Assembly: GCA_017425245.1 (NCBI GenBank)
Contig: JAFOOX010000044.1
Location: forward strand, 62,001 to 126,000
Reading direction: 5' to 3'
DNA: 64,000 nt
DNA from: Gammaproteobacteria bacterium
GTDB taxonomy: Bacteria; Pseudomonadota; Gammaproteobacteria; Enterobacterales; Neiellaceae
Under the pieces are notes generated by a model. That model saw only the letters and a list, made by a program, of their open reading frames with translations. It ran no database searches and was not told the origin of the DNA. How positions within the stretch are numbered: the stretch's first letter is position 1; the number at the start of each line of letters is the position of its first letter. This document shows, in pieces, positions 1 to 64,000 of this stretch. A program made the position numbers and the translations under genes.

Positions 1-397
1 CGGTCAGATCACGACGGGCCACGGCCCCCGCTTCACCGCCAGCCCGCACCTGATCCACCAGCGGATACCAGTCCTTTTCAATGCGATACATCATCAACCG
101 CGCCCGACCACGGGCCACCGGATACACCGGCATCAGCGGCGGGTGAGGAAAACGCTCATCGAGGTATTCGTTAATGATGCGTGACTCATAGATCACCAGC
201 TCACGATCCACCAGCACCGGAATGGTGTTGTAAGGGTTGAGCTCCATCAATTCTTCATTGATCTCACCCGGGGCGATAAACACGGTGTCATAGGTGACAC
301 CCTTTTCAGCCAGCACGATGCGCACCTGATGGCTGAACAGCTCGTCCTTGCCGCCAAACAGGGTCATGACCGAACGTTTCGAGGCCGCAGTGCCCAT
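1..397 (-). CDS. sspA: Stringent starvation protein A (partial)
   Basis: N-terminal 132 residues of SspA; the gene runs off the left edge of the window. SspA is an RNA polymerase-associated protein with a glutathione-S-transferase fold that acts in stationary-phase and acid stress gene expression. The sequence shows the thioredoxin-like start (KRSVMTLFGGKDELFSHQ) and the family's surface motif PHPPLMPVYPVARGRARL. A GGAGGA ribosome binding site lies just upstream of the ATG at 397. It follows petC in the same direction, the usual gammaproteobacterial order (rpsI-petABC-sspA). Identity is clear from the conserved pocket motif; only the C-terminal half is unseen. Confidence 0.93.
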   Translation of the reverse strand, partial: MGTAASKRSVMTLFGGKDELFSHQVRIVLAEKGVTYDTVFIAPGEINEELMELNPYNTIPVLVDRELVIYESRIINEYLDERFPHPPLMPVYPVARGRARLMMYRIEKDWYPLVDQVRAGGEAGAVARRDLT

Positions 398-427
398 TAA
401 ATCCTCCAACAGTCAGTAAAACGGCAA

Positions 428-446
428 CGGGGGCAAGGCGCCCCCG
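428..446 (-). terminator. GC hairpin between petC and sspA
   Basis: CGGGGGC pairs with GCCCCCG around a 5-base loop, just downstream of the petC stop on the minus strand, followed by a loosely T-rich stretch (GTTGCCGTTTT). It could be a weak terminator or attenuator between the pet genes and sspA. The T-run is not immediate, so readthrough is plausible. Confidence 0.4.
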
Positions 447-470
447 CTACCGGCATCAAAAGGCGCCGTC

Positions 471-1208
471 TTAGTGGACGTCGCGCCAGTACTCTTTCTT
501 CAGCAGGTAGGCGAGCACGAAGAACACCGCCAGAAACAGCATCACCCAGATGCCCAGCGACTTGCGCTCCTGCTGCATCGGCTCAGCCGCATAGACCAGA
601 AAGTTGACGATATCCGCCACCGCCTGATCGTATTCATCGGTCGACAGCTCACCGCTGCCATCGGTCTTGAGCACCTTGTGCGTCTCAACCTTGCCATCGA
701 CCATCCGTTCCTCATCGACCAGACTCGGAACGCCTTGCAGCTCCTGCAGCACATGGGGCATGCCCACGTCCTTGAACACCAGATTGTTGACCCCCCATGG
801 ACGTTTCGGGTCAGCATAGAAGGTGTGCAGATAGGTATAGATCCAGTCGGCGCCGCGCACCCGAGCCACCAGCGTCAGATCAGGCGGCGCTGCCCCAAAC
901 CACTTGGCTGCGTCTTTATCAGCCATGCTGTTTTCCATCAGGTCGCCAATCTTGGCACCCGGGACGAACATCAGATGCTGCTGCATCAGGTCGACCGGGA
1001 TCTGCAGATCCTCTGCCACCCGCTGATAACGCTGATATTGGGTACTGTGGCAACCAAAGCAGTAGTTCATGAACAGCTTGGCACCACGCTGGAGCGAAGC
1101 GGTATCGTCCTGATCAACTGGCGCTTTTTCGAGCGGATACTCACCGCCACCTGCTGCAAGAGCTGCAAAAGGCACCAGCAGTGCCAGCACACATAGGATC
1201 CGTTTCAT
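471..1208 (-). CDS. petC: Ubiquinol-cytochrome c reductase, cytochrome c1
   Basis: The 245-residue cytochrome c1 subunit of the bc1 complex passes electrons from the Rieske protein to soluble cytochrome c on the periplasmic side. It has a signal peptide (residues 1-19, ending AALAA), a covalent heme site CFGCH at residues 50-54, and a C-terminal membrane anchor at about 222-240 followed by a basic tail. It is the last gene of a petA-petB-petC operon and starts 1 base after petB ends. Length and domain order match the family. No anomalies seen. Confidence 0.96.
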   Translation of the reverse strand: MKRILCVLALLVPFAALAAGGGEYPLEKAPVDQDDTASLQRGAKLFMNYCFGCHSTQYQRYQRVAEDLQIPVDLMQQHLMFVPGAKIGDLMENSMADKDAAKWFGAAPPDLTLVARVRGADWIYTYLHTFYADPKRPWGVNNLVFKDVGMPHVLQELQGVPSLVDEERMVDGKVETHKVLKTDGSGELSTDEYDQAVADIVNFLVYAAEPMQQERKSLGIWVMLFLAVFFVLAYLLKKEYWRDVH

Positions 1209-1209
1209 A

Positions 1210-2421
1210 TCAGGTCACCCGTTCCGGCAGCGGTTTGGTCTTTTCGTTCTTGCTGTACAGCCACAGGGCAATAAAGAAACCGAAATAGAGCAGAGTGAAA
1301 GCTCTGGCCATCCAAGTGAACAGATCCGTAGCTGGCTGCAGCCCAAGATAGCCGAGCACAACGAAGCTGATGGCAAACTGGACAATGTTCAGTTTGTGCA
1401 GAGTGCTACGGTAACGGAAGCTCTTGACCTTGCAGCGATCCAGCCATGGCAGCACGAACAGGATCACGATCGAGGCGCCCATGGCGATGACGCCGAACAG
1501 CTTGTCTGGCACCGCGCGCAAAATGGCATAGAAGGGGGTGAAGTACCACACCGGGGCGATATGGGCTGGAGTCTTGAGCGGGTTGGCCGCTTCGAAGTTA
1601 GGCGGCTCAAGGAACAGGCCACCCATGCCCGGCGCGAAGAAAATCACGGCGCAGAACAGAATCAGGAAGCCGGCAACACCAACAATATCCTTGACCGTGT
1701 AATAGGGGTGGAAGGGAATGGCATCTTTCGGCCAGCCGTCCGGCCCCTTGTTCTTTTTGATCTCGATGCCATCGGGATTGTTGGAACCCACTTCATGCAG
1801 AGCGACGATATGCAGGAACACCAGCGCCACCAGCACCAGCGGCAGGGCAATCACATGCAGGGCAAAAAAGCGGGTCAGGGTGGCACCGGAGATGACATAG
1901 TCACCACGGATCCACAGGGTAAGGTCTTCACCGATAACCGGGATGGCGCCAAACAGCGAGATGATCACCTGGGCCCCCCAGAAAGACATCTGGCCCCAGG
2001 GCAGCAGGTAGCCCATGAACGCTTCAGCCATCAGCACCACAAAGATGCCCATGCCGAACAGCCATAGCAATTCACGCGGCTTTTGATACGACCCGTACAG
2101 CAAAGCCCGGAACATGTGCAGATAGACCACGACGAAGAAGGCGCTGGCCCCGGTCGAGTGCATGTAACGGATCAGCCAGCCCCACTCCACATCACGCATG
2201 ATGTACTCAACCGAGGCGAAAGCGCCTTCGGCCGAGGGGTTGTAGTTCATGGTCAGCCAGATACCGGTGAGCAGCTGGTTGACCAGCACCAGCAGCGCCA
2301 GCGAACCGAAAAAGTACCAAAAGTTAAAGTTCTTTGGGGTCGGGTATTTGCCGACGTGTTTGTTCCAGGTGGCGGTGAGCGGGATGCGCTCATCCATCCA
2401 AGCGACGAGTTTGGTCAACAT
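1210..2421 (-). CDS. petB: Ubiquinol-cytochrome c reductase, cytochrome b
   Basis: The 403-residue full-length cytochrome b is the membrane core of the bc1 complex, where quinol is oxidised and quinone reduced (Q cycle). The sequence begins with the amphipathic N-terminal helix, then shows the long run of membrane helices with conserved features such as YLLPWGQMSFWGA (Qo-site region) and the WYFTPFYAILRA segment of the C-terminal half. It is not split into b6 and subunit IV. The start codon overlaps the petA stop by one base, indicating translational coupling. Confidence 0.97.
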   Translation of the reverse strand: MLTKLVAWMDERIPLTATWNKHVGKYPTPKNFNFWYFFGSLALLVLVNQLLTGIWLTMNYNPSAEGAFASVEYIMRDVEWGWLIRYMHSTGASAFFVVVYLHMFRALLYGSYQKPRELLWLFGMGIFVVLMAEAFMGYLLPWGQMSFWGAQVIISLFGAIPVIGEDLTLWIRGDYVISGATLTRFFALHVIALPLVLVALVFLHIVALHEVGSNNPDGIEIKKNKGPDGWPKDAIPFHPYYTVKDIVGVAGFLILFCAVIFFAPGMGGLFLEPPNFEAANPLKTPAHIAPVWYFTPFYAILRAVPDKLFGVIAMGASIVILFVLPWLDRCKVKSFRYRSTLHKLNIVQFAISFVVLGYLGLQPATDLFTWMARAFTLLYFGFFIALWLYSKNEKTKPLPERVT

Positions 2422-3011
2422 CAGGCTTCTCCCTGGTCCACGCCCACCAGAATGGTGTTGTCATCGACAAAGTGATAGGGCGGCACCACCAAATTGAGCG
2501 GCGCCGGCACACCCGAAAAAACGCGACCGGCCATGTCGAACTTGGAGCCATGACAGGGGCAGAAGAAACCGTGGTCGACCCCGGCTACCTGCTCGCCAAA
2601 GTTGCCGTCGAGGAACAGCGGCGAACAGCCGAGATGGGTGCAGATGCCAACAGCAACAAATACCTCATCACGAATTGAGCGATAAGGGTTCTTGGCATAA
2701 TCAGGCTGCTGTGGCTCTTCAGAGGCGGCATCGCGCAGCTGATCATCCAGGGTGGCCAACTGAGCCAGCACCTCGGGCGTCCGTCGCGTCACCCACACCG
2801 GCTTACCACGCCATTCGACGCGGATCAGCTGGCCAGGCTCCAGCTTGCTGATATTGACCTCAACCGGCGCACCTGCGGCCTTGGCCTTGGCGCTTGGATT
2901 CCACGATTTGAGGAAGGGCACGGCCACAAAGGCGGCACCGGCTCCCCCGACAACGGCCGTGGCAACGGTCAAAAACCGGCGGCGACCGTTATCGACAGGC
3001 GCATTGCTCAT
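2421..3011 (-). CDS. petA: Ubiquinol-cytochrome c reductase, Rieske iron-sulfur subunit
   Basis: The 196-residue Rieske protein carries the 2Fe-2S cluster that takes the first electron from ubiquinol in the bc1 complex. The N terminus carries a twin-arginine type signal anchor (RRRFLT then a hydrophobic stretch, residues 10-33). The cluster ligands are in CTHLGC (124-129) and CPCHGS (151-156), giving the expected two Cys and two His. It is first in the petABC operon, with a TATAAT -10 box 40 bases upstream. Confidence 0.97.
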   Translation of the reverse strand: MSNAPVDNGRRRFLTVATAVVGGAGAAFVAVPFLKSWNPSAKAKAAGAPVEVNISKLEPGQLIRVEWRGKPVWVTRRTPEVLAQLATLDDQLRDAASEEPQQPDYAKNPYRSIRDEVFVAVGICTHLGCSPLFLDGNFGEQVAGVDHGFFCPCHGSKFDMAGRVFSGVPAPLNLVVPPYHFVDDNTILVGVDQGEA

Positions 3012-3050
3012 CCACTTATCTCCCGCTCTTATGCTTGTTTGGGCGCTGTA

Positions 3051-3056
3051 ATTATA
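3051..3056 (-). promoter_or_regulatory. -10 box of the petABC promoter
   Basis: A perfect TATAAT on the minus strand lies about 40 bases before the petA start codon. No good -35 hexamer sits 16-18 bases upstream, so the promoter may need an activator or be weak. Only the -10 element is supported. Confidence 0.5.
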
Positions 3057-3172
3057 TGCCGTTGCCCACCGGATGCAGGGCCGCCAAAAGGGCGGGCCAA
3101 AAGCCCTGCAATTTTACGGGAAAACAGCAACCCTGCACAACCGATGGTCACGCCCTGCGCAGCCCACAAAGC

Positions 3173-3198
3173 AAAAAGCCCGCCATGAGGCGGGCTTT
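3173..3198 (-). terminator. Rho-independent terminator after rpsI
   Basis: AAAGCCCGCC and GGCGGGCTTT form a 10-bp stem with a 4-base loop, followed on the minus strand by TTTTT. It lies 20 bases past the rpsI stop codon and ends the rplM-rpsI transcript. Confidence 0.9.
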
Positions 3199-3217
3199 GC
3201 GAACGCTCTCGCAGCGA

Positions 3218-3610
3218 TTAACGCTTGGAGTACTGCGGACGCTTACGGGCTTTGTGCAGGCCCACTTTCTTACGCTCGACCTTACGGGCGTCACGAGTGA
3301 CGAAGCCAGCCTGACGCAATGCGCCACGCAGGGATTCGTCGAACTCCATCAGCGCGCGGGCGATACCGTGACGGATCGCGCCAGCCTGACCGCTGATGCC
3401 ACCGCCAGCGACGGTTACATAGACGTCCAGCTTTTCGCTGAGCTGAGTCAGTTCGAGCGGCTGACGCACGACCATGCGTGCAGTTTCGCGGCCGAAGTAG
3501 ACGTCCAGCGGACGCTGGTTAACGGTGATTACACCGCTACCGGATTTGATGAATACACGGGCGCTGGAGCTTTTGCGGCGGCCGGTACCATAGTTCTGAG
3601 TCTGTGCCAT
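3218..3610 (-). CDS. rpsI: 30S ribosomal protein S9
   Basis: The 130-residue ribosomal protein S9 is part of the head of the small subunit; its C-terminal tail reaches the P-site tRNA. The sequence starts [20 protein letters not shown], a hallmark of the family, and ends with the basic tail RKRPQYSKR whose final SKR is the functionally conserved end. It is co-transcribed with rplM 14 bases upstream and followed by a strong terminator. Confidence 0.98.
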
Positions 3611-3624
3611 TGCCTTGAACCCTC

Positions 3625-4053
3625 TTAAATATCCAGAACCTGCGGCTGCTGGGCGGCGTGGTTATGTTCGGCGCCGGCATAGACTTTCAGCTTGCGGAAC
3701 ATTTCACGACCCAGCGGGCCCTTCGGCAGCATGCCTTTGACCGCTTTTTCCAGCACGCGCTCAGGCGCTTTCTGGATCAGCTTTTCAAAGGTTGTCTCCT
3801 TCAGACCACCCGGATACTCGGTGTGGGAGTAGTAGACTTTGCCCAGCACTTTATTGCCGGTTACGCGCAGTTTGTCCGCGTTGATGACGATGATGTAATC
3901 ACCGGTATCGACATGCGGGGTGTAAACCGGCTTGTGCTTGCCGCGCAGGCGACTAGCGATTTCAGAGGCCAGACGGCCGAGCACTTTGCCTTCGGCATCA
4001 ACGACGAACCAGTCGCGCTTGACGCTTTCCGGCTTTGCAGTAAAGGTTTTCAT
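3625..4053 (-). CDS. rplM: 50S ribosomal protein L13
   Basis: The 142-residue ribosomal protein L13 is an early assembly protein of the large subunit. The start is placed at the ATG of [15 protein letters not shown] because that is the family's conserved N terminus; the open frame extends further upstream without similarity. The central [21 protein letters not shown] and [21 protein letters not shown] motifs are diagnostic. It heads the rplM-rpsI operon. A leader of about 130 bases lies between the -10 box and the start; in E. coli this leader is where L13 represses its own operon, and the same is possible here. Confidence 0.98.
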
Positions 4054-4189
4054 CACGCTAAACCCAATTTGATTCATACCCAAAGCTCTGATGAGCCACG
4101 TTTTTTCGTCGGACAATGAGCCCCTTCGAGCGCCACTGTTGCCGACCAAGTACCGCCGGAGCGGCCGTCTGTAACATGGGCGGGCCGCG

Positions 4190-4195
4190 ATTATA
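4190..4195 (-). promoter_or_regulatory. -10 box of the rplM-rpsI promoter
   Basis: A perfect TATAAT on the minus strand is followed by a GC-rich discriminator (CGCGGCCCG), as expected for a stringently controlled ribosomal-protein promoter. An A/T-rich tract lies upstream and could act as an UP element. The -35 hexamer is not clear. Confidence 0.55.
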
Positions 4196-4255
4196 GTCAT
4201 TCGACCCTGTCAGATCATCTGTTTTTTGCTTTTTTAATCAGCAATCCAGACAACC

Positions 4256-5320
4256 TCAGCCCGTGGTATGAGGGCGGGCCAGATAGCTCTCGCTCTGCAT
4301 CTCGGTCAGCCGGCTGACGCAGCGGGCGAAAGCGAACGCCAGCCGCTCGCCACGATAGAGTTCGGCGGCGGCCACTGCCTGAGTCATCACCAGCTTGACA
4401 CCGCGGTCATAGAACTCGTCGACCAGCGCAATAAAACGGCGGGCGGCGTCATCATCGTCGCTGCCCAGCTGCGGCACATCGCTAATTAGCACAGTGTGAA
4501 AACGACGCGCCAGTTCGATGTAGTCGAGCTGGCTGCGGGCGGTCCGACAGAGGGTGGCAAAGTCAAACCATACCAGATCATCGGCCACCAACCGGCAGCG
4601 TAGAGGCCGCTCACAGATGGTCAGAAGCTGGTCGCGCTGGGGGGGCTCCGGCGCCAGCTCCATCGCCAGCGCTTCCAACCGGGCGTCGCTATCCGCCACC
4701 GCCACCAGATGGATGGCGGCGCGGGTCAGGGTGCGCAACCGGTAATCCTGACCGCCGTCGAGATGCACCACCCGGGTGATGCTCTTAATCAGGGCAATGG
4801 CCGGCAAAAAACGGTCACGGTGCAGCCCGCCCTGATAGAGCTGATCGGGGGCCAGATTGGAGGTGAAGACCCAGCTCACCCCCAACTGGTTGAGGGCGCG
4901 CAGCAGCCGCTCCAGGATCATGGCATCGGCGATATCGCTGACGTAGAGCTCATCGAGGCAGATCAGCCGGTAACGACCGGCCAGTCGCCGGGCAACGGTC
5001 GCCAGCGGATCAGCCAGCTGCTTGCAGGCCGCCAACTCGTGATGGACCTGCTGCATGAAGTGGTGAAAGTGCAGGCGCTGGCAGCAGGGGGCGTCGATGT
5101 GACGGCAGAAGAGATCGACCACAAAGGTTTTGCCACGACCGACATCGCCATGCAGATAAACGCCGGTGACCGCCACTGGCTGCTGCCACGGCCAGCGCCA
5201 GCGGCGCTGCTGCAGAGCAACCGCCAAGGTTTGCAGAGCGTCTACGGCCTGCAGCTGGGCACTGTCGGCCTGATAACCATAGCTGGCCAACGCCTGCTGA
5301 TAGCTGTCACGAAATTGCAT
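4256..5320 (-). CDS. zapE: Cell division protein ZapE (AFG1-like ATPase)
   Basis: The 354-residue P-loop ATPase of the AFG1/ZapE family associates with the Z ring and helps constriction under stress. The start is set at MQFRDSYQQAL, which matches the family's short N-terminal helix; the in-frame codons upstream are low-complexity Arg/Gly. Walker A is GDVGRGKT (about residues 58-65) and Walker B is LICLDELYVSD. It is divergent from zapG, another division factor. The position between rplM and the degQ-degS pair is conserved in related bacteria. Confidence 0.93.
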   Translation of the reverse strand: MQFRDSYQQALASYGYQADSAQLQAVDALQTLAVALQQRRWRWPWQQPVAVTGVYLHGDVGRGKTFVVDLFCRHIDAPCCQRLHFHHFMQQVHHELAACKQLADPLATVARRLAGRYRLICLDELYVSDIADAMILERLLRALNQLGVSWVFTSNLAPDQLYQGGLHRDRFLPAIALIKSITRVVHLDGGQDYRLRTLTRAAIHLVAVADSDARLEALAMELAPEPPQRDQLLTICERPLRCRLVADDLVWFDFATLCRTARSQLDYIELARRFHTVLISDVPQLGSDDDDAARRFIALVDEFYDRGVKLVMTQAVAAAELYRGERLAFAFARCVSRLTEMQSESYLARPHTTG

Positions 5321-5430
5321 TGCGCCTCGCCCCCTGCCCCTGCGGCCGGGCGCGGATGTTAGCATGGTGCCCCAAAAGCGGGGTATAGTTAGGCCGCTAG
5401 CTACAGGTCCAGTTGCTGTCAGGGGTATGA

Positions 5431-5820
5431 ATGGAAGGCATTATATTGGGTATTCTCGTGTCGCTGCTGCTCGGCCTCGGCATTGGTTTTGCCGTCGGTC
5501 GTAAAGCGGCATCCGCGCAATCAGGCGTCGGCAGTAAACTGGCGATCCAGCAAGCCCTCGACAGCCAGAAGGCCCAACTGGCCCATGCCCTCGCCAACCA
5601 TCGTCAGCAGCTGGCCCAGCTCGAGCAGTCGGTAGCGCAGATCCGCACCAATCTCGACGATGGCGCCCGCGAGCTTCTCGGTGAGCTCCCTCCCACCCGG
5701 GTTGAGGTGAGCCGCCTGTCGCGGCCAGAGAACGGCGACAGCCAGCCGCGCGATTACGCTGGCCAGGGTAGTGGTCTACTGCGCAAGCGCGGACTGGAAG
5801 AGGATCAGGAGGGCGCCTGA
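5431..5820 (+). CDS. zapG: Z-ring associated protein ZapG (YhcB, DUF1043)
   Basis: The 129-residue inner-membrane protein has one N-terminal membrane helix (residues 4-24, GIILGILVSLLLGLGIGFAVG) followed by a coiled-coil region rich in Gln and Ala (about 35-75). This is the layout of YhcB/ZapG, which links division, envelope growth and phospholipid/LPS balance. It lies divergently from zapE and is followed by a strong terminator, so it is probably monocistronic. Identity rests on layout and on position next to zapE and degQ. Confidence 0.9.
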   Translation: MEGIILGILVSLLLGLGIGFAVGRKAASAQSGVGSKLAIQQALDSQKAQLAHALANHRQQLAQLEQSVAQIRTNLDDGARELLGELPPTRVEVSRLSRPENGDSQPRDYAGQGSGLLRKRGLEEDQEGA

Positions 5821-5840
5821 ATCCAGTTCGCCTCCTGCCT

Positions 5841-5865
5841 GCGGCCCTCACCGAGGGCCGCTTTT
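5841..5865 (+). terminator. Rho-independent terminator after zapG
   Basis: GCGGCCCTC pairs with GAGGGCCGC around a 3-base loop, followed directly by TTTT, 20 bases after the zapG stop codon. Confidence 0.88.
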
Positions 5866-5896
5866 GTTCCAAAATGTTAACTGAGACTTGAGGTTG

Positions 5897-5925
5897 GGAA
5901 CTTCGACACCTACATAACGTCCACG
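5897..5925 (+). promoter_or_regulatory. Candidate sigma-E promoter of degQ
   Basis: A perfect GGAACTT (-35 of the extracytoplasmic sigma-E class) at 5897-5903 is followed after 16 bases by TCCAC at 5920, a fair match to the sigma-E -10. It lies 40-65 bases before the degQ ATG. DegQ/DegP-type proteases are classic sigma-E targets, so envelope stress control is a reasonable inference. Confidence 0.6.
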
Positions 5926-5964
5926 CGTTGTCGCCGCATGACGCGATGCAAGGAGCTAGTTAGC

Positions 5965-7308
5965 ATGAAACAGATTGTTCTCGCCGTTACCTGTACTGCA
6001 GCCCTTTGTGCTGGTGCCCTGGCCCCTCTCAGCGCCTCGGCTAACCTGCCCGTGGCGATTGAAGGGCAGCCCATCCCATCATTGGCTCCGATGCTCGAAA
6101 GAGTGACGCCAGCGGTGGTCGAAATCTCGGTATCTGGGGTGCACACCCGTCAACAGGCCGTCGATCCTTTCGGGCAGTTTTTTGGCCTCCCCCAAGGCGG
6201 GCGGCAGCAGCAACCATTCCGCGGCTTGGGCTCAGGCGTCATCATTGATGCCGACGAAGGTCATGTGGTGACCAACTTCCACGTGGTCAACAATGCCGAC
6301 GAGATTATGGTAACCCTGGCCGACGGCCGGGAAATCAAAGCAAAACTGCTGGGCAAAGACGAGCAGTCAGATATCGCTCTGCTGGAGATCGATGCCGATA
6401 ACCTCACCGCCATTCCCAAAGCCAACTCCGACAGCCTGCGAGTGGGCGATTTTGTGGTAGCGATCGGCAACCCCTTTGGTCTTGGCCAGACAGTCACCTC
6501 CGGGATCATCAGCGCCCTCGGTCGCTCTGGCCTCAATATCGAGAATTACGAGAATTTCATCCAGACCGACGCTGCCATCAACTCCGGTAACTCGGGCGGG
6601 GCATTGGTCAACCTCAAGGGAGAGCTGGTCGGCATCAATACTGCCATCATCGCCCCCGGTGGCGGTAACGTCGGCATCGGCTTCGCCATTCCGGTCAACA
6701 TGGTCGCCAATCTGCTTGATCAGCTGCTGGAGTTTGGTGAAGTAAGACGCGGTATTCTTGGCGTCACTGGCGGTGAGCTAACCCCGGACCTGGCAGAAGC
6801 CTTCGGCCACAAAACCAAACATGGCGCATTCATCAGTCAGGTGATGCCCGGCTCGTCTGCCGACAAAGCCGGCCTGAAAGCAGGCGACATCATCGTTGCC
6901 GTCGATGGCAAAGCAATCAAGTCCTTTGGTGAGTTGCGCGCCCTAATCGCCACAACTGGAGCAGGTCGGACCGTCAAAGTCGAAGTAATCCGCGAAGGCA
7001 AACGCCAGAGCTTCGACGTTAAACTGACCGAGGGTAACGAACAGGCTGCCAACGCCCAGAACATCCACCCACGTTTGAGTGGCGCCACCCTGAGTGACAA
7101 CGACGGCAGCGGTATTCGTGTCGATCAAGTGGCTCTGCGTTCACCCGCAGCCCAACTCGGTCTGCGTGAAGGCGATCAGATCATCGGTGCCAACAACCTG
7201 CGGATTAAGTCGCTCAAGGAACTGCGCGCCTTGCTGGAGAAAAAACCAAGAGTACTGGCGCTCAACATCCTGCGTGATGGCCAGAGCTTCTATCTGATCC
7301 TGCGTTAA
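5965..7308 (+). CDS. degQ: Periplasmic serine protease/chaperone DegQ (DegP family)
   Basis: The 447-residue HtrA-family protease degrades or refolds damaged periplasmic proteins. The start at MKQIVLAV gives a proper signal peptide (cleavage near ASA-N) and has an AAGGAG site 9 bases before it. The trypsin-like catalytic triad is H106 (NFHVVNN), D136 (SDIALLEI) and S210 (GNSGG). Two PDZ domains follow (about 255-350 and 365-447), which separates it from single-PDZ DegS next door. A sigma-E-like promoter precedes it and a 12-bp hairpin separates it from degS. Confidence 0.95.
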   Translation: MKQIVLAVTCTAALCAGALAPLSASANLPVAIEGQPIPSLAPMLERVTPAVVEISVSGVHTRQQAVDPFGQFFGLPQGGRQQQPFRGLGSGVIIDADEGHVVTNFHVVNNADEIMVTLADGREIKAKLLGKDEQSDIALLEIDADNLTAIPKANSDSLRVGDFVVAIGNPFGLGQTVTSGIISALGRSGLNIENYENFIQTDAAINSGNSGGALVNLKGELVGINTAIIAPGGGNVGIGFAIPVNMVANLLDQLLEFGEVRRGILGVTGGELTPDLAEAFGHKTKHGAFISQVMPGSSADKAGLKAGDIIVAVDGKAIKSFGELRALIATTGAGRTVKVEVIREGKRQSFDVKLTEGNEQAANAQNIHPRLSGATLSDNDGSGIRVDQVALRSPAAQLGLREGDQIIGANNLRIKSLKELRALLEKKPRVLALNILRDGQSFYLILR

Positions 7309-7324
7309 TCCCGCCTTGCACCAC

Positions 7325-7350
7325 GCACCGCCAGCCTCGGCTGGCGGTGC
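7325..7350 (+). other. 12-bp hairpin between degQ and degS
   Basis: GCACCGCCAGCC and GGCTGGCGGTGC form a perfect 12-bp stem with a 2-base loop. There is no T-run behind it, so it is more likely an RNA stability or attenuation element than a true intrinsic terminator. Confidence 0.5.
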
Positions 7351-7419
7351 GTTGGTGGCCGCCCTTGGCAGTGCTATGCTGCGGCCATCACTTACCGCCG
7401 CCGTCACGGAGTCTGACCG

Positions 7420-8499
7420 GTGCGTCCCCTGTTTTTACCTCTGGCTCGCTTTGTCGCCAGCAGCTTGCTGCTGGGGGTGGTGATGGCGGCTGTGTTGCTG
7501 CTGCTATTCCCGCAACTGCGTCACGGCGGTTCACTGCTAGAAGAACTGCGAGCCTGGCGTGAAGAGCCGGTGCAGGGTTACGGCATCGCCGTGCGCCGCG
7601 CCGCGCCGGCGGTAGTCAATGTCTACACTCGCAACCTGCCGGGGGAAAGTGGCAGCGGCCAGACCCTCGGCTCAGGGGTGATCATGACCGCCCTTGGCCA
7701 CGTGCTAACCAACTATCACGTCATTGCCGGTGCAGATCAGGTACTGGTGGCGCTCCAGGATGGGCGAGTATTCGCCGCCTCGCTGGTCGGCAGCGATCCT
7801 TACACCGATCTGGCGGTGCTCAACATTGAGGCCGACAACCTGCCGGTGATCCCTCAGAACCCGGAACTAGTGTCTCGGGTCGGCGACATCGTGTTGGCCA
7901 TTGGCAACCCTTACAACCTTGGTCAGACCATCACCCAAGGGATCATCAGTGCCCTCGGTCGCATCGGCATGGCTTCCACCAGTTACCAGGATTACCTGCA
8001 GACCGATGCGGCGATCAACGCCGGTAACTCCGGTGGCGCCTTGATCAACAGCCGGGGCGAACTGGTCGGCATCAACACCATCGCTTTTCACAGTGGCGTT
8101 AATGTCGATAGCCAAGGGATCGGCTTCGCCATCCCCTACCCCTTGGCTCACAAGATCATGACCAAGCTGATCGCCCACGGCCGGGTAGTGCGAGGTTATC
8201 TAGGCATCAACGGTGGCCAGCTCAATCCGGCGGTCGCCCGTCAGATGCAGCTGGGTAGCAGCCAAGGAGTGGTGATCACCAGCCTTGACCCGCAAGGGCC
8301 GGCGCAGGGGGCTGGATTGCTGCAAGGAGACATCATTGTTGCCATCGATGGCGAGACCATCGACAGCGTTCATCAAGCACTGGATCTGATTGCCGAAACC
8401 GCGCCCGGCGCCACTGTTACTCTGACCATCTATCGCCGCAGCCAGCGACTGCAGCAGGCGGTTACCATTGGCGAACCGCCGCAACCGGTCGCCCGCTGA
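7420..8499 (+). CDS. degS: Site-1 anti-sigma-E protease DegS
   Basis: The 359-residue inner-membrane-anchored HtrA protease senses misfolded porin C termini and cleaves RseA to release sigma-E. It starts with GTG at 7420. An N-terminal membrane anchor (residues 8-31) is followed by the protease domain with triad H100 (TNYHV), D130 (YTDLAV) and S204 (GNSGG), and then one PDZ domain (about 255-350), the DegS pattern. It sits directly after degQ, as in E. coli. Its 3' end converges on murA. Confidence 0.95.
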   Translation: MRPLFLPLARFVASSLLLGVVMAAVLLLLFPQLRHGGSLLEELRAWREEPVQGYGIAVRRAAPAVVNVYTRNLPGESGSGQTLGSGVIMTALGHVLTNYHVIAGADQVLVALQDGRVFAASLVGSDPYTDLAVLNIEADNLPVIPQNPELVSRVGDIVLAIGNPYNLGQTITQGIISALGRIGMASTSYQDYLQTDAAINAGNSGGALINSRGELVGINTIAFHSGVNVDSQGIGFAIPYPLAHKIMTKLIAHGRVVRGYLGINGGQLNPAVARQMQLGSSQGVVITSLDPQGPAQGAGLLQGDIIVAIDGETIDSVHQALDLIAETAPGATVTLTIYRRSQRLQQAVTIGEPPQPVAR

Positions 8500-8554
8500 C
8501 GCCATGAGTGGCACAGCCGGGCGGTGCACAAGCCACAGTCCGCAAGCGTTTTGG

Positions 8555-9829
<1,275 letters not shown>

Positions 9830-10087
9830 TCAGGACGGCATCAGCAGCTTGCGTTCACGCTGCCATTCGGCGGGGGTAAAGGCTTTTATCGACAGCGCAT
9901 GCAGCTCCCCCGAGCTGATGGCGGCATTGAGCGGGGCATAGACCAGCTGCTGCCGTTTCACTGATCGCTGACCATCAAACTGGTCGCTGACCACAATCAC
10001 CTGAACATGGTAGCCATCACCGTTGACATGCACCTCGCCACCAGCAAAGACCGGCTCGAGCAGGGTCTTGATCGTATTAAGTTCCAT
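9830..10087 (-). CDS. ibaG: BolA-family protein IbaG
   Basis: The 85-residue BolA-like protein works with monothiol glutaredoxins in iron-sulfur handling and acid response. The class II BolA motif is visible in RQQLVYAPLNAAISSGELHALSIKAFTPAEW, with the conserved His in the ELHALSIK segment. It lies between mlaB and murA as in E. coli, in the same direction and with 7 bases to mlaB, so it is probably co-transcribed with the mla genes. Confidence 0.93.
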   Translation of the reverse strand: MELNTIKTLLEPVFAGGEVHVNGDGYHVQVIVVSDQFDGQRSVKRQQLVYAPLNAAISSGELHALSIKAFTPAEWQRERKLLMPS

Positions 10088-10094
10088 AGCTTTC

Positions 10095-10403
10095 TCACTC
10101 GCCCGTTATCGGCAGGGCATCAACCAAGCCGCTGGCGGCCACCAGCCGCATCAACTGCTGCGGCGCCTCGGTAAATAGCAGATCACGGCCACTTTGCGCA
10201 TGGGCAGCACGCAAAGCCACCAAAAAAGCCAGCCCAGCAGTGTCAACCCGGCCTAACTGGCGCAGGCTGATGGCAACCTTGCTGTCACCGCAGCAGATGC
10301 GATGACGCTCCTGCCACAGGGCCGGCACGGTATCGCGGGTCAGCTCGCCACTCAACTCGAAACAGTCGGCACAAAGCTCGCGGATCGCCAGTTCGCCGCT
10401 CAC
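10095..10403 (-). CDS. mlaB: Phospholipid transport STAS-domain protein MlaB
   Basis: The 102-residue STAS-domain protein binds the MlaF ATPase and supports assembly and activity of the MlaFEDB complex, which moves phospholipids between the inner membrane and the periplasmic carrier MlaC. The conserved STAS motif is DTAGLAFLVAL (about residues 54-64), with the Thr that is important in E. coli MlaB. It overlaps the mlaC stop codon by 4 bases. Confidence 0.92.
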   Translation of the reverse strand: MSGELAIRELCADCFELSGELTRDTVPALWQERHRICCGDSKVAISLRQLGRVDTAGLAFLVALRAAHAQSGRDLLFTEAPQQLMRLVAASGLVDALPITGE

Positions 10404-11035
10404 GGTGCTGCCACCTCAGCGTCCAAGGCGATCTTTTGCTTGTTCTGGGCATCAAGCTGGCGGGTCACCTCTTCGATCCCCTTTTGGCGGATCAACCCGC
10501 CCAGCTCAGCCTCTTTGCCCGAGAGCATGCTCACCCCTTCCGCCACCATATCAAACGCCCGCCATTCGCCCGTGCGGCTATTGCGCCGCAGGCGAAACTC
10601 CAGATTGATGTTGGGTTTGCCCGGTTCAGTGACAACCACGCGAATGGTCGCCATATCGCCATCGGCCGGCGGCTGGTTGGCAGGGAAGGTTGCCTGCTGG
10701 CCGCGATACTTGGTAAACAGGCTGGCGTAGGTCGCCACCAAATGACCTCTAAACGCATCGACAAAGGCATCACGCTGCTCCTTGCTGATCTGCGGCAATG
10801 ATGTCCCCATCACTTTGAAGGCGGCATAGCGCACATCGACATAGGGTAACAGTTCATCCTCTACCAGAGCTCTCAGCACCTCGGGGTTGGCTCGCCATTG
10901 CGGCTCCTCGGCGCGAATCCGGTCGAAGGTGGTACCAGCCACCTCTGTGACTAATACCAGTGGTTCATCGGCAGCCTGGACCGGCAGGGCCATGGCCAGC
11001 AGCAAGGCAAACAGGGCTGAAAATATGCGCATCAC
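10400..11035 (-). CDS. mlaC: Periplasmic phospholipid-binding protein MlaC
   Basis: The 211-residue soluble periplasmic carrier shuttles phospholipid between the outer-membrane MlaA complex and the MlaFEDB transporter. It has a cleavable signal peptide (residues 1-21, ending VQAA) and the MlaC/Ttg2D family fold, with the conserved YVDVRYAAFKVMG and FVDAFRGHLVATYASLF segments. Its start overlaps mlaD by 4 bases. Confidence 0.95.
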   Translation of the reverse strand: MMRIFSALFALLLAMALPVQAADEPLVLVTEVAGTTFDRIRAEEPQWRANPEVLRALVEDELLPYVDVRYAAFKVMGTSLPQISKEQRDAFVDAFRGHLVATYASLFTKYRGQQATFPANQPPADGDMATIRVVVTEPGKPNINLEFRLRRNSRTGEWRAFDMVAEGVSMLSGKEAELGGLIRQKGIEEVTRQLDAQNKQKIALDAEVAAP

Positions 11036-11505
11036 TTGTTGTCCTGGTTATAGAGGAACTGGGAGATCAGGTTCTCAAACACCAGCGCCGACTTGGTGTC
11101 GCGGATGCTGCCACCATCCTTGAGCAGGGCGGTGCCCTCCTCCTCGTCGATGAAACCGGGGGTAATGCCCACGTACTGCTCACCCAGTAGCCCAGAGGTG
11201 AGCACCGCCGCCGACGAGTGCTCAGAAAGGCCACTGTAGCGGCTGTCAATGACCATCTCTACCACCGGCACCCAGCTCTGGCCATCCAGCACAATGTTGT
11301 CAACCCGTCCTACGACGACCCCGCCAATCTTCACCGGCGCCCGCTCCTTGAGGCCACCAATGTTGTCAAAACGGGCCTGCAGCCGGTAACTATTGCCGCC
11401 ATCGAGCATGTTGTCACCGACCACCCGCAACGCCAGCAACAGCAGCGCGGCCAGTGCGCCAACGATGAACAACCCGACCAGCACTTCGATTTTGCGTTTT
11501 TCCAT
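11032..11505 (-). CDS. mlaD: Mla membrane-anchored MCE protein MlaD
   Basis: The 157-residue MlaD forms a periplasmic hexameric ring on the MlaFE core. One N-terminal membrane helix (residues 7-25) is followed by an MCE domain with the typical FDNIGGLKERAPVKIGGVVVG segment. The ATG start at MEKRKIEVLVG is chosen over the upstream TTG because the family starts there. A C-terminal helix after about residue 125 fits the hydrophobic pore helix. It begins 24 bases after mlaE ends. Confidence 0.94.
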   Translation of the reverse strand: MEKRKIEVLVGLFIVGALAALLLLALRVVGDNMLDGGNSYRLQARFDNIGGLKERAPVKIGGVVVGRVDNIVLDGQSWVPVVEMVIDSRYSGLSEHSSAAVLTSGLLGEQYVGITPGFIDEEEGTALLKDGGSIRDTKSALVFENLISQFLYNQDNK

Positions 11506-11529
11506 CGGTAACTTTCTTGAATCCTGCAA

Positions 11530-12306
11530 TTAGCCAAACATGACGGCGGTGAGCACGAAATCCAGTGCCAGCACCGCCAGTGAGGAATGTACGACAGTCT
11601 CAGTGGTCGCCCGGCTCACCCCTTCGGCCGTCGGCACCGCATCAAAGCCTTTGAACACCGCGATCCAGGTGACCACCAGAGCAAACACCACACTCTTAAT
11701 CACGCCATTCAGCAGATCATCCTGCCAGTCAACGGCTGCCTGCATGATTGACCAGTAACTGCCCTGGTCCACCCCCAGCCATTCGACGCCTACCAAAAAA
11801 CCACCGAGGATGCCGACGGCATTGAACATCAGGGCCAGCAGCGGCATACAGATGACACCCGCCCAGAAACGCGGAGCAATCACCCGTTTGAGCGGATCAA
11901 CCGCCATCATCTCCAGGCTCGACAGCTGCTCTGTCGCCTTCATCAGGCCAATCTCGGCAGTTAGCGACGAACCGGCCCGCCCGGCAAACAGCAAGGCGGT
12001 CACCACCGGCCCAAGCTCACGCAGCAGGCTCAGTGCCACCAGCGGGCCGAGGCTCTCTTCAGCACCATAATCCACTAGTACGTTGTAGCCCTGCAAAGCG
12101 AGCACCATGCCGATAAACAGGCCGGAGACAACAATGATGGCGACACTCAGCACGCCAACCATATATAACTGTTTGAGCAGCAGCGACCAGTCACGGCGCA
12201 GGCGATAACCACCCAAGATCACCCGAAACAGCAGAGTGCCGGCCCGGCCTGCTTCGGCCAGATGGTTCAGGGTGGCGCGACCATTACGGGCCAGAAACTC
12301 AACCAC
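11530..12306 (-). CDS. mlaE: Mla ABC transporter permease MlaE
   Basis: The 258-residue inner-membrane permease of the phospholipid transporter belongs to the MlaE/YrbE family, with five to six membrane segments. The start is set at the GTG in the GTGGTTGAG that overlaps the mlaF stop codon, with GGAGG 5 bases before it; the longer open frame would run deep into mlaF. The conserved [27 protein letters not shown] block, typical of MCE-type permeases, is present. Confidence 0.94.
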
Positions 12307-13114
12307 GGGCACCTCCAAGCTGAGCCAGATCCTCTGCAAAGGGACGGGCCGGATAGTGGAAGGGCACCGGGCCATCAGGCTGGCCGAGCATAAACTGGTT
12401 CACCAGCGGTGACGTTGAATCGCGCAGCGCCTGGGGCTGGCCTTCGCCGATGATCTGCTGATCGGCGATCAGATAGACATAATCGGCGATAGCCATCACC
12501 TCATGCACATCGTGGGACACCACAATCGAGGTCATCCCCAGCGCATCATTCAGTTCTCGGATCAGCTTGGCCAGCACGCCGAGAGTGATCGGATCCTGAC
12601 CCGTGAAGGGCTCGTCATACATGATCAGCGCCGGGTCCAGCGCCAGAGTGCGGGCCAGCGCCGCACGGCGGGCCATGCCACCGGAAAGTTCGGCCGGCAT
12701 CAGCTCGCAGGCGCCACGTAACCCCACAGACTCCAGTTTCATCAGCACCAACGCCCGCAGCAGCGGCTCAGGCAGATTGGTGTGCTCACGCAGCGGCAGG
12801 GCGACGTTGTCAAAAATGGTCATATCGGTGAACAGGGCGCCGCTCTGAAATAGCATGCCCATCTGCTTGCGCACCTCAAACAGCCGCGAACGGCTCATCT
12901 GCCCGACATCTTCACCATTGAAAGCCACCACCCCGCGCTCAGCGCGCAGCTGGCCACCGATCAGGCGCAGCAGGGTGGTCTTGCCGATGCCACTGGGGCC
13001 CATAATCGCCACCACCTTGCCGCGCGGAATGGTCAGACTGAGATCACGGAAGATCACCCGTTCGCCGCGGCGAAAGGTGAGATTGGAGATGGCGACGATC
13101 GGCTCGTTGGACAT
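12299..13114 (-). CDS. mlaF: Mla ABC transporter ATPase MlaF
   Basis: The 271-residue ABC ATPase powers the Mla phospholipid transporter at the inner membrane. Walker A is GPSGIGKTT (from residue 39), the signature is [13 protein letters not shown], Walker B is [13 protein letters not shown] and the H-loop is [10 protein letters not shown]. The start at MSNEPIVAI follows an AAGGAG site. It is first gene of the mlaFEDCB-ibaG-murA operon and is divergent from kdsC; the yrbG and kdsD genes usually next to it are missing. Confidence 0.96.
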
Positions 13115-13304
13115 GGGCTCCTTGCCAAATTCAGAGGGCTGCGGGATCAAATGGGGGGCAATTGTAGCGCTGAGCGGGATGTGGGCTCAATCACGGATCT
13201 GGCCCGTGCCGCCGTCATGGTTGGCAAGGTCGGCGATTGTGCCCACAATGAGCAGCAGCACAACCCTTATGGCCGCAGCTTCGGCGGCCTTTAATGACGT
13301 TCGC

Positions 13305-13871
13305 ATGCACCCACAGACTGTTACAAATGGCTTTCCGTACGGTGAAGTCAGCCCCGCCATACTGCAGCAGGCCCAGCACACCAGGCTACTGATCTGCGAT
13401 GTTGACGGCGTCTTCTCCGATGGTCGCATCTACCTCGGCAACGACGGTGAAGAGCTCAAGGCGTTCCACACCCGCGACGGATACGGCGTCAAGGCGTTGC
13501 AGGCCACCGGGGTGGCGGTGGCGGTGATCACCGGCCGCGAATCGCGCATCGTCAGCCAGCGCATGGCCGCCCTCGGCGTCGCTCATGTCCAGCAAGGGGT
13601 GCACGACAAAAGCGGCGCGCTCGATCTGCTGCTGGCCGCCACCGGCCTGAGCGCCGAAGCCTGCGCCTATATCGGTGATGATCTGATCGACTGGCCGGTG
13701 ATGGCGCGGGTGGGGCTGGCCGTCAGCGTCGCCGACGGCCACCCGCTACTACGCCAACGGGCCGATTACATCAGTTACAGTCGCGGCGGCTTTGGCGCCG
13801 TGCGCGAGATCTGCGATCTGATCATGTTTGCTCAAGGCACGTTGGAAACGACTGAAGGAAAGAGTATTTGA
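13305..13871 (+). CDS. kdsC: 3-deoxy-D-manno-octulosonate 8-phosphate phosphatase
   Basis: The 188-residue HAD-family phosphatase removes phosphate from Kdo-8-phosphate to give Kdo for LPS core synthesis. The catalytic motif DVDGVFSDG provides the nucleophile and acid/base Asp pair, and the later GDDLIDWPVM holds the metal-binding Asp residues. The start at MHPQTVTNG gives the family's usual length. It leads the kdsC-lptCAB-rpoN block, and its stop overlaps the TTG start of lptC. Confidence 0.94.
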   Translation: MHPQTVTNGFPYGEVSPAILQQAQHTRLLICDVDGVFSDGRIYLGNDGEELKAFHTRDGYGVKALQATGVAVAVITGRESRIVSQRMAALGVAHVQQGVHDKSGALDLLLAATGLSAEACAYIGDDLIDWPVMARVGLAVSVADGHPLLRQRADYISYSRGGFGAVREICDLIMFAQGTLETTEGKSI

Positions 13872-14422
13872 ACCGCGGCCTGCTGTTCGCCCTGCTGTTT
13901 TTTTCGCTGGCGCTGCTGTTGCTGCACTGGCCGCCACAAGCGCGCCGCAGCGATGGCACGGGTACAGCTGTGGCCGAAATCCCGGCCTACGCCGCCAGCC
14001 AGATTGTGATCCGCCGTTTTGGTGAGGATGGCGAGCCGCAGCTACGCCTGGATGCCAACCGGGTGGCCCATTACCGTAGCAGCGGCCGCACCCTGCTCGA
14101 CCAGCCACGCTTTGCCAGCAGTAGCCCCAACCGGCAATGGCAGGGACAAGCCATTGAAGGCGAACTGGTCGGCAGCGATCAGCTGTTGCTGAGCAAGGAC
14201 GTTGTCATTACCGCCCAAGCTGCGCACAATCGCCCGCAAACCACGGTGGAAACCGCCACTTTAGACGTTGATCTGGCCAACAATCGGGCGGTCACTGACG
14301 ACGCGGTGACCATTCGCAACAATCAGCTCATCATGCGTGGCAAGGGTCTCGACGCCGACCTCAACGCCGAACGCATCGTGATCAAGCATCAGGTTCGAAC
14401 CATCTATGACCCTCCGCGCTAA
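13868..14422 (+). CDS. lptC: LPS export system protein LptC
   Basis: The 184-residue bitopic inner-membrane protein takes LPS from LptB2FG and passes it to LptA. One N-terminal membrane helix (residues 3-20) is followed by a periplasmic beta-jellyroll. The start is TTG, overlapping the kdsC stop (TTGA). The sequence diverges much in this family; identity is supported by the helix-plus-jellyroll layout, DUF1239-like length and the kdsC-lptC-lptA-lptB order. Confidence 0.9.
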   Translation: MNRGLLFALLFFSLALLLLHWPPQARRSDGTGTAVAEIPAYAASQIVIRRFGEDGEPQLRLDANRVAHYRSSGRTLLDQPRFASSSPNRQWQGQAIEGELVGSDQLLLSKDVVITAQAAHNRPQTTVETATLDVDLANNRAVTDDAVTIRNNQLIMRGKGLDADLNAERIVIKHQVRTIYDPPR

Positions 14423-14990
14423 CCCTTTCCCCCTGCTTCCCCTGCTACTGGCGCTGAGTTCAGCGCCAGCACTGGCCGCCCGCACCGACCTCGATCAGCA
14501 GATCCTGGTTGATGCTGCCCGTCAGAGCATCGACATCGACAAAGGGGTCGTGCTGTTTGAAGGTAATGTGGTGGTGCGCCAAGGCACACTGGAGATCCGC
14601 GCCGCCGCGCTGCGCATCGATCAGAGCCGGGGCAAGGGCAAAGAGGTGCTGATCGCTACCGGCAAGCCAGTGGAACTGCGGCAGAAACTGGATGATGGCC
14701 GGCCACTGGAGGCCAGCGCCGAGCAGGTGCGCTATGAGCTCGATAGCCGCACCCTGACCCTCAGCGGGAATGCCCAGCTCAAGCAGCAGGACAGCATGGT
14801 CAAGGGCGACACCATGCGTTACAACCTGGCCGAAGGCCGGCTGTCGGCCGAATCCGCCGGTGGCGATGGCAGCAAACGGGTCACTGCGGTGTTTACCCCA
14901 CAGCAACTGGACAAGCTGCGTGATGATGCTGGCGCGGACGAACAATCGCCCAGCAACAACAGCGCGCCGACAGAGCAGCCAACGCCATGA
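14406..14990 (+). CDS. lptA: LPS transport periplasmic protein LptA
   Basis: The 194-residue periplasmic bridge protein carries LPS across the periplasm in head-to-tail filaments. It has a signal peptide (residues 1-24, ending ALAA) and an OstA-like jellyroll with repeats such as [14 protein letters not shown] and [20 protein letters not shown]. The start overlaps the end of lptC by 17 bases and the stop overlaps lptB, indicating a tight operon. Confidence 0.94.
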
Positions 14991-15712
14991 GTTGCCTCGC
15001 CGTTCAGCAGCTGGCCAAAAGCTACAAGGGCCGTCAGGTGGTGCGTGACGTATCGCTGTCAGTTAACACCGGTGAGGTGGTTGGCCTGCTTGGCCCCAAT
15101 GGCGCCGGCAAGACCACCACCTTCTACATGGTGGTCGGACTGGTACCTGCGGATCGCGGCCGAGTGCTGCTCGACGATCAGGATCTCAGCCATGACCCGA
15201 TGCATCTTCGCGCCCGCAAGGGGCTCGGCTACCTGCCGCAGGAAGCCTCAATCTTCCGCCGCCTGACGGTGGCCGAGAACATCCGCGCAGTGCTGGAACT
15301 GCGCCCGCAACTCAACCGCAACCAGCGTGAGGAGCAGCTCGAAGCCCTGCTCGAAGAGTTCCACATCAGCCATATCCGCAACTCGCTAGGGATGGCCCTG
15401 TCAGGTGGCGAGCGGCGGCGCGCCGAGATCGCCCGGGCACTGGCTGCTGAACCGCGTTTTATTCTGCTCGATGAGCCCTTCGCCGGCGTCGATCCCATTT
15501 CGGTCAACGACATCAAGAAGATCATCAACCAGTTGCGTGAGCGCGGCCTCGGCGTACTGATCACCGACCATAACGTGCGTGAAACCCTGGCGGTCTGTCA
15601 GCGGGCCTGCATTGTCAGCCATGGCGAGGTGATCGCCGAAGGCGCGCCTGCCGCCATTCTCGACAACCAGAGGGTGCGCGACGTCTATCTCGGCGAGCAA
15701 TTCCGGCTATAG
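14987..15712 (+). CDS. lptB: LPS export ABC transporter ATPase LptB
   Basis: The 241-residue cytoplasmic ATPase of LptB2FG drives LPS extraction from the inner membrane. Walker A is GPNGAGKTT, the Q-loop region contains [17 protein letters not shown], the signature is [15 protein letters not shown], Walker B is [12 protein letters not shown] and the H-loop is ITDHNVRET. These match LptB closely, including the long IRAVLEL region. It overlaps lptA by 4 bases. Confidence 0.97.
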
Positions 15713-15808
15713 TTTCCTTAGGGCAGCTCGGGTACTATCCGGGTAGAGGCCAATGTCATGGCCCGCACAGATTCTAGGCACAGACCACCGGATGCTCCGA
15801 TACTTGGC

Positions 15809-17311
15809 ATGAAACCGTCGTTACAACTCCGCATCAGTCAGCAGCTCACCATGACCCCGCAATTACAGCAGGCGATCCGCCTGTTGCAATTATCGACACT
15901 GGAGCTGCAACAAGAGATTCAGGAGGCACTGGACGCCAACCCGCTGCTAGAGGTGGAGGACGAGCCGACCGGCTCCCAGCTCGAGCGCCCCAATAATGAC
16001 CACAACGGTAGCAACAGCCTTGGCGATGGTGACGATGCCGGTGGCGACAGCGACTTTGGCGACAGCTACGAACACGACAGCACCATGGATGCTGGCGACG
16101 CGCTGAACCGCGACCAGCTCAGCGACGACCTGCCGATGGACATGGGCTGGGACGAGATGATGTCGGCCGCCCCTAAAGGCAGCGGTAACGGCGACGACAT
16201 GGACCAGATCTATCAGGGTGAAACCTCAGAGAGCCTGCAGGATTACCTGCTGTGGCAGATGCGCCTGACGCCGTTCAGTGACACTGACTTGGCCATCGCT
16301 ACCGCCATCATCGATGCCATCGATGACTCCGGCTTTCTCACCATCGATGTCGAAGAGATCCTCACCGCCATGGGCGATGAGGAGATCGAAGCTGACGAGG
16401 TGGAAGCGGTACTTAAGCGCATCCAGCTGTTTGACCCGATCGGCGTCGCCTCACGCTCGCTGCAGGAGTGCCTGCTGGTGCAGCTGCGCCAGTTCGCCCC
16501 CGACACCCCGTTCCTGGCCGAAGCGCGCATGGTGCTGGCCGAACATATCGACCTGCTCGGCAGCCGCGACTATCGCACCCTGATGCGCAAAAGCCGGCTG
16601 ACGGAAGATGAACTGCGCGAAGTGCTGCGTCTGGTGCAGAGCCTTAATCCGCGCCCCGGCAGTGCCATTACCCAAAGTGATGACAGCTACGTCGTGCCTG
16701 ACGTCGCGGTGTTCAAGAAGAACGGCAAGTGGGTGGTTGAGCTCAACCCCGAGTCAACCCCTCGGCTTCGCATCAACCAGCAGTATGCGGCCATGTCACG
16801 CAACGCCCGCAACCGCTCCGATGCCCAGTTCATCCGCTCCCACCTGCAGGAAGCCAAGTGGTTCCTGAAGAGCCTGGAGAGCCGCAACGACACCCTGCTC
16901 AAAGTGGCAAACTGCATCGTTCAGTATCAGCGCGACTTTTTCGAGCATGGTGAAGAGGCGATGAAGCCGATGGTGCTCAATGATGTGGCCGAAGCGGTGG
17001 AGATGCACGAGTCCACCATCAGCCGCGTCACCACCCAAAAATACATGCACACCCCGCGTGGCATCTTCGAACTGAAATACTTTTTTTCCAGTCATGTGAG
17101 CACTGACAGCGGTGGCGAGTGTTCCTCGACCGCAATCCGTGCTTTCATCAAGAAGTTGGTGGCGGCTGAAAACCCGGCCAAGCCGCTGTCGGACAATCAG
17201 ATTGCCGACATGCTGGCGGAACAGGGTATTCAAGTGGCGCGACGGACTATTGCCAAGTACCGTGAGGCATTGGCGATTCCTCCGTCCAATCAGCGAAAGA
17301 GCCTGTTCTAA
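15809..17311 (+). CDS. rpoN: RNA polymerase sigma-54 factor
   Basis: The 500-residue sigma-54 directs transcription from -24/-12 promoters with AAA+ activators. The start is set at [18 protein letters not shown], the family's conserved Gln-rich region I; an upstream ATG at 15758 has no similarity. Region II is long and acidic (about 55-130). The core-binding domain, an HTH and the C-terminal RpoN box [10 protein letters not shown] (about 477-486) are all present. Downstream are hpf, ptsN and rapZ, the standard order. Confidence 0.97.
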
Positions 17312-17343
17312 CTCGGCAGGCGCGAGCAAGAAGGAAAAGGTCT

Positions 17344-17631
17344 ATGCAAATCAATCTGACCGGCCATCATGTGGAAGTGACCGATGCACTGCGCGACTAT
17401 GTCGTCAGCAAATTCGAACGTTTGGAGCGTCACTTTGGCCACATCAGCAATGTGCACGTCATCCTGAACGTGGAAAAGCTCGCTCAAATCGCCGAAGCCA
17501 CCCTGCATGTCAACGGTGGCGAGATCTTCGCCAACTCTGAACACGAAGATATGTATGCGGCCATCGACGCCTTGGTCGACAAGCTCGACCGTCAGGTCAA
17601 GAAGCACAAAGAAAAGCTCAAAGCCCACTAA
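17344..17631 (+). CDS. hpf: Ribosome hibernation promoting factor (short HPF)
   Basis: The 95-residue short HPF/YfiA-family protein binds the decoding centre of idle 70S ribosomes and promotes 100S dimers in stationary phase. The sequence starts MQINLTGHHVEVTDALRDYV, the typical N terminus, and has the beta-alpha-beta layout with a lysine-rich tail (KKHKEKLKAH). The absence of a C-terminal extension places it in the short class. It lies 32 bases after rpoN. Confidence 0.95.
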   Translation: MQINLTGHHVEVTDALRDYVVSKFERLERHFGHISNVHVILNVEKLAQIAEATLHVNGGEIFANSEHEDMYAAIDALVDKLDRQVKKHKEKLKAH

Positions 17632-17634
17632 CCC

Positions 17635-18081
17635 ATGAACATCGCCTCGTTTCTGTCGCCGGACTGCACCAAAAGTTCAGTCCGCTGCAACAGCAAGAAA
17701 CGGTTGTTCGAAGTTGTCAGTGAACTCGCCGTCCAGCAGCTGCCGGGGCTCTCCGCCAAGGAGATCTTCGACAGTCTGCTGGCGCGTGAAAAACTGGGCT
17801 CCACCGGCATCGGCAACGGCATCGCCATTCCCCACGGTCGCCTCTCGGGCACCGACAAGGTGGTTGCGGTGTTTTTGCAGTGCGCCGAACCCGTGGCCTT
17901 CGACGCCATCGACAATCGCCCCATCGATCTGCTGTTTGCCCTGATGGTCCCTGGGGACCGCTGCGAACAACATCTCAAAACGCTCGCCATGGTGGCCGAG
18001 AAACTCAATGACCGGGCCACGGTCAAACAGCTGCGCAGCGCCACCAGTGATGACGAGCTGTACCAGATCATGACCAGCTGA
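17635..18081 (+). CDS. ptsN: Nitrogen-PTS enzyme IIA (PtsN)
   Basis: The 148-residue EIIA-Ntr is the last phosphoacceptor of the nitrogen phosphotransferase system; in E. coli it regulates potassium transport and other targets. The phosphorylated residue is His67 in GIAIPHGRL. The sequence shows the whole EIIA fold, including the FDAIDNRPIDLLFALMVP segment. It lies 3 bases after hpf and 20 bases before rapZ, and its partner NPr is encoded just downstream. Confidence 0.95.
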   Translation: MNIASFLSPDCTKSSVRCNSKKRLFEVVSELAVQQLPGLSAKEIFDSLLAREKLGSTGIGNGIAIPHGRLSGTDKVVAVFLQCAEPVAFDAIDNRPIDLLFALMVPGDRCEQHLKTLAMVAEKLNDRATVKQLRSATSDDELYQIMTS

Positions 18082-18101
18082 CGAAAGGCAGGTTCATCCC
18101 T

Positions 18102-18959
18102 ATGGAATTGATGATCGTCAGCGGCCGCTCGGGATCCGGCAAAACAGTGGCCTTGCGCGCCCTCGAAGATCTCGGCTTTTACTGCGTCGATAATCTGCCG
18201 GTAGCCATGGTGACGCAACTGGTAGAGCGGCTGCGCGGTAGCTTCAACAAGGTGGCGGTGAGCATTGATGCTCGCAACCTGTCGGCAGATACCGAGCTGT
18301 CACCGGTGCTGACCAGCCTGCGCGAACAGACCCGCTTGACCATCATCTATCTCGACGCCAAAGATGATGTCCTGATCCGCCGCTTTGCCGAAACCCGGCG
18401 CGCACACCCGCTGTCGCGCCAAAGCCTGCCGCTGCCGGAGGCGATGGCTTTTGAAGCCAACCTGCTGTCAGGGCTGAAAGAGCGGGCCGACCTGCTGATC
18501 GATTCGACCAATCTGTCGCTGCATCAGCTGGCGATGCTGGTGCAGGAGCGGGTGACCGGTAACCCGTTGCAGCAGATGCTGGTGGTGCTGGAATCCTTCG
18601 GCTTCAAGAATGGCCTGCCACAAGACGCCGACTTCGTGCTCGATGCCCGATTCCTGCCCAACCCCTACTGGCGGCGGGAACTGCGAGCGCTCACCGGCCG
18701 CGATCTGGCGGTGCAGCAGTTCTTCAGCCAGTTTCCCGAGGTTAACAAGTTCATCTGGCAGATCAGCAACCTGATCATGACTTGGCTGCCGTTGATCGAA
18801 AAGAGCAACCGCCGCTACCTGACCATTGCGGTCGGTTGTACCGGCGGCCAGCATCGCTCGGTGTTCATTGTCGAAGCATTGGCCGCCCAGTTCGGCGACG
18901 TTGGGCGACCGATCCAGGTGCGCCATCGCGACATGCCGACCGGAGAGAGCCATGGCTGA
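18102..18959 (+). CDS. rapZ: RNase adapter protein RapZ
   Basis: The 285-residue RapZ has an N-terminal P-loop ATPase-like domain (Walker A GRSGSGKT, residues 8-15) and a C-terminal domain with the conserved GCTGGQHRSVFIVEAL. In enterobacteria it targets the small RNA GlmZ for RNase E and so controls glucosamine-6-phosphate synthase. Start MELMIVSGRSGSG matches the family. Its stop overlaps the ptsO start by 8 bases. Confidence 0.96.
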   Translation: MELMIVSGRSGSGKTVALRALEDLGFYCVDNLPVAMVTQLVERLRGSFNKVAVSIDARNLSADTELSPVLTSLREQTRLTIIYLDAKDDVLIRRFAETRRAHPLSRQSLPLPEAMAFEANLLSGLKERADLLIDSTNLSLHQLAMLVQERVTGNPLQQMLVVLESFGFKNGLPQDADFVLDARFLPNPYWRRELRALTGRDLAVQQFFSQFPEVNKFIWQISNLIMTWLPLIEKSNRRYLTIAVGCTGGQHRSVFIVEALAAQFGDVGRPIQVRHRDMPTGESHG

Positions 18960-19230
18960 GCTGTGTGACAAGATGCTGCAGATCCGCAACAAGCTTGGCC
19001 TGCACGCCCGTGCGGCGACCAAGCTGGTGATGCTGGTCAATCGCTTTAACGCTCAGGTGACCATCGAACACAACGGCAAGCGCGCCGACGCCGGCTCGGT
19101 GATGGGGCTGCTGCTGCTGGAAACCTGTCAGGGCCAGACCATCCGCGTAGTCGCCGAGGGCCCCGATGCCGATGCCGCCATGAGCGCCGTCGAGCAGCTC
19201 ATTGACGCCCGCTTCGACGAAACGGAATAA
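18952..19230 (+). CDS. ptsO: Nitrogen-PTS phosphocarrier NPr
   Basis: The 92-residue HPr-like carrier transfers phosphate from EI-Ntr to EIIA-Ntr. The phosphorylated His18 lies in LGLHARAAT, and the Ser site is in GSVMGLLLL. The start at MAELCDKML lies inside the 3' end of rapZ, which suggests translational coupling. It closes the rpoN-hpf-ptsN-rapZ-ptsO cluster. Confidence 0.94.
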   Translation: MAELCDKMLQIRNKLGLHARAATKLVMLVNRFNAQVTIEHNGKRADAGSVMGLLLLETCQGQTIRVVAEGPDADAAMSAVEQLIDARFDETE

Positions 19231-19322
19231 CCTTTCCAATCAATACGCTGGCTCTGGTTGCTGGCGGCCTGCGGGGGCCATCCGGTACACTTGCCGCCAT
19301 GGTATAACGGCGGAGACCTGTA

Positions 19323-20681
19323 ATGGCGGAACGCATCGACCAGGAACAGGCCCTGCAACATCTGCAGGAGATCCGCCGCGCCCTTGATGGCGGCATGTTT
19401 GTCCATGTGCGCCGTATGCTCGGCGCCATGCGCCCCGCTGACCTCGCCCTGCTGCTCGAATCCTCGCCGCCCAAAGCCCGTACCGTGCTGTGGCAGCTGG
19501 TTGACCCCGATCTCTACGGCGACATCCTCGAAGAGCTGTCTGAGGATGTGAAGGACAGCCTGCTCAAGCTGCTTGACCCGGAGCTGGTGGCGGCGGCCAC
19601 CGAAGGGATGGACACCGACGATCTGGCCTACGTGCTGCGCGGCCTGCCGGACCGGGTCTATGACGAAGTGCTGGAATCGATGGACCATCAGGATCGGCAG
19701 CGGGTGCAACAGGCCCTCTCTTGGCCGGAATACAGCGCCGGCACCCTGATGAGCACCGACACCGTCACCCTGCGTGCCGATGTGACGGTGGACGTGGTGC
19801 TGCGCTATCTGCGCATGCGCGGTGAACTGCCGGAAGCCACCGACGCGCTCTATGTGGTCGACCACGACGACCGGCTGGTGGGCGAGGTCAAACTGATCAC
19901 CCTGCTCACCGTTAATCCGGCCAGCAGCGTTGGCGACATCATGAGTCCGTATCATGAGGGCATCGCTCCAGAGATGGATCAGTCAGAGGTCGCCCAGCTG
20001 TTCGAGCGGCGCAACTGGATCTCGGCACCGGTGGTCTCGGACGACGGCAAACTGCTGGGCCGTATCACCATCGATGACGTGGTGGATGTGATCCGCGAAG
20101 ACGCCGAACACTCGATGATGAGCATGGCCGGTCTCGACGACGAAGAGGACACCTTCGCCCCGGTGCTTAAATCAACCCGGCGCCGCGCCGTCTGGCTGGG
20201 GATCAACCTGGCCACCGCCATTCTCGCCGCCGCCGTCTCCAACCTGTTTGAAGGGGTGCTGGAAAAGCTGGCCACGGTCGCGGTGTTGATGACCATCGTG
20301 CCGTCAATGGGCGGCATCGCCGGCAACCAGACCCTGACCCTGGTGATCCGCGGTATCGCCCTTGGTCACGTCGGCGACGCCAACGCCCGCTGGCTGATCG
20401 GCAAGGAGGCGCTGGTCGGGCTGCTCAACGGCCTGATGTGGGCGGTATTTATCGCCGTGGTGGTGGCGGTGTGGAAGCAGGACTGGCTGCTGGGGGTGAT
20501 CATCGCCTTCGCCATGTTCATGAACCTGCTGGTCGCTGGCGTGTCGGGGGTGATGATCCCGCTGGTGATGAAGCGCTTCAATATCGACCCCGCCCTTGCT
20601 GGCGGGGTGGTGCTAACCACCATCACCGACGTGGTCGGGCTGGTGGCCTTTCTCGGAACGGCAACGCTGCTGCTGGTCTAG
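19323..20681 (+). CDS. mgtE: Magnesium transporter MgtE
   Basis: The 452-residue magnesium channel has an acidic N-terminal helical domain (about 1-125), two CBS domains that sense Mg2+ (about 130-255), a connecting helix and five membrane helices in the C-terminal third. The conserved MTIVPSMGGIAGNQTLTLVIRG and the final LAGGVVLTTITDVVGLVAFLG helix line the pore in this family. It follows ptsO in the same direction with 92 bases between. Its 3' end meets pmbA head-on with 3 bases between. Confidence 0.95.
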   Translation: MAERIDQEQALQHLQEIRRALDGGMFVHVRRMLGAMRPADLALLLESSPPKARTVLWQLVDPDLYGDILEELSEDVKDSLLKLLDPELVAAATEGMDTDDLAYVLRGLPDRVYDEVLESMDHQDRQRVQQALSWPEYSAGTLMSTDTVTLRADVTVDVVLRYLRMRGELPEATDALYVVDHDDRLVGEVKLITLLTVNPASSVGDIMSPYHEGIAPEMDQSEVAQLFERRNWISAPVVSDDGKLLGRITIDDVVDVIREDAEHSMMSMAGLDDEEDTFAPVLKSTRRRAVWLGINLATAILAAAVSNLFEGVLEKLATVAVLMTIVPSMGGIAGNQTLTLVIRGIALGHVGDANARWLIGKEALVGLLNGLMWAVFIAVVVAVWKQDWLLGVIIAFAMFMNLLVAGVSGVMIPLVMKRFNIDPALAGGVVLTTITDVVGLVAFLGTATLLLV

Positions 20682-20684
20682 CGC

Positions 20685-22028
20685 TTAACTGCCGGCGATG
20701 GTCAGGCCATCCACCAGCACGGAACCGGTGTGGATGGTGTAGCGCGGATCGCGATCGCCACCCACCGCCACAATGCGCCGGTAGATATCACGCAGATTGC
20801 CAGCAATGGTGATCTCGCTGACCGGATACTGGATCTCGCCGTTCTCGACATAGAAGCCAGCCGCCCCGCGCGAGTAATCGCCGGTGACGATATTCACCCC
20901 CTGCCCCATCACCTCGGTCACCAGTACCCCGGTGCCCATGCGTTTGAGCAGTTCGCGCTGACTCTCGCCGGTGGTCGAGACATACCAGTTGTGAATGCCC
21001 CCGGCATGGCCGGTCGGCTCCATCTTCAGACGGCGGGCGGCATAACTGTTGAGCAGGTAGGAGAGCAGTTCGCCATTCTCCACCAGCATGCGATCGACGG
21101 TCGCCACCCCTTCGTGGTCGAAGGCAGCACTGCCCAGCGCACGGTGGATATGGGGGCGCTCGTCTATCGAGAAAAACTGGGGAAAGATGGTCTTGCCGAG
21201 ACTGTCGGTCAAAAAGCTGCTCTGGCGATAGAGTGAACCACCGCTGATCGCTTGGGCCAGATGGCCAAACAGCCCCACCGCCACCTCTGGTGCAAACAGC
21301 ACCGGCAGTTTGCCGGTAGCCAGCGTGCGGCTGCCCAGGCGGCGTACGGTGCGCTCGCCCGCATCACGCCCTACCCGCTCCGGCGACAGCAGATCACGCG
21401 GATCGCGGGCGACGGTAAAGCCGTAATCGCGCTCCATCGCACCGTCCTGCTCGCTGATCACGCTGCAACTCAGGCTGTGGCGCGACGACAGGTAACCCCC
21501 GACGAAGCCATTGGAGTTGCCATAGGCGCGCAAACCATCATGGCTGCTGAAGGTCGCCCCTTCGGAATTGACGATGCGGCCGTCCACCGCCAACGCCGTG
21601 CGCTCGCAGCGCTGGGTCAGCTCAATCGCCTCGTCAACGCTGACCGCCCACGGCTGGAACAGATCCAGATCCGCCGGCTGGCGAGCCAGAAAACGACGCT
21701 CCGCCAGACCATGGCAGGGGTCAGCCGAGGTCAGGCGGGCAATATGCAGTGCTGCCGCCACCGTATCGGCCAAGGCTTCGCTGGTCAGCTCACTGGTCGA
21801 GGCCGAGCCTTTCTGCTGGCCAATATAAACAGTGATGCCCAGAGCACCATCATGGTTGTGTTCCAGGGTTTCAATGGCATCATTGCGGCAGCTGACCGAC
21901 AGCCCGCACTGGCGGCTGACCGCCACCTCAGCGGCCGAGGCACCGCTGGCCTGGGCGAGGGCCAGGGCATCGGCAATTGCCTGCTGATAGCGTTCAAGCT
22001 GCGCCTGCATTGGATGATCAACGGCCAT
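20685..22028 (-). CDS. pmbA: Metalloprotease-like protein PmbA (TldE)
   Basis: The 447-residue PmbA/TldE subunit acts with TldD as a heterodimeric protease that matures peptides such as microcins and degrades the CcdA antitoxin. The sequence has the family's FDHEGVATVDRMLVENGELLSYL and GAAGFYVENGEIQYPVSEITIAGN segments. PmbA lacks the catalytic metal-binding HExxxH of TldD, and none is seen here. It is convergent with mgtE and divergent from rpsU. Confidence 0.93.
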   Translation of the reverse strand: MAVDHPMQAQLERYQQAIADALALAQASGASAAEVAVSRQCGLSVSCRNDAIETLEHNHDGALGITVYIGQQKGSASTSELTSEALADTVAAALHIARLTSADPCHGLAERRFLARQPADLDLFQPWAVSVDEAIELTQRCERTALAVDGRIVNSEGATFSSHDGLRAYGNSNGFVGGYLSSRHSLSCSVISEQDGAMERDYGFTVARDPRDLLSPERVGRDAGERTVRRLGSRTLATGKLPVLFAPEVAVGLFGHLAQAISGGSLYRQSSFLTDSLGKTIFPQFFSIDERPHIHRALGSAAFDHEGVATVDRMLVENGELLSYLLNSYAARRLKMEPTGHAGGIHNWYVSTTGESQRELLKRMGTGVLVTEVMGQGVNIVTGDYSRGAAGFYVENGEIQYPVSEITIAGNLRDIYRRIVAVGGDRDPRYTIHTGSVLVDGLTIAGS

Positions 22029-22152
22029 CTGTTGCCCTCATGACGTCACGGCTGGTCTGGCCACCGATTCTACCGAAAGTGAGGGGTAGAGGCGACGGCG
22101 ATCACCGTAGATCAAAGGATCGCCACTGCGATCATCCGTCGATCTTCTGGCT

Positions 22153-22181
22153 TTACTTTGGCCAGATGGCTGAACTACAAT
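22153..22181 (+). promoter_or_regulatory. Promoter of the rpsU-dnaG-rpoD operon
   Basis: TTACTT (22153-22158) and TACAAT (22176-22181) are separated by 17 bases, about 70 bases before the rpsU start codon. This is a moderate sigma-70 match in the expected place. Confidence 0.55.
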
Positions 22182-22252
22182 CACGCACCCTGTTGGAACC
22201 CGTGCGGCATGGCCCGCACCCGTTGACCGAAAACCTCTGAGGTGAGTGGCAA

Positions 22253-22468
22253 ATGCCTGTAGTGAAAGTCCGTGACAACGAGCCCTTCGACGTAGCACTG
22301 CGTCGCTTTAAGCGTTCTTGTGAAAAAGCTGGTGTGCTGTCTGAAGTACGCAGCCGCGAGTTCTATGAAAAGCCGACTTGGGAACGCAAGCGCAAGAAAG
22401 CAGCTGCTGTAAAGCGTCACCTGAAGAAACTGTCGCGCGAAAACATGCGTCGTACCCGCCTCTACTAA
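22253..22468 (+). CDS. rpsU: 30S ribosomal protein S21
   Basis: The 71-residue S21 is a late-binding small-subunit protein involved in start-site selection. The sequence [27 protein letters not shown] and the basic C terminus [10 protein letters not shown] are essentially those of enterobacterial S21. A GAGGTGAG-type site precedes the ATG. It is first gene of the macromolecular synthesis operon and is followed by a hairpin that would limit dnaG expression. Confidence 0.98.
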
Positions 22469-22520
22469 GAGGTGCGCTGTTGCCTTAAGTAACGGGCAAC
22501 GGTGTGGTGAACGCAGTCAG

Positions 22521-22546
22521 AAAGCCGTGCTTGTTCACGGCTTTTT
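22521..22546 (+). terminator. Terminator/attenuator between rpsU and dnaG
   Basis: AAAGCCGTG and CACGGCTTT form a 9-bp stem with a 6-base loop, followed by a T-run (CTTTTTG). A hairpin at this place is known in E. coli to let rpsU be made in excess over dnaG and rpoD. Confidence 0.85.
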
Positions 22547-22576
22547 GCATTGCGGCTAGCTGAGCGGGAGCAACAG

Positions 22577-24355
22577 ATGGCGGGACGCATTCCTCGCGAA
22601 TTCATCGACGATCTGATTGCCCGGGTTGATCTGGTCAGCCTGATCGATGGTCGCGTGCGCCTGAAAAAGGCCGGCAAGAACTACAGCGCCTGCTGCCCCT
22701 TTCATAACGAAAAGACCCCCTCCTTCACCGTCAGCCGCGAAAAGCAGTTCTACCACTGCTTTGGCTGCGGCGCCCACGGCAACGCCCTCGACTTCCTGAT
22801 GAACTACGAACGCCTCGACTTTGTCGACGCGGTCGAGGAGCTAGCCGGTCAGATGGGGCTGGAAGTTCCGCGCGAACAGAGCAGCGGCGGCAGCGCCGTC
22901 AGCAGTGGCGCCGACCGCCAGCTGCGCAAGGAGGGCCACAACCTGATGGAGGCGATCGCCCGCTTCTATCAGGCGCAGCTGCGTCAGCACCCCGACCACC
23001 CAACCGTGATCGCCTATCTCAAACAGCGCGGACTCGACGGCACCACCGCCAAGAAATGGGAGCTGGGTTACGCACCGCCGGAATGGGACGCCCTGCTCAA
23101 GGTGTTCGGCCAGAGCGAAGACGCCCGCCAGCAGCTGGTGCAGTTGGGGATGCTGACCCGTAATGACAACGGCAAGCTCTACGACCGCTTCCGCGGCCGG
23201 CTGATGTTCACCATCCGCGACAAACGCGGCAAGGTGTGCGGCTTCGGCGGGCGGGTGATGGCGGCCGACAGTGGCCCCAAATATCTCAACTCGCCGGAAA
23301 CCCCACTGTTTCACAAAGGGCTGGAGCTCTACGGCCTGCACCAGCTGAAACAGGCGCACCCGGAACCACAACAGGTGATCGTGGTTGAGGGCTACATGGA
23401 TGTGGTGGCCCTGTCGCAGCACGGGGTGGACAACGCCGTCGCCTCCCTCGGCACCTCCACCACTCGCGAACAGCTGCAGCTGCTGTCACGCCTCACCGAT
23501 ACCATCATCTTCTGTTATGACGGTGACAACGCCGGCCGCGACGCCGCCTGGCGAGCGCTGGAAAACGCCATGCCGATCATGCGCGACGGCCTGCAACTGC
23601 GTTTTGCCTTCCTGCCGGATGGCGATGATCCTGATTCGCTGGTCAAACGCGATGGCGCCGACGCCTTTCATGCCGAGCTGGCCAAAGCCCAAGGGTTGAC
23701 CGACTTTTTCTTTAGTGCCCTGTGGCGCCAGGTTGATGGCACCAGCGCCGAAGGGCGGACCAAGCTGGTCCAGCTGGCCCAACCGCTGCTGGATCAGATG
23801 CCGGAGTGCGCCATGCGCACCTTGATGCGCGATCAGCTGGCCAGCCGCGTTGGCCTGTCGGCTCAGCAGCTGCCCAAGGCCGCCACCAGCAATAAACCGC
23901 CAAGCCCCAAGAGCGGCGGCCACAAGCGGCTGACCCCGGTGCGCACCGCCATCACCCTGCTGATCCAGGCACCAGAACTGGCCCGCCTGCCCACGGTCAC
24001 GGCACTGGCGGCAACCGGCGCCTTTCGCGCTCTCCAGCTGGCCGGTGCCGAGCTGTTGCAGCAGCTGCTCGACTATGCCTGCCAGCAGCCGCTAACCACC
24101 GGCAGCCTGCTCGAGCAGTTCCGCGACAGCCCTCACCACAAGCCGCTGGCCACGCTTGCCGCCCAGCCACTGCCAGGCAGCGATGAGGAGTTGCAGCAGG
24201 TGTTGATCGACACTCTGGAGAAGCTGCTTACTTTTTATCTGGAGCAACGGCAGGAGGCACTGCTGGCCAAGGCCCGTCAGGGCACTCTGGATGATCACGA
24301 CAAAGCCGAACTGTCTGCCCTGCTGGAAGAAACCAAGCGCCGAGCTGTGCGCTAG
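22577..24355 (+). CDS. dnaG: DNA primase
   Basis: The 592-residue primase makes RNA primers at the replication fork. The start MAGRIPREFIDDLI is set by the conserved N terminus and a GGGAG site upstream. The CHC2 zinc-binding domain uses C40, H43, C61 and C64. The TOPRIM catalytic core includes VVEGYMDVVAL and CYDGDNAGRDA. A C-terminal helical domain, which binds the DnaB helicase in the family, follows a Lys/Pro-rich linker. Confidence 0.97.
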   Translation: MAGRIPREFIDDLIARVDLVSLIDGRVRLKKAGKNYSACCPFHNEKTPSFTVSREKQFYHCFGCGAHGNALDFLMNYERLDFVDAVEELAGQMGLEVPREQSSGGSAVSSGADRQLRKEGHNLMEAIARFYQAQLRQHPDHPTVIAYLKQRGLDGTTAKKWELGYAPPEWDALLKVFGQSEDARQQLVQLGMLTRNDNGKLYDRFRGRLMFTIRDKRGKVCGFGGRVMAADSGPKYLNSPETPLFHKGLELYGLHQLKQAHPEPQQVIVVEGYMDVVALSQHGVDNAVASLGTSTTREQLQLLSRLTDTIIFCYDGDNAGRDAAWRALENAMPIMRDGLQLRFAFLPDGDDPDSLVKRDGADAFHAELAKAQGLTDFFFSALWRQVDGTSAEGRTKLVQLAQPLLDQMPECAMRTLMRDQLASRVGLSAQQLPKAATSNKPPSPKSGGHKRLTPVRTAITLLIQAPELARLPTVTALAATGAFRALQLAGAELLQQLLDYACQQPLTTGSLLEQFRDSPHHKPLATLAAQPLPGSDEELQQVLIDTLEKLLTFYLEQRQEALLAKARQGTLDDHDKAELSALLEETKRRAVR

Positions 24356-24445
24356 CGTCCCCCTCTGGCTTGTGCTAGACTTCCGCGCTTCGTTTCGCCC
24401 GCGCTTGCGCGGCCTGTATCACGTTTCATGCGGAATTAAGGTCTT

Positions 24446-26293
24446 ATGGAGCAAAACCCCCAGTCGCAGCTCAAGGCCCTGATTGCCAAGGGCAAGGAGC
24501 AAGGCTTCCTGACCTTTGCCGAGGTCAATGATCACCTGCCCCAGGAGATCGTCGACTCCGATCAGATCGAAGACATCATCGCCATGATCAATGACATGGG
24601 GATTCAGGTCTTCGAGGTAGCCCCGGATCCGGACTCCATCCTGCTGGCCGACGCCACCACCGATGAAGATGTTGCCGAAGCTGCGGTACAGGCCCTGTCC
24701 ACCGTAGACGCTGAACTGGGTCGGACCACCGATCCGGTGCGCATGTACATGCGTGAAATGGGCACAGTCGAACTGCTCACCCGTGAAGGTGAGATCGACA
24801 TTGCCAAGCGCATCGAAGAGGGGATCAACGAAGTTCAGGGGTCGGTCGCCGAATACCCGGAAGCGATCTCCTACATCCTCGACCAGTTTGATCGCTATCA
24901 GGCTGGCGACATGCGCCTGTCCGAGATCATCAGTGCCTTTGTCGATCCCAACGCTGTCGACGTACCGCCTGCCGCCACCCATGTCGGTTCTGAGCTGTCG
25001 AGCGAAGCGCTGGCTGACGAAGACAACGACGGTAGCGACGACGAAGAAGCCGAGAGCAGCGAAGATACTGCCGAAGATACCGGCATCGATCCTGAGCTGG
25101 CCAAGGCTAACTTTGATGCCCTGCGTGAACGTTATGAGCATGCCCGCGCCACCATCAATGCCCAGGGTCGCCAGTCACCGCTGACCCAACAGGCAGTGAG
25201 TGAGCTGGGCGAGTTCTTTAAGCAGTTCCGGCTGGTGCCCAAGCAGTTCGACAAGCTGGTCGAACTGATGCGCGAGATGATGAACAAGGTGCGTTCCCAG
25301 GAGCGCATCATCATGAAGGTCTGTATCGAGCGTGGTGACATGCCGAAGAAGACCTTCGCCCAGTGCTTCGCTGGCAAAGAGACCAGTCCAGCCTGGATCG
25401 GCGAGCAGATCGCCGCCGGCAAGAAATGGTCAAAGCGCATGGACGAGCACCGCGAAGAGCTGGAACGCTGCGTCGCCAAACTCAAAACCATTGAAGAAGA
25501 GACCGGTCTGCCGATCTCGCGCATCAAGGACATCAACCGCCGCATGTCGCTGGGCGAGGCCAAAGCCCGCCGCGCCAAGAAGGAGATGGTTGAGGCCAAC
25601 CTGCGTCTGGTGATCTCGATCGCCAAGAAATACACCAACCGGGGCCTGCAATTCCTCGACCTGATTCAGGAAGGCAACATCGGCCTGATGAAGGCGGTGG
25701 ATAAGTTCGAATACCGTCGCGGCTACAAGTTCTCGACCTATGCCACCTGGTGGATCCGTCAGGCGATTACCCGTTCGATCGCCGATCAGGCGCGCACCAT
25801 CCGTATCCCGGTGCACATGATCGAGACCATCAACAAGCTCAACCGTATCTCCCGCCAGATGCTGCAGGAGATGGGCCGTGAACCGACTCCGGACGAGTTG
25901 GCCGAACGGATGCAGATGCCTGAGGACAAGATCCGCAAGGTGCTGAAGATCGCCAAAGAGCCAATTTCGATGGAAACCCCGATCGGTGACGACGAGGATT
26001 CGCATCTGGGCGACTTCATTGAGGACAACACCATGGAGCTGCCGGCCGATTCGGCCACCATGGAGAGCCTCAAGGCTGCCACCCGTGAAGTGCTGGCTGG
26101 TCTCACTGCCCGCGAAGCCAAAGTACTGCGCATGCGTTTCGGCATCGACATGAACACCGACCACACCCTTGAGGAAGTGGGCAAGCAGTTCGATGTCACC
26201 CGTGAACGTATCCGCCAGATTGAGGCCAAGGCGCTGCGCAAGCTGCGTCACCCGTCGCGCTCGGAAGTGCTGCGCAGCTTCCTCGACGACTAA
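24446..26293 (+). CDS. rpoD: RNA polymerase sigma-70 factor (RpoD)
   Basis: The 615-residue housekeeping sigma factor contains region 1.1 (residues 1-80), region 1.2 ([16 protein letters not shown]), an acidic non-conserved insert (about 175-215), region 2 with the RpoD box and -10 recognition ([17 protein letters not shown]), region 3, and region 4 with the -35 recognition HTH ([24 protein letters not shown]). Start and end match the family. It ends the rpsU-dnaG-rpoD operon. Confidence 0.98.
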
Positions 26294-26312
26294 CAGGTCG
26301 CCGCCCGATATG

Positions 26313-26341
26313 ACAAAGCCCGCATGATGCGGGCTTTGTTG
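26313..26341 (+). terminator. Rho-independent terminator after rpoD
   Basis: ACAAAGCCCGCA and TGCGGGCTTTGT form a 12-bp stem with a 3-base loop, 20 bases past the rpoD stop. The A-T base pairs at the stem foot make it usable from both sides, serving also the convergent gene at 26360-26932. Confidence 0.85.
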
Positions 26342-26359
26342 TTGATGGGGACTCAGCAG

Positions 26360-26932
26360 TTAGTCGTTGCCGCTGCTCAGCAGCAGTTTGCTCCACTGTT
26401 CGACCAGTTCGCTACGGCCCTGCTGCTGGGCGGCGGTCAGCGCAAAAGGCACAACCCAGGCGCGGGCAGGGGCTGGCGTGGCCACAAAACCAGGATCGGC
26501 CAGCAAGCTCTCGAACAGTGCCAACCCCTGGCTGTGAGTGCCAAAAAACTCAGGCACCGAAGTCAGAGTGGCGGCGGCAATGGCGTTAATGTAATCACCC
26601 TCGCGCAGCCCTTGATGCTGACGCGCCAGCTGCTCGTCACCCGTTGCCGCCAGCGCCTGGCGGATCAGGGTCAGCCCCTCTTGGGTAAAGCGTCCGGCGG
26701 TTGCCGGATCACGCGCCTCACGCCCCATCAGGGTGCGAGCCGAACCGGCATAGACCAGTGTTAACGGATCGGCGCCAGCGCTCGCCAGCGACTGGCTGAG
26801 ACTGGCATAGGCGTTGGCCGCAGCCCCTGCCTCGCCACGAGTGGCCTTGAGGTAGAGATCGACCTGCTGCGGCTCAACCGCCAGCGCTGCACTGCTCAGG
26901 GACAACAGGGTCATCATGGTCAGGATTTTCAT
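26360..26932 (-). CDS. Small secreted protein, probable target of the adjacent two-component system
   Basis: I do not recognise this 190-residue protein. The start at MKILTMMTLLSLSS gives a signal peptide (cleaved after ALA, residue 18) and follows a GGAGGAG site. The mature part is Ala/Leu-rich, looks all-helical and has no Cys, suggesting a soluble periplasmic TPR-like or helical-bundle protein. GCGACCAA-type repeats spaced by 20 bases lie 69 bases upstream, the same arrangement as before the LytS-type kinase gene. I infer that the LytTR regulator encoded just upstream controls it. Confidence 0.8.
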   Translation of the reverse strand: MKILTMMTLLSLSSAALAVEPQQVDLYLKATRGEAGAAANAYASLSQSLASAGADPLTLVYAGSARTLMGREARDPATAGRFTQEGLTLIRQALAATGDEQLARQHQGLREGDYINAIAAATLTSVPEFFGTHSQGLALFESLLADPGFVATPAPARAWVVPFALTAAQQQGRSELVEQWSKLLLSSGND

Positions 26933-27000
26933 CGTGTGCTCCTCCTTGGGTTGTGGCACAGATGCAGTCTGACCAGCGTGCGCTGGCGAAACTGGCCGAT

Positions 27001-27028
27001 GCGACCAATGGTCATCTGCGGCGATAAA
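27001..27028 (-). promoter_or_regulatory. Putative LytTR-regulator binding site before the secreted-protein gene
   Basis: GCGACCAA at 27001 and GCGATAAA at 27021 are 20 bases apart. The stretch GCGACCAATGGTCATC is nearly the same as one at 28909 before the kinase gene. LytTR-domain regulators bind direct repeats about two helical turns apart, so this is a likely operator. Confidence 0.55.
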
Positions 27029-27054
27029 CGGCAGCTGCCGGGCTCAGCAGCGCA

Positions 27055-27080
27055 AACAAAAACAGCGCCCGGAGGCGCTG
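27055..27080 (-). terminator. Terminator after the LytTR regulator gene
   Basis: On the minus strand CAGCGCC and GGCGCTG form a stem with a 4-base loop, followed by TTTTTG. It lies 18 bases past the regulator stop codon and separates the kinase-regulator operon from the secreted-protein gene. Confidence 0.75.
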
Positions 27081-27097
27081 CTGGATTCTGCCAACCC

Positions 27098-27865
27098 TTA
27101 CATCTGCTTGAACAACCCCTGACAGGCACGGCTGACTGCCAGCTTCACCCCAGACTGATGCAGATGAACAAACATCCGCCCAGCCAGATCCCGGCTGACC
27201 CGCTGAATGGCCGCGACCCGCACGATGGTGCTGCGGTGGATCTGCCAGAACAGAGAAGCGTCCAGCTTCGTCAGCAGCTCCTTGAGGGGCAACCGCATCA
27301 GAAAACAGCCGCTGGCGGTGTAAACGCTGGTGTATTTGTCCTCGGCCTGAAAGTAGCTCACCTCGGCCACATCGAGCAGCAGGGTCTCCTCTCCTTTGGC
27401 CACCCGCAGCCAACGCAATGACGGCGCTACCGCCGGCGCCGGCAGTTGGCCCAGCGCCGCCAGCAACGCCGCCAGTTGCTGTTGTTCGGGAGGGGTACTG
27501 GATGGCGCTGCAGCCAGCAGCCGGGCCCGGGTCTGCAGTAGCCGCTCATCACTCACCGGCTTGAGCAGGTAATCAGCAGCGGCCAGTTCGAAGGCGCGCA
27601 CCGCATGCTCATCAAAGGCGGTAACAAACACCAGCTTCGGCGGCCGGGGCAACGCCGGCAGGCGGGCCGCCAGTTGCAAACCATCCATGCCGGGCATGCG
27701 AATATCGAGAAACAGCAGATCCGGCTGCAGCACCTCAAGCAACTGCCAGCCACTGTCACCATCACCGGCCTTGCCGACCACCTCCAGCTCCGGCCACAGA
27801 TCGGCCAGCCGCTGATCCAGATGGTGACGCAGCAGTGGTTCGTCATCGACGATCAGGGCGCGCAT
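27098..27865 (-). CDS. LytTR-family response regulator
   Basis: The 255-residue response regulator has a receiver domain (residues 1-120) with the acidic pocket VDDEP and phospho-acceptor D54 (LFLDIRMPGMDG), and a C-terminal LytTR DNA-binding domain (about 150-250; EVSYFQAEDKYTSVYTASG and FWQIHRSTIVRVAAIQRV). This is the LytR/YehT/YpdB class. Its start overlaps the 3' end of the sensor kinase gene, so the two form an operon. Likely targets are the two promoters with the 20-bp-spaced GCGACCAA repeats. Confidence 0.92.
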   Translation of the reverse strand: MRALIVDDEPLLRHHLDQRLADLWPELEVVGKAGDGDSGWQLLEVLQPDLLFLDIRMPGMDGLQLAARLPALPRPPKLVFVTAFDEHAVRAFELAAADYLLKPVSDERLLQTRARLLAAAPSSTPPEQQQLAALLAALGQLPAPAVAPSLRWLRVAKGEETLLLDVAEVSYFQAEDKYTSVYTASGCFLMRLPLKELLTKLDASLFWQIHRSTIVRVAAIQRVSRDLAGRMFVHLHQSGVKLAVSRACQGLFKQM

Positions 27866-28842
27866 GGCACCTCCAGTTGGGCTCTTACCCCGCCTTCGGG
27901 GCGCTCGCCGAGGGTCAGGCGCCCCCGTTCACCAAACAGCGCCGCCAGACGCTGGCGGACATTGCTCAGACCAACGCCATGGCCGCTGTCGCTATGGCCA
28001 AAGCCGGCTCCGCTATCCTCGACACTGAGCAGCAGCTGGCCGTCACGGCGGCTGACAGACACGCTGATCTCGCCCCCCGCCGGCAGGGCCTCAATGCCAT
28101 GGTTGAGCGCGTTCTCCACCAGGGGCTGCAGCAGCAACGGCGGAAAGGGGGTGGCCGGGTCCACATCGGGCTGACACAGCAGCCGATAGCGCAAGCGCTC
28201 ACCCAGACGCACCTGCTGGATCGCCAGATAGGTTTCCACCAGGGTCAGCTCATCGGCCAGCGGTCTGAGCGGGTCGCGGCTGGCCACCAGACTGGTGCGC
28301 AGCAGACGGGTCAGCAGTTCAAGCAGGGCGGTCGCCCGCTGGCTGTCGCTGGCGATCAGCGCCCCCAGATTGGCCAAGGTGTTAAACAGAAAATGGGGCT
28401 CAATCTGGCTCTGCAGTGCCCGTAACTGACTCTCCGCCAGCAGCCGCTGCTGTTCAGCCGTAACCCGCGCCTGCTCTGCCAGTTGTGCCCGCAACCGCAC
28501 CTGGCTGTCGCGTGCATGAAAAAACAGGCAAAACGCACAGCCGATCAGCGAGGCCACCACCAGCATCGGCAGGCTGACCTCGGTGCCGTGACGCGCCAAC
28601 TGCCAGCTCAGAAAGGCGCCGCCGACCAGCGCCGCAGCCACACAGACCAGCAGCAACCGCCACAGGCCGAAGTCTGGCCGGTTCCAGCCCAGCAGCTGAC
28701 CCGCCATCACCGAGCAGGCCACATAGACCAAGGTGATCTGCAGATGAAACAGATAGCTGCCGGGCAGGATGGCAAATGACAGGGCAGCGGCAGCCAAGGC
28801 GATCAGCACCACTCTGACCAGCAGCAACAACCAAGTATTCAT
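27853..28842 (-). CDS. LytS/YehU-type sensor histidine kinase
   Basis: The 329-residue membrane sensor kinase has four hydrophobic segments in residues 1-110 and no obvious periplasmic sensing domain. A coiled coil (about 112-145) leads into the His_kinase domain with H150 in QIEPHFLFNTLANLG, and the HATPase domain has the N-box LVENALNHGIEAL and a GHGVGLSNVRQRL G-box. The short loops suggest it senses the membrane or a small molecule within it. The cognate regulator gene follows with overlap. Confidence 0.92.
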   Translation of the reverse strand: MNTWLLLLVRVVLIALAAAALSFAILPGSYLFHLQITLVYVACSVMAGQLLGWNRPDFGLWRLLLVCVAAALVGGAFLSWQLARHGTEVSLPMLVVASLIGCAFCLFFHARDSQVRLRAQLAEQARVTAEQQRLLAESQLRALQSQIEPHFLFNTLANLGALIASDSQRATALLELLTRLLRTSLVASRDPLRPLADELTLVETYLAIQQVRLGERLRYRLLCQPDVDPATPFPPLLLQPLVENALNHGIEALPAGGEISVSVSRRDGQLLLSVEDSGAGFGHSDSGHGVGLSNVRQRLAALFGERGRLTLGERPEGGVRAQLEVPCAP

Positions 28843-28908
28843 GATTTAACTCCATCATCGCGATTGGTACTGCAGGTTAATCGCGGCCACCATTGCCATC
28901 CCGGTGCT

Positions 28909-28956
28909 GCGACCAAGGGTCATCAGCGGCGACCAACCGCCCCTGGTGACGACCAA
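28909..28956 (-). promoter_or_regulatory. Triple 20-bp-spaced operator before the sensor kinase gene
   Basis: GCGACCAA (28909), GCGACCAA (28929) and ACGACCAA (28949) recur with an exact 20-base period, 67-114 bases before the kinase start. The phasing of about two helical turns fits LytTR dimers bound side by side, so this is probably autoregulation. Confidence 0.6.
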
Positions 28957-29015
28957 TGGTGAGACGAGAACAACAGCTTGCCAGATCAAGGCTTTTAGCG
29001 ACGAGTGCGCCCCGC

Positions 29016-29021
29016 TATAAT
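29016..29021 (+). promoter_or_regulatory. -10 box of the tRNA-Ile2 promoter
   Basis: A perfect TATAAT followed by a GC-rich discriminator (CGCGCCC) lies 18 bases before the tRNA. The -35 region (TTTTAG) is weak. Confidence 0.6.
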
Positions 29022-29039
29022 CGCGCCCGCATCCGCTTC

Positions 29040-29115
29040 GGCCCCTTAGCTCAGTGGTTAGAGCAGGCGACTCATAATCGCTTGGTCGTTGGTTCAAACC
29101 CAACAGGGGCCACCA
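29040..29115 (+). tRNA. ileX: tRNA-Ile2 (anticodon CAT, lysidine-modified type)
   Basis: The 76-base tRNA folds with acceptor stem GGCCCCT/AGGGGCC, D-loop AGTGGTTAGA, anticodon loop CTCATAA and encoded CCA end. Its body matches E. coli ileX (tRNA-Ile2) as I recall it, apart from T-stem changes, and ileX also lies downstream of rpoD there. It is therefore called tRNA-Ile with CAT anticodon, which reads AUA after TilS adds lysidine, rather than tRNA-Met. Its 3' end is the left attachment site of the genomic island. Confidence 0.9.
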
Positions 29116-29118
29116 TCT
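29101..29118 (+). repeat. attL: tRNA 3' end copy of the island direct repeat
   Basis: CAACAGGGGCCACCATCT, made of the tRNA T-arm/acceptor 3' part plus three bases, recurs exactly at 39271-39288 and imperfectly at 44190. This is the pattern left by a tRNA-targeting integrase. Confidence 0.8.
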
Positions 29119-29371
29119 CCTACCCACCAAGATTCGCACACCAAATACGCCGGATTGCTCCTGAAGGCAGGCTCTGACTGGGCGAACTCATCGCTATTTG
29201 TGCAGCTTGAATGCAGTGGTATCAAACGGCGGCCAAGACAGCAGTAGATATAGGGATCATATTGCTACGCGATGGCGGGGCGTATAACGCCAGTGGTTAG
29301 GCCAGACCTGAAATACCTGCCGCTAATTCTTACGTAAACTGCACATCCTTACTGGGTATCGATGTCCTGGC

Positions 29372-31768
29372 TCACGCACTCCCCTGATACAGGTACTTCT
29401 GGAAACCCACAAAGGTGCCGCGCACCACATCAGGTGCGCCGAGGTCGGCGAAGGCATCAGGTAGCGCGCTGTATTTGAGTTTGAGCAGTGGGCCGAGCTT
29501 GGTTTCATCCAGCTCCTCCACACCCTCACTCACGTAGTGCGCCAGCACGAAGCTCAGGAAGGCCTGTTGCTTGTTGCTGTACGCGGTGCTGATCACTGCT
29601 TTGGCCCGTTCGGCACGCTCTTCGCGGGTCAGTGGTGCTTCGGCGTAGGCGATGTGCGCCAGTACGTCGAAAAGGTCGCTATCCTCGGCATCGATGATCT
29701 TCTGCATCTCAGCCAGCTGGTCATGGCCGAAGCCCTTTTCTTCCAGCCCGGCGAGCAGCTGCTTGCGGGTTCCTGGGGCGCTCCAGATTGCGCGCAGCTC
29801 GTCTTCATCTTTGAAGAACTCCGGCAGCTGGCCGTAAAGCGCGGTCACGAACTGCGCGGCAGACATCGGCGTGCCATCCGGGTGCCAGAAGCTCGTTGCC
29901 ATCATGTGCTGGATCTGGCGCTCTTTGCCGTCTGCCAGCTTCACCTTGGCTTTCTTTCTCTTCTGGCACACGCAGGGGCGCTGGCCGCATTCTGCGCAAG
30001 GCTCCTTGGGGCAGGTGCAGGGGCTGTTGCCGCACAAATAACAAGGCGGCGATGGTTCCTTGATGCACACACAGGGCGTTTTTTGGCAACGGCCACAGAC
30101 CTCCGGCTCCAGCGGCTCGCCATCCCACTCCGGATCACTGAAGTGGTGATGGGCCTTCACGAAGTCGTAGATCGTGAAGTAGTCCTTGCCGTCATAGAGC
30201 CGAGTGCCACGCCCGATGATCTGCTTGAATTCGATCATCGAATTCACCGGCCGCATCAGCACGATGTTGCGCACATTGCGCGCATCCACCCCGGTTGAAA
30301 GCTTCTGCGACGTGGTGAGAATGGTCGGGATGGTCTTCTCGTTGTCCTGGAAGTCGCGCAGCCACTGCTCGCCCAACCCGCCATCTTCGGCAGTCACGCG
30401 CTGGCAATAGTTCGGGTCGCTGCTTTTCTTGGCCTGGTTGATCAAGTCGCGCACGGCCAACGCATGGGTCTGGGTGGCGCAGAACACAATGGTCTTCTCG
30501 CGCTGGTCGATGGCGTTCATAAAGATCTCGACGCGCTTCTTCTCGCGCTCTTTGATCTCAATGATCTTGTTGAAGTCCTTCTCTTCGTAGCGCTTGCCTG
30601 CCTCAATTTCGCCTTCCACCACGGTATCGTCCGAGGTGAACACATAGTCATCCAGCGTGGTGGCAATCTGCTTGAGGCGGAAGGGGGTAAGGAAGCCGTC
30701 GTTAATGCCGTCCTTCAGCGAATAGATGAACACTGGCTCGCCGAAGTAGGCGTAGGTGTCGGCGTTGTCCCTGCGCTTGGGGGTGGCCGTCAGGCCCAGC
30801 TGCACGGCAGGGGCAAAGTAGTCGAGGATGCCGCGCCAGTTGCTCTCGTCATTGGCACCACCCCGGTGGCACTCATCGATAATGATGAAATCGAAAAAGT
30901 CAGCTGGGTACTCGCCGAAGTAAGGCGAAGGGTGCCCGTCTTTCGGCGGGCCGCTCATAAAGGTCTGGAAGATGGTGAAGAAGATGCTGCCGTTCTTGGG
31001 CACCTTGCCCTTCTTTTTGATGTCGTCCGGCGCGATACGCACCAGCGCATCTTCGGCAAAGGCCGAAAACGAATTGAACGCCTGATTCGCCAGAATGTTG
31101 CGGTCGGCCAGAAACAGAATGCGTGGCCGGCGAGTGGGCGTAGCGGCCGATCTCCAGTCCGTCAGGTTCCAGCGGCTGTGGAACAGCTTCCAAGCCAACT
31201 GAAAGGCAATGAAGGTCTTGCCGGTGCCGGTTGCCAGCGTCAGCAGGATGCGATCACGCCCTTCCGCCAGCGCGGCCAGCACCCGTTCTATGGCGATATC
31301 CTGATAGTAGCGGCCCCGCCAGTAACCGCCCTTGTCTTCAAAGGGGACGGCGGCAAAGCGATCACGCCAGGCGTTTTCAACGGCGAACGTTGCCCGCCAC
31401 AGCGCCTCGGGCGTAGGAAATGCCGGCAGCTCGCCTTCTGTGCCGGTCAGCATATCGGCGCCGTAAACACCTTGGCCATTGGTGGCATAGGTGTATCGAA
31501 TCGACAGTTTCTGCGAGTAATCCTTGGCCTGACCCAGTCCTTCCGTCAGCGGCTTGTCCCAGGCCTTGGCCTCGACCACGGCCAGCTTAGTGTTGCGGTA
31601 CTCCAGCACATAGTCGGCAGTGAGCGCCTTGCCGCGCTTGCCCGCCCCCTCCAGCCGACCGAGCGTGATTGGGTACTCGCGGCGGACGCGGCTGCCCTCC
31701 ACCACGCCCCAGCCAGCGGCGGCCAGCGCAGGGTCGATGTGTTCAGCACGGGTTTCAGCTTCGTTCAT
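29372..31768 (-). CDS. hsdR: Type I restriction enzyme R subunit (EcoEI-like HsdR)
   Basis: The 798-residue R subunit cuts unmethylated DNA after ATP-driven translocation. The N-terminal PD-(D/E)XK nuclease has D52, E66 and K68 (ADYVLEYRNTKLAVVEAKA). The SF2 motor follows with LATGTGKTF, IIIDECHRGG and GLTATPKR, then helicase motif VI (IIGRGTRL) and an EcoEI-type C-terminal domain. Just before that domain lies an unusual run of three CxxCx4CxC units. The ATG at 31768 is preferred to 31795 because GGCGGTGAG precedes it. It is last in the hsdM-hsdS-ATPase-nuclease-hsdR series, after a 197-base AT-rich gap. Confidence 0.95.
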   Translation of the reverse strand: MNEAETRAEHIDPALAAAGWGVVEGSRVRREYPITLGRLEGAGKRGKALTADYVLEYRNTKLAVVEAKAWDKPLTEGLGQAKDYSQKLSIRYTYATNGQGVYGADMLTGTEGELPAFPTPEALWRATFAVENAWRDRFAAVPFEDKGGYWRGRYYQDIAIERVLAALAEGRDRILLTLATGTGKTFIAFQLAWKLFHSRWNLTDWRSAATPTRRPRILFLADRNILANQAFNSFSAFAEDALVRIAPDDIKKKGKVPKNGSIFFTIFQTFMSGPPKDGHPSPYFGEYPADFFDFIIIDECHRGGANDESNWRGILDYFAPAVQLGLTATPKRRDNADTYAYFGEPVFIYSLKDGINDGFLTPFRLKQIATTLDDYVFTSDDTVVEGEIEAGKRYEEKDFNKIIEIKEREKKRVEIFMNAIDQREKTIVFCATQTHALAVRDLINQAKKSSDPNYCQRVTAEDGGLGEQWLRDFQDNEKTIPTILTTSQKLSTGVDARNVRNIVLMRPVNSMIEFKQIIGRGTRLYDGKDYFTIYDFVKAHHHFSDPEWDGEPLEPEVCGRCQKTPCVCIKEPSPPCYLCGNSPCTCPKEPCAECGQRPCVCQKRKKAKVKLADGKERQIQHMMATSFWHPDGTPMSAAQFVTALYGQLPEFFKDEDELRAIWSAPGTRKQLLAGLEEKGFGHDQLAEMQKIIDAEDSDLFDVLAHIAYAEAPLTREERAERAKAVISTAYSNKQQAFLSFVLAHYVSEGVEELDETKLGPLLKLKYSALPDAFADLGAPDVVRGTFVGFQKYLYQGSA
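29966..30097 (-). other. Triple CxxCx4CxC zinc-binding-like insert in HsdR
   Basis: Three consecutive cysteine units (CGRCQKTPCVC, CYLCGNSPCTC, CAECGQRPCVC) are joined by Pro/Glu/Lys linkers, twelve Cys in 44 residues. They look like tandem rubredoxin-type zinc knuckles between the motor and the C-terminal M-interaction region. Confidence 0.75.
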
Positions 31769-31797
31769 GTTGTGTCTCACCGCCTGAAAAGCCATCG

Positions 31798-31819
31798 AAT
31801 CAAAACTGAATCAAGAAAG
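31798..31819 (-). repeat. AATCAA direct repeat, copy 1 (hsdR start)
   Basis: A 22-base stretch containing AATCAAAAC then AATCAAGAAA, found again exactly 100 bases further on at 31898 with two mismatches. Each copy itself holds two AATCAA units 11 bases apart, one helical turn. It sits just upstream of the hsdR start and could be an operator. Confidence 0.55.
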
Positions 31820-31897
31820 AATTAAGGCCAAAAAACAACCCAACATATTGATTTTATTTACTTAAACCACTTGGTGGTGGCCATCAGATCACTCGGC

Positions 31898-31919
31898 AAT
31901 CAAAACCCAATCAAGAAAC
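31898..31919 (-). repeat. AATCAA direct repeat, copy 2 (hsdR upstream)
   Basis: Second copy of the AATCAA-rich 22-mer, in the gap between the nuclease-like gene and hsdR. The 78 bases between the copies are AT-rich and may hold the hsdR promoter. Confidence 0.55.
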
Positions 31920-31965
31920 GCTCCCCGTGGTTTGCCCGGCCCGAACAAAGCTCGCATTGCTTCCA

Positions 31966-32454
31966 TCAAGGAAGCACCAGCACTGTCGCCTGAACATCGA
32001 TCCGGAAGCCGTACTCCCGGAAAAACCGACGTTGAAGTTCGTTGTCGATAGTCGTAAACGCCCTGTGTCGCTTGTTGCAGGCAAACGCCTTCTTGTGGCG
32101 GAAGGGCGTCAGATCATGGTGAGCACGGAGAAACTGAATTGTTGACTCCAGTTGCTGAATGGCATGAGGTTGCCAGTTGGCCTTCTGATCTTTCAATTCA
32201 ACCAGATATAACAAATCTTCCGTGGTCAACATGCCATCACAGCGGCCTCGACCGGGTGCGTCGCAATCTTGAATCACGCACTTGTCGATCGCGGTGAAGA
32301 TGATCGCCTTTTGTGACGGATTCTCCACGGTCGCCACCCACTTAGCGGGATTGGCTATATCGACATAAGCACGAGTCGCATTCTGGTCGTCACAAAGCCC
32401 GAACTGTGTCTGATTGAAGGGGCCGCTCTGACATTGAGGCTTGAAGAAATCCAT
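31966..32454 (-). CDS. Putative PD-(D/E)XK-like partner of the embedded ATPase
   Basis: A 162-residue protein of unrecognised family. Residues D73 (RCDGM), E86 and K88 (LLYLVELKD), with Q100/Q101 in the following helix, form the order and spacing of a PD-(D/E)XK nuclease core: strand with Asp, hairpin strand with ExK, then a helix with Gln. Several Cys (8, 21, 60, 64, 72, 126) cluster around it. Its start lies 2 bases after the ATPase stop, so the pair is co-translated. I infer a nuclease effector of a two-gene defence module; fold and activity are unproven. Confidence 0.7.
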   Translation of the reverse strand: MDFFKPQCQSGPFNQTQFGLCDDQNATRAYVDIANPAKWVATVENPSQKAIIFTAIDKCVIQDCDAPGRGRCDGMLTTEDLLYLVELKDQKANWQPHAIQQLESTIQFLRAHHDLTPFRHKKAFACNKRHRAFTTIDNELQRRFFREYGFRIDVQATVLVLP

Positions 32455-32456
32455 CT

Positions 32457-33701
32457 TCAGATCGCCTCCTCCAGTTCCAGCAGCCGGTCGAACAACTCGT
32501 TGCCAGTGCGTAGCCAGTCGTTCAACAGGTTGTGATCCGAAGGGATCCCCTCGAAACAGGGCAATGCGCTAACGCTGCCGTCGCGCTCGTTGCACTGGTA
32601 GATCGCCACATCATCAGCCAGCAGCAAAGCTTCCTTGGGCACGATCTCGTATAGAGCGGACAGCAAATCCTCGCGCTTGTGCTCCATCAGCCGCTGTTGC
32701 AGGTGTTTACCCTGAATGGCCAGGCTCAGGAAACTCACGATATAGGGGCTGTGCGTGGTTAAGACCAGACGGTTATGCGTCCCTAGGCTGTTGAAGGCCA
32801 GCAAACTTTTCAGGATGTGCCACTGCGATGACGGGAACAGGTTCTGCTCCGGCTCCTCGACGATGTTGATGAAGGCTTTCTTGTTAAAACGCGCAGACAA
32901 CACCGAGATCGCCGCCTGCTTTTGCCATTCGGTCAGGGAGTCATTGGCAAAAATGCTCGCCACGCCCTTCTTGAAACGATCCATTTCGTCCGCGCTCATT
33001 GGCTGGTCCGCTTGACCGCTCCCTTCCTGCACACGATGGGCAAGGTGCCGGCTCACCAGATACACCGGCACAAAAGACTGGAAGCCGCTGGAAGCATCCG
33101 TCAGCCACACCTTGTGAGTTGGCCCCTTGAGGTTGAGTACATCGTTGAGCTTGTCGTACTCGATTTCACTATCGTTGATTGGCAGCTTCAGGGCGCCGCG
33201 CAGACTTTTTTTAGCTTCGTCGAAGGCAGTTAGGAATTCCTTCAGCGATTCGGAAGAGAGCTTCAACTCTCTCGGGTTCCGCACATACGAAATGAAATTG
33301 CGCTCGGCCGGCACATACATCACCTGTGGTAAGGCATAGCTTTTACGGCCAGTTTCCGTGATGCTCAATTGCCCGCCTGCATACGAGATTCTGCAGGCCT
33401 CGCCTTCGTACTCGATTACTGAGCTCCCACGGCCACTCGTCTCCAGATAATTCTCCAGCCGGTGATAACGCAGGAACTGATTTTTCAGTTTGCCCTTGCG
33501 CTCAAACCATTTCTTTCCATAGTCGCCGCGCACCAGCGCCTTCTCGATCCAGGAGAAAGTGGAAAACAGCTTGGCCAGCGTGCTCTTTCCCGCCCCCTGG
33601 TTGCCGATGAAAACGGTGACCCGCTTGAAGTCGATCCAGCCATCATTGCTCGACAAGCCGGGGCCGATGGGGCCGAAGTTTTTGATACGTAGGCGGATCA
33701 T
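32457..33701 (-). CDS. AAA_21/ABC-type ATPase embedded in the type I restriction operon
   Basis: A 414-residue SMC/ABC-like ATPase of the AAA_21 (OLD/RecF-like) group. It starts MIRLRIKNFGPIG, typical of this class, with Walker A GNQGAGKS (33-40), signature SSGFQS (204-209), Walker B INIVEEPEQNLFP (278-290) and H-loop His317 (LTTHSPYIV). It has no Toprim or HNH domain of its own, so the small downstream protein probably supplies the effector. It lies between hsdS and hsdR, the place where prrC sits in some type I systems. Likely a sensor that frees or activates its partner. Confidence 0.85.
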   Translation of the reverse strand: MIRLRIKNFGPIGPGLSSNDGWIDFKRVTVFIGNQGAGKSTLAKLFSTFSWIEKALVRGDYGKKWFERKGKLKNQFLRYHRLENYLETSGRGSSVIEYEGEACRISYAGGQLSITETGRKSYALPQVMYVPAERNFISYVRNPRELKLSSESLKEFLTAFDEAKKSLRGALKLPINDSEIEYDKLNDVLNLKGPTHKVWLTDASSGFQSFVPVYLVSRHLAHRVQEGSGQADQPMSADEMDRFKKGVASIFANDSLTEWQKQAAISVLSARFNKKAFINIVEEPEQNLFPSSQWHILKSLLAFNSLGTHNRLVLTTHSPYIVSFLSLAIQGKHLQQRLMEHKREDLLSALYEIVPKEALLLADDVAIYQCNERDGSVSALPCFEGIPSDHNLLNDWLRTGNELFDRLLELEEAI

Positions 33702-33723
33702 GGTGTATCTCCAGTGCTATGCG

Positions 33724-34911
33724 TTACAGCTTACCCGAGAAAGCCTGATGCAGCAGGGATTGCTTCAACTCGTCCAATGCGTCGAGCTTGCGCTGATAGA
33801 GGGCTTCGAGGTTCTGGGTTTCTTCACGAATTTGATTGATAAGCGGTATCGCCTGATCTTGGTACGATCTTGGCGGTAGACAAATCGGTTGAATCTTGAA
33901 AAGCGCGTGTGAGATGTCTGGTTGAGCCGCTTTTGATGCGAGCGTTGTTATCCGTGCCCGGAAAGCGGGGCTTTGAAGCCACCAAAATAGATAGTCATCA
34001 TTGAGCTCATTGCTAGGAGTGACTTTGAAGCAGTTGTTGTGCAAAACGCCCCTACGTCCCCGAAAAACCAAACCGATCTGACCTGTTCGTGTGTAAATAA
34101 TCTCTGATTCAGTGACAAATGCGTTTTTAGGCCAACCTGCTTCTGCCACGTATTGTTCTGATGAGTTATCACGGAGATCTTTTATCCTCAACAAAGGAAG
34201 GTTGCTGCTCTCGACAAGTAGATGTTTCGTTTTCGCGTTTATGCAAAGCCCTTGAAATAGCTCACAAACATCGCCAAGGGTTTTATCCACCCATCCCTCA
34301 CCTCGCTGGCTGAAGATGGACTGGAGGTGGCTTTCGAAGAGGGCGCGGGCGTTTTGGCGGTTTTGCTCGGCGGCGGCGCGGGCCGTGGCGATGCCGGCAA
34401 AGGCTTCGTCGAGGATGGCGACGATGCGTTGTTGTTCGGGGGGCGGAGGCAGCGGGAGAACATGCTCTTCAAGAAAATCTTTGGCGACTCGCTTATGTCC
34501 CACCGCGCCAGTCATCGACTGTGCGCCTGCTTCACGAAATGACGGTTGAGATAGGAAGTAGTAAAGGTACTCAGCCGTTACCCGGCTCGATGGGCGAATG
34601 ACGAAATATTCGGAAGAGCCAAATCCGATGCCGTTTTCAAGATCACGGGCGATGCCCAGCTTCCCATTCTCGAAACAAGGCGTGATTTTGGCGAGCAGTA
34701 CGTCACCGTCAGCAAAATAGGTGTAGCTGCCGGCAACCGAGCCAAGCGGCCTGACTCCTGAAGGTTTAAAGTACTTCTGGTCAACGCCCAGATCTTCCAT
34801 CGGTGCGAAAGACACTATGTCGGTCTCTGCCAGTCTTTTCCGGGCTTCTGATTTAGGCGGCCTGAAAGTACAGACGTCAGCGAGCCGGACTGTCTCCCAC
34901 CCCGCCTTCAT
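33724..34911 (-). CDS. hsdS: Type I restriction-modification specificity subunit
   Basis: The 395-residue HsdS reads the two-part DNA target through two target recognition domains (about 1-165 and 195-365), each followed by a conserved helical spacer (LPPPPEQQRIVAILDEAF at about 155; a shorter one at the C terminus, LEALYQRKLDALDELKQSLL). Its first ATG overlaps the stop codon of the GIY-YIG reading frame (ATGA). The same 14 bases that surround this start also occur at the end of hsdM, which shows that hsdM and hsdS were once directly coupled. It is co-transcribed with the ATPase gene downstream. Confidence 0.95.
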   Translation of the reverse strand: MKAGWETVRLADVCTFRPPKSEARKRLAETDIVSFAPMEDLGVDQKYFKPSGVRPLGSVAGSYTYFADGDVLLAKITPCFENGKLGIARDLENGIGFGSSEYFVIRPSSRVTAEYLYYFLSQPSFREAGAQSMTGAVGHKRVAKDFLEEHVLPLPPPPEQQRIVAILDEAFAGIATARAAAEQNRQNARALFESHLQSIFSQRGEGWVDKTLGDVCELFQGLCINAKTKHLLVESSNLPLLRIKDLRDNSSEQYVAEAGWPKNAFVTESEIIYTRTGQIGLVFRGRRGVLHNNCFKVTPSNELNDDYLFWWLQSPAFRARITTLASKAAQPDISHALFKIQPICLPPRSYQDQAIPLINQIREETQNLEALYQRKLDALDELKQSLLHQAFSGKL

Positions 34912-34920
34912 AGCATCGCC
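34907..34920 (-). repeat. 14-bp direct repeat at the hsdS start (cassette edge)
   Basis: TTCATAGCATCGCC spans the hsdS start codon and matches 35370-35383 exactly at the hsdM stop. The two copies bracket the GIY-YIG/REP segment and look like a target site duplication. Confidence 0.8.
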
Positions 34921-35300
34921 TCCCCATCCGTTCGTGGTGAGCTTGTCGAACCATGAACGGATGTACCGTGCTTTGGCCCTTCGACAGGCTCAGGGCGAAC
35001 GCAGTTTGAGGGAGGCGGTGTTTTTGAATGTGCAAGGCGCGACACTTCGGCCCAATCGCCTTGCATCATGGCTTCCTTCTTTTTGCGGCTCCAGCCTTTT
35101 ATTTGTTGCTCGGCAGCGAGCGCTTCTTCGCGGATGGCCCAGTCTTGGGTGAAGACCAAGGTGAGCGGTCGACGCATGAAGGTGTAGCAAGTTGCGAACG
35201 CGCCTGCGTGGTGCTGGGCGAGGCGTTGTTCGAGGTTGTCTGTGTGGCCGGTGTAGTAGCTAGCGTCGGCACAGCGGAGGATGTAGACCCAGAACGCCAT
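34908..35300 (-). CDS. GIY-YIG nuclease-family protein in a REP-flanked cassette
   Basis: The start is set at MAFWVYILRCADAS (35300), with AAGGAGG a few bases upstream; the open frame beyond it runs through repeat DNA. The GIY-YIG core reads WVYILRC then YYTGHT, with R25 in QRLAQHH and E57 in EEALAAEQQIKGWSRKKKEAM, as in the small YhbQ/UvrC-N-like proteins (usually 80-100 residues). The last 40 or so residues are translated REP palindrome and hsdS leader, so the ancestral protein probably ended near TPPPSN. It sits between hsdM and hsdS and has no known role in restriction. Likely passenger or mover of the repeat cassette. Confidence 0.85.
   Translation of the reverse strand: MAFWVYILRCADASYYTGHTDNLEQRLAQHHAGAFATCYTFMRRPLTLVFTQDWAIREEALAAEQQIKGWSRKKKEAMMQGDWAEVSRLAHSKTPPPSNCVRPEPVEGPKHGTSVHGSTSSPRTDGEAML
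34928..35001. repeat. Inverted REP pair (REPIN-like) on the hsdS side
   Basis: TTCGTGGTGAGCTTGTCGAA (within 34928-34952) and TTCGACAGGCTCAGGGCGAA (within 34977-35001) are inverted copies of the same REP-type palindrome, 24 bases apart. This spacing is like REPIN doublets in proteobacterial genomes. Confidence 0.8.
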
Positions 35301-35321
35301 CAATGACCTCCTTGCCAATTG

Positions 35322-35347
35322 CCCTTCGACAAGCTCAGGGCGAACGG
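35322..35347. repeat. Single REP-type palindrome on the hsdM side
   Basis: TTCGACAAGCTCAGGGCGAA is the third copy of the same repeat, in the same orientation as the one at 34977. It lies between the hsdM stop codon and the GIY-YIG start. Confidence 0.8.
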
Positions 35348-35369
35348 ATCTGTGTAGGCGATGAGGTAG

Positions 35370-35383
35370 TTCATAGCATCGCC
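35370..35383 (-). repeat. 14-bp direct repeat at the hsdM stop (cassette edge)
   Basis: Second exact copy of TTCATAGCATCGCC. It contains the hsdM stop codon (GCGATGCTATGA on the minus strand), as the first copy contains the hsdS start. Confidence 0.8.
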
Positions 35384-36825
35384 CTGATGCTCGCCAGCAC
35401 CTCGGCGCTCTCGGCATCCAGCGCGGCGATCTCGTCCAGGATCTCCTGCGGGCTGCGGTGCACCACAGCCTCGCCACCGTTCGGGTTCTTCACCGACAGG
35501 TCATAGCTCGCTGCGTCGATGCTGGCTGCGTCCAGGCTCCAGCTCTTGGCCGAGTCGGCATAGGTCTTTTGCAGCTCGATGAACTCGGCCAGATCGGCGT
35601 CATTAAGCGGGTTGGTTTTGCCCATGTTGCGGCCGGGGTCGAGCTGGTAATACCAAACCTTGCGGGTGGGCGAACCCTTCTCGAAGAACAGCACCACGGT
35701 CTTCACCCCCGCCCCCTGAAAGGTGCCACCGGGGCAGTCCAGGATCGTGTGCAGGTTGCAGGACTCCAGCAGCAGCTTGCGCAGGCTGACCGAGGCGTTA
35801 TCGGAATTGCTGAGGAAGGTGTTCTTGATGACGATGGCGGCACGGCCACCGGCGCGCAGCATCTTGATGAAGTGCTGCAGGAAGAGGAAGGCGGTTTCGC
35901 CGGTGCGGATCGGGAAGTTCTGCTGCACTTCGGGCCGCTCTTTGCCGCCGAAGGGCGGGTTGGCGAGGATCACATCGAAGCGGTCTTTCTCCTGCACGTC
36001 GGCGAGGTTTTCGGCCAGGGTGTTGGTGTGCTGGATATTGGGCGCTTCGATGCCGTGCAGGATCAGGTTCATGATGGCGATGACATAGGCAAGGCTCTTC
36101 TTTTCCTTGCCGTAGAAGGTGCGCGTCTGCAGGGTTTCGAGGTCGCGGGTCGAGAGGTTGGGCTGGCTGCTGAGGTAATCGTGCGCTTCGCACAAAAAGC
36201 CGGCCGAGCCACAGGCGCCGTCGTAGATGCGCTCGCCAATCTTGGGCGCAGTCACCCGGATCATGGCGCGGATCAGCGGACGCGGGGTGTAGTACTCGCC
36301 CCCGTTGCGCCCGGCGTTGCCCATGCGCTTGATCTTTTCTTCATAGAGCGCGGACAGCTCGTGCTTCTCGACCTGCGAACGGAAACGCAGCTCGTCGATG
36401 TGGTCGATGATGTCGCGCAGGGTGTAGCCGCTGCGGATCTTGTTTTTAATCTCGCCGAAGATCTCACCGATCTTGTACTCGATGGTATCCGGCCCGCTGG
36501 CGCGCCGCTTGAAGCCGTGCAGGTAGGGGAAGAGCTGGCGATCGACAAAATCAACCAGATCGTCGCCGGTGAGCGCATCGTTATGGTCGAGATTGCCAGC
36601 CGCATCCTTGGGCGCGGCCCAGCTGCTCCAGCGGTAAGCCGGGTCAAGGATATAGCTGTAGGTGCGGCCTTCAAGCGCGGCCTCGTCAGCTTTGTCCTGC
36701 TCCAGCCCGTCCAGATACTTGAGAAAGAGCAGCCAGGAGGTCTGTTCGGTGTAGTCCAACTCGGTGGTGCAGCCGCTCTCTTTCCAGAGTGCATCGTCGA
36801 TATTCTTGAAGGCTTGTTCGAACAT
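35371..36825 (-). CDS. hsdM: Type I restriction-modification DNA methyltransferase
   Basis: The 484-residue N6-adenine methyltransferase modifies host DNA and anchors the restriction complex. The start at MFEQAFKNIDDALW is the family's usual beginning; upstream in-frame codons have no similarity. It has the helical N-terminal domain, the S-adenosylmethionine motif (GACGSAGFLCEAHDYL) and the catalytic NPPF (ILANPPFGGKE). It leads a minus-strand operon with hsdS, the ATPase pair and hsdR. Its stop codon lies inside the 14-bp duplicated repeat. Confidence 0.95.
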   Translation of the reverse strand: MFEQAFKNIDDALWKESGCTTELDYTEQTSWLLFLKYLDGLEQDKADEAALEGRTYSYILDPAYRWSSWAAPKDAAGNLDHNDALTGDDLVDFVDRQLFPYLHGFKRRASGPDTIEYKIGEIFGEIKNKIRSGYTLRDIIDHIDELRFRSQVEKHELSALYEEKIKRMGNAGRNGGEYYTPRPLIRAMIRVTAPKIGERIYDGACGSAGFLCEAHDYLSSQPNLSTRDLETLQTRTFYGKEKKSLAYVIAIMNLILHGIEAPNIQHTNTLAENLADVQEKDRFDVILANPPFGGKERPEVQQNFPIRTGETAFLFLQHFIKMLRAGGRAAIVIKNTFLSNSDNASVSLRKLLLESCNLHTILDCPGGTFQGAGVKTVVLFFEKGSPTRKVWYYQLDPGRNMGKTNPLNDADLAEFIELQKTYADSAKSWSLDAASIDAASYDLSVKNPNGGEAVVHRSPQEILDEIAALDAESAEVLASIRAML

Positions 36826-37130
36826 TACGGCCAAATTTTGGAGGTGGTAGCGGACGCTTGACACTACCACACAGCAACATAGCGCCGCTATTGGGCCACC
36901 GGCGTAGTGTGGCGTAAAAGGCCTGTGATGGGTGGGCACGCTCATCCACGTGCCGGATCACTAAGCGCCAATCAGTTCGGCGCTACCGAATCACAAGCCA
37001 ATCTCCCCTGCAGACCACAACGGCTCCGTGAGTCCAGCCTTTGACCAACGGCTGAAGGTTAGCGCGGGAGTGTAGAGGCTCGGTTTTTCGCTTGGTGTGA
37101 GGATCCTGCAATGCCGTTACAGGCCAAAGC
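36826..37130. other. Non-coding stretch upstream of hsdM
   Basis: About 305 bases with no convincing gene. An inverted repeat, GTGGTAG (36844-36850) and CTACCAC (36864-36870), lies 20-45 bases before the hsdM start and could be an operator for the restriction operon. No clear sigma-70 promoter is seen. Confidence 0.45.
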
Positions 37131-37760
37131 TCAGTCAATTTGACGGCTAAGCGTCGCCGTAATCCAACTGAGGTTAGAGTTGTAAGCCTTCCGAATCTCT
37201 AAGAATGTAGTCATCGCGTCAGCCAATGCAGTGCAGGAAGCCCCGCGACGAGCGCTCGCCTGGCTCCTAGATGCAACTTTGGCGACCTCTCTGATTCTTA
37301 GGATTTCACTCTCGATGAAGTCGTCACTGGATTCATGTGTCATCGAAGTCTCGACGAAACCACCTTCGCCAGCATTGGCGGATAGCAGCCTAATCTTCGC
37401 ACTCAGTTCTCCTAGTACAGATGGCACAACCGTCATTGCTGTTTGCTTGGCCAGTAGCTCGGCGGAACGCTCCTGTGCTTCTCTCGACATTTCCAGCTCT
37501 TCAAAGGTCTTTTCTAGCTCGCGGCGAGTCAACGCCAGCTCTTGGTGCTGCTGGTGAATGGTGTAAAGGAGAGCGATAAGGGCACAGAAACTCAGCACAG
37601 GATTGAGTATCCCGCCGAAGTAGTCACCCATCTGGCCCCAGGCTTCAGCGCCAGTGGCAGCCGGGACTACCCCGGCAGAAGGGTAATGCCATACTGCGTA
37701 AGCGATCGCTGCAATGGCCAGCGCAGCGACGATCACCAAAAACCACGGTAGACGCTTCAC
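37131..37760 (-). CDS. Two-helix membrane coiled-coil protein, phage-exclusion-like
   Basis: A 209-residue protein with two membrane helices (residues 5-25 and about 52-68), a loop containing GQMGDYFGGILNPVLSF, then a long coiled coil (about 70-110; HQQHQELALTRRELEKTFEEL) and a helical cytoplasmic tail. The GDYFGGxLNP-plus-coiled-coil layout is common in proteins annotated as putative phage abortive infection (AbiC-like), though the role is seldom tested. It stands alone between the restriction operon and the AHH toxin pair, which fits a defence role. Confidence 0.75.
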   Translation of the reverse strand: MKRLPWFLVIVAALAIAAIAYAVWHYPSAGVVPAATGAEAWGQMGDYFGGILNPVLSFCALIALLYTIHQQHQELALTRRELEKTFEELEMSREAQERSAELLAKQTAMTVVPSVLGELSAKIRLLSANAGEGGFVETSMTHESSDDFIESEILRIREVAKVASRSQASARRGASCTALADAMTTFLEIRKAYNSNLSWITATLSRQID

Positions 37761-37954
37761 GGTTGTACCTGCTTATCTGCTCCAGTTGCTGAGCATCCTA
37801 ATACTGACGCCAGCGACCGAGAATGGGCAGGTCGATACAGGCTTGCCACGGAAGCGAACGCCGCTACCATAGGGCACAGCTCAGGAGCGAGCGCCACCGC
37901 CAAGGATGTACAGCGGACCTCGCTCCATTCACCTGGACCAAAGCGAGGGACCGC

Positions 37955-38578
37955 ATGATTGCCCGCCAACTTGATATCGACTACTTCAGCGAAGCCGATC
38001 TGGCCGATGCGCTACAAGCCGTGACTGGCAGCCGCGATCTGGCCCAGCTTTATGCCCATGAGAGCGCCAAGCTATGGCGCGGAGAGGTGCTGGACTGGCT
38101 GCGCCTCAAGCGCGGCATCATCAGCAAGGAAGAACTGCGCGAAGCACGTGCCGCTCGCTGGCAACATGCCGACCGCCACAGTTACTGGCTGGCCCAGAAC
38201 CTGATCAAAGCAGGCAAAGTGAAGGCCGCCGATGACGGCAGCCTGGCCGCGCACCATATCGTTTCTTGGTACAGCAAAAAGGCCAACCGCGCCCGCGACA
38301 TGCTGCGCGCCGTGGGTCTGGATATCGATCACCACAGCAACGGGGTTTGGCTGCCGCGTTTCAATCGCCACACGCCGCACCCGGCCATGTTCACTGCGGA
38401 ACCACATTCCAAGACCCACACCACCGCCTACTACTTCAACGTTGAAGCCTTGATGCGCGGCACCATGGCCGAGGGGTTGGGGCGTAGCGGGATGATGGAA
38501 ACACTGGAGGAGATCGCGGAAGATCTGACCGCTGGCAGCTTCCCGCTGAAAACCTTCATCACTGAGAGCATGGCATGA
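37955..38578 (+). CDS. AHH-family nuclease, probable toxin
   Basis: A 207-residue protein starting at MIARQLDIDYF (37955). The C-terminal half carries the AHH motif of the HNH/endonuclease VII superfamily: AAHHIVSW (about 90), then GLDIDHHSNGVWLPRFN and the trailing His residues HPAMF and HSKTHTTAYYFN. AHH domains are usually the toxin tips of long polymorphic toxins; here it stands alone with only a helical N-terminal region and no secretion signal. Its stop overlaps the downstream gene start (ATGA), as in toxin-immunity pairs. A role in defence or competition is inferred. Confidence 0.85.
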   Translation: MIARQLDIDYFSEADLADALQAVTGSRDLAQLYAHESAKLWRGEVLDWLRLKRGIISKEELREARAARWQHADRHSYWLAQNLIKAGKVKAADDGSLAAHHIVSWYSKKANRARDMLRAVGLDIDHHSNGVWLPRFNRHTPHPAMFTAEPHSKTHTTAYYFNVEALMRGTMAEGLGRSGMMETLEEIAEDLTAGSFPLKTFITESMA

Positions 38579-39138
38579 GGCTGTATTCCATCACCCCAGA
38601 CCTGGAGCGCTATCTGAGCGTTAGCGAGACGGCCGCCAGCGCTGCCGCCCGGCCGGCGCCGATCGAGGCTGACTTTATGCCCGGCCCCAAGGCCAAGGGC
38701 TGGAGCCCTATCGCCCTAGAATGGGCTGTTGATGCGGGTGATGTGGTGGCCGATGTGCCCGATATCGCCCACTACGGTGCGGGTGAATTTGCGGTGCGTG
38801 CCAGCGTGGCCGACCTGCTGCGCCCGGCTCTGGCCGACTGCGCCGAATTTCTGCCGGCCACCTTTGATGGTGATCCCTGGTTCATCATCAACGTGACCAA
38901 CGCCCAGCCGATCTTTGATGCTGACAACAGCCAGCGCCGGTTACGCGCTAACGGCAAGCCATCACGCCTGTTCACTCGGCTGGTGCTGCGCCCCGAGGCC
39001 ATAGGCGACGGCCGTCTATTCTGTGCCCCAGGGCTGGCAGGCTACACTTTCACCACGGACCAAGCTGGCAGCTTGCTGCAGTTGGTCGAACAACATGGGC
39101 TAAGCGGGCTGAAGTTCACGCCGTATCAGCCAGCGTGA
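38575..39138 (+). CDS. Putative immunity protein for the AHH toxin (Imm11/DUF1629-like)
   Basis: A 187-residue protein that starts inside the toxin stop codon. The central ATFDGDPWFIINVTNAQPIFDADNS resembles the core of DUF1629/Imm11-type immunity proteins, which often follow AHH or related nucleases. No signal peptide or membrane segment is seen, so it would act in the cytoplasm. It is the last gene before the right end of element 1. A 5'-truncated, closely similar copy lies at 43653-44080 in element 2. Family assignment is from memory of the pattern. Confidence 0.7.
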   Translation: MRLYSITPDLERYLSVSETAASAAARPAPIEADFMPGPKAKGWSPIALEWAVDAGDVVADVPDIAHYGAGEFAVRASVADLLRPALADCAEFLPATFDGDPWFIINVTNAQPIFDADNSQRRLRANGKPSRLFTRLVLRPEAIGDGRLFCAPGLAGYTFTTDQAGSLLQLVEQHGLSGLKFTPYQPA

Positions 39139-39270
39139 TCTGCCCCTACCCTTTTGTCGCCGCCCTCGAAAAAATCAGCGGCGCTCAATTGGGGGCACAT
39201 TTGGGGGCACATTTGCAGGCGATCATCCGCCAGACCTCCTAAATATGCGGATCTTTCGGCAATTCGGTGG

Positions 39271-39288
39271 CAACAGGGGCCACCATCT
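39271..39288 (+). repeat. Middle att copy (attR of element 1 / attL of element 2)
   Basis: Exact 18-bp copy of the tRNA-Ile2 end, CAACAGGGGCCACCATCT. The bases before it (AATTCGGTGG) are shared with the third copy at 44190, not with the tRNA. Confidence 0.8.
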
Positions 39289-39470
39289 TTTAGTCCAGCC
39301 AGACGGACAGACCCTTAGAATCAAATCGTTATCGGCCACTCGAAGCCTGACCAGAGGCGCTTGGCAGTCTGCCGTAATAGCGAATTTTAGGGTTAATGTT
39401 GGGGTAATTCTGACCGAGAGATTTGAATCTTGGCCCCATCTACCCCAACCCAGGAGCCACCAAGCCCCGC

Positions 39471-40238
39471 CTGGCCACGCCGCTCACCGCGATCCAATGC
39501 AAAAGCGCCAAGCCCACCGACAAGCCTTACAAGCTGTCAGACGGTGGCGTGCTCTACCTGCTGGTTGGTGCGTCCGGGTCAAAGTCCTGGTGGATGAAGT
39601 ACCGGATCGCCGGCAAGGAGATGGCGCCGCTGGCGAATGGTGGCTTTCCCGCCGTCAGCTTGGCCGATGCTCGAGCGCGCCGCGATGAAGCAAAGCGCCT
39701 GGTTTCGGAGGGCAAGGACCCGGCCGCCATCCCCATGGCCCAGCAGCGCGAAGCCGTCAGCGATGTGGAGAACAGCTTTCAGGCGGTGGCCGAGCGCTGG
39801 CTAGCCATCAAGGTGCCAGAGTGGGCACCGAGCTACACCCGCACCGTGCGCCAGCGGCTGGAGACCACCTTGTTCCCCTGGATTGGCGCTAAGCCGATCA
39901 CCCAGCTGACCAACCCTGAACTGGTGAAGCCGCTGCGCCAAGCGGTGAAGCACGGCGCCAACGACACCGCCCACCTGCTGACCATCGACGAAGTACGCGC
40001 GATCCTGCGAATCGGACGCACGAAAGCGTGGGAACTCCTTGCCTCCGGGCGACTTCAAGCGGTTCGCCTCGGCAGTCGCTGCACGCGTGACTATCTGAAG
40101 CGTTTCGACACCGAGGCCGACAAGGCGAAGAGCGCTGCGGAGCTGATCGAGGCGATGAAGACCGCCTACCCGAACGCTGGCCTGGGCATCGCGCTGGACA
40201 TTGGCGCTAAGGTGCGCAAGGGCGAGATGCAGTGGTGA
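39471..40238 (+). pseudogene. P4-type integrase N-terminal half fused to an excisionase-like HTH
   Basis: The first part (IQCKSAKPTDKPYKLSDGG to KHGANDTAH) is the N-terminal DUF4102 and SAM-like domains of a P4-family tyrosine integrase. At about 39975 the frame passes directly into LLTIDEVRAILRIGRTKAWELLASGRLQAVRLG, an AlpA/excisionase-type helix-turn-helix, and a short tail. The whole catalytic domain (R-H-R-Y) is missing. A deletion between an integrase and a distant excisionase gene in the same frame explains this. The start codon is unclear: CTG at 39471 follows an AGGAG, or TTG at 39423. Not functional as an integrase. Confidence 0.85.
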
Positions 40239-40328
40239 CGAGCCGCCGCCTTACGTGATGGGCATGTCACATGACCGGGGCGCTGCCTTTGCCGGGGCGC
40301 CCGCACTGACACAAGACGATCACAGACC

Positions 40329-40379
40329 ATGACTCCGACCCTGCATTATCTCTACGACCCCCTCGGGCAATGGGCGTGA
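40329..40379 (+). pseudogene. YD-repeat (RHS-type) N-terminal scrap
   Basis: A 16-codon frame reading MTPTLHYLYDPLGQWA. HYLYDPLG is the classic YD/RHS repeat unit, and short RHS proteins begin this way. It breaks straight into IS110-type sequence, so it is probably the 5' stub of an RHS gene cut by the insertion or by a deletion. Confidence 0.5.
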
Positions 40380-40710
40380 ATTCAAGACTGGCCGAGGTGC
40401 CGCCGCTTGTGCGGGACTGGTGCCTGCGCATCGCGGCACGGGTGGAACCGTTCGGCTACAGGGGATCAGCAAGCGCGGTAACAGCTACCTGCGACGGCTA
40501 TTGATCCACGGAGCGCGGGCGGTGATTGCCCAGGCCCATCGCCACCACGACCGGCTGAGCCTGTGGGTCATGGCGCTGATAGCGCGACGGCACGCCAATG
40601 TCGCGGCGGTTGCCCTAGCGAACAAAACAATGCGGATGGCGTGGGCCTTGTTGAGCCGCGAATCCGACTACGACCCAGACTATGGCGTGGTACCGGCAGA
40701 GCAGGGATGA
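40366..40710 (+). pseudogene. IS110-family transposase, C-terminal fragment
   Basis: The last 114 or so residues of an IS110/IS1111-type transposase: GREFKTGR, GLVPAHRGTGG, LQGISKRGNSYLRRLLIHGAR and ARRHANVAAVALANKTMRMAW, which is the transposase_20 domain. The N-terminal DEDD catalytic domain is missing, so it cannot move. The fragment joins the YD-repeat scrap at its 5' end. Confidence 0.88.
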
Positions 40711-40834
40711 GGATGACACGGCAAACCAGCGACACAGATGAACGATTTCCGGAGAAGCTGCAGCCCAACGCTGATGACGAACGGTTCGAACCGACAGCAG
40801 GAGATCATGAGTAGCCTCCCGTACCTTTGAGTAC

Positions 40835-41002
40835 TCAATGCGATAAGGACCTGCTGAGCGGATTTACCATTAAGGCCCGGGCATAAGCCCCCATTGAAGG
40901 CCGGATATACGAGAGCAGTCGACTGAACGTCAGCAGAAAAAGGTATGCAGCGAGGAGTCCATATACGGCGAATCGTGCCGAGATCCGTATTGGCCCACGC
41001 AA
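40835..41002 (-). pseudogene. Truncated membrane protein after the solute-binding genes
   Basis: A frame of 55 codons from a TTG at 41002 contains a basic stretch and one membrane helix (FAVYGLLAAYLFLLTF), then a stop in unrelated sequence. It starts 20 bases after the large solute-binding gene, in the same direction. It looks like the start of a membrane sensor or kinase that was cut by the deletion carrying the IS110 remnant. Confidence 0.4.
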
Positions 41003-41021
41003 TGAACTGATCCGGTGCGTG

Positions 41022-42737
41022 CTACTTGCTATCGCCGCCCTCTCGCCAGATGCGCAGCAGCTTGTCATAGTCAATCGTCTTGCCCGGAGGCTTCTCGTTG
41101 GCCAGCGCGCGGCGTGGTCCGTCGGCGGCCTTGAACCAGTGCTCGCGGCTGCGCAGCGGGGCGAGCTTAGGAGGGCAGGTTGCCATGCCCACGCGTTCGA
41201 GCTGGCCCAGCACTTCGTCCATCTGCGCTGCAAGATCGTCCATAGCGCGCTGCGGTGTCTTCTCGCCAGCCGTGGCGGCGCCGATCTGCTTCCACCAAAG
41301 TTCAGCGAGCGCCGGATAGTCCGGCACATTGGCGCCGGTCGGGCTCCACGAAACCCGCGCCGGGCTACGGTAGAACTCGATCAGGCCGCCGAGCTTCGGC
41401 GCCAGCTTTGCCATCGCCGGTGAGCGGATGTCGGAGTCGCGGATGAAGGTGAGCCCTACGATGGATTTCTTCAGCGATACCGTGCGCGATACGGTGAATT
41501 GCGCGTACAGCCAAGCCATTTTGCGCTGTTGAATCGGCGTGCTTTCGAGCAGGGTCCACGAGCCGACATCCTGGTAGCCGCGCTGCATCCCCGGCTCCCA
41601 GTAGGCGCCATACGGCGAGGGTGCGACCCGCCACTTCGGCGTGCCGTCCGGGTTGTTGATTGGCAGCCCCGGCTTGGACAGGGTTGCGGTGAAGCTCGTG
41701 TACCAGAAAATCTGTTGCGCGATCTGCCCGTTGCCCGCCACTGGGCCGGCCTCGGTGAAGTCCAGTTCGAGCGTACCCGGCGGTGCGTAGCGCTTCTGCC
41801 AGTCGAGATACTTGGTCAGCGCGTACACCGCAGCAGGGCTGTTGGTGCCGCCGCCGCGCTCGACCGATGCGCCGACAGGGCGGCAGCCTTCCACCCGTAT
41901 GCCCCATTCGTCGATGGGCAGGCCATTGGGGTAGCCCTTGCTAGCGGCGCCGGCCATCGACAGCCAGGCGTCGGTGAAGCGCCAGCCCAGAGACGGATCC
42001 TTCTTGCCGTAATCCATGTGGCCGTAGACGCGTTGGCCATCGAGTTCCTTCACCTCGTCGGTGAAGAACGCAGCGATATCTTCGTAGGCGGACCAGTTCA
42101 ACGGTACGCCCAACTCGTAGCCGTATTTTTTCTTGAAGCGAGCCTTCAGATCCGGCCGGCTGAACCAGTCGTAACGGAACCAGTAAAGATTCGCGAATTG
42201 TTGATCGGGAAGCTGGTAGAGCTTGCCGTCGGGGCTGGTGGTGAAAGCGAGGCCAATGAAGTCCTTGAGGTCGAGCGTGGGCAGGGTCACGTCGCGGCCT
42301 TCGCCCTTCATCCACTCGCTCAACACGACGGTCTTGCCATAGCGGAAATGCGTGCCGATCAGGTCGCTGTCACTGACGTAGGCGTCGTACTCGTGATTCC
42401 AGTTGAGCATCTGCTGCTTGAGTAAGCGCACCAGATCGCCTTCCGGAATCGTGTCGTGCACGACGCTAATACCGGTCAGCTCCGAAAACGCGCGCGCCAG
42501 CACCTCTGACTCGTACTTGTGCGTGTCGATAATTTCCGACGCCACCTTGATGCTCTTGCCACGGAAGGGCTTCGCTGCATCGATGAACCACTCGAGTTCA
42601 GCCCTTTGATCCTTAAGGCTCAGCGTGCTGGGCTGGAACTCCTCGAGCCAGCGATCGATGCTCGCCGACTGTGGGCTGCTGCGTGCCTGCGCGGCGCCGA
42701 CCAGCAGGAGCAAGACGAGGGCAAGCAGAGGGCGCAT
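41022..42737 (-). CDS. Periplasmic solute-binding protein, family 1 type
   Basis: A 571-residue extracellular solute-binding protein. The start at MRPLLALVLLLLVGAAQARSS gives a clean signal peptide; the open frame further upstream overlaps the previous gene. The body shows the binding-protein pattern (SIKVASEIIDTHKYESEVLARAFSELTGI; QMLNWNHEYDAYVSDSDLIGTHF) and is longer than usual sugar-binding proteins, like the glycerol-type group in alpha- and betaproteobacteria. No permease or ATPase gene is near, so it is probably an orphan or a receptor for a lost sensor protein. Ligand unknown. Confidence 0.8.
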   Translation of the reverse strand: MRPLLALVLLLLVGAAQARSSPQSASIDRWLEEFQPSTLSLKDQRAELEWFIDAAKPFRGKSIKVASEIIDTHKYESEVLARAFSELTGISVVHDTIPEGDLVRLLKQQMLNWNHEYDAYVSDSDLIGTHFRYGKTVVLSEWMKGEGRDVTLPTLDLKDFIGLAFTTSPDGKLYQLPDQQFANLYWFRYDWFSRPDLKARFKKKYGYELGVPLNWSAYEDIAAFFTDEVKELDGQRVYGHMDYGKKDPSLGWRFTDAWLSMAGAASKGYPNGLPIDEWGIRVEGCRPVGASVERGGGTNSPAAVYALTKYLDWQKRYAPPGTLELDFTEAGPVAGNGQIAQQIFWYTSFTATLSKPGLPINNPDGTPKWRVAPSPYGAYWEPGMQRGYQDVGSWTLLESTPIQQRKMAWLYAQFTVSRTVSLKKSIVGLTFIRDSDIRSPAMAKLAPKLGGLIEFYRSPARVSWSPTGANVPDYPALAELWWKQIGAATAGEKTPQRAMDDLAAQMDEVLGQLERVGMATCPPKLAPLRSREHWFKAADGPRRALANEKPPGKTIDYDKLLRIWREGGDSK

Positions 42738-42747
42738 AGCGGGTTCC

Positions 42748-43527
42748 TCAAAACTCGGGGGGTGCGACGCTCGCCGGATCGATGCCGTAGCGCGCAAAGA
42801 TCGCTTGGTACTCAGCGGTCTGCTTGAAGGCAAGCAGCGTCTTGCTGAAATCGCGCGCCAGTGCATCGAGCCCCCGCGATCTAGAGAACGCGATGTACAG
42901 TTTGCCGCCGGATATCGAGACCGGCTCATATGCGATCTGGTCTGCCACGCCCAGCTGACGCGCAGTGTAGATGCCTACCGCCGTGTCGATCATTGCGAAA
43001 TCGACGCGCCCGCGCAGCAGCTTGTGCAGGTTCTGCTCATGCGTCTCGACCGGCTCGCGCCGGAAGTAGGGGGCATTGGCGAAGTCCGGCGAATAGGCAT
43101 AGCCCGCCCGCGTTCCGACTGTCTTTCCGGCCAGACTAAACAGCCCATCGTAGCGGAATGCCTTGTTATTCAAGTAGAAGAGAGTGACGCGGGTGCCAGA
43201 CAGGGCCTCATCGGGAAACGCGAGAAAGTCCTCACGATGGTTCTGGTCGCCACGACCGATGCCCAGCAGCGCGTCGACTTCGCCCTGCTGCGCCATCAGT
43301 AGCGCGCGTTTCCAAGGCGCAAAGCTCAGCTTCATGCTGTACCCCAGGCGGGCTAGAACCGCCTTGCTGACGTCGTAGTCAAAGCCAGTCGGTTGTCCTT
43401 GCTCATCATCGAACACGTAGGGCGCAAAGGCTTCAGAGACGACGAGGAGTTCGCGCGCGCGGACCGCCGAGCTGCCAAATGCGGAAAACAGAGCCAGTCC
43501 GAAGATCCAAGCCATCCGAAAACGCAC
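42748..43527 (-). CDS. Periplasmic solute-binding protein, family 3 type
   Basis: A binding protein of the amino-acid/sensor class (SBP_bac_3). The GTG at 43527 is preferred, as AGGAG lies 7 bases before it; an earlier GTG at 43548 and an ATG at 43515 are possible. A signal peptide ends near VRA, then ELLVVSEAFAPYVFDDEQGQPTGFDYDVSKAVLARLGY is the family's typical start. The gene precedes the 571-residue binding protein by 10 bases, so the two form an operon. The pairing of two binding proteins with a membrane stub suggests a sensory rather than transport role. Confidence 0.82.
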   Translation of the reverse strand: MRFRMAWIFGLALFSAFGSSAVRARELLVVSEAFAPYVFDDEQGQPTGFDYDVSKAVLARLGYSMKLSFAPWKRALLMAQQGEVDALLGIGRGDQNHREDFLAFPDEALSGTRVTLFYLNNKAFRYDGLFSLAGKTVGTRAGYAYSPDFANAPYFRREPVETHEQNLHKLLRGRVDFAMIDTAVGIYTARQLGVADQIAYEPVSISGGKLYIAFSRSRGLDALARDFSKTLLAFKQTAEYQAIFARYGIDPASVAPPEF

Positions 43528-43652
43528 GCGGCGGCTCCTATGTTCCACTCACCTAAGCATATACGTGATTTTGGGCGTGGCCAGAACCGGGGCGGGTGTT
43601 GCGGAGGATCACGCTGGCGCGTCAAGATCCAACGTTAGCAGCGCCAGCGCTG

Positions 43653-44080
43653 TCGCCCTGGAATGGGCTATTGATGTGGGTGATCTGGTGGCCGATGTGC
43701 CCGATATCGCCCACTACGGGGCCGGTGAATTTGCTGTACGTGCCAGCGTGGCCGATCTACTGCGTCCGGCGCTGGCCGAATTCGCCGAATTTCTGCCGGC
43801 CACCTTTGATGGCGATCCCTGGTTCATCATCAAGGTGACCAACGCCCAACCGATCTTTGATGCTGACAACAGCCAGCGCCGGCTGCGCGCTAACGGCAAG
43901 CCCTCACGCCTGTTTACCCGTCTGGTGCTGCGCCCCGAGGCCATAGGCGACGGCCGGCTGTTCTATGCCCCAGGGCTGGCGGGCTACACCTTCACCACCG
44001 ACCAAGCTGGCAGCTTGCTGCAGTTGGTCGACCAACATAGGCTAAGCGGGCTGAAGTTCACGCCGTATCAGCCAATCTGA
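43653..44080 (+). pseudogene. 5'-truncated second copy of the putative immunity gene
   Basis: From about 43653 the sequence is closely similar to the immunity gene at 38575-39138, at both the DNA and protein level (EWAIDVGDLVADVPDIAHYG; PATFDGDPWFIIKVTNAQ), and the similarity goes on through the stop codon to the att site. The first 40 or so codons are replaced by unrelated sequence, with no good start codon or ribosome binding site. No toxin gene precedes it. An orphan remnant, or a shortened immunity protein if translated from an internal start. Confidence 0.8.
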
Positions 44081-44189
44081 TTTTCCCCTACCCTTTTGTC
44101 GCCGCCCTCGAAAAAAATCAGCGGTGCACATTTGGGGGCTGCCATCCGCCAGATGGCCTAAATACGGGAATGTTTCGACAATTCGGTGG

Positions 44190-44204
44190 CAACAGGGCCA
44201 CCAT
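44190..44204 (+). repeat. Imperfect third att copy at the right island border
   Basis: CAACAGGGCCACCAT lacks one G compared with the tRNA end, and shares the preceding AATTCGGTGG with the copy at 39271. It marks the right end of element 2. Confidence 0.65.
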
Positions 44205-44213
44205 TCTTTCCCG

Positions 44214-47200
44214 TCAGTCGACGCTTTCCCGCCAGTAGATAATGCGATCGTTGCCGCGATAGCGGCCGAAGGCGCCGTGCAGCGGCGGCAGGCTCTGGCG
44301 TGCGCTGCCGTCATATTTGTCCTGCAGGAAGTGCAGGCTGCTACTGCTGTCGATCTCCAGCAGCAGGTAGCCCTGATTGCCGGCGCCGGGGGCTGACAGC
44401 ACCACGCCGGCCAGGCCGGCCACTACCGGCTGGCGATGGCTGAGATCGGTGGTGCCGGTACCCACCAGCGGAATGTCATTGAGGTTACCCGGCCCTTGGC
44501 TGTTGGCGTTGAGCAGCACGGGATCGATACGGGTGCAGCTGTCGTTGCTGGCGATCTCAAAGCGGCTGCCATTCCACTGCTCCAGCCACAGTGGCAGGGC
44601 CAGCGGCGTCAGTTCGCTGCCATAAGCATTACGCCCATTCAGCCGTCCATAACGCATCTCGACCACCCCCACTGCCCGCGCCGTGCAGCTGCTGCTGGCC
44701 ACACAGTCGCCGCTGGCTTCGGGCTGGGCGTCACGGCTGTCGAAATCGGCGCCATCGGCATCGCCAAAAGCGCGCACCGCCAGCTGCAGTTGCGGATAGG
44801 GGCCATCCACCGAGCCATCGGCCAGCTTGGCAAATTGCACGGCATCACTGTCAAGCAACCATTCGCCGGCCAACCAGCTGGCCCCCAGGCCGGACAGCCG
44901 GCCGCCGAGATCGACGCCGCTGTCATTGTTCTCGGCGCTCCACACCAGGGTGGCGAGAGTGCCGAAGCCGTCGCGGTAGTTGCCGAGGGTAGCGCCGTCG
45001 GCCCCCTGGGCCAGCGCCTGTAGCTGCACCTTAAGGGCGGCGTCATCCATGTAGTGGAAACTCATGGCACAGCCGGGGTTGGTGCTGTTGCCGGGCTGCA
45101 GGCTACTGCTGGCCAGCAGCAGACGCGCCGGGTAAAAGCGGCCAACCACGCCGCTGGTGGCCAGATTGATGCTGTTGCCGGCCTGCAGGTAGTTGCTGGC
45201 GCTGCCACTGAACCTGAAGCTGCCGTAATCGCTGTAGCGCCACTCAAGGGCCGCCACGCCGCTGCTAAAGCGGACAGCCGGGATCAGCACGCCGCTGCCA
45301 CTGGCGCTGCCGCCAGTGCTGCTGAGGATACCCAGCGCACCAGCCGCCGGCGAGTGCAGCTGCGGCAGCACTGTCACCGCCGCCGCAAAACTGGGGGTGG
45401 TGGGGTTATCGCTCAGGTCGCTATCACTGTCGCTCTGCCAGGCCACCGCCCGCAAACGGCCGTTAAAGGGGCTGCTGGCGGCGACAAAACCCGCACCGAC
45501 GCTGGGCCCGCTGGCGCCGGCGGCGGCGCTGCCCCCCGGATTACTGCTGCCATCGGAGCGGCGGACCTGATCCACCACCAGCGCCGCCGGGTTCACGATC
45601 ACCCGGCTGCTGCCGCTGATGATCTCGCTGACGCTGCCAGTGGGCGGCGCCCCCAGATCGCTATCATCTCGCGCGTTTAAGGTCAGCCAGCCACTGTCGG
45701 CATAGATCACCGGCAGGCTGGCCACCCCAGCGGTGAAGCTGACGCTGGCGGTGGTGGCCGTCGCCGCGCTGCTGCCGACATTGACCCCGGCCATCTGCAC
45801 CGGCAGCCCGGCTGCCGGCAAGGGGGCATCATGGCTGGCCCACAATGCCAGTGTCTTGCTGCCGGCATAGTCGGTCTGCACCTCGCAGCCGGGGCGCGCC
45901 GGATCATCGCTGATGGCGGTCAGCTGCAGGCTGAACGGCTTGGCCGCCAACTGATAACCTGCGGGGCTGACCGCCCCCAAATAGCCTTTGCCACGGAAGG
46001 TCAGGGCCGGGCCGGTAGTGCTGGCCACGCTGTCACTGGCGCTGATGGTGATGCTCTCCTGGCGCGGGTTATCCAGCAGCAGGGTGACAGCGCCGTTGTC
46101 CGCCGCGGCGAACAGGTAATCGGCGGCGCCACCGCCCAGGTTGGTCAACACGCCATTGCCGCTGGCCAGGCTCCAGCTGCCATTGCCGCTACTGGTCGCA
46201 AAACGCACGCTGCCGCTAAAGCCGGCAAGGGGGGCACCGCCCTCGGTGACGTTCAAAGTCACCGCCTCGCCACGGCAGGTCAGGCCGTTGCTGCCATGGA
46301 TCAATGTGAACTCATAGCCACTGCCGGCTCCCGGGGTCAGGGCGATGTAGCCAAAGCTGGTGGCCGGATGGTTGCGCTCGGCATCGGCAAACTGATCTTC
46401 ATCGATCACCATGCTCACCTGGGTCGACGACAGTCGGCAGCGTCGCGCCCAGCCACCGTCATCACTACGACTGCTGGGGCTGGCCACCAGAATCGGCGAC
46501 ACCCCATAGTCCTGCTGCAAATTGTTGAGATAGCCACACTGCTCGTTCAAGCTGCGAGGCGTTGTGCTGCCGACGCCGCTATAGCTCTGCAGCGTACCCA
46601 TCTCGACCTTGTAGCTGGCACTGCCCAGGGTGAAGCTGCCGACCCCACGACCAGCCAGCCAGCCGACACTCTCGGCCACCGGGGCTGTCTGGGCAACCTC
46701 AGATAGCTCCAGCGCCAGATCGAAGCCGGTGGTGGTCAGGTTGCGGGCGACCGTCGTCACCCAACTGTTGCTACTGCTGTTGTTGCGGCTCTGCAGCTGG
46801 GTGATCACCGCCGGCGTTGCCGGCCAACTGGAGACGTAACTGATCGCCGCCCAGCTGGCGCTGCCAATGCCCGCCTGCCAGTTGCTGATACTGGCCCGCC
46901 CCGCCTCGTAGCTCACCCCACCCAGGCTGTAACGGCCGGGCATAGTCACGAAGTAATCGATGCTGGCCATGGCCCGCATCGGCGGCACGGCTGGCGGTGC
47001 CTGCACCTGCACCATATCGAAGCCTGTGGTCGTGATGTTCTCCAACCTGACGCTGCTCGGGCCATCATTGGCCGGGTCTGTGCTGCTGATGGTGGGCATC
47101 ACAAATACCAGTGGCACGCTGCTGCGGTAATCGTTGCTGAAACTGACCCGGGCGCGGCCACCGCTCAGGGTTGCCCGCCCCCATTCATAGCCCTGGGCCG

Positions 47201-49100
47201 CGCAGCGCTTGAAGCGGCTGGCCGGGACGATCTCAAACGCCGAGGTTCCCGGCGGCCGCCAGTAGAGGCGATAGGAATCGACACCGGTCTGCTCTTCCTG
47301 GCGAAACTCGATGCTGTGCAAACCGGCAGCGAGCTGCAGGGTGACGTTACGGGTCGTGCAGTTACAGGCGGCATGAGTGCCATACCAGCCCACCACCACC
47401 CGGCCATCGATCAGCAGTTCAACCGCGTCATCTCCGTCAATGGCAAAGCTATAGCTACCATCACTGGGAATATCGAGATAGCCGATAAAACGGGTCAAAA
47501 AACGATCTTGGCTGACGGCATGGGGGTTACCACTGCCGTTGATCTGGCTGGCCCGGGTTAACCCCTGAGCCAGATTAAGGGCACCGTAGGTATTGACCTG
47601 GCTCTGATATTGGCTGGCATTGGCCGGCGAGCCGGCGCTTTTGGCAAAGCTGTAGTGATCGATCCCTTCCTCTACTACCGGGCACTCTGGAGTAATGGGC
47701 GGCATCAATTCGCCACAGGTCTGGTACTGACTGGCAGGCACCAGCTGCAAGGCAACGCCAGCCGTGATCTGCGATGGTGTCCGCCAGTAGAGATAAAAGC
47801 CCTCAACCCCGGTGTTCTCGTGCTGACGGAACTCAAGAGCGTGGGTTCCAGCCTGCAGCGCAATACTCATAGTGTTGCGCGGGCCCCCGGCGCTACCATG
47901 AAGTCCGTAATAGCCGGTCACCCGCTGCCCGCCGATCCACAACTCAACGGCGTCATCACCATCCACAGCAAACTCGTAAACGCCGCTCTCTGGCGCCGTG
48001 ATCCAGCCAGTCAAGCGCGACAAGTAATACGATTGCTGACTGCCATGTGGGTTGATATCAGCACCACCATCATTGATCTCGCTGATAATGGAACTGCCAA
48101 GCCGCCATTCGGGCAGCGCCCGCGCCGCCACCAGCGCGTCATACTCGCCAGCGTCAACAGGCGACCAGCCGGTGCGATAGGTCTGGGTGTTATAGGTCGT
48201 CCACGTCACCCCGCCGGTCACCGCCTGAGGTGCCGGGCAAACCGGAAGCTCGGGTGGCAACGGCTCGGGTTCATTGCCGCACAGGATGCCGTATTCGACA
48301 TCGTTGACGATGGCGCCAATGATCGAACCATTGTTGAGCTGCACCGTACGACCTGTAAGGGCGCCAGTAAGGGTTGACCTATTCTCAAACCTCGCACTAC
48401 CTGCTGAGTAAGCCGCGGCATTCACGGCACCCCGATTGATGTTCAAGCTATTACCAGCGTAGAGCAGCAGGTTCTTGGCAATGCCGCCAGGATTGATACG
48501 AGAATCGTCATTGATCTCCACGTTGTCCGACACAAACAACCGCACCAAACCACTGCCAGCGAGCAAAAGTCGACTGTTTCCGTTGATTTGCAGACTACCG
48601 TTGATCCAGTAATCGCCCGGCACCAAGGTCAGGGTGTAGCCGTTGTTGATCGTGATACCGCCCATGCGATAGCTGCTGTAACTGGGGGAAAACCGCACAT
48701 TGCCGGTGTTGAGACTGATGTTACCGAACTGGTTGGTGTTGTAACTGCCAGTTCCCAGTACCAAAGTGCCCGAACTTGGACTGATGCTGGTCGAGGAGCT
48801 GGTAGTAAGGAAGGTGAACAGATCTGCTGCCGGGCCAGCCGTGCCGGTAACCGAGCAACGGTTTCCGGGCGCGACCGCACCGGGGCAACTATTACCCCAG
48901 GGGGTTGCTGGCTGCAGCTGATTAAATAGGTACTCACCATCGCCGTTGGTGATCTGTGATTCGTTGTAGATGGTCAAACGACTGGTGGGGGTGTGGCCCT
49001 GCACCGGCTCGGCAAACAGTTGAGCACAGGTGACTGCCAGCGCCTGCGGCGCCAGCACCATTAACAACAGGATCGCACTTGCCTGCAGCCACTGCTTCAT
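44214..49100 (-). CDS. mshQ: MSHA biogenesis protein MshQ, giant PA14-domain putative adhesin
   Basis: A 1628-residue secreted protein with a signal peptide (residues 1-22, ending ALAV). An N-terminal beta-helix-like part follows (about 80-270). Two PA14 domains lie at about 305-455 and 485-630 (EFAVDGDDAVELWIGGQRV; SFAIDGDDAVELLIDGRVV), then a long Ser/Gly-rich beta-sandwich region with H-type lectin-like and Ig-like segments. MshQ is the last gene of the MSHA locus in Shewanella and Vibrio, and a pilus-tip or surface adhesin role is inferred from PA14 carbohydrate binding. It starts 4 bases into the end of mshP. The island's right end lies just past its stop codon. Confidence 0.9.
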   Translation of the reverse strand: MKQWLQASAILLLMVLAPQALAVTCAQLFAEPVQGHTPTSRLTIYNESQITNGDGEYLFNQLQPATPWGNSCPGAVAPGNRCSVTGTAGPAADLFTFLTTSSSTSISPSSGTLVLGTGSYNTNQFGNISLNTGNVRFSPSYSSYRMGGITINNGYTLTLVPGDYWINGSLQINGNSRLLLAGSGLVRLFVSDNVEINDDSRINPGGIAKNLLLYAGNSLNINRGAVNAAAYSAGSARFENRSTLTGALTGRTVQLNNGSIIGAIVNDVEYGILCGNEPEPLPPELPVCPAPQAVTGGVTWTTYNTQTYRTGWSPVDAGEYDALVAARALPEWRLGSSIISEINDGGADINPHGSQQSYYLSRLTGWITAPESGVYEFAVDGDDAVELWIGGQRVTGYYGLHGSAGGPRNTMSIALQAGTHALEFRQHENTGVEGFYLYWRTPSQITAGVALQLVPASQYQTCGELMPPITPECPVVEEGIDHYSFAKSAGSPANASQYQSQVNTYGALNLAQGLTRASQINGSGNPHAVSQDRFLTRFIGYLDIPSDGSYSFAIDGDDAVELLIDGRVVVGWYGTHAACNCTTRNVTLQLAAGLHSIEFRQEEQTGVDSYRLYWRPPGTSAFEIVPASRFKRCAAQGYEWGRATLSGGRARVSFSNDYRSSVPLVFVMPTISSTDPANDGPSSVRLENITTTGFDMVQVQAPPAVPPMRAMASIDYFVTMPGRYSLGGVSYEAGRASISNWQAGIGSASWAAISYVSSWPATPAVITQLQSRNNSSSNSWVTTVARNLTTTGFDLALELSEVAQTAPVAESVGWLAGRGVGSFTLGSASYKVEMGTLQSYSGVGSTTPRSLNEQCGYLNNLQQDYGVSPILVASPSSRSDDGGWARRCRLSSTQVSMVIDEDQFADAERNHPATSFGYIALTPGAGSGYEFTLIHGSNGLTCRGEAVTLNVTEGGAPLAGFSGSVRFATSSGNGSWSLASGNGVLTNLGGGAADYLFAAADNGAVTLLLDNPRQESITISASDSVASTTGPALTFRGKGYLGAVSPAGYQLAAKPFSLQLTAISDDPARPGCEVQTDYAGSKTLALWASHDAPLPAAGLPVQMAGVNVGSSAATATTASVSFTAGVASLPVIYADSGWLTLNARDDSDLGAPPTGSVSEIISGSSRVIVNPAALVVDQVRRSDGSSNPGGSAAAGASGPSVGAGFVAASSPFNGRLRAVAWQSDSDSDLSDNPTTPSFAAAVTVLPQLHSPAAGALGILSSTGGSASGSGVLIPAVRFSSGVAALEWRYSDYGSFRFSGSASNYLQAGNSINLATSGVVGRFYPARLLLASSSLQPGNSTNPGCAMSFHYMDDAALKVQLQALAQGADGATLGNYRDGFGTLATLVWSAENNDSGVDLGGRLSGLGASWLAGEWLLDSDAVQFAKLADGSVDGPYPQLQLAVRAFGDADGADFDSRDAQPEASGDCVASSSCTARAVGVVEMRYGRLNGRNAYGSELTPLALPLWLEQWNGSRFEIASNDSCTRIDPVLLNANSQGPGNLNDIPLVGTGTTDLSHRQPVVAGLAGVVLSAPGAGNQGYLLLEIDSSSSLHFLQDKYDGSARQSLPPLHGAFGRYRGNDRIIYWRESVD

Positions 49101-49588
49101 GGCGTCCTCGCCTCAACTTCAATGCGTCGGCTGACCGCAAGCCCATCATCACCCGTTAGCTCGCAGCGCGCCTCGCTGCTCACCCGCATCACCGCCACCC
49201 CGCCTACCCGCACGCTGCTGCAACTAATCGCCACCGGCTGACAGCTGCCGGCCCCGGCCAGGGCCGACAGGTCCAGGGTGAATGCGCCACTGAACTGCGA
49301 CTCATCGGCCAGACTGTCATCATCAACGGTGCCATCACAATGGCGGGCAGGCGCGTTGAGTGGGAACAGGTCCACCAGTTGCCGTTCGGCACCGGCCCTC
49401 GCCAGCAACAGAGCGCGCAATGACAACACTTCACTCACCACCCGCGTCTGCTGACTCTCCAGCAGTTTGATCAGGGCCGCACCGATGGCCGCCATCACCA
49501 CCAGCGCAAAGATCGCCACCACCAGCGCTGAACCGCGCTGGTGCCTTGGGCCGCGCGGTTCAGGGCACATTGGGGGTCTGCACAACAT
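49097..49588 (-). CDS. mshP: MSHA biogenesis protein MshP
   Basis: A 163-residue PilX-like minor pilin-associated protein. The ATG at 49588 has GGAG 7 bases upstream; an ATG at 49570 would also work. Residues near 20-45 form the membrane helix (GSALVVAIFALVVMAAIGAALIKLL) with the PilX-type GSALV start rather than the GFTLIE of pilins. The rest holds three Cys-containing beta segments. It overlaps the ends of mshO and mshQ, in line with a single operon. Confidence 0.88.
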   Translation of the reverse strand: MLCRPPMCPEPRGPRHQRGSALVVAIFALVVMAAIGAALIKLLESQQTRVVSEVLSLRALLLARAGAERQLVDLFPLNAPARHCDGTVDDDSLADESQFSGAFTLDLSALAGAGSCQPVAISCSSVRVGGVAVMRVSSEARCELTGDDGLAVSRRIEVEARTP

Positions 49589-50366
49589 GAAAATACTCCA
49601 GCGGTTCAATGCCGTCGGCGGCGGAAAAACGCAGCCTGAACTGGACCAGGGCCTCACGCTGCAGGGTTGCCGGCTGCTGCACAAAGGGCAGATCGCTGCT
49701 GTCATTCAGGCGGTTCACCAGCTGCTCGGCCATCAGCACGCCACCGGCGGGCGGCAGCGGCTGAGTGCTGGCCAGCGCATACCCACTGTAGCGATAGAGC
49801 GCGCCGCCACTGACACAGTAGCTAACCGGCCGACTGCCGATGTAGAAGCGGCTGGCTGGCGAGGCGGCGGCAAAGGTCGTCGCCGCCACCAAATTGAGAG
49901 TGCCGCGCTGGCCGCTGCTGCTGTAGCCCGTCAAGGCCGCTCGCCGGCCGCCCAAAGCGCTGTAGACCTGAGTCGGGCTCAAGGCAGCCACCAGCAGCAG
50001 ATCGCCGCTGGCAAAGCCGTAGCCGGGCATCGCCACTACCTCAAGGCTGGCCGCCGGGGACGTCAGTGGCAGGCTGAGATAACTGCCAGCCGCCTGTTGT
50101 GGCAGCCACTCGATGCACTGACGGCTGCTGCCATCGCCAGCGACGCGGATGCTGGCCGGAATCGCCCCGCGCAGCTCGCGGCTCAGCCGCTCGACGGCGA
50201 AGCGGCTGGCATCCAGCAGCGCACTGCGCTCGCTGCTGTCGCTGTAGATGCGGGCGCCAAACTGCACCCAGCTGGCCACACCAATTCCCAGCGCCGCCAG
50301 CACCAGCATGGCTACCACCATCTCCACCAGAGTAAAGCCGCGTCGGACGATCACTGACTGCCGCAT
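49560..50366 (-). CDS. mshO: MSHA minor pilin MshO
   Basis: A 268-residue type IV pseudopilin (PilW-like). The prepilin peptidase site is RRG-FTLVEM at residues 8-15, with Glu15 at the +5 position, followed by the hydrophobic helix VVAMLVLAALGIGVASWV. The large C-terminal domain fits minor pilins that cap or initiate the fibre. Its start overlaps the mshD stop by one base. Confidence 0.9.
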   Translation of the reverse strand: MRQSVIVRRGFTLVEMVVAMLVLAALGIGVASWVQFGARIYSDSSERSALLDASRFAVERLSRELRGAIPASIRVAGDGSSRQCIEWLPQQAAGSYLSLPLTSPAASLEVVAMPGYGFASGDLLLVAALSPTQVYSALGGRRAALTGYSSSGQRGTLNLVAATTFAAASPASRFYIGSRPVSYCVSGGALYRYSGYALASTQPLPPAGGVLMAEQLVNRLNDSSDLPFVQQPATLQREALVQFRLRFSAADGIEPLEYFHVVQTPNVP

Positions 50367-50977
50367 CAGTAATTCCCCCGAAAGCCCACCAGCTCGATGG
50401 CATCACCCGAGGGCGCCGTCACGGTCACGCTGATCCGTTTGGCGGCCCGTTCGGCCAGCCCCAGCTCGCTGCCGGCGTAGGCCACCTGCACCTCAATCCG
50501 AAAACCGGGGTAACGGCCCGTCAGCGGTTGCCCCAAGGCATCTTCAATGGCGTCGCCGGCCTGATCCAGACAGTGGTAATCATCGACATCGTTGAACAGG
50601 GCGCGCAGCGGCTGGCCACCGCCGTCCAGCTCCTCGGTGGCCGCCGTTATCCCACTGGCCGGGCAGGCGGCAATAACGGCGATGCAGCTGACCCCGGCTT
50701 CGTCACAGCGATAGCTGCCCAGGGGGTTGTTGCCGCAGTCGGCTGCCAGGGTCAGGCCGTCGTGGCCCGAGCAATGGTCAAACTTGCGCCCCAGAATCTC
50801 GTCGAGCAGCGCCTGCCCCAGCTCGGCAGCGCGGCTCTGCTGGATCGGGGTGACGCTCTTGCCCGCCTGCGGAAAGATCAGGGTGGTCAGCAGCACCATG
50901 CCAAAGCCGAGGGCAACGATGGCCACAATCAGCTCCACCAGGGTCACCCCACGCTGCTGACGCTGGCTAGAGCACAT
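50366..50977 (-). CDS. mshD: MSHA minor pilin MshD
   Basis: A 203-residue pseudopilin. The start at MCSSQRQQRG gives the leader RG-VTLVEL with Glu at +5, followed by a hydrophobic helix (IVAIVALGFGMVLLTTLIF). Several Cys in the globular domain suggest disulfides. It overlaps the mshC stop codon by about 10 bases. Longer upstream codons run in the mshC frame region and are not used. Confidence 0.9.
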   Translation of the reverse strand: MCSSQRQQRGVTLVELIVAIVALGFGMVLLTTLIFPQAGKSVTPIQQSRAAELGQALLDEILGRKFDHCSGHDGLTLAADCGNNPLGSYRCDEAGVSCIAVIAACPASGITAATEELDGGGQPLRALFNDVDDYHCLDQAGDAIEDALGQPLTGRYPGFRIEVQVAYAGSELGLAERAAKRISVTVTAPSGDAIELVGFRGNY

Positions 50978-51470
50978 GGATATAGCCCTCCGCCTCGATG
51001 CGCAGCTGCAGGCTGATGGCGCCATTGAAGGTCAGGGTGCAGCCGCCGGCGCAATCACCACCCGGTCGCCCCCAGCCGTCAAAGCGCAGATCGAAGCGGC
51101 CACCAGGCAGACTGAGCGGGGCATCGCCATCGAGCAGGCTGGAGCGATAGGGGTCAGTACCACGGCCATCAAAGTAGCCGGATGAGAAACCGGCGCTGGC
51201 GGAACAGGGGTTGAGATCAGGGGGGCCGTAACGGTCGGTCAGCAGCAGCATCTGGAAGCAGCCAGCGTTGTTGTTGAGGGCATCGAGCTGCAGCCGACGC
51301 AGATGGCCGAGCAGCAGCTCGCGGGCGGCGTAGACGTCGATGTCGCTGCCGGCAAAGAAGCGGCCACCGATGGTAACGGTGAGGATGCCGGCAAGGATGA
51401 TCACCGCCACCAGCTCCACCAGGGTGAAGCCGTGCGTAGAGCCGATTCTGTGCCATCGCCCTGCCCTCAT
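50967..51470 (-). CDS. mshC: MSHA minor pilin MshC
   Basis: A 167-residue pseudopilin. The start at MRAGRWHRIGSTHG gives a leader ending HG-FTLVEL with Glu +5, then VAVIILAGILTVTIGGRF. The frame continues upstream into the mshA-mshC gap and through the hairpin, which is not coding. MshC is the first minor pilin gene after mshA, as in Vibrio. Spacing to mshA is about 60 bases and includes a hairpin. Confidence 0.88.
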   Translation of the reverse strand: MRAGRWHRIGSTHGFTLVELVAVIILAGILTVTIGGRFFAGSDIDVYAARELLLGHLRRLQLDALNNNAGCFQMLLLTDRYGPPDLNPCSASAGFSSGYFDGRGTDPYRSSLLDGDAPLSLPGGRFDLRFDGWGRPGGDCAGGCTLTFNGAISLQLRIEAEGYIHVL

Positions 51471-51495
51471 CCCCCCCCCCTGCCGTACAAACGCA

Positions 51496-51516
51496 AAGGG
51501 CGCCGCAGCGCCCTTC
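51496..51516 (-). terminator. Hairpin between mshA and mshC
   Basis: AAGGGCGC and GCGCCCTT form an 8-bp stem with a 4-base loop, followed on the minus strand by a T/G-rich stretch. It lies 17 bases past the mshA stop. A partial terminator here would keep major pilin levels above those of the minor pilins. Confidence 0.6.
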
Positions 51517-51532
51517 CCTGGAGTTGGCGGGA

Positions 51533-52030
51533 TTAGCAGTCGTCTGCTGCAACCACAATCACAGGACGAGAGCCAGCGGCAGCGCTTTCGGTATACGTGA
51601 CGCTGCAATCACCAGTAGCTGCCGCATAGCCTTTGGGGCGAATCACAACCGAATCCGCTGTTGCCGGAGCAGTCGCTGTCTCAATTTCCGCCCACCAATC
51701 CTGCGCATTGATATCTGTATCATCACCAAAGGTGGTTTCCAGCACAGCTTGCAGTGCTGCCGTGGTTGCCTCCGGATAGCCGTTTACCGTCGCCACAGTA
51801 GTAGTTGCACTCAAATCCACTACTTGGTCGCCAGCATCTTTACCCTGAATCGCCGCCTTGCTGTAGGTCAGGGTAGCGGCACCTTCCAGAGCGGCCTTCA
51901 TCCCCTGCAGGGTTGAGGCGCGGGCTTCGCCCTGCAGATTGACGAATTTGGGCAGTGCGGTGACTGCAAGAATGCCGAGGATGATGATCACCACCACCAG
52001 CTCAATCAGGGTAAAACCTTTCTGTTTCAT
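51533..52030 (-). CDS. mshA: MSHA major pilin MshA
   Basis: A 165-residue type IVa prepilin, the main subunit of the mannose-sensitive haemagglutinin pilus. The short leader MKQKG is cut before Phe6 (KG-FTLIEL, Glu at +5), then the helix VVVIIILGILAVTALPKFVNLQGEAR. Two Cys near the C terminus (TGDC, ADDC) would form the D-loop disulfide. An AGGTCCTAACG region precedes the start. It lies 17 bases after mshB and ahead of a hairpin. Confidence 0.93.
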   Translation of the reverse strand: MKQKGFTLIELVVVIIILGILAVTALPKFVNLQGEARASTLQGMKAALEGAATLTYSKAAIQGKDAGDQVVDLSATTTVATVNGYPEATTAALQAVLETTFGDDTDINAQDWWAEIETATAPATADSVVIRPKGYAAATGDCSVTYTESAAAGSRPVIVVAADDC

Positions 52031-52047
52031 CGTTAGGACCTCGGTTG

Positions 52048-52662
52048 TCAGTTACCGTTGTTGATATTGATGGCGACCCGCCCCGTCTTAGGATCGTAGA
52101 CGAAGTTGTTGCCGATGCTGGTATCCGTACCGGGAGACGCGTAATCCCGGCCATCGTTGGTGCGCTCCAGGCTGTCCACCAGCCAGTAGCCGCAGTTGCC
52201 GCTGACGGCATTGGTGAAGTAGCGCGCCGCCGCCAGATCCGCCGCCGCCGAACTGACTGTGATGGCCGGCGGGTTCTGCAGGATGCCGTTCCACACTGCC
52301 ACACAACGGGCGCCACTCATGGTCTCGCTGTTGCTGGCACCATCGCGGTTGGCATTGTCCACCGGATAACCGGGCGACACCGGGGTGGCGCTGCTGCGGT
52401 TTTCGGTGGTCAGAAAGAGTTGGGTGCCGTCATACCAGACGGTATTGATACCCCCCTGGCTGGGCCGCCCCTGGGCTTCCCACTGGGCGCGGGCCAAGGC
52501 CACGCCGGTGGCATAGCCGCCGGCCATCCCCTCGACATTGGCCGCCTTGGCCTCGTCGGTGACATCGAGAAACCGGGGTAGCGCGGTCACCGCCAACAAA
52601 CCGAGGATGATCACCACGATCACCAGCTCAATCAGCGAGAACCCCTGTTGACCCTGTCTCAT
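52048..52662 (-). CDS. mshB: MSHA pilin-like protein MshB
   Basis: A 204-residue pseudopilin with leader MRQGQQG cut before FSLIEL (Glu +5), and helix VIVVIILGLLAVTALPRFLDVTDEAKAANVEG, strongly like that of MshA. The start ATG at 52662 is set by the leader; the upstream frame is not coding. It is the first gene of the structural half of the locus and has a candidate promoter just upstream. A longer C-terminal domain than MshA suggests a minor subunit. Confidence 0.9.
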   Translation of the reverse strand: MRQGQQGFSLIELVIVVIILGLLAVTALPRFLDVTDEAKAANVEGMAGGYATGVALARAQWEAQGRPSQGGINTVWYDGTQLFLTTENRSSATPVSPGYPVDNANRDGASNSETMSGARCVAVWNGILQNPPAITVSSAAADLAAARYFTNAVSGNCGYWLVDSLERTNDGRDYASPGTDTSIGNNFVYDPKTGRVAININNGN

Positions 52663-52695
52663 CTGCGTGCCGCCACCTGTGCGCTGTCTATCCTT

Positions 52696-52701
52696 ACTAT
52701 A
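52696..52701 (-). promoter_or_regulatory. Possible -10 box of the mshB structural operon
   Basis: TATAGT on the minus strand, 34 bases before the mshB start. In V. cholerae the structural msh genes have their own promoter at this place. The -35 region is weak, so this is tentative. Confidence 0.4.
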
Positions 52702-52742
52702 AATCCCGCTCATGCGCTTAACCACCTGCACTAACGCGCTTT

Positions 52743-53234
52743 TTACTGATCTGTGGGCTGTGTCGAAAGCTCGCTGACGCCACTGTGCGGCCACCAGCGC
52801 AGCTGATGTCCATCACCGACGTAATCGCAGTAATGGCCCTGTTGGCTGTGACCGGCGCTAACGGTCAACGACGTCTGGCCGAGCAGCAGCAACGGCCGGC
52901 GCAGCAGTGCCAACCACAGCTCGCCACAGCCCTGACGCTCATCAAGCAGCGGACGGCCTGCCTCATCCAAGTAAAGCGGCAACGGTTCGCCTTCAACCGC
53001 GGCCGGGCGCCACTGCAACGGCTGAGGTTTGCCATGCAGCAACCAGTCAGCGCGGGCCAGATTAGCCTGAGTGATCAGCTGATCGGCGGCCTGAGCCAAC
53101 TGCGCCTTGGCGGCGTTTTCTCGGCTGCGCTGGCCTTGAAGCAGCACCACTGCCCACAGCACCAGTATCACCATGACCGGTGCCAGCCACCCCAGCCAGC
53201 GACGCTGACCTTCGGCGTCGCGGCCCTCGTTCAC
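52743..53234 (-). CDS. mshF: MSHA biogenesis protein MshF
   Basis: A 163-residue bitopic membrane protein. The GTG at 53234 overlaps the mshG stop codon (GTGA), so translation is probably coupled; an ATG upstream at 53270 would lie inside mshG. One membrane helix (about residues 13-33, WLAPVMVILVLWAVVLLQ) is followed by a coiled coil and a periplasmic domain with two Cys. It ends the assembly half of the locus. Confidence 0.85.
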   Translation of the reverse strand: MNEGRDAEGQRRWLGWLAPVMVILVLWAVVLLQGQRSRENAAKAQLAQAADQLITQANLARADWLLHGKPQPLQWRPAAVEGEPLPLYLDEAGRPLLDERQGCGELWLALLRRPLLLLGQTSLTVSAGHSQQGHYCDYVGDGHQLRWWPHSGVSELSTQPTDQ

Positions 53235-54463
53235 CCACGGCCCCCGCGCATGGCGCTCATCATGTCCCACATCGGCAGGAAGATGCCGAGCGCCAGCACC
53301 AGCACCATGCCAGCGACGATGGCGATCAGAATCGGTTCAATGCGTGCGGTCAGGGTCTTGAGGTCATAGTCGACCTCGCGCTCGTAGTAATCAGCCACTT
53401 CCAGCAGCAGTTCATCGACGCGGCCGGTCTCCTCGCCCACCGCCACCATCTGCAGCACCAGCGGGGTGAAGATGCCGCTGGCATTGGCGGTGCGCAGCAG
53501 GCTGTCGCCCCCTTCCACACCACGGCGCATGCCCAGGATGATCTCACCCAGATAAGTGTTATCGACCGCCTCGGCCGACAGCGACAGCGCCTGGGTCAGA
53601 GGCACGCCAGCTTCCAGCATCAGCGCAAAACTACGGGCGAAACGGGCCAGGGTGGAGCGCTCGATGATGTCGCCCACCAGCGGCAGCCGCAGTTTGGCCC
53701 GGTCCCAGCGCCAACGTCCCCGTTTGGTGTTGAGGTACAAGATCACCGCGCCGGTCAAGGCGCCTGCCGCCAGTGCCAGCAGCCAGCCCCAGTTGACAAA
53801 CAGCCCGGACATACCGATGAGAATTCGGGTGGGCAGCGGCAGCTCGGCACCGAACTTGGAGAACATGTCGGCAAAGGTCGGGATCACCCAGATATTGAGG
53901 ATCACCAGCGCCACCAGAATCGCCCCCAGCACGAAGCTGGGGTAGCGCAGCGCTGCCTTGATCCGTTTGCGCGTTTCGATCTCGTTTTCCAGATACTTGG
54001 CCAGCTGCAGGAAGCTCAGCTCCAGCCGGCCGGTGTTTTCGCCGACATGCACCAGGGCGACAAACAGCGGGGAGAAGATGCGCGGATGGTGGCTGAGGGC
54101 GGTGGACAGGGTACGCCCGCCCTCCATCTCATTGCCCACCGCGTGCAAGGCGTCGCTCAGGTGGCGCGAATGAACATGCTGGGCGAGGCCGGCAATGGCG
54201 CGCAGAATTGGCACCCCGGCCTTGAGCAGCGAGTAGAGCTGACGGGCGAAGATCAGCAGCTGCTCCAGTGCCACGCTGACTGGCAGCAGGGCCGCCAGAT
54301 CCAGGCTGGCCCCCTTGCCCTGCTCCGCTTCCGGTTCAATGGCCACCGGCATAACACCACGCTGGCGCAGTTGCTCGGCCACGGCATTAATGTCATTGCC
54401 GGTCAGGCTGCCGGTTACCAGCTGGCCGGCGCTGTCTCGACCGCGAAAGCGGAACTGGGCCAT
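53231..54463 (-). CDS. mshG: MSHA inner-membrane platform protein MshG
   Basis: A 410-residue PilC/GspF-family platform protein that couples the MshE motor to pilus growth. It has two T2SF domains, each with a cytoplasmic helical bundle and a membrane segment (FSPLFVALVHVGENTGRLELSF; TPLVLQMVAVGEETGRVDELL), and a last membrane helix before the C terminus. The start MAQFRFRGRDSAGQLV matches the family. It overlaps mshF and lies 4 bases after mshE. Confidence 0.95.
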   Translation of the reverse strand: MAQFRFRGRDSAGQLVTGSLTGNDINAVAEQLRQRGVMPVAIEPEAEQGKGASLDLAALLPVSVALEQLLIFARQLYSLLKAGVPILRAIAGLAQHVHSRHLSDALHAVGNEMEGGRTLSTALSHHPRIFSPLFVALVHVGENTGRLELSFLQLAKYLENEIETRKRIKAALRYPSFVLGAILVALVILNIWVIPTFADMFSKFGAELPLPTRILIGMSGLFVNWGWLLALAAGALTGAVILYLNTKRGRWRWDRAKLRLPLVGDIIERSTLARFARSFALMLEAGVPLTQALSLSAEAVDNTYLGEIILGMRRGVEGGDSLLRTANASGIFTPLVLQMVAVGEETGRVDELLLEVADYYEREVDYDLKTLTARIEPILIAIVAGMVLVLALGIFLPMWDMMSAMRGGRG

Positions 54464-54467
54464 CGCC

Positions 54468-56192
54468 TCAGCCCTCCATCAGTTCGACATCTTCCACCAG
54501 CCGCAGCACTTCGCCGACGGTGGTCATACCGCGCTGGGCGTAATCGAGTGCCACCGCCGCCAGAGGCCGATAGCCGGGATGGCGTTTGGCCGCCTCGGCA
54601 AAGCCCTGAGGATCGTCACGCCGCAGCGCGCTGATCATCCCCTCATCCAGCTCCAGCAGCTCAAACACGCCGATGCGGCCACGAAAGCCGGTGTAGTTGC
54701 AGTGGGTGCAGCCGCCGCCGCGCATGAACGGGTGGTGAGCCACGCTCTCGCCAGCGATCTGGGCCAGCCACGCCTGCTCAGCAACACTCGGGGTGACCGC
54801 CACTTTGCATTCCGGGCAGATGCGGCGCACCAGCCGCTGGGCAATGATGGCGCGCAACGCACTGGCCACCAGATAGCCGGGGGCGCCCATATCCATCAGC
54901 CGCAGGGCCGAGGTGACAGCATCATTGGTGTGCAGGGTGGACAGCACCAGGTGGCCGGTCAGGGCACCGCGCAGGCCGATCTCCACCGTCTCGTGGTCAC
55001 GCATTTCGCCCACCAGAATGATGTCCGGGTCCTGACGCAAGGTGGTGCGCAGCACATGGCTGAAGGTCAGCCCTACCTTGGCGTTGACCTGCACCTGAGA
55101 GATACGCGGCAGCCGATATTCCACGGGGTCTTCGACGGTGACGATCTTCACGCCAGGCTCATTGAGTTCGGTCAGAGCGCCATAAAGGGTCGTGGTTTTG
55201 CCCGAGCCGGTGGGCCCGGTGACCAGGATCATGCCGTGGGGCCGCTTGAGCTGGCGGCGGAAACGCTGCAACAGATCGGCCGGCAAGCCAGTGTCATCGA
55301 GCGACAGCAGCCCGGCCGACTGGTTGAGCAGACGCATCACCACCGCCTCGCCCCACTGCACCGGCAGAGTGGAAACACGCACATCGACGTTCTGGCCGCG
55401 CACCTTCATGTTGAAGCGGCCATCCTGGGGCATACGCTTCTCGGAGATATCCAGCCCCGACATCAGCTTCAGGCGCAGCACCATGGCGCTGGCGATGCGC
55501 ACCTCGTTGAGCAGGCTCTCCTGCAGCACGCCATCAACGCGCATGCGGATGCGCAGCAGCCCCTCATCCGGCTCGATATGAATGTCAGAGGCGCGCACCT
55601 GCACCGCATCTTCAAACACCGTGCGCAGCAGCTTGGCCACGGTACTGGCCTCGCCGCCGCCATCGTCGGCAAAAGCTTCACCCAGGCTGAAATCGGCGGT
55701 CTGCTCGTATTCCTCCTGCAGCTGCGAGGCGAAACTCTCAATCTCGCGGGTGCGCCGATAAAGGTTGTCAAAAGCAGCCAGCAGCTGGCTCTCCTTGACC
55801 ACCGCATAGCGGATCTCCAGCGGCGCCAGCAGCGTCTCCAGCGCGTCCTGGGCGTTGATATCGGCCGGATCAGACATGCCCACCAGCACCGACTGGCTAT
55901 CCGCCTCCATCACCAAAGCGCGGTGGCGGCGAGCCTGAACCTCAGGCAGCTTCTGGGCAACCGATGGTTCAATACGCCGCTGCTGGATATCGAGGAATGG
56001 AATGTTGAGCTGGCGAGCCAAAAACGCCAGCAGCTGATCTTCGGTGAGGGCCCCCATGGCCACCAGCGTCGCCCCCAGCTTGCGGCCAGTGCGCTTCTGC
56101 TCGGCCAGCGCCTGCTGCAACTGGGGTTCGGTGATGATCCCCTCTTGCACCGCCAGATCCCCGACCCTTAACCGCTGCCGTGGCTGGTTCAT
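54468..56192 (-). CDS. mshE: MSHA pilus extension ATPase MshE
   Basis: The 574-residue assembly motor. The N-terminal MshEN domain (residues 8-65: RLRVGDLAVQEGII and QQALAEQKRTGRKLGATL) is the type that binds cyclic di-GMP in V. cholerae MshE, so pilus extension is probably under c-di-GMP control. Walker A is TGPTGSGKTTTL, with the Asp-box and Walker B (IILVGEMRDHET) after it. The zinc-binding CPEC and CTHC pairs near the C terminus are intact. It overlaps mshN by 4 bases. Confidence 0.96.
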   Translation of the reverse strand: MNQPRQRLRVGDLAVQEGIITEPQLQQALAEQKRTGRKLGATLVAMGALTEDQLLAFLARQLNIPFLDIQQRRIEPSVAQKLPEVQARRHRALVMEADSQSVLVGMSDPADINAQDALETLLAPLEIRYAVVKESQLLAAFDNLYRRTREIESFASQLQEEYEQTADFSLGEAFADDGGGEASTVAKLLRTVFEDAVQVRASDIHIEPDEGLLRIRMRVDGVLQESLLNEVRIASAMVLRLKLMSGLDISEKRMPQDGRFNMKVRGQNVDVRVSTLPVQWGEAVVMRLLNQSAGLLSLDDTGLPADLLQRFRRQLKRPHGMILVTGPTGSGKTTTLYGALTELNEPGVKIVTVEDPVEYRLPRISQVQVNAKVGLTFSHVLRTTLRQDPDIILVGEMRDHETVEIGLRGALTGHLVLSTLHTNDAVTSALRLMDMGAPGYLVASALRAIIAQRLVRRICPECKVAVTPSVAEQAWLAQIAGESVAHHPFMRGGGCTHCNYTGFRGRIGVFELLELDEGMISALRRDDPQGFAEAAKRHPGYRPLAAVALDYAQRGMTTVGEVLRLVEDVELMEG

Positions 56193-57301
56193 GGCTTACC
56201 CCCGAGTTGCTCAAGCCTGGTTGTCAGATAGTCACGGCTGGTGGCCGATAGCCCCGGCAGGCTCAGCGCCCGGCCAAAGGCCTGACGGGCGGTAGCACTG
56301 TCACCACTGGCGTCAGCCGCCAACCCCAGCCCCAGCCAATGACGTCCCTCGGTCGGCGCCAGCACCACCAGCTGCTCATAACTGCTGCGCGCCAGTGGCC
56401 ACTGGCCAAGCTGCTGGGCCAAGCCGCCGCGCAGCTGATACCAGGCCACGGCTTCGCTGCCGCTGGTTACCAGCCCTTCCAGCGCGGCCAATGCCTCAGC
56501 CGGCTTTTGCTGTTCACGCAGCAGGTTGGCCAGCGCCAGGCGCAGGCCAACATCGCGTGGATGAAAGCTGACGCCGTCGGCCAGTACCAGCCGGGTCTGC
56601 TCCAGATCGCCGCTGGCCAGGGTTAACTCGGCCAGCCGCAAGCGCCAGTCGAGACGGGTCGGTTCAAAACCCAAGGCCTCGCGATAACTCTCCAGCGCCT
56701 GCTGATAGCGGCGCTGCTGGTAAGCCTCATCAGCGGCCTTGGCCGCCTTACTGGCCAGCTCAGTGCTCGACAGGCGGGTAGTGGTAACCGCCAGCTTACC
56801 GGGCGGCTTGGGTTCGGCCGGCAGCGCCGGCAGATCGGCGAAGGTGGCCAGTTCTTCAGCCGCCTCCAGCACGACCTGCTGCTGACGGGCCATGGCCTCG
56901 GCGTCGTCTGCCGGCACGTCCGCCAGCAGCACGGCGGGAATGGAGACCGCCTGCGGTTCCGGTTCGGCCGCAGGCACGGTAGTAGCCTCGGTCGCAGGCG
57001 GCACGGTGGATGCTGCAGTCGAGGGCAATGGCGAGGCCGGCGGTAAGACCGAAGGCGGCGACTGAGCCGGCGCGTTGGCAACCGCGTCCACCGCCGCCGG
57101 CTGGGTCTTTGCGTCAACTGCAGCCGGACTGGCCAGCCACAACCGTTGCCCCAACAACACGATCAGACCGCCCAGCAGCAAGCCGAGCAGCAGCACCGAC
57201 CAAGGCCAGCGGCGGGCGGCAGGCGCGCTTGGCTGACCGGCAGCAGGAGCAGATGGCCGCCGCCGCTCCAGATCGCGCAGCATCTGGTTGATGACACTCA
57301 T
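56189..57301 (-). CDS. mshN: MSHA biogenesis TPR protein MshN
   Basis: A 370-residue membrane-anchored protein. The start at MSVINQMLRDLERRR overlaps the mshM stop codon (ATGA). One membrane helix lies at about 34-52 (WSVLLLGLLLGGLIVLLG), followed by a Pro/Ala-rich linker and, from about residue 180, TPR-like repeats (AYQQRRYQQALESYREALG; LANLLREQQKPAEALAAL). It probably organises the periplasmic part of the machine. Confidence 0.9.
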   Translation of the reverse strand: MSVINQMLRDLERRRPSAPAAGQPSAPAARRWPWSVLLLGLLLGGLIVLLGQRLWLASPAAVDAKTQPAAVDAVANAPAQSPPSVLPPASPLPSTAASTVPPATEATTVPAAEPEPQAVSIPAVLLADVPADDAEAMARQQQVVLEAAEELATFADLPALPAEPKPPGKLAVTTTRLSSTELASKAAKAADEAYQQRRYQQALESYREALGFEPTRLDWRLRLAELTLASGDLEQTRLVLADGVSFHPRDVGLRLALANLLREQQKPAEALAALEGLVTSGSEAVAWYQLRGGLAQQLGQWPLARSSYEQLVVLAPTEGRHWLGLGLAADASGDSATARQAFGRALSLPGLSATSRDYLTTRLEQLGGKP

Positions 57302-58188
57302 AGCCAGTGGCTCCCGGCGGCGGCGCCACAGCTGACCAGCAGCAGGCCGTACAGACACAGCTGACGATGCAGAAAGGGGCGGGTGTCTTCGGTATCCCAG
57401 ATGGCGGCGACCATCTCGCGCCAGCCGGCCTGAGGCAGGCCACGGCCAAAGGCCAGCAGCAGCGCCTTGTGACACAGTACATTAACCAGCCGCGGCACGC
57501 CCTGACTGGCGCGGGCCAACAGCGGCAGGGTGCGCTGGGCCAATGGCCAGGGCGGCTGGCTGCCCGCCACCTGCAGCCGGTGGTGAACATAGGCGCCGAC
57601 TTCACGTCGGTTCATCGCCCGCAGGCGATAGCTGAAGGTGATGCGCTGGCGCAGCTGACGCAGCTGCGCCGTGGCTAGCCGCTGGTCCAGCTCTGGCTGA
57701 CCAAAGAGCACTACCTGCAACAGCTTGCGCCGCTCGGTTTCCAGATTGGTAAATAGCCGCAGCACCTCCAGCGCCGCATCACTCAACGCCTGGGCTTCAT
57801 CCACCAGCAATACCACCGAGTGGCCCTGACGGTGCAAGGCCAACAACCGCTGCTGGATGGCGGCGGTGACCCCCTCCTCGCCCAGGCTGGCCGCCTGGTC
57901 GATACGCAATTCAGTAGCCACCGCCTGCCGCAGCGCCTGCGGCGCCAGATCGGGGTTGGGCAGCCAGGCGGTAACAAAATGGTCAGGCAGATCATGCAGC
58001 AGCTTGCGACAGAGCAGGGTCTTGCCGGTGCCCACCTCGCCCACCACCTTGACAAAGCCCTCACCGGTCTTGAGTGCGGTGATCAGGGTGGCCAGCGCCT
58101 CCTGATGGCTGTTGAGACCACAGTAGAAGCCAGTATTAGGCGTCAACATGAACGGCAGTTCACGCAGACCAAAGTGGTAGAGATACAT
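57298..58188 (-). CDS. mshM: MSHA biogenesis AAA+ ATPase MshM
   Basis: A 296-residue ATPase of the ExeA/GspA type. Walker A is VVGEVGTGKTLLCRKLL (about 45-55), Walker B is SVVLLVDEAQALSD, and sensor residues follow (VVLFGQPELDQRL). ExeA-like proteins help the secretin assemble through the peptidoglycan, which fits its place next to mshL. The last 20 residues form a hydrophobic tail. It starts 4 bases after mshL ends. Confidence 0.93.
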   Translation of the reverse strand: MYLYHFGLRELPFMLTPNTGFYCGLNSHQEALATLITALKTGEGFVKVVGEVGTGKTLLCRKLLHDLPDHFVTAWLPNPDLAPQALRQAVATELRIDQAASLGEEGVTAAIQQRLLALHRQGHSVVLLVDEAQALSDAALEVLRLFTNLETERRKLLQVVLFGQPELDQRLATAQLRQLRQRITFSYRLRAMNRREVGAYVHHRLQVAGSQPPWPLAQRTLPLLARASQGVPRLVNVLCHKALLLAFGRGLPQAGWREMVAAIWDTEDTRPFLHRQLCLYGLLLVSCGAAAGSHWL

Positions 58189-58192
58189 GGCG

Positions 58193-59863
58193 TTAGCGCT
58201 TGCTACCTTGATCCGGGAACCATTGCTCCAAGGTGGCGCGTGAACGCTGCAGCTCCTGCTCCCAGGTATCAGTGCCGATCAGCGTCGGCTTGATCATAAT
58301 CACCAGCTCGGTCTTAACCTCGCGGTTGCTGCGGTTGGTGAACAACTCGCCCATCCAGGGCACGTCCCCCAGCAACGGTACCTTGGATTCATCCTCAACG
58401 CGGATGGTCTTCATCAAGCCGCCGATCACTACCACGTCGCCGCTGCGGGCACTGATGATGGTGTCAGTTTCACGGATATCGCTGCGCGCCAGCGGCAGCT
58501 GCAACGACTGATCACCCAAAGTAATCACCTTGTTTTGCTCCTGCACATCGGTGATCGACGGGTGCACATGGAGCAACACATTGCCCGCTTCGTCGATCTG
58601 CGGCGTCACATCGAGGGCGATGCCGGAGAAGAACGGGGTCAGCTCGACGCTGGGGTTGGTGATCGGCGTGGTACCCGACACTGTGGTGGTGGTGGAGATC
58701 TCGGTCACAAAGTACTCGTCGTTGCCCACCTTGATCACCGCTTTCTGATTGTTCGTAGCAGTAATGCGCGGACTGGACAGCACATTGGTGTTGCCCTGGG
58801 TCTCCAGCAGCGAGACCACAGCGTTGAAATCGCCGGAACTTAGGGTGATGCCGGTCACCCCACCAATGGCGTTGGTGATGGTGTTGCCGATAGTTCCGGC
58901 GCTGGTGGTAAAGCCCACGCTGCCATCACCCGGACTGCCGAGCACATTCCAATTGATCCCCTGCTGGAAACCATCACTCAGGATGACTTCGACAATTTTC
59001 GCTTCAAGCAGCACCTGACGGCGCAAGTGGCCCTCTGCCTGCTGCAGATACTCCCGCACTTGGCGCAACTCTGACGGTAGGGCGCGCACGGTCACCAGAC
59101 CCGATTGGGGGCTGACGATCACGCGCCGACCATCATCGCTGCCGACCATACTGGTCAGCAGCGCCTGAAGTTCCGGCCAGTAATCGCTGGTCGACTGGGT
59201 GTGGATGCGGGTGCCGCCAACATCGCTGGCAGAGCTGCCGCTGCGACCACCGTTGGCACTGTCGCCGCCATCACTGCTGCTGTCGTCAAAGTTGCCGCTG
59301 TCATTGCCGCTGTTATCGGTCAGGCGGGTTGAGGTGATGGATGTACGGCTGTCGCCAAAGCGTTTGAGAAACAGGTAGTTGATGGCAAAGGTTTCAGTGC
59401 GCAGGGTCGCCGGCAGGACGCTGATGATGTTGCCCTGACGCTTGATCTCATAGCCATAGAGGCGCGACACCAGATCCAGGGTTTCCCCCAGAGTCACACC
59501 GGACAGCTGCAAGGTAATGGTGCCGGTCACGTCAGGATGGACCACCAGCGAATAGCGACTGCCATCGACAAGGCCAGCAAAGAACACCGCCGCATCGACC
59601 CGATCAGCACTGATATCAAGGCGCCGCTCGCCTTGCAGGCTACCGGCGAACGCAGCCTGGTTGCTGCTGGCTGGTAGCAGTTCATCCAGCACTGCTGCCG
59701 GCGGCGCAGGCGCTGCGGCCACTGCCTGCTGGTTGGCAATGGCCTGGTCCAGCGTCTGTTTGGCCTCCACAGGCGGTTTAGGGGTGTGCTGACAGCCACC
59801 CAGCACCAAGCTGAGAACAGCGGCCAACAGCAGCGGGCGCAACGGGGGGTGCGCTGACATCAT
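58193..59863 (-). CDS. mshL: MSHA outer-membrane secretin MshL
   Basis: The 556-residue secretin forms the outer-membrane pore for the pilus. A lipoprotein-type signal peptide ends at LVLGGC, so Cys24 would be acylated. An N0/STN-like domain follows (about 75-150), then a Ser/Gly/Asp-rich linker (185-215), and the C-terminal secretin barrel with VPLLGDVPWMGELFTNRSN. The final part contains an S-domain-like tail. Translation may start at either of two adjacent ATGs. Confidence 0.95.
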   Translation of the reverse strand: MMSAHPPLRPLLLAAVLSLVLGGCQHTPKPPVEAKQTLDQAIANQQAVAAAPAPPAAVLDELLPASSNQAAFAGSLQGERRLDISADRVDAAVFFAGLVDGSRYSLVVHPDVTGTITLQLSGVTLGETLDLVSRLYGYEIKRQGNIISVLPATLRTETFAINYLFLKRFGDSRTSITSTRLTDNSGNDSGNFDDSSSDGGDSANGGRSGSSASDVGGTRIHTQSTSDYWPELQALLTSMVGSDDGRRVIVSPQSGLVTVRALPSELRQVREYLQQAEGHLRRQVLLEAKIVEVILSDGFQQGINWNVLGSPGDGSVGFTTSAGTIGNTITNAIGGVTGITLSSGDFNAVVSLLETQGNTNVLSSPRITATNNQKAVIKVGNDEYFVTEISTTTTVSGTTPITNPSVELTPFFSGIALDVTPQIDEAGNVLLHVHPSITDVQEQNKVITLGDQSLQLPLARSDIRETDTIISARSGDVVVIGGLMKTIRVEDESKVPLLGDVPWMGELFTNRSNREVKTELVIMIKPTLIGTDTWEQELQRSRATLEQWFPDQGSKR

Positions 59864-59866
59864 GGA

Positions 59867-60187
59867 TCACTCTCCGCGGGTAGCCGGCTGGCCACCATCA
59901 AACAGGGTTAGGCGTTGTAACCCGGTTGGCCCCTCAAGGACCACCGAGCGCCGCTCGATTACACGTAGCGTCCAGCCATCAATCGCATCGCCCTGACGCA
60001 GCCAACGACCATTGATGGCCGCCCGCGCCGGGCTGGTAATAATCACTTGTTGCAGGCGCAGGCCACCCGCCGTCACGGGTTGCGCCGCAGCCGTCGCCAG
60101 CGCCGGCGGCGGCGCGGTCGGATCACGCAGTTCAGTGGCCAGCAGCGACGGCGACGACAACAGCAAAATCAGCATCAGCAGGCGCAT
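59867..60187 (-). CDS. mshK: MSHA biogenesis protein MshK (PilP-like)
   Basis: A 106-residue periplasmic protein with a signal peptide (residues 1-17, ending LLA). The body carries the motif LRDPTAPP and a small beta domain (WLRQGDAIDGWTLRVIERRSVVLEG), as in the PilP/GspC homology region that contacts the secretin. It overlaps the mshJ stop by one base and precedes mshL by 3 bases. Confidence 0.88.
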   Translation of the reverse strand: MRLLMLILLLSSPSLLATELRDPTAPPPALATAAAQPVTAGGLRLQQVIITSPARAAINGRWLRQGDAIDGWTLRVIERRSVVLEGPTGLQRLTLFDGGQPATRGE

Positions 60188-60888
60188 CAGCCACCTCCTT
60201 TCAGCCAGTCGCTGCTGGTGCTCAGGGTAAAGAGTTCGAGGGCCAGCTCACCGTGAGGGAACTGCTCCACCCGATAGTCGAGGCTGCGCCAGTAAAAGCG
60301 CCACGGCTGCCCCTCAAGGTTGGCCAGCAGCGTCCGCATCTGTGGGTAACTGGCGCGCACCACCAACTGCAACGGATGGCGATAAAGGGTTGGCTGGGGT
60401 TCGGCTGCCGCCGCAGTGGCATCAGCGCTCAGCGGCTCCTGCACGTCAGCCACTGCGAACATGGTCACCGGCTCTGGCGCCAGGGTTGTCAAACTAACCA
60501 TGTCGGCGCCGCTGTCGTGGGCCAGGGCCACCTGCAACGCCGCTGCCATCCGCTCCGGCTCGATCAGATCGACAGTGGCGCGGGCCAGCAGCATGTCCAG
60601 TTCATCACGCTCGGCCTGCAGCGCCTGTTGCTGCTGTTGCAGCCGTTTGGTCGGGTCATCCGCCAGCCGCTGGCGCAGATCGGTAACCTGCTGCTGCAGC
60701 TGGGCCAGCTGCTTACCCGCATCGGCCGTAGCCGCCTGAGCGCCTTGGTGCTGCTTGAATGCCGGCTCTACCGCCAGGCTGAAACCACCCATGAGCAGGG
60801 CGACCAGCACGGCAGCAGAGATCAGGTAACGCTCACGCAGCTTGAGGCCAGAAAACCAGTCAGCCGCCTGCTGCCAGTAGCTGTTCAT
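60187..60888 (-). CDS. mshJ: MSHA biogenesis protein MshJ (PilO-like)
   Basis: A 233-residue bitopic protein. The start at MNSYWQQAADWFSGLKLRER is set by the helix-plus-membrane layout; the open frame upstream lies inside the PilN-like gene. The membrane helix is at about 24-43, then a coiled coil (about 48-100) and a ferredoxin-like periplasmic domain, which is the PilO/GspM layout. It pairs with the PilN-like protein upstream. Confidence 0.9.
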   Translation of the reverse strand: MNSYWQQAADWFSGLKLRERYLISAAVLVALLMGGFSLAVEPAFKQHQGAQAATADAGKQLAQLQQQVTDLRQRLADDPTKRLQQQQQALQAERDELDMLLARATVDLIEPERMAAALQVALAHDSGADMVSLTTLAPEPVTMFAVADVQEPLSADATAAAAEPQPTLYRHPLQLVVRASYPQMRTLLANLEGQPWRFYWRSLDYRVEQFPHGELALELFTLSTSSDWLKGGG

Positions 60889-61466
60889 GGCTGCCCCTCC
60901 ACGCTGAAGCTGAAGCGGCCATCCGCAGTCGCATCCACCTTGAGGCTGTCGATCTTGAACTGGGCCAGGGCCGGATCGGCGCTCAGCTGGCCCAGCCAAG
61001 CAGGCACCGCCTGCTCAGTCAGGGCCTGACCGGCGAGCAGTAGCTGACCCTGACCAAGGGCAATCTGCTGCAGCCACAGCTGGCCATTGGCATGGCGGGA
61101 AAGCGCATCCAGCAGCGGCAAAAACGGCGCCTGACGCAGCGGTTCACTCTGGCTGAGCGCCGACAGCAACTGCTGGCGGCCGAGGATGTCGCGGCCGAGT
61201 TGGGCGATGCGTTGCTCTAGCGCTGGCGGCGGGCGGCGAGCTTGTAGTTCAGCGGTCAAGCTGGCCAATTCAACCTGTAACGCCTGCTGCTGCTGCTGCA
61301 CCGCCAGCAGTTGCTGCTGGCTGCGAGCCACCAACCACTGACAGACGCCAACAGCCAGCGCTAGCAGCAGCAACGCGGCCACACACCAGTGCAGAGCACG
61401 GGCCAGCGGCAGCGGATCGCGTTTGGGTTGCAGCAGCTCGACATAGAGGTTGATCTGCTGTTTCAT
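60885..61466 (-). CDS. MSHA biogenesis PilN-like protein
   Basis: A 193-residue bitopic protein starting MKQQINLYVELLQPKRDPL, whose INLY segment is the PilN signature that binds the PilM-like partner (here MshI). The membrane helix is at about 27-48, then a coiled coil and a ferredoxin-like domain. Sometimes called MshI2. It overlaps mshI by 4 bases and mshJ by 4 bases. Confidence 0.88.
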   Translation of the reverse strand: MKQQINLYVELLQPKRDPLPLARALHWCVAALLLLALAVGVCQWLVARSQQQLLAVQQQQQALQVELASLTAELQARRPPPALEQRIAQLGRDILGRQQLLSALSQSEPLRQAPFLPLLDALSRHANGQLWLQQIALGQGQLLLAGQALTEQAVPAWLGQLSADPALAQFKIDSLKVDATADGRFSFSVEGQP

Positions 61467-62347
61467 GCTGGCATCTCCAGCAGCCGAGTGGCCGCCAGCG
61501 CCAGCCGCTGGCCATTGCTGGCGGCAACCAATGGCGCCGAGCCCTCATCCAGCAGCTGCACCGGCACCGCCAAGTTGCGGGCCAGCATCTCGGCCAACAG
61601 CGCGGGTTCGTCCACCGGCAGCGCCAGCATCACCCGCTTGACCGGCGGCTGGCGCAGTTGCAGCTCGAAATAGTCCATTGACCGTTGCAGTTCCACTGCC
61701 AGTCCATCCACCAGTTCGGGGCCATGGCTATCGAGGTTCTGACTGGCCAGCTGCTGGTAGCCGCGCAGCCGACGCATCACATGCAGTTCGCCATCACGGG
61801 CAATGACCAGCAGCAGTTCATCGCCAGCCATCTGGAACAACAGTGCCGTGGCTGGCTTGTCCTCCAGCAACCTGACCACCGCCAGTTCTTCGATCGAGAT
61901 GCCCACCAGCTCCGCACCCGAGCCATGGATAGCGGCCACCAAGGGTTGCAAGAGATCGAGGTCGGAGCAGACGACGTGGATCTTCTCGGCACCGGCGGGC
62001 TGACTGGCCAGTTGCAGATAATCGGTCACCAGACGAGCGGTGGGGCGACGGGTCAGTTCACGCACCGCCCACGGCAGAGCACCGGCCAGCTCATCATCGG
62101 TAACCGGAGGTTTGTCGATGGCGATCAGATCATAACTGCCGCTGGCCAGCACCAGCTGACAACGGGCATTACGCCATTGCTCATCGGCCAGTTCGGACAG
62201 CAATGCCGGCAACGGCCCCTTGCGTGGACGGCTAATTAACTCCGCGGGTTGGCCCGGTTGCTGACGCATGATCGCTACCTCGGCGTTGCCCAGATAGATT
62301 CCGATCACCGCTTGGGGTTGCTGTCGTCGCCACAGTTTCAACCGCAT
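61463..62347 (-). CDS. mshI: MSHA biogenesis protein MshI (PilM-like)
   Basis: A 294-residue cytoplasmic actin-like protein of the PilM type. Residues 15-40 (AVIGIYLGNAEVAIMRQQ) form the first phosphate-binding-like loop, and it shows the alternation of strands and helices of the actin fold. The start is at 62347. It is first gene of the assembly half of the locus; a good sigma-70 promoter lies about 60-85 bases upstream. Confidence 0.88.
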   Translation of the reverse strand: MRLKLWRRQQPQAVIGIYLGNAEVAIMRQQPGQPAELISRPRKGPLPALLSELADEQWRNARCQLVLASGSYDLIAIDKPPVTDDELAGALPWAVRELTRRPTARLVTDYLQLASQPAGAEKIHVVCSDLDLLQPLVAAIHGSGAELVGISIEELAVVRLLEDKPATALLFQMAGDELLLVIARDGELHVMRRLRGYQQLASQNLDSHGPELVDGLAVELQRSMDYFELQLRQPPVKRVMLALPVDEPALLAEMLARNLAVPVQLLDEGSAPLVAASNGQRLALAATRLLEMPA

Positions 62348-62405
62348 CGCCAGAGATCCCCGACCGCTGCCTTTTGGCAGCTGCTAACGCCCCGGATTGC
62401 AAGGC

Positions 62406-62433
62406 ATTATCCGTTAACGTCAGGGACATGCAA
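62406..62433 (-). promoter_or_regulatory. Promoter of the msh assembly operon
   Basis: On the minus strand TTGCAT (62428-62433) and GATAAT (62406-62411) are 16 bases apart, 59 bases before the mshI start. Confidence 0.55.
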
Positions 62434-62496
62434 CCGAACGGCAACGGCAGTCGCTGAATTCGCAGGCTGCCTCACAGGAAATCAGCACGCGGCCCT

Positions 62497-64000
62497 TCAG
62501 CTGCTGTGGGCGCACTCCGCCAGCTTCTCCAGCCGTTCGCTGAAAAAGTGACCCTGGCCACCATGCACCCCCAGGTTACGCAGCATCCGCCACTCCGCCT
62601 CGTTCTCGACCCCCAAAGCAAAGATCTGCACCGCATGGGCGCTGACACTGCCCTGCAGCGAGCGCACAAACAGCTGGTTTTCCGGGCGATGGTGGATATT
62701 GCGGACGATGCTGGGATGCAGCTTGAGGAAGTCGACCTGCAATTTACCAATGTACTGGCTGCCGACCACGGTTTGGCCCACCCGATCCACCAGCAAGCGC
62801 ACCCCCAGCCCCTTGAGGCGGGTCAACGGTGCGCTGAGGCGATTGAGTTGATGGGCCAGATGGTATTCAGCCACCTCGACGATCAGCCGCTCGGCCAACG
62901 CCGGAGTATCGCTCAGACGCGCCGTCAGCCACTCCATGAAGGGTTCGTTGAGCAAGGTTTCCGGCGCCAAGTTGACTGAGCAGGGCTCGCGCTCGCTGCG
63001 ATCCAGCTCCAGCAGCCGCAGCAGCTGTTCAAGGATGATGCGGTCGATCTTGGGGGTCATGCCGCAGCGGGTCGCCATCGGCAGGAACACCCCGGCGCTG
63101 ATCAGTGCCCCCTTGTCGTCGCGCATGCGCGACAGCACCTCGTGGTGGTGGGGCTGGCCGCTGCTGGCACCGACGGCGGTCTGCATAAAGAGCACAAAGG
63201 CGCGCTTGTCGATGGCGATCTCGAGCATGGTTCGCCAGCGCACCGAGCCGAAGGTGCGGGTGCGATCCAGGGCATCACGGTCATACATGTAGTAATCAAG
63301 TGGCCCCTGCAGCTGGGCGGCACGCAGCGCCATATCCGCTTCGGCCAGCACCTGATAGGGCTCGTCGCCCTGCTGGTAAAGGGCCACACCGACATGGATG
63401 AAACTCTCGCGGTCAATGCCAGCCGGCACCGCCAGCCGGCGCAGCATGCGTACCATGCGTACCGCCACCTCCTCCACTTCGCGCGGGTTGAGATCCGGCA
63501 CCAAGAGGGCAAAGTCGGCGGCACTACGACGGGCGACAATGGCGTCCCCGACCCCCTTGAGCGAACCGCGCAGCAGCTGGCTGAACGCCTGCACCACCTC
63601 GTGGGCGGCCTGTTCACCATGACGCTGCTCGATCTGCTCCAGATCGCGCAGCTGCACCAGATAGACCGCACCGCCGGTGCCCGGCTCGTTGTCCTTGAGC
63701 GCGGCTTCCAGCCGGGTGTCGAAGAACAGGCGGTTACCGAAGCCGGTTTCCATGTCGAGGAAGGTGTTGCTGCGGATGAACTTGTCGAAGCGGCTGCGCT
63801 CCAGCCGCGCCGCCTCCAGTTGCTCAATCAGCTGATCGAGTGCCTTGCTCGCCAGCCGCGGCCGTTCATCAACATGGCCATTGCGGGCCCGAGCCAGCTC
63901 GCCCCGCAGCACCAGCGAAGCGCGCTGGGTCAGCAGCTCAAAACCGAGCAGAAAGCGGTGCAACCAACGAACACCAACCCAACCCAGCGCCGCCACCAGC
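62497..64000 (-). CDS. csrD: RNase E specificity factor CsrD (MshH), partial
   Basis: The C-terminal 500 residues of CsrD; the N terminus with its membrane helices and HAMP-like part lies past the right edge. CsrD promotes RNase E decay of the CsrB/C small RNAs. A GGDEF-like domain has lost its motif (RRSAADF at about residues 156-162 of the visible part), and the EAL-like domain reads HEVLSRM instead of EALxR. Both are therefore expected to be inactive on c-di-GMP, as in E. coli CsrD. Directly upstream of the msh genes, its usual position. Confidence 0.93.
   Translation of the reverse strand, partial: LVAALGWVGVRWLHRFLLGFELLTQRASLVLRGELARARNGHVDERPRLASKALDQLIEQLEAARLERSRFDKFIRSNTFLDMETGFGNRLFFDTRLEAALKDNEPGTGGAVYLVQLRDLEQIEQRHGEQAAHEVVQAFSQLLRGSLKGVGDAIVARRSAADFALLVPDLNPREVEEVAVRMVRMLRRLAVPAGIDRESFIHVGVALYQQGDEPYQVLAEADMALRAAQLQGPLDYYMYDRDALDRTRTFGSVRWRTMLEIAIDKRAFVLFMQTAVGASSGQPHHHEVLSRMRDDKGALISAGVFLPMATRCGMTPKIDRIILEQLLRLLELDRSEREPCSVNLAPETLLNEPFMEWLTARLSDTPALAERLIVEVAEYHLAHQLNRLSAPLTRLKGLGVRLLVDRVGQTVVGSQYIGKLQVDFLKLHPSIVRNIHHRPENQLFVRSLQGSVSAHAVQIFALGVENEAEWRMLRNLGVHGGQGHFFSERLEKLAECAHSS

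What the first reader, a model, noticed from the sequence alone, without database searches (positions are those of the whole stretch)
26932..28957. Same 20-bp-spaced GCGACCAA operator before the LytS/LytTR operon and before a secreted protein gene
GCGACCAA-type units lie at 28909, 28929 and 28949, and at 27001 and 27021, always 20 bases apart. Both sets begin 67-69 bases before a start codon, and GCGACCAA-GGTCATC-GCGGCGA is shared between them. LytTR regulators bind direct repeats about two turns apart. This predicts a small closed circuit: membrane sensor, regulator, one secreted output protein of unknown function.
Basis: partly seen in the sequence, partly recalled or inferred. Interest (0 to 1): 0.62.

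Follow-up and report, generated by a model that had tools for sequence, protein, structure and literature searches.

The report
Self-switching envelope sensor circuit, stripped down
Two genes for a membrane sensor and its DNA-binding partner, and one gene for an exported protein, carry the same on-switch DNA sequence, which occurs nowhere else we could find in this genome; the same switch controls a conserved, apparently undescribed seven-gene envelope-transport operon in Vibrio and other marine bacteria, of which this genome keeps only three genes.

Summary
On the minus strand, units of CCRTTNRTCGC recur at exactly 20 bp before the LytS kinase gene (three units) and before a secreted-protein gene (two). 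The paired pattern (up to 3 mismatches) gives 3 window hits against 0.06 expected; genome-wide the only hits with up to 2 mismatches are these. In 80 named relatives of the secreted protein, unit pairs before its gene pile up at 20 bp (72 pairs; at most 4 at other spacings from 12 to 39) and 40 bp (35), with a TTAAYCT -10-like box 28 bp downstream, as in the window's lytS promoter. A model built only from relatives finds the window's secreted-gene site as its one significant genome hit. There the gene heads a seven-gene operon: secreted TPR-like protein, LolD-like ATPase, FtsX-like permease, LolA-like protein, outer-membrane barrel, LytS, LytTR. Where kinase and regulator form a separate unit, that unit has its own operator; inside the operon, none. 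The window is a reduced split form: LolA-like and barrel genes were not found in the genome. Units match the AlgR box. Most likely a positively autoregulated LytS/LytTR circuit with one remaining dedicated output. Binding is untested.

The parts
28909..28959 (-). Operator 1, before the kinase/regulator genes: three 20-bp-phased units CCATTGGTCGT (28959-28949), CGGTTGGTCGC (28939-28929), CCCTTGGTCGC (28919-28909)
28874..28880 (-). TTAACCT, -10-like element 28 bp after the proximal unit, the same place as TTAAYCT in the relatives
27853..28842 (-). LytS-type sensor histidine kinase, 329 aa (His_kinase PF06580 + HATPase_c; hydrophobic N-terminal part)
27098..27865 (-). LytTR response regulator, 255 aa (Response_reg + LytTR); overlaps the kinase gene end
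27061..27082 (-). Predicted terminator between the regulator gene and operator 2
27001..27031 (-). Operator 2, before the secreted gene: CCGTTTATCGC (27031-27021) and CCATTGGTCGC (27011-27001)
26966..26972 (-). TCAGACT, -10-like element at the same 28-bp offset from the proximal unit
26360..26932 (-). Secreted (signal-peptide) all-helical TPR-like protein, 190 aa, member of the SEC family

Best explanation
The two promoters carry the operator of the LytTR regulator encoded between them. When the LytS-type membrane kinase senses its (unknown) envelope signal it phosphorylates the regulator, which binds head-to-tail to AlgR-box-like units two helical turns apart, centred near -47 and -67 (and -87 before lytS), and activates transcription from a fixed-distance -10 box. 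Targets in this genome: its own kinase-regulator operon (positive feedback) and the gene of one exported TPR-like protein. The set derives from a seven-gene operon in which the exported protein works with a LolD/FtsX-type ABC transporter, a LolA-like periplasmic carrier and an outer-membrane barrel, most likely moving a lipid or lipoprotein through the envelope. The window lineage lost the transport genes at this locus and kept sensor, regulator and exported protein. Shown: operator, geometry, conservation, gene linkage, and absence of the LolA-like and barrel genes from the available assembly. Inferred: binding, activation, phosphorylation, signal and transport role.
For: Exact 20-bp phasing and genome-wide specificity. 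In upstream regions of 80 homologous genes, 72 unit pairs at spacing 20 and 35 at 40, at most 4 at any other spacing from 12 to 39; conserved -10-like box at a fixed offset, matched by the window lytS promoter. A model built without window sequence picks the window's secreted-gene site as the only significant hit in the genome (E 2e-4; next 0.5). Linkage of SEC, LolD-like, FtsX, LolA-like, barrel, LytS and LytTR in nearly all 80 loci. In split loci the separate barrel-kinase-regulator unit has its own 20-bp operator (score 14-18 of 20 in 6 of 6, p up to 0.04), whereas in single-operon loci the barrel gene has none (0 of 4). SEC genes at loci where no regulator was found lack the operator. The window regulator falls in the SEC-linked clade (support 94) and the window SEC nests among full-operon SECs. 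LolA-like and barrel genes not found in the genome, with the LolA-like model hitting four control genomes strongly. Unit matches the AlgR core CCGTTCGTC (PMC4064291).
Against: No binding or expression data. The model trained on relatives' SEC promoters did not reach significance at the lytS site, which rests on the pattern search (2 mismatches per pair). The genome is 89% complete in 74 contigs, so further sites or the transport genes could be missing. ATPase and permease genes were not searched for genome-wide, since common paralogues would match. The barrel model had no separate control search. The window SEC protein is divergent (long branch, PW motif lost), so its link to transport may be gone. 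The motif-versus-regulator contrast is not perfect: L163 has a regulator and no clear site at the predicted start, and L159 and L165 have a kinase and no clear site.
Confidence: 0.8

Rival explanations
1. The sites are the operator of this regulator, but it represses, or acts as a pulsed switch, rather than simply activating.
For: Known LytTR regulators can repress as well as activate: AlgR represses rhlI (PMC4064291), and YpdB gives pulsed expression by sequential binding to its A and B sites (PMC4847170).
Against: The units lie upstream of the core promoter at fixed positions near -47 and -67, the usual place for activators, and not over the -10 or start; the -10-like box departs from TATAAT, as expected for an activator-dependent promoter.
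Confidence: 0.12
2. Another LytTR or unrelated regulator of the genome, not the adjacent one, uses these sites.
For: No binding data; AlgR-like boxes are a general LytTR recognition type.
Against: The operator follows this kinase/regulator pair from locus to locus, appears before the separate kinase unit in split architectures and is missing at SEC loci where no regulator was found.
Confidence: 0.05
3. The 20-bp repeats are chance or a repeat element with no regulatory role.
For: The single 8-mer is common in the window.
Against: 0.06 chance hits expected for the pair pattern against 3 found; conservation across families with units and -10-like box preserved.
Confidence: 0.02
4. The window lineage shows an ancestral small circuit, and the seven-gene operon was built from it by gene gain.
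For: In this genome the three genes are intact and separately promoted; other genera of the family lack the system near rpoD.
Against: The window SEC nests inside SECs of full systems, next to Agarivorans and Aliagarivorans; G097 and G056 hold the kinase-regulator-SEC order within full systems, G097 near rpoD and tRNA-Met as in the window.
Confidence: 0.1

Closest known systems
AlgZ(FimS)/AlgR of Pseudomonas aeruginosa
   Same: LytTR-type regulator with a membrane kinase; AlgR box CCGTTCGTC (also CCGTTTGTC, CCGTTCATC) coincides with the first nine bases of the unit CCRTTYRTCGC (PMC4064291).
   Different: AlgR sites are often single, distant or inverted and not necessarily direct repeats 12 bp apart; alginate and pilus targets; orthology not tested.
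BtsS/BtsR and YpdA/YpdB of E. coli
   Same: LytS/LytTR two-component pairs controlling one main transport-related target; YpdB sites are direct repeats at a 21-bp period (PMC4847170); the target gene is adjacent in several species (PMC5552118).
   Different: Other motif sequence (GGCATTTCAT for YpdB), pyruvate signal and target permeases; BtsR model score 127 against a cut-off of 246. This system is not among those described in PMC5552118.
Lol lipoprotein-sorting system / MacB-type ABC exporters
   Same: LolD-like ATPase, single FtsX/MacB_PCD permease, LolA_like (PF17131) protein in the operon of the relatives.
   Different: LolD and LolCE models fall below their cut-offs (218 of 308; 103 of 362), one permease only, own barrel, own TPR-like protein and own two-component system.

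Membership tests
LytS/LytTR two-component system | Response regulator with receiver and LytTR DNA-binding domain | tested here: met
   PF00072 E 1e-23 and PF04397 E 1e-21
LytS/LytTR two-component system | Membrane kinase with His_kinase (PF06580) and HATPase_c, encoded next to the regulator | tested here: met
   genes overlap at 27853-27865
LytS/LytTR two-component system | Two repeats of 9-11 nt separated by 11-13 nt (PMC4847170) | tested here: met
   9-nt core plus 11-nt spacer gives the 20-bp period, at the lower limit
LytS/LytTR two-component system | Regulator binds the repeats | not testable with these tools
   needs a binding assay
AlgZ/AlgR | AlgR box CCGTTCGTC | tested here: met
   consensus CCRTTYRTCGC in relatives; window units differ from the box by a few bases
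AlgZ/AlgR | Orthology to AlgR by sequence or tree | not tested
   no AlgR sequence was brought in
BtsS/BtsR | BtsR equivalog score | tested here: not met
   127 bits against a cut-off of 246
BtsS/BtsR | BtsS kinase with GAF domain (PMC5552118) | tested here: not met
   only PF06580 and PF02518 found in the window kinase
Seven-gene SEC-LolD-FtsX-LolA-barrel-LytS-LytTR system | SEC, LytS and LytTR homologues linked, with operator | tested here: met
Seven-gene SEC-LolD-FtsX-LolA-barrel-LytS-LytTR system | LolA-like and barrel genes in the genome | tested here: not met
   not found in the 89%-complete genome; LolA-like model hits controls
Lol system | LolD and LolCE equivalog scores (homologues in A. 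fischeri) | tested here: not met
   218 of 308 bits; 103 of 362 bits

The most novel reading that the evidence does not exclude
A previously undescribed, widespread LytS/LytTR-controlled trans-envelope transport system (exported TPR-like protein, LolD/FtsX ABC transporter, LolA-like carrier, outer-membrane barrel), switched on by a strict 20-bp-phased AlgR-type operator with positive autoregulation; in the window lineage it has shed its transporter, leaving sensor, regulator and the exported protein, which may itself be the signal or a feedback ligand of the kinase.
Probability: 0.4. Interest if true: 0.7.

Novelty: new variant of a known kind. Interest (0 to 1): 0.52.

Why it matters
It gives a sequence-level operator code (unit, 20-bp phase, 28-bp distance to the -10 box) for a LytS/LytTR system present in many Vibrio, Aliivibrio and Photobacterium species for which I found no description, and ties it to an envelope-transport operon. 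The regulon can be predicted from sequence alone. The reduced form in this window is a natural minimal circuit: sensor, regulator, one output.

Tried and rejected
The sigma-70 scan found no consensus promoter; the -10-like box came from comparison. Pfam and NCBIfam give no family for the secreted protein, nor does PDB sequence search; Foldseek gives only weak TPR-like matches, none at E below 0.001. The barrel fold is closest to AlgE and other porin-like barrels, but at TM about 0.5 and 9% identity, so no alginate role is claimed. Plasmid records gave only general LytTR hits for the DNA and Vibrio second chromosomes without annotation for the protein. Literature searches found no paper on this operon. 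A recent whole-promoter duplication was considered for the shared 24-mer and rejected: identity is high only at the two proximal units and the 9 bp between them, with 4 of 7 bases at the -10 box.

Full report
CHECK OF THE OBSERVATION. Sequence and ORFs confirm the units and spacings. On the coding strand the unit is CCRTTNRTCGC. lytS side: CCATTGGTCGT-N9-CGGTTGGTCGC-N9-CCCTTGGTCGC (28959-28909). Secreted-gene side: CCGTTTATCGC-N9-CCATTGGTCGC (27031-27001). The 8-mer alone is close to chance. The pair is not: 3 hits in the window against 0.06 expected. In the 3.45-Mb genome the only hits with up to two mismatches are these three pairs at two promoters; two 3-mismatch hits fall inside long open frames. 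Caveat: the genome is 89% complete in 74 contigs.

THE GENES. Minus strand, in order: LytS-type kinase (PF06580 + HATPase_c), LytTR response regulator (receiver + LytTR), a predicted terminator, then a 190-aa protein with a signal peptide (the signal peptide is read from the sequence). rpoD lies downstream (convergent) and a tRNA-Met upstream (divergent). The exported protein matches no Pfam or NCBIfam family; AlphaFold gives a confident all-helical model (pLDDT 90) with weak TPR-like matches.

RELATIVES. Homologues of the exported protein (called SEC here) turn up in 11 of 98 other related genomes, in 13 of 368 other genomes sampled across the class, and in 80 named loci, mostly Vibrio, Aliivibrio and Photobacterium, also Moritella, Agarivorans and Aliagarivorans. 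Nearly all 80 carry SEC, LolD-like ATPase, FtsX/MacB-like permease, LolA_like protein, outer-membrane barrel, LytS and LytTR in a row. Some loci are split: SEC-ABC-FtsX-LolA in one unit and barrel-kinase-regulator in another (Aliagarivorans, G039, G015), or barrel-kinase-regulator then SEC-ABC-FtsX-LolA (G056, G097). G097 has this set near rpoD and directly after a tRNA-Met, as in the window's surroundings; other genera of the window's family have the rpoD and, mostly, tRNA-Met neighbourhood without the system.

THE OPERATOR IS CONSERVED. Before the SEC gene in the 80 loci, unit pairs fall at spacing 20 in 72 cases and 40 in 35, and in at most 4 at any other spacing from 12 to 39. Aligned on the proximal unit, the units and a box TTAAYCT 28 bp downstream are conserved; the window lytS promoter has TTAACCT and the secreted-gene promoter TCAGACT at the same offset. 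Taking the box as -10, the proximal unit spans about -52 to -42 (inference, no start sites mapped). A sequence model built only from 43 relatives' operators finds the window's secreted-gene operator at E 2e-4 in the whole genome, the next hit being 0.5, and as the only hit in the window; it does not reach the lytS site, which is more divergent.

NATURAL CONTROLS. In all six split loci examined the separate barrel-kinase-regulator unit has its own 20-bp-paired operator (scores 14-18 of 20, shuffle p from below 0.002 to 0.04); in four single-operon loci nothing lies before the barrel gene (scores 11-12). SEC genes at loci where no regulator was found (L162, L164, L166-L169, L171) lack it. Kinase-regulator pairs without a SEC homologue in G018 and G042 also show it. 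This pattern is what autoregulation by the linked regulator predicts.

REDUCTION IN THE WINDOW. The window regulator groups with SEC-linked regulators (support 94) and the window SEC with Agarivorans-type SECs inside the full-system clade (support 85 and 97), so the three-gene form is most simply derived by loss. Models of the LolA-like and barrel proteins find nothing in the genome, while the LolA-like model hits control genomes at E below 1e-85. The SEC motif P-W-[NST]-K-M is typical of the family: 96 of 103 SECs have the tryptophan; the seven without it, the window among them, come from loci without LolA-like and barrel genes, at least two independent changes on the tree. This suggests, as inference, that the motif serves the interaction with the transport partners.

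MECHANISM. Best reading: the kinase senses an envelope signal, the phosphorylated regulator binds head-to-tail units two turns apart and activates both promoters; positive feedback plus one output. The unit equals the AlgR core CCGTTCGTC within its degeneracy (PMC4064291), and the architecture fits the LytTR rule of 9-11-nt repeats with 11-13-nt spacers (PMC4847170). Binding, direction of control, signal and cargo are not shown.

NOVELTY. LytS/LytTR pairs with direct-repeat operators are known; the gammaproteobacterial survey I could read treats BtsSR and YpdAB (PMC5552118), and my searches of open-access papers found no description of this operon. That search does not cover subscription journals.

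Noticed in passing
window 29372-36945: A type I restriction-modification cluster (EcoAI-like R subunit, S subunit, M subunit) with an AAA-type ATPase gene inside it lies just beyond the tRNA-Met at 29040-29115, with an integrase-like ORF at 39423-40238; looks like a genomic island at the tRNA gene.
   Followed up: partly
window 26360-26932: The secreted protein lacks the PW(N)KMK motif; 96 of 103 homologues keep its tryptophan, and the other six without it also come from loci lacking the LolA-like and barrel genes.
   Followed up: yes
L036, L037 upstream of the kinase gene: Kinase-regulator pairs of G018 and G042 have no SEC homologue nearby but carry 20-bp-phased units about 260-300 bp before the kinase gene; their target is unknown.
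   Followed up: partly
L162, L164, L166-L169: SEC homologues standing alone or with only ABC ATPase and permease, without kinase, regulator or operator: a second form of the family.
   Followed up: partly
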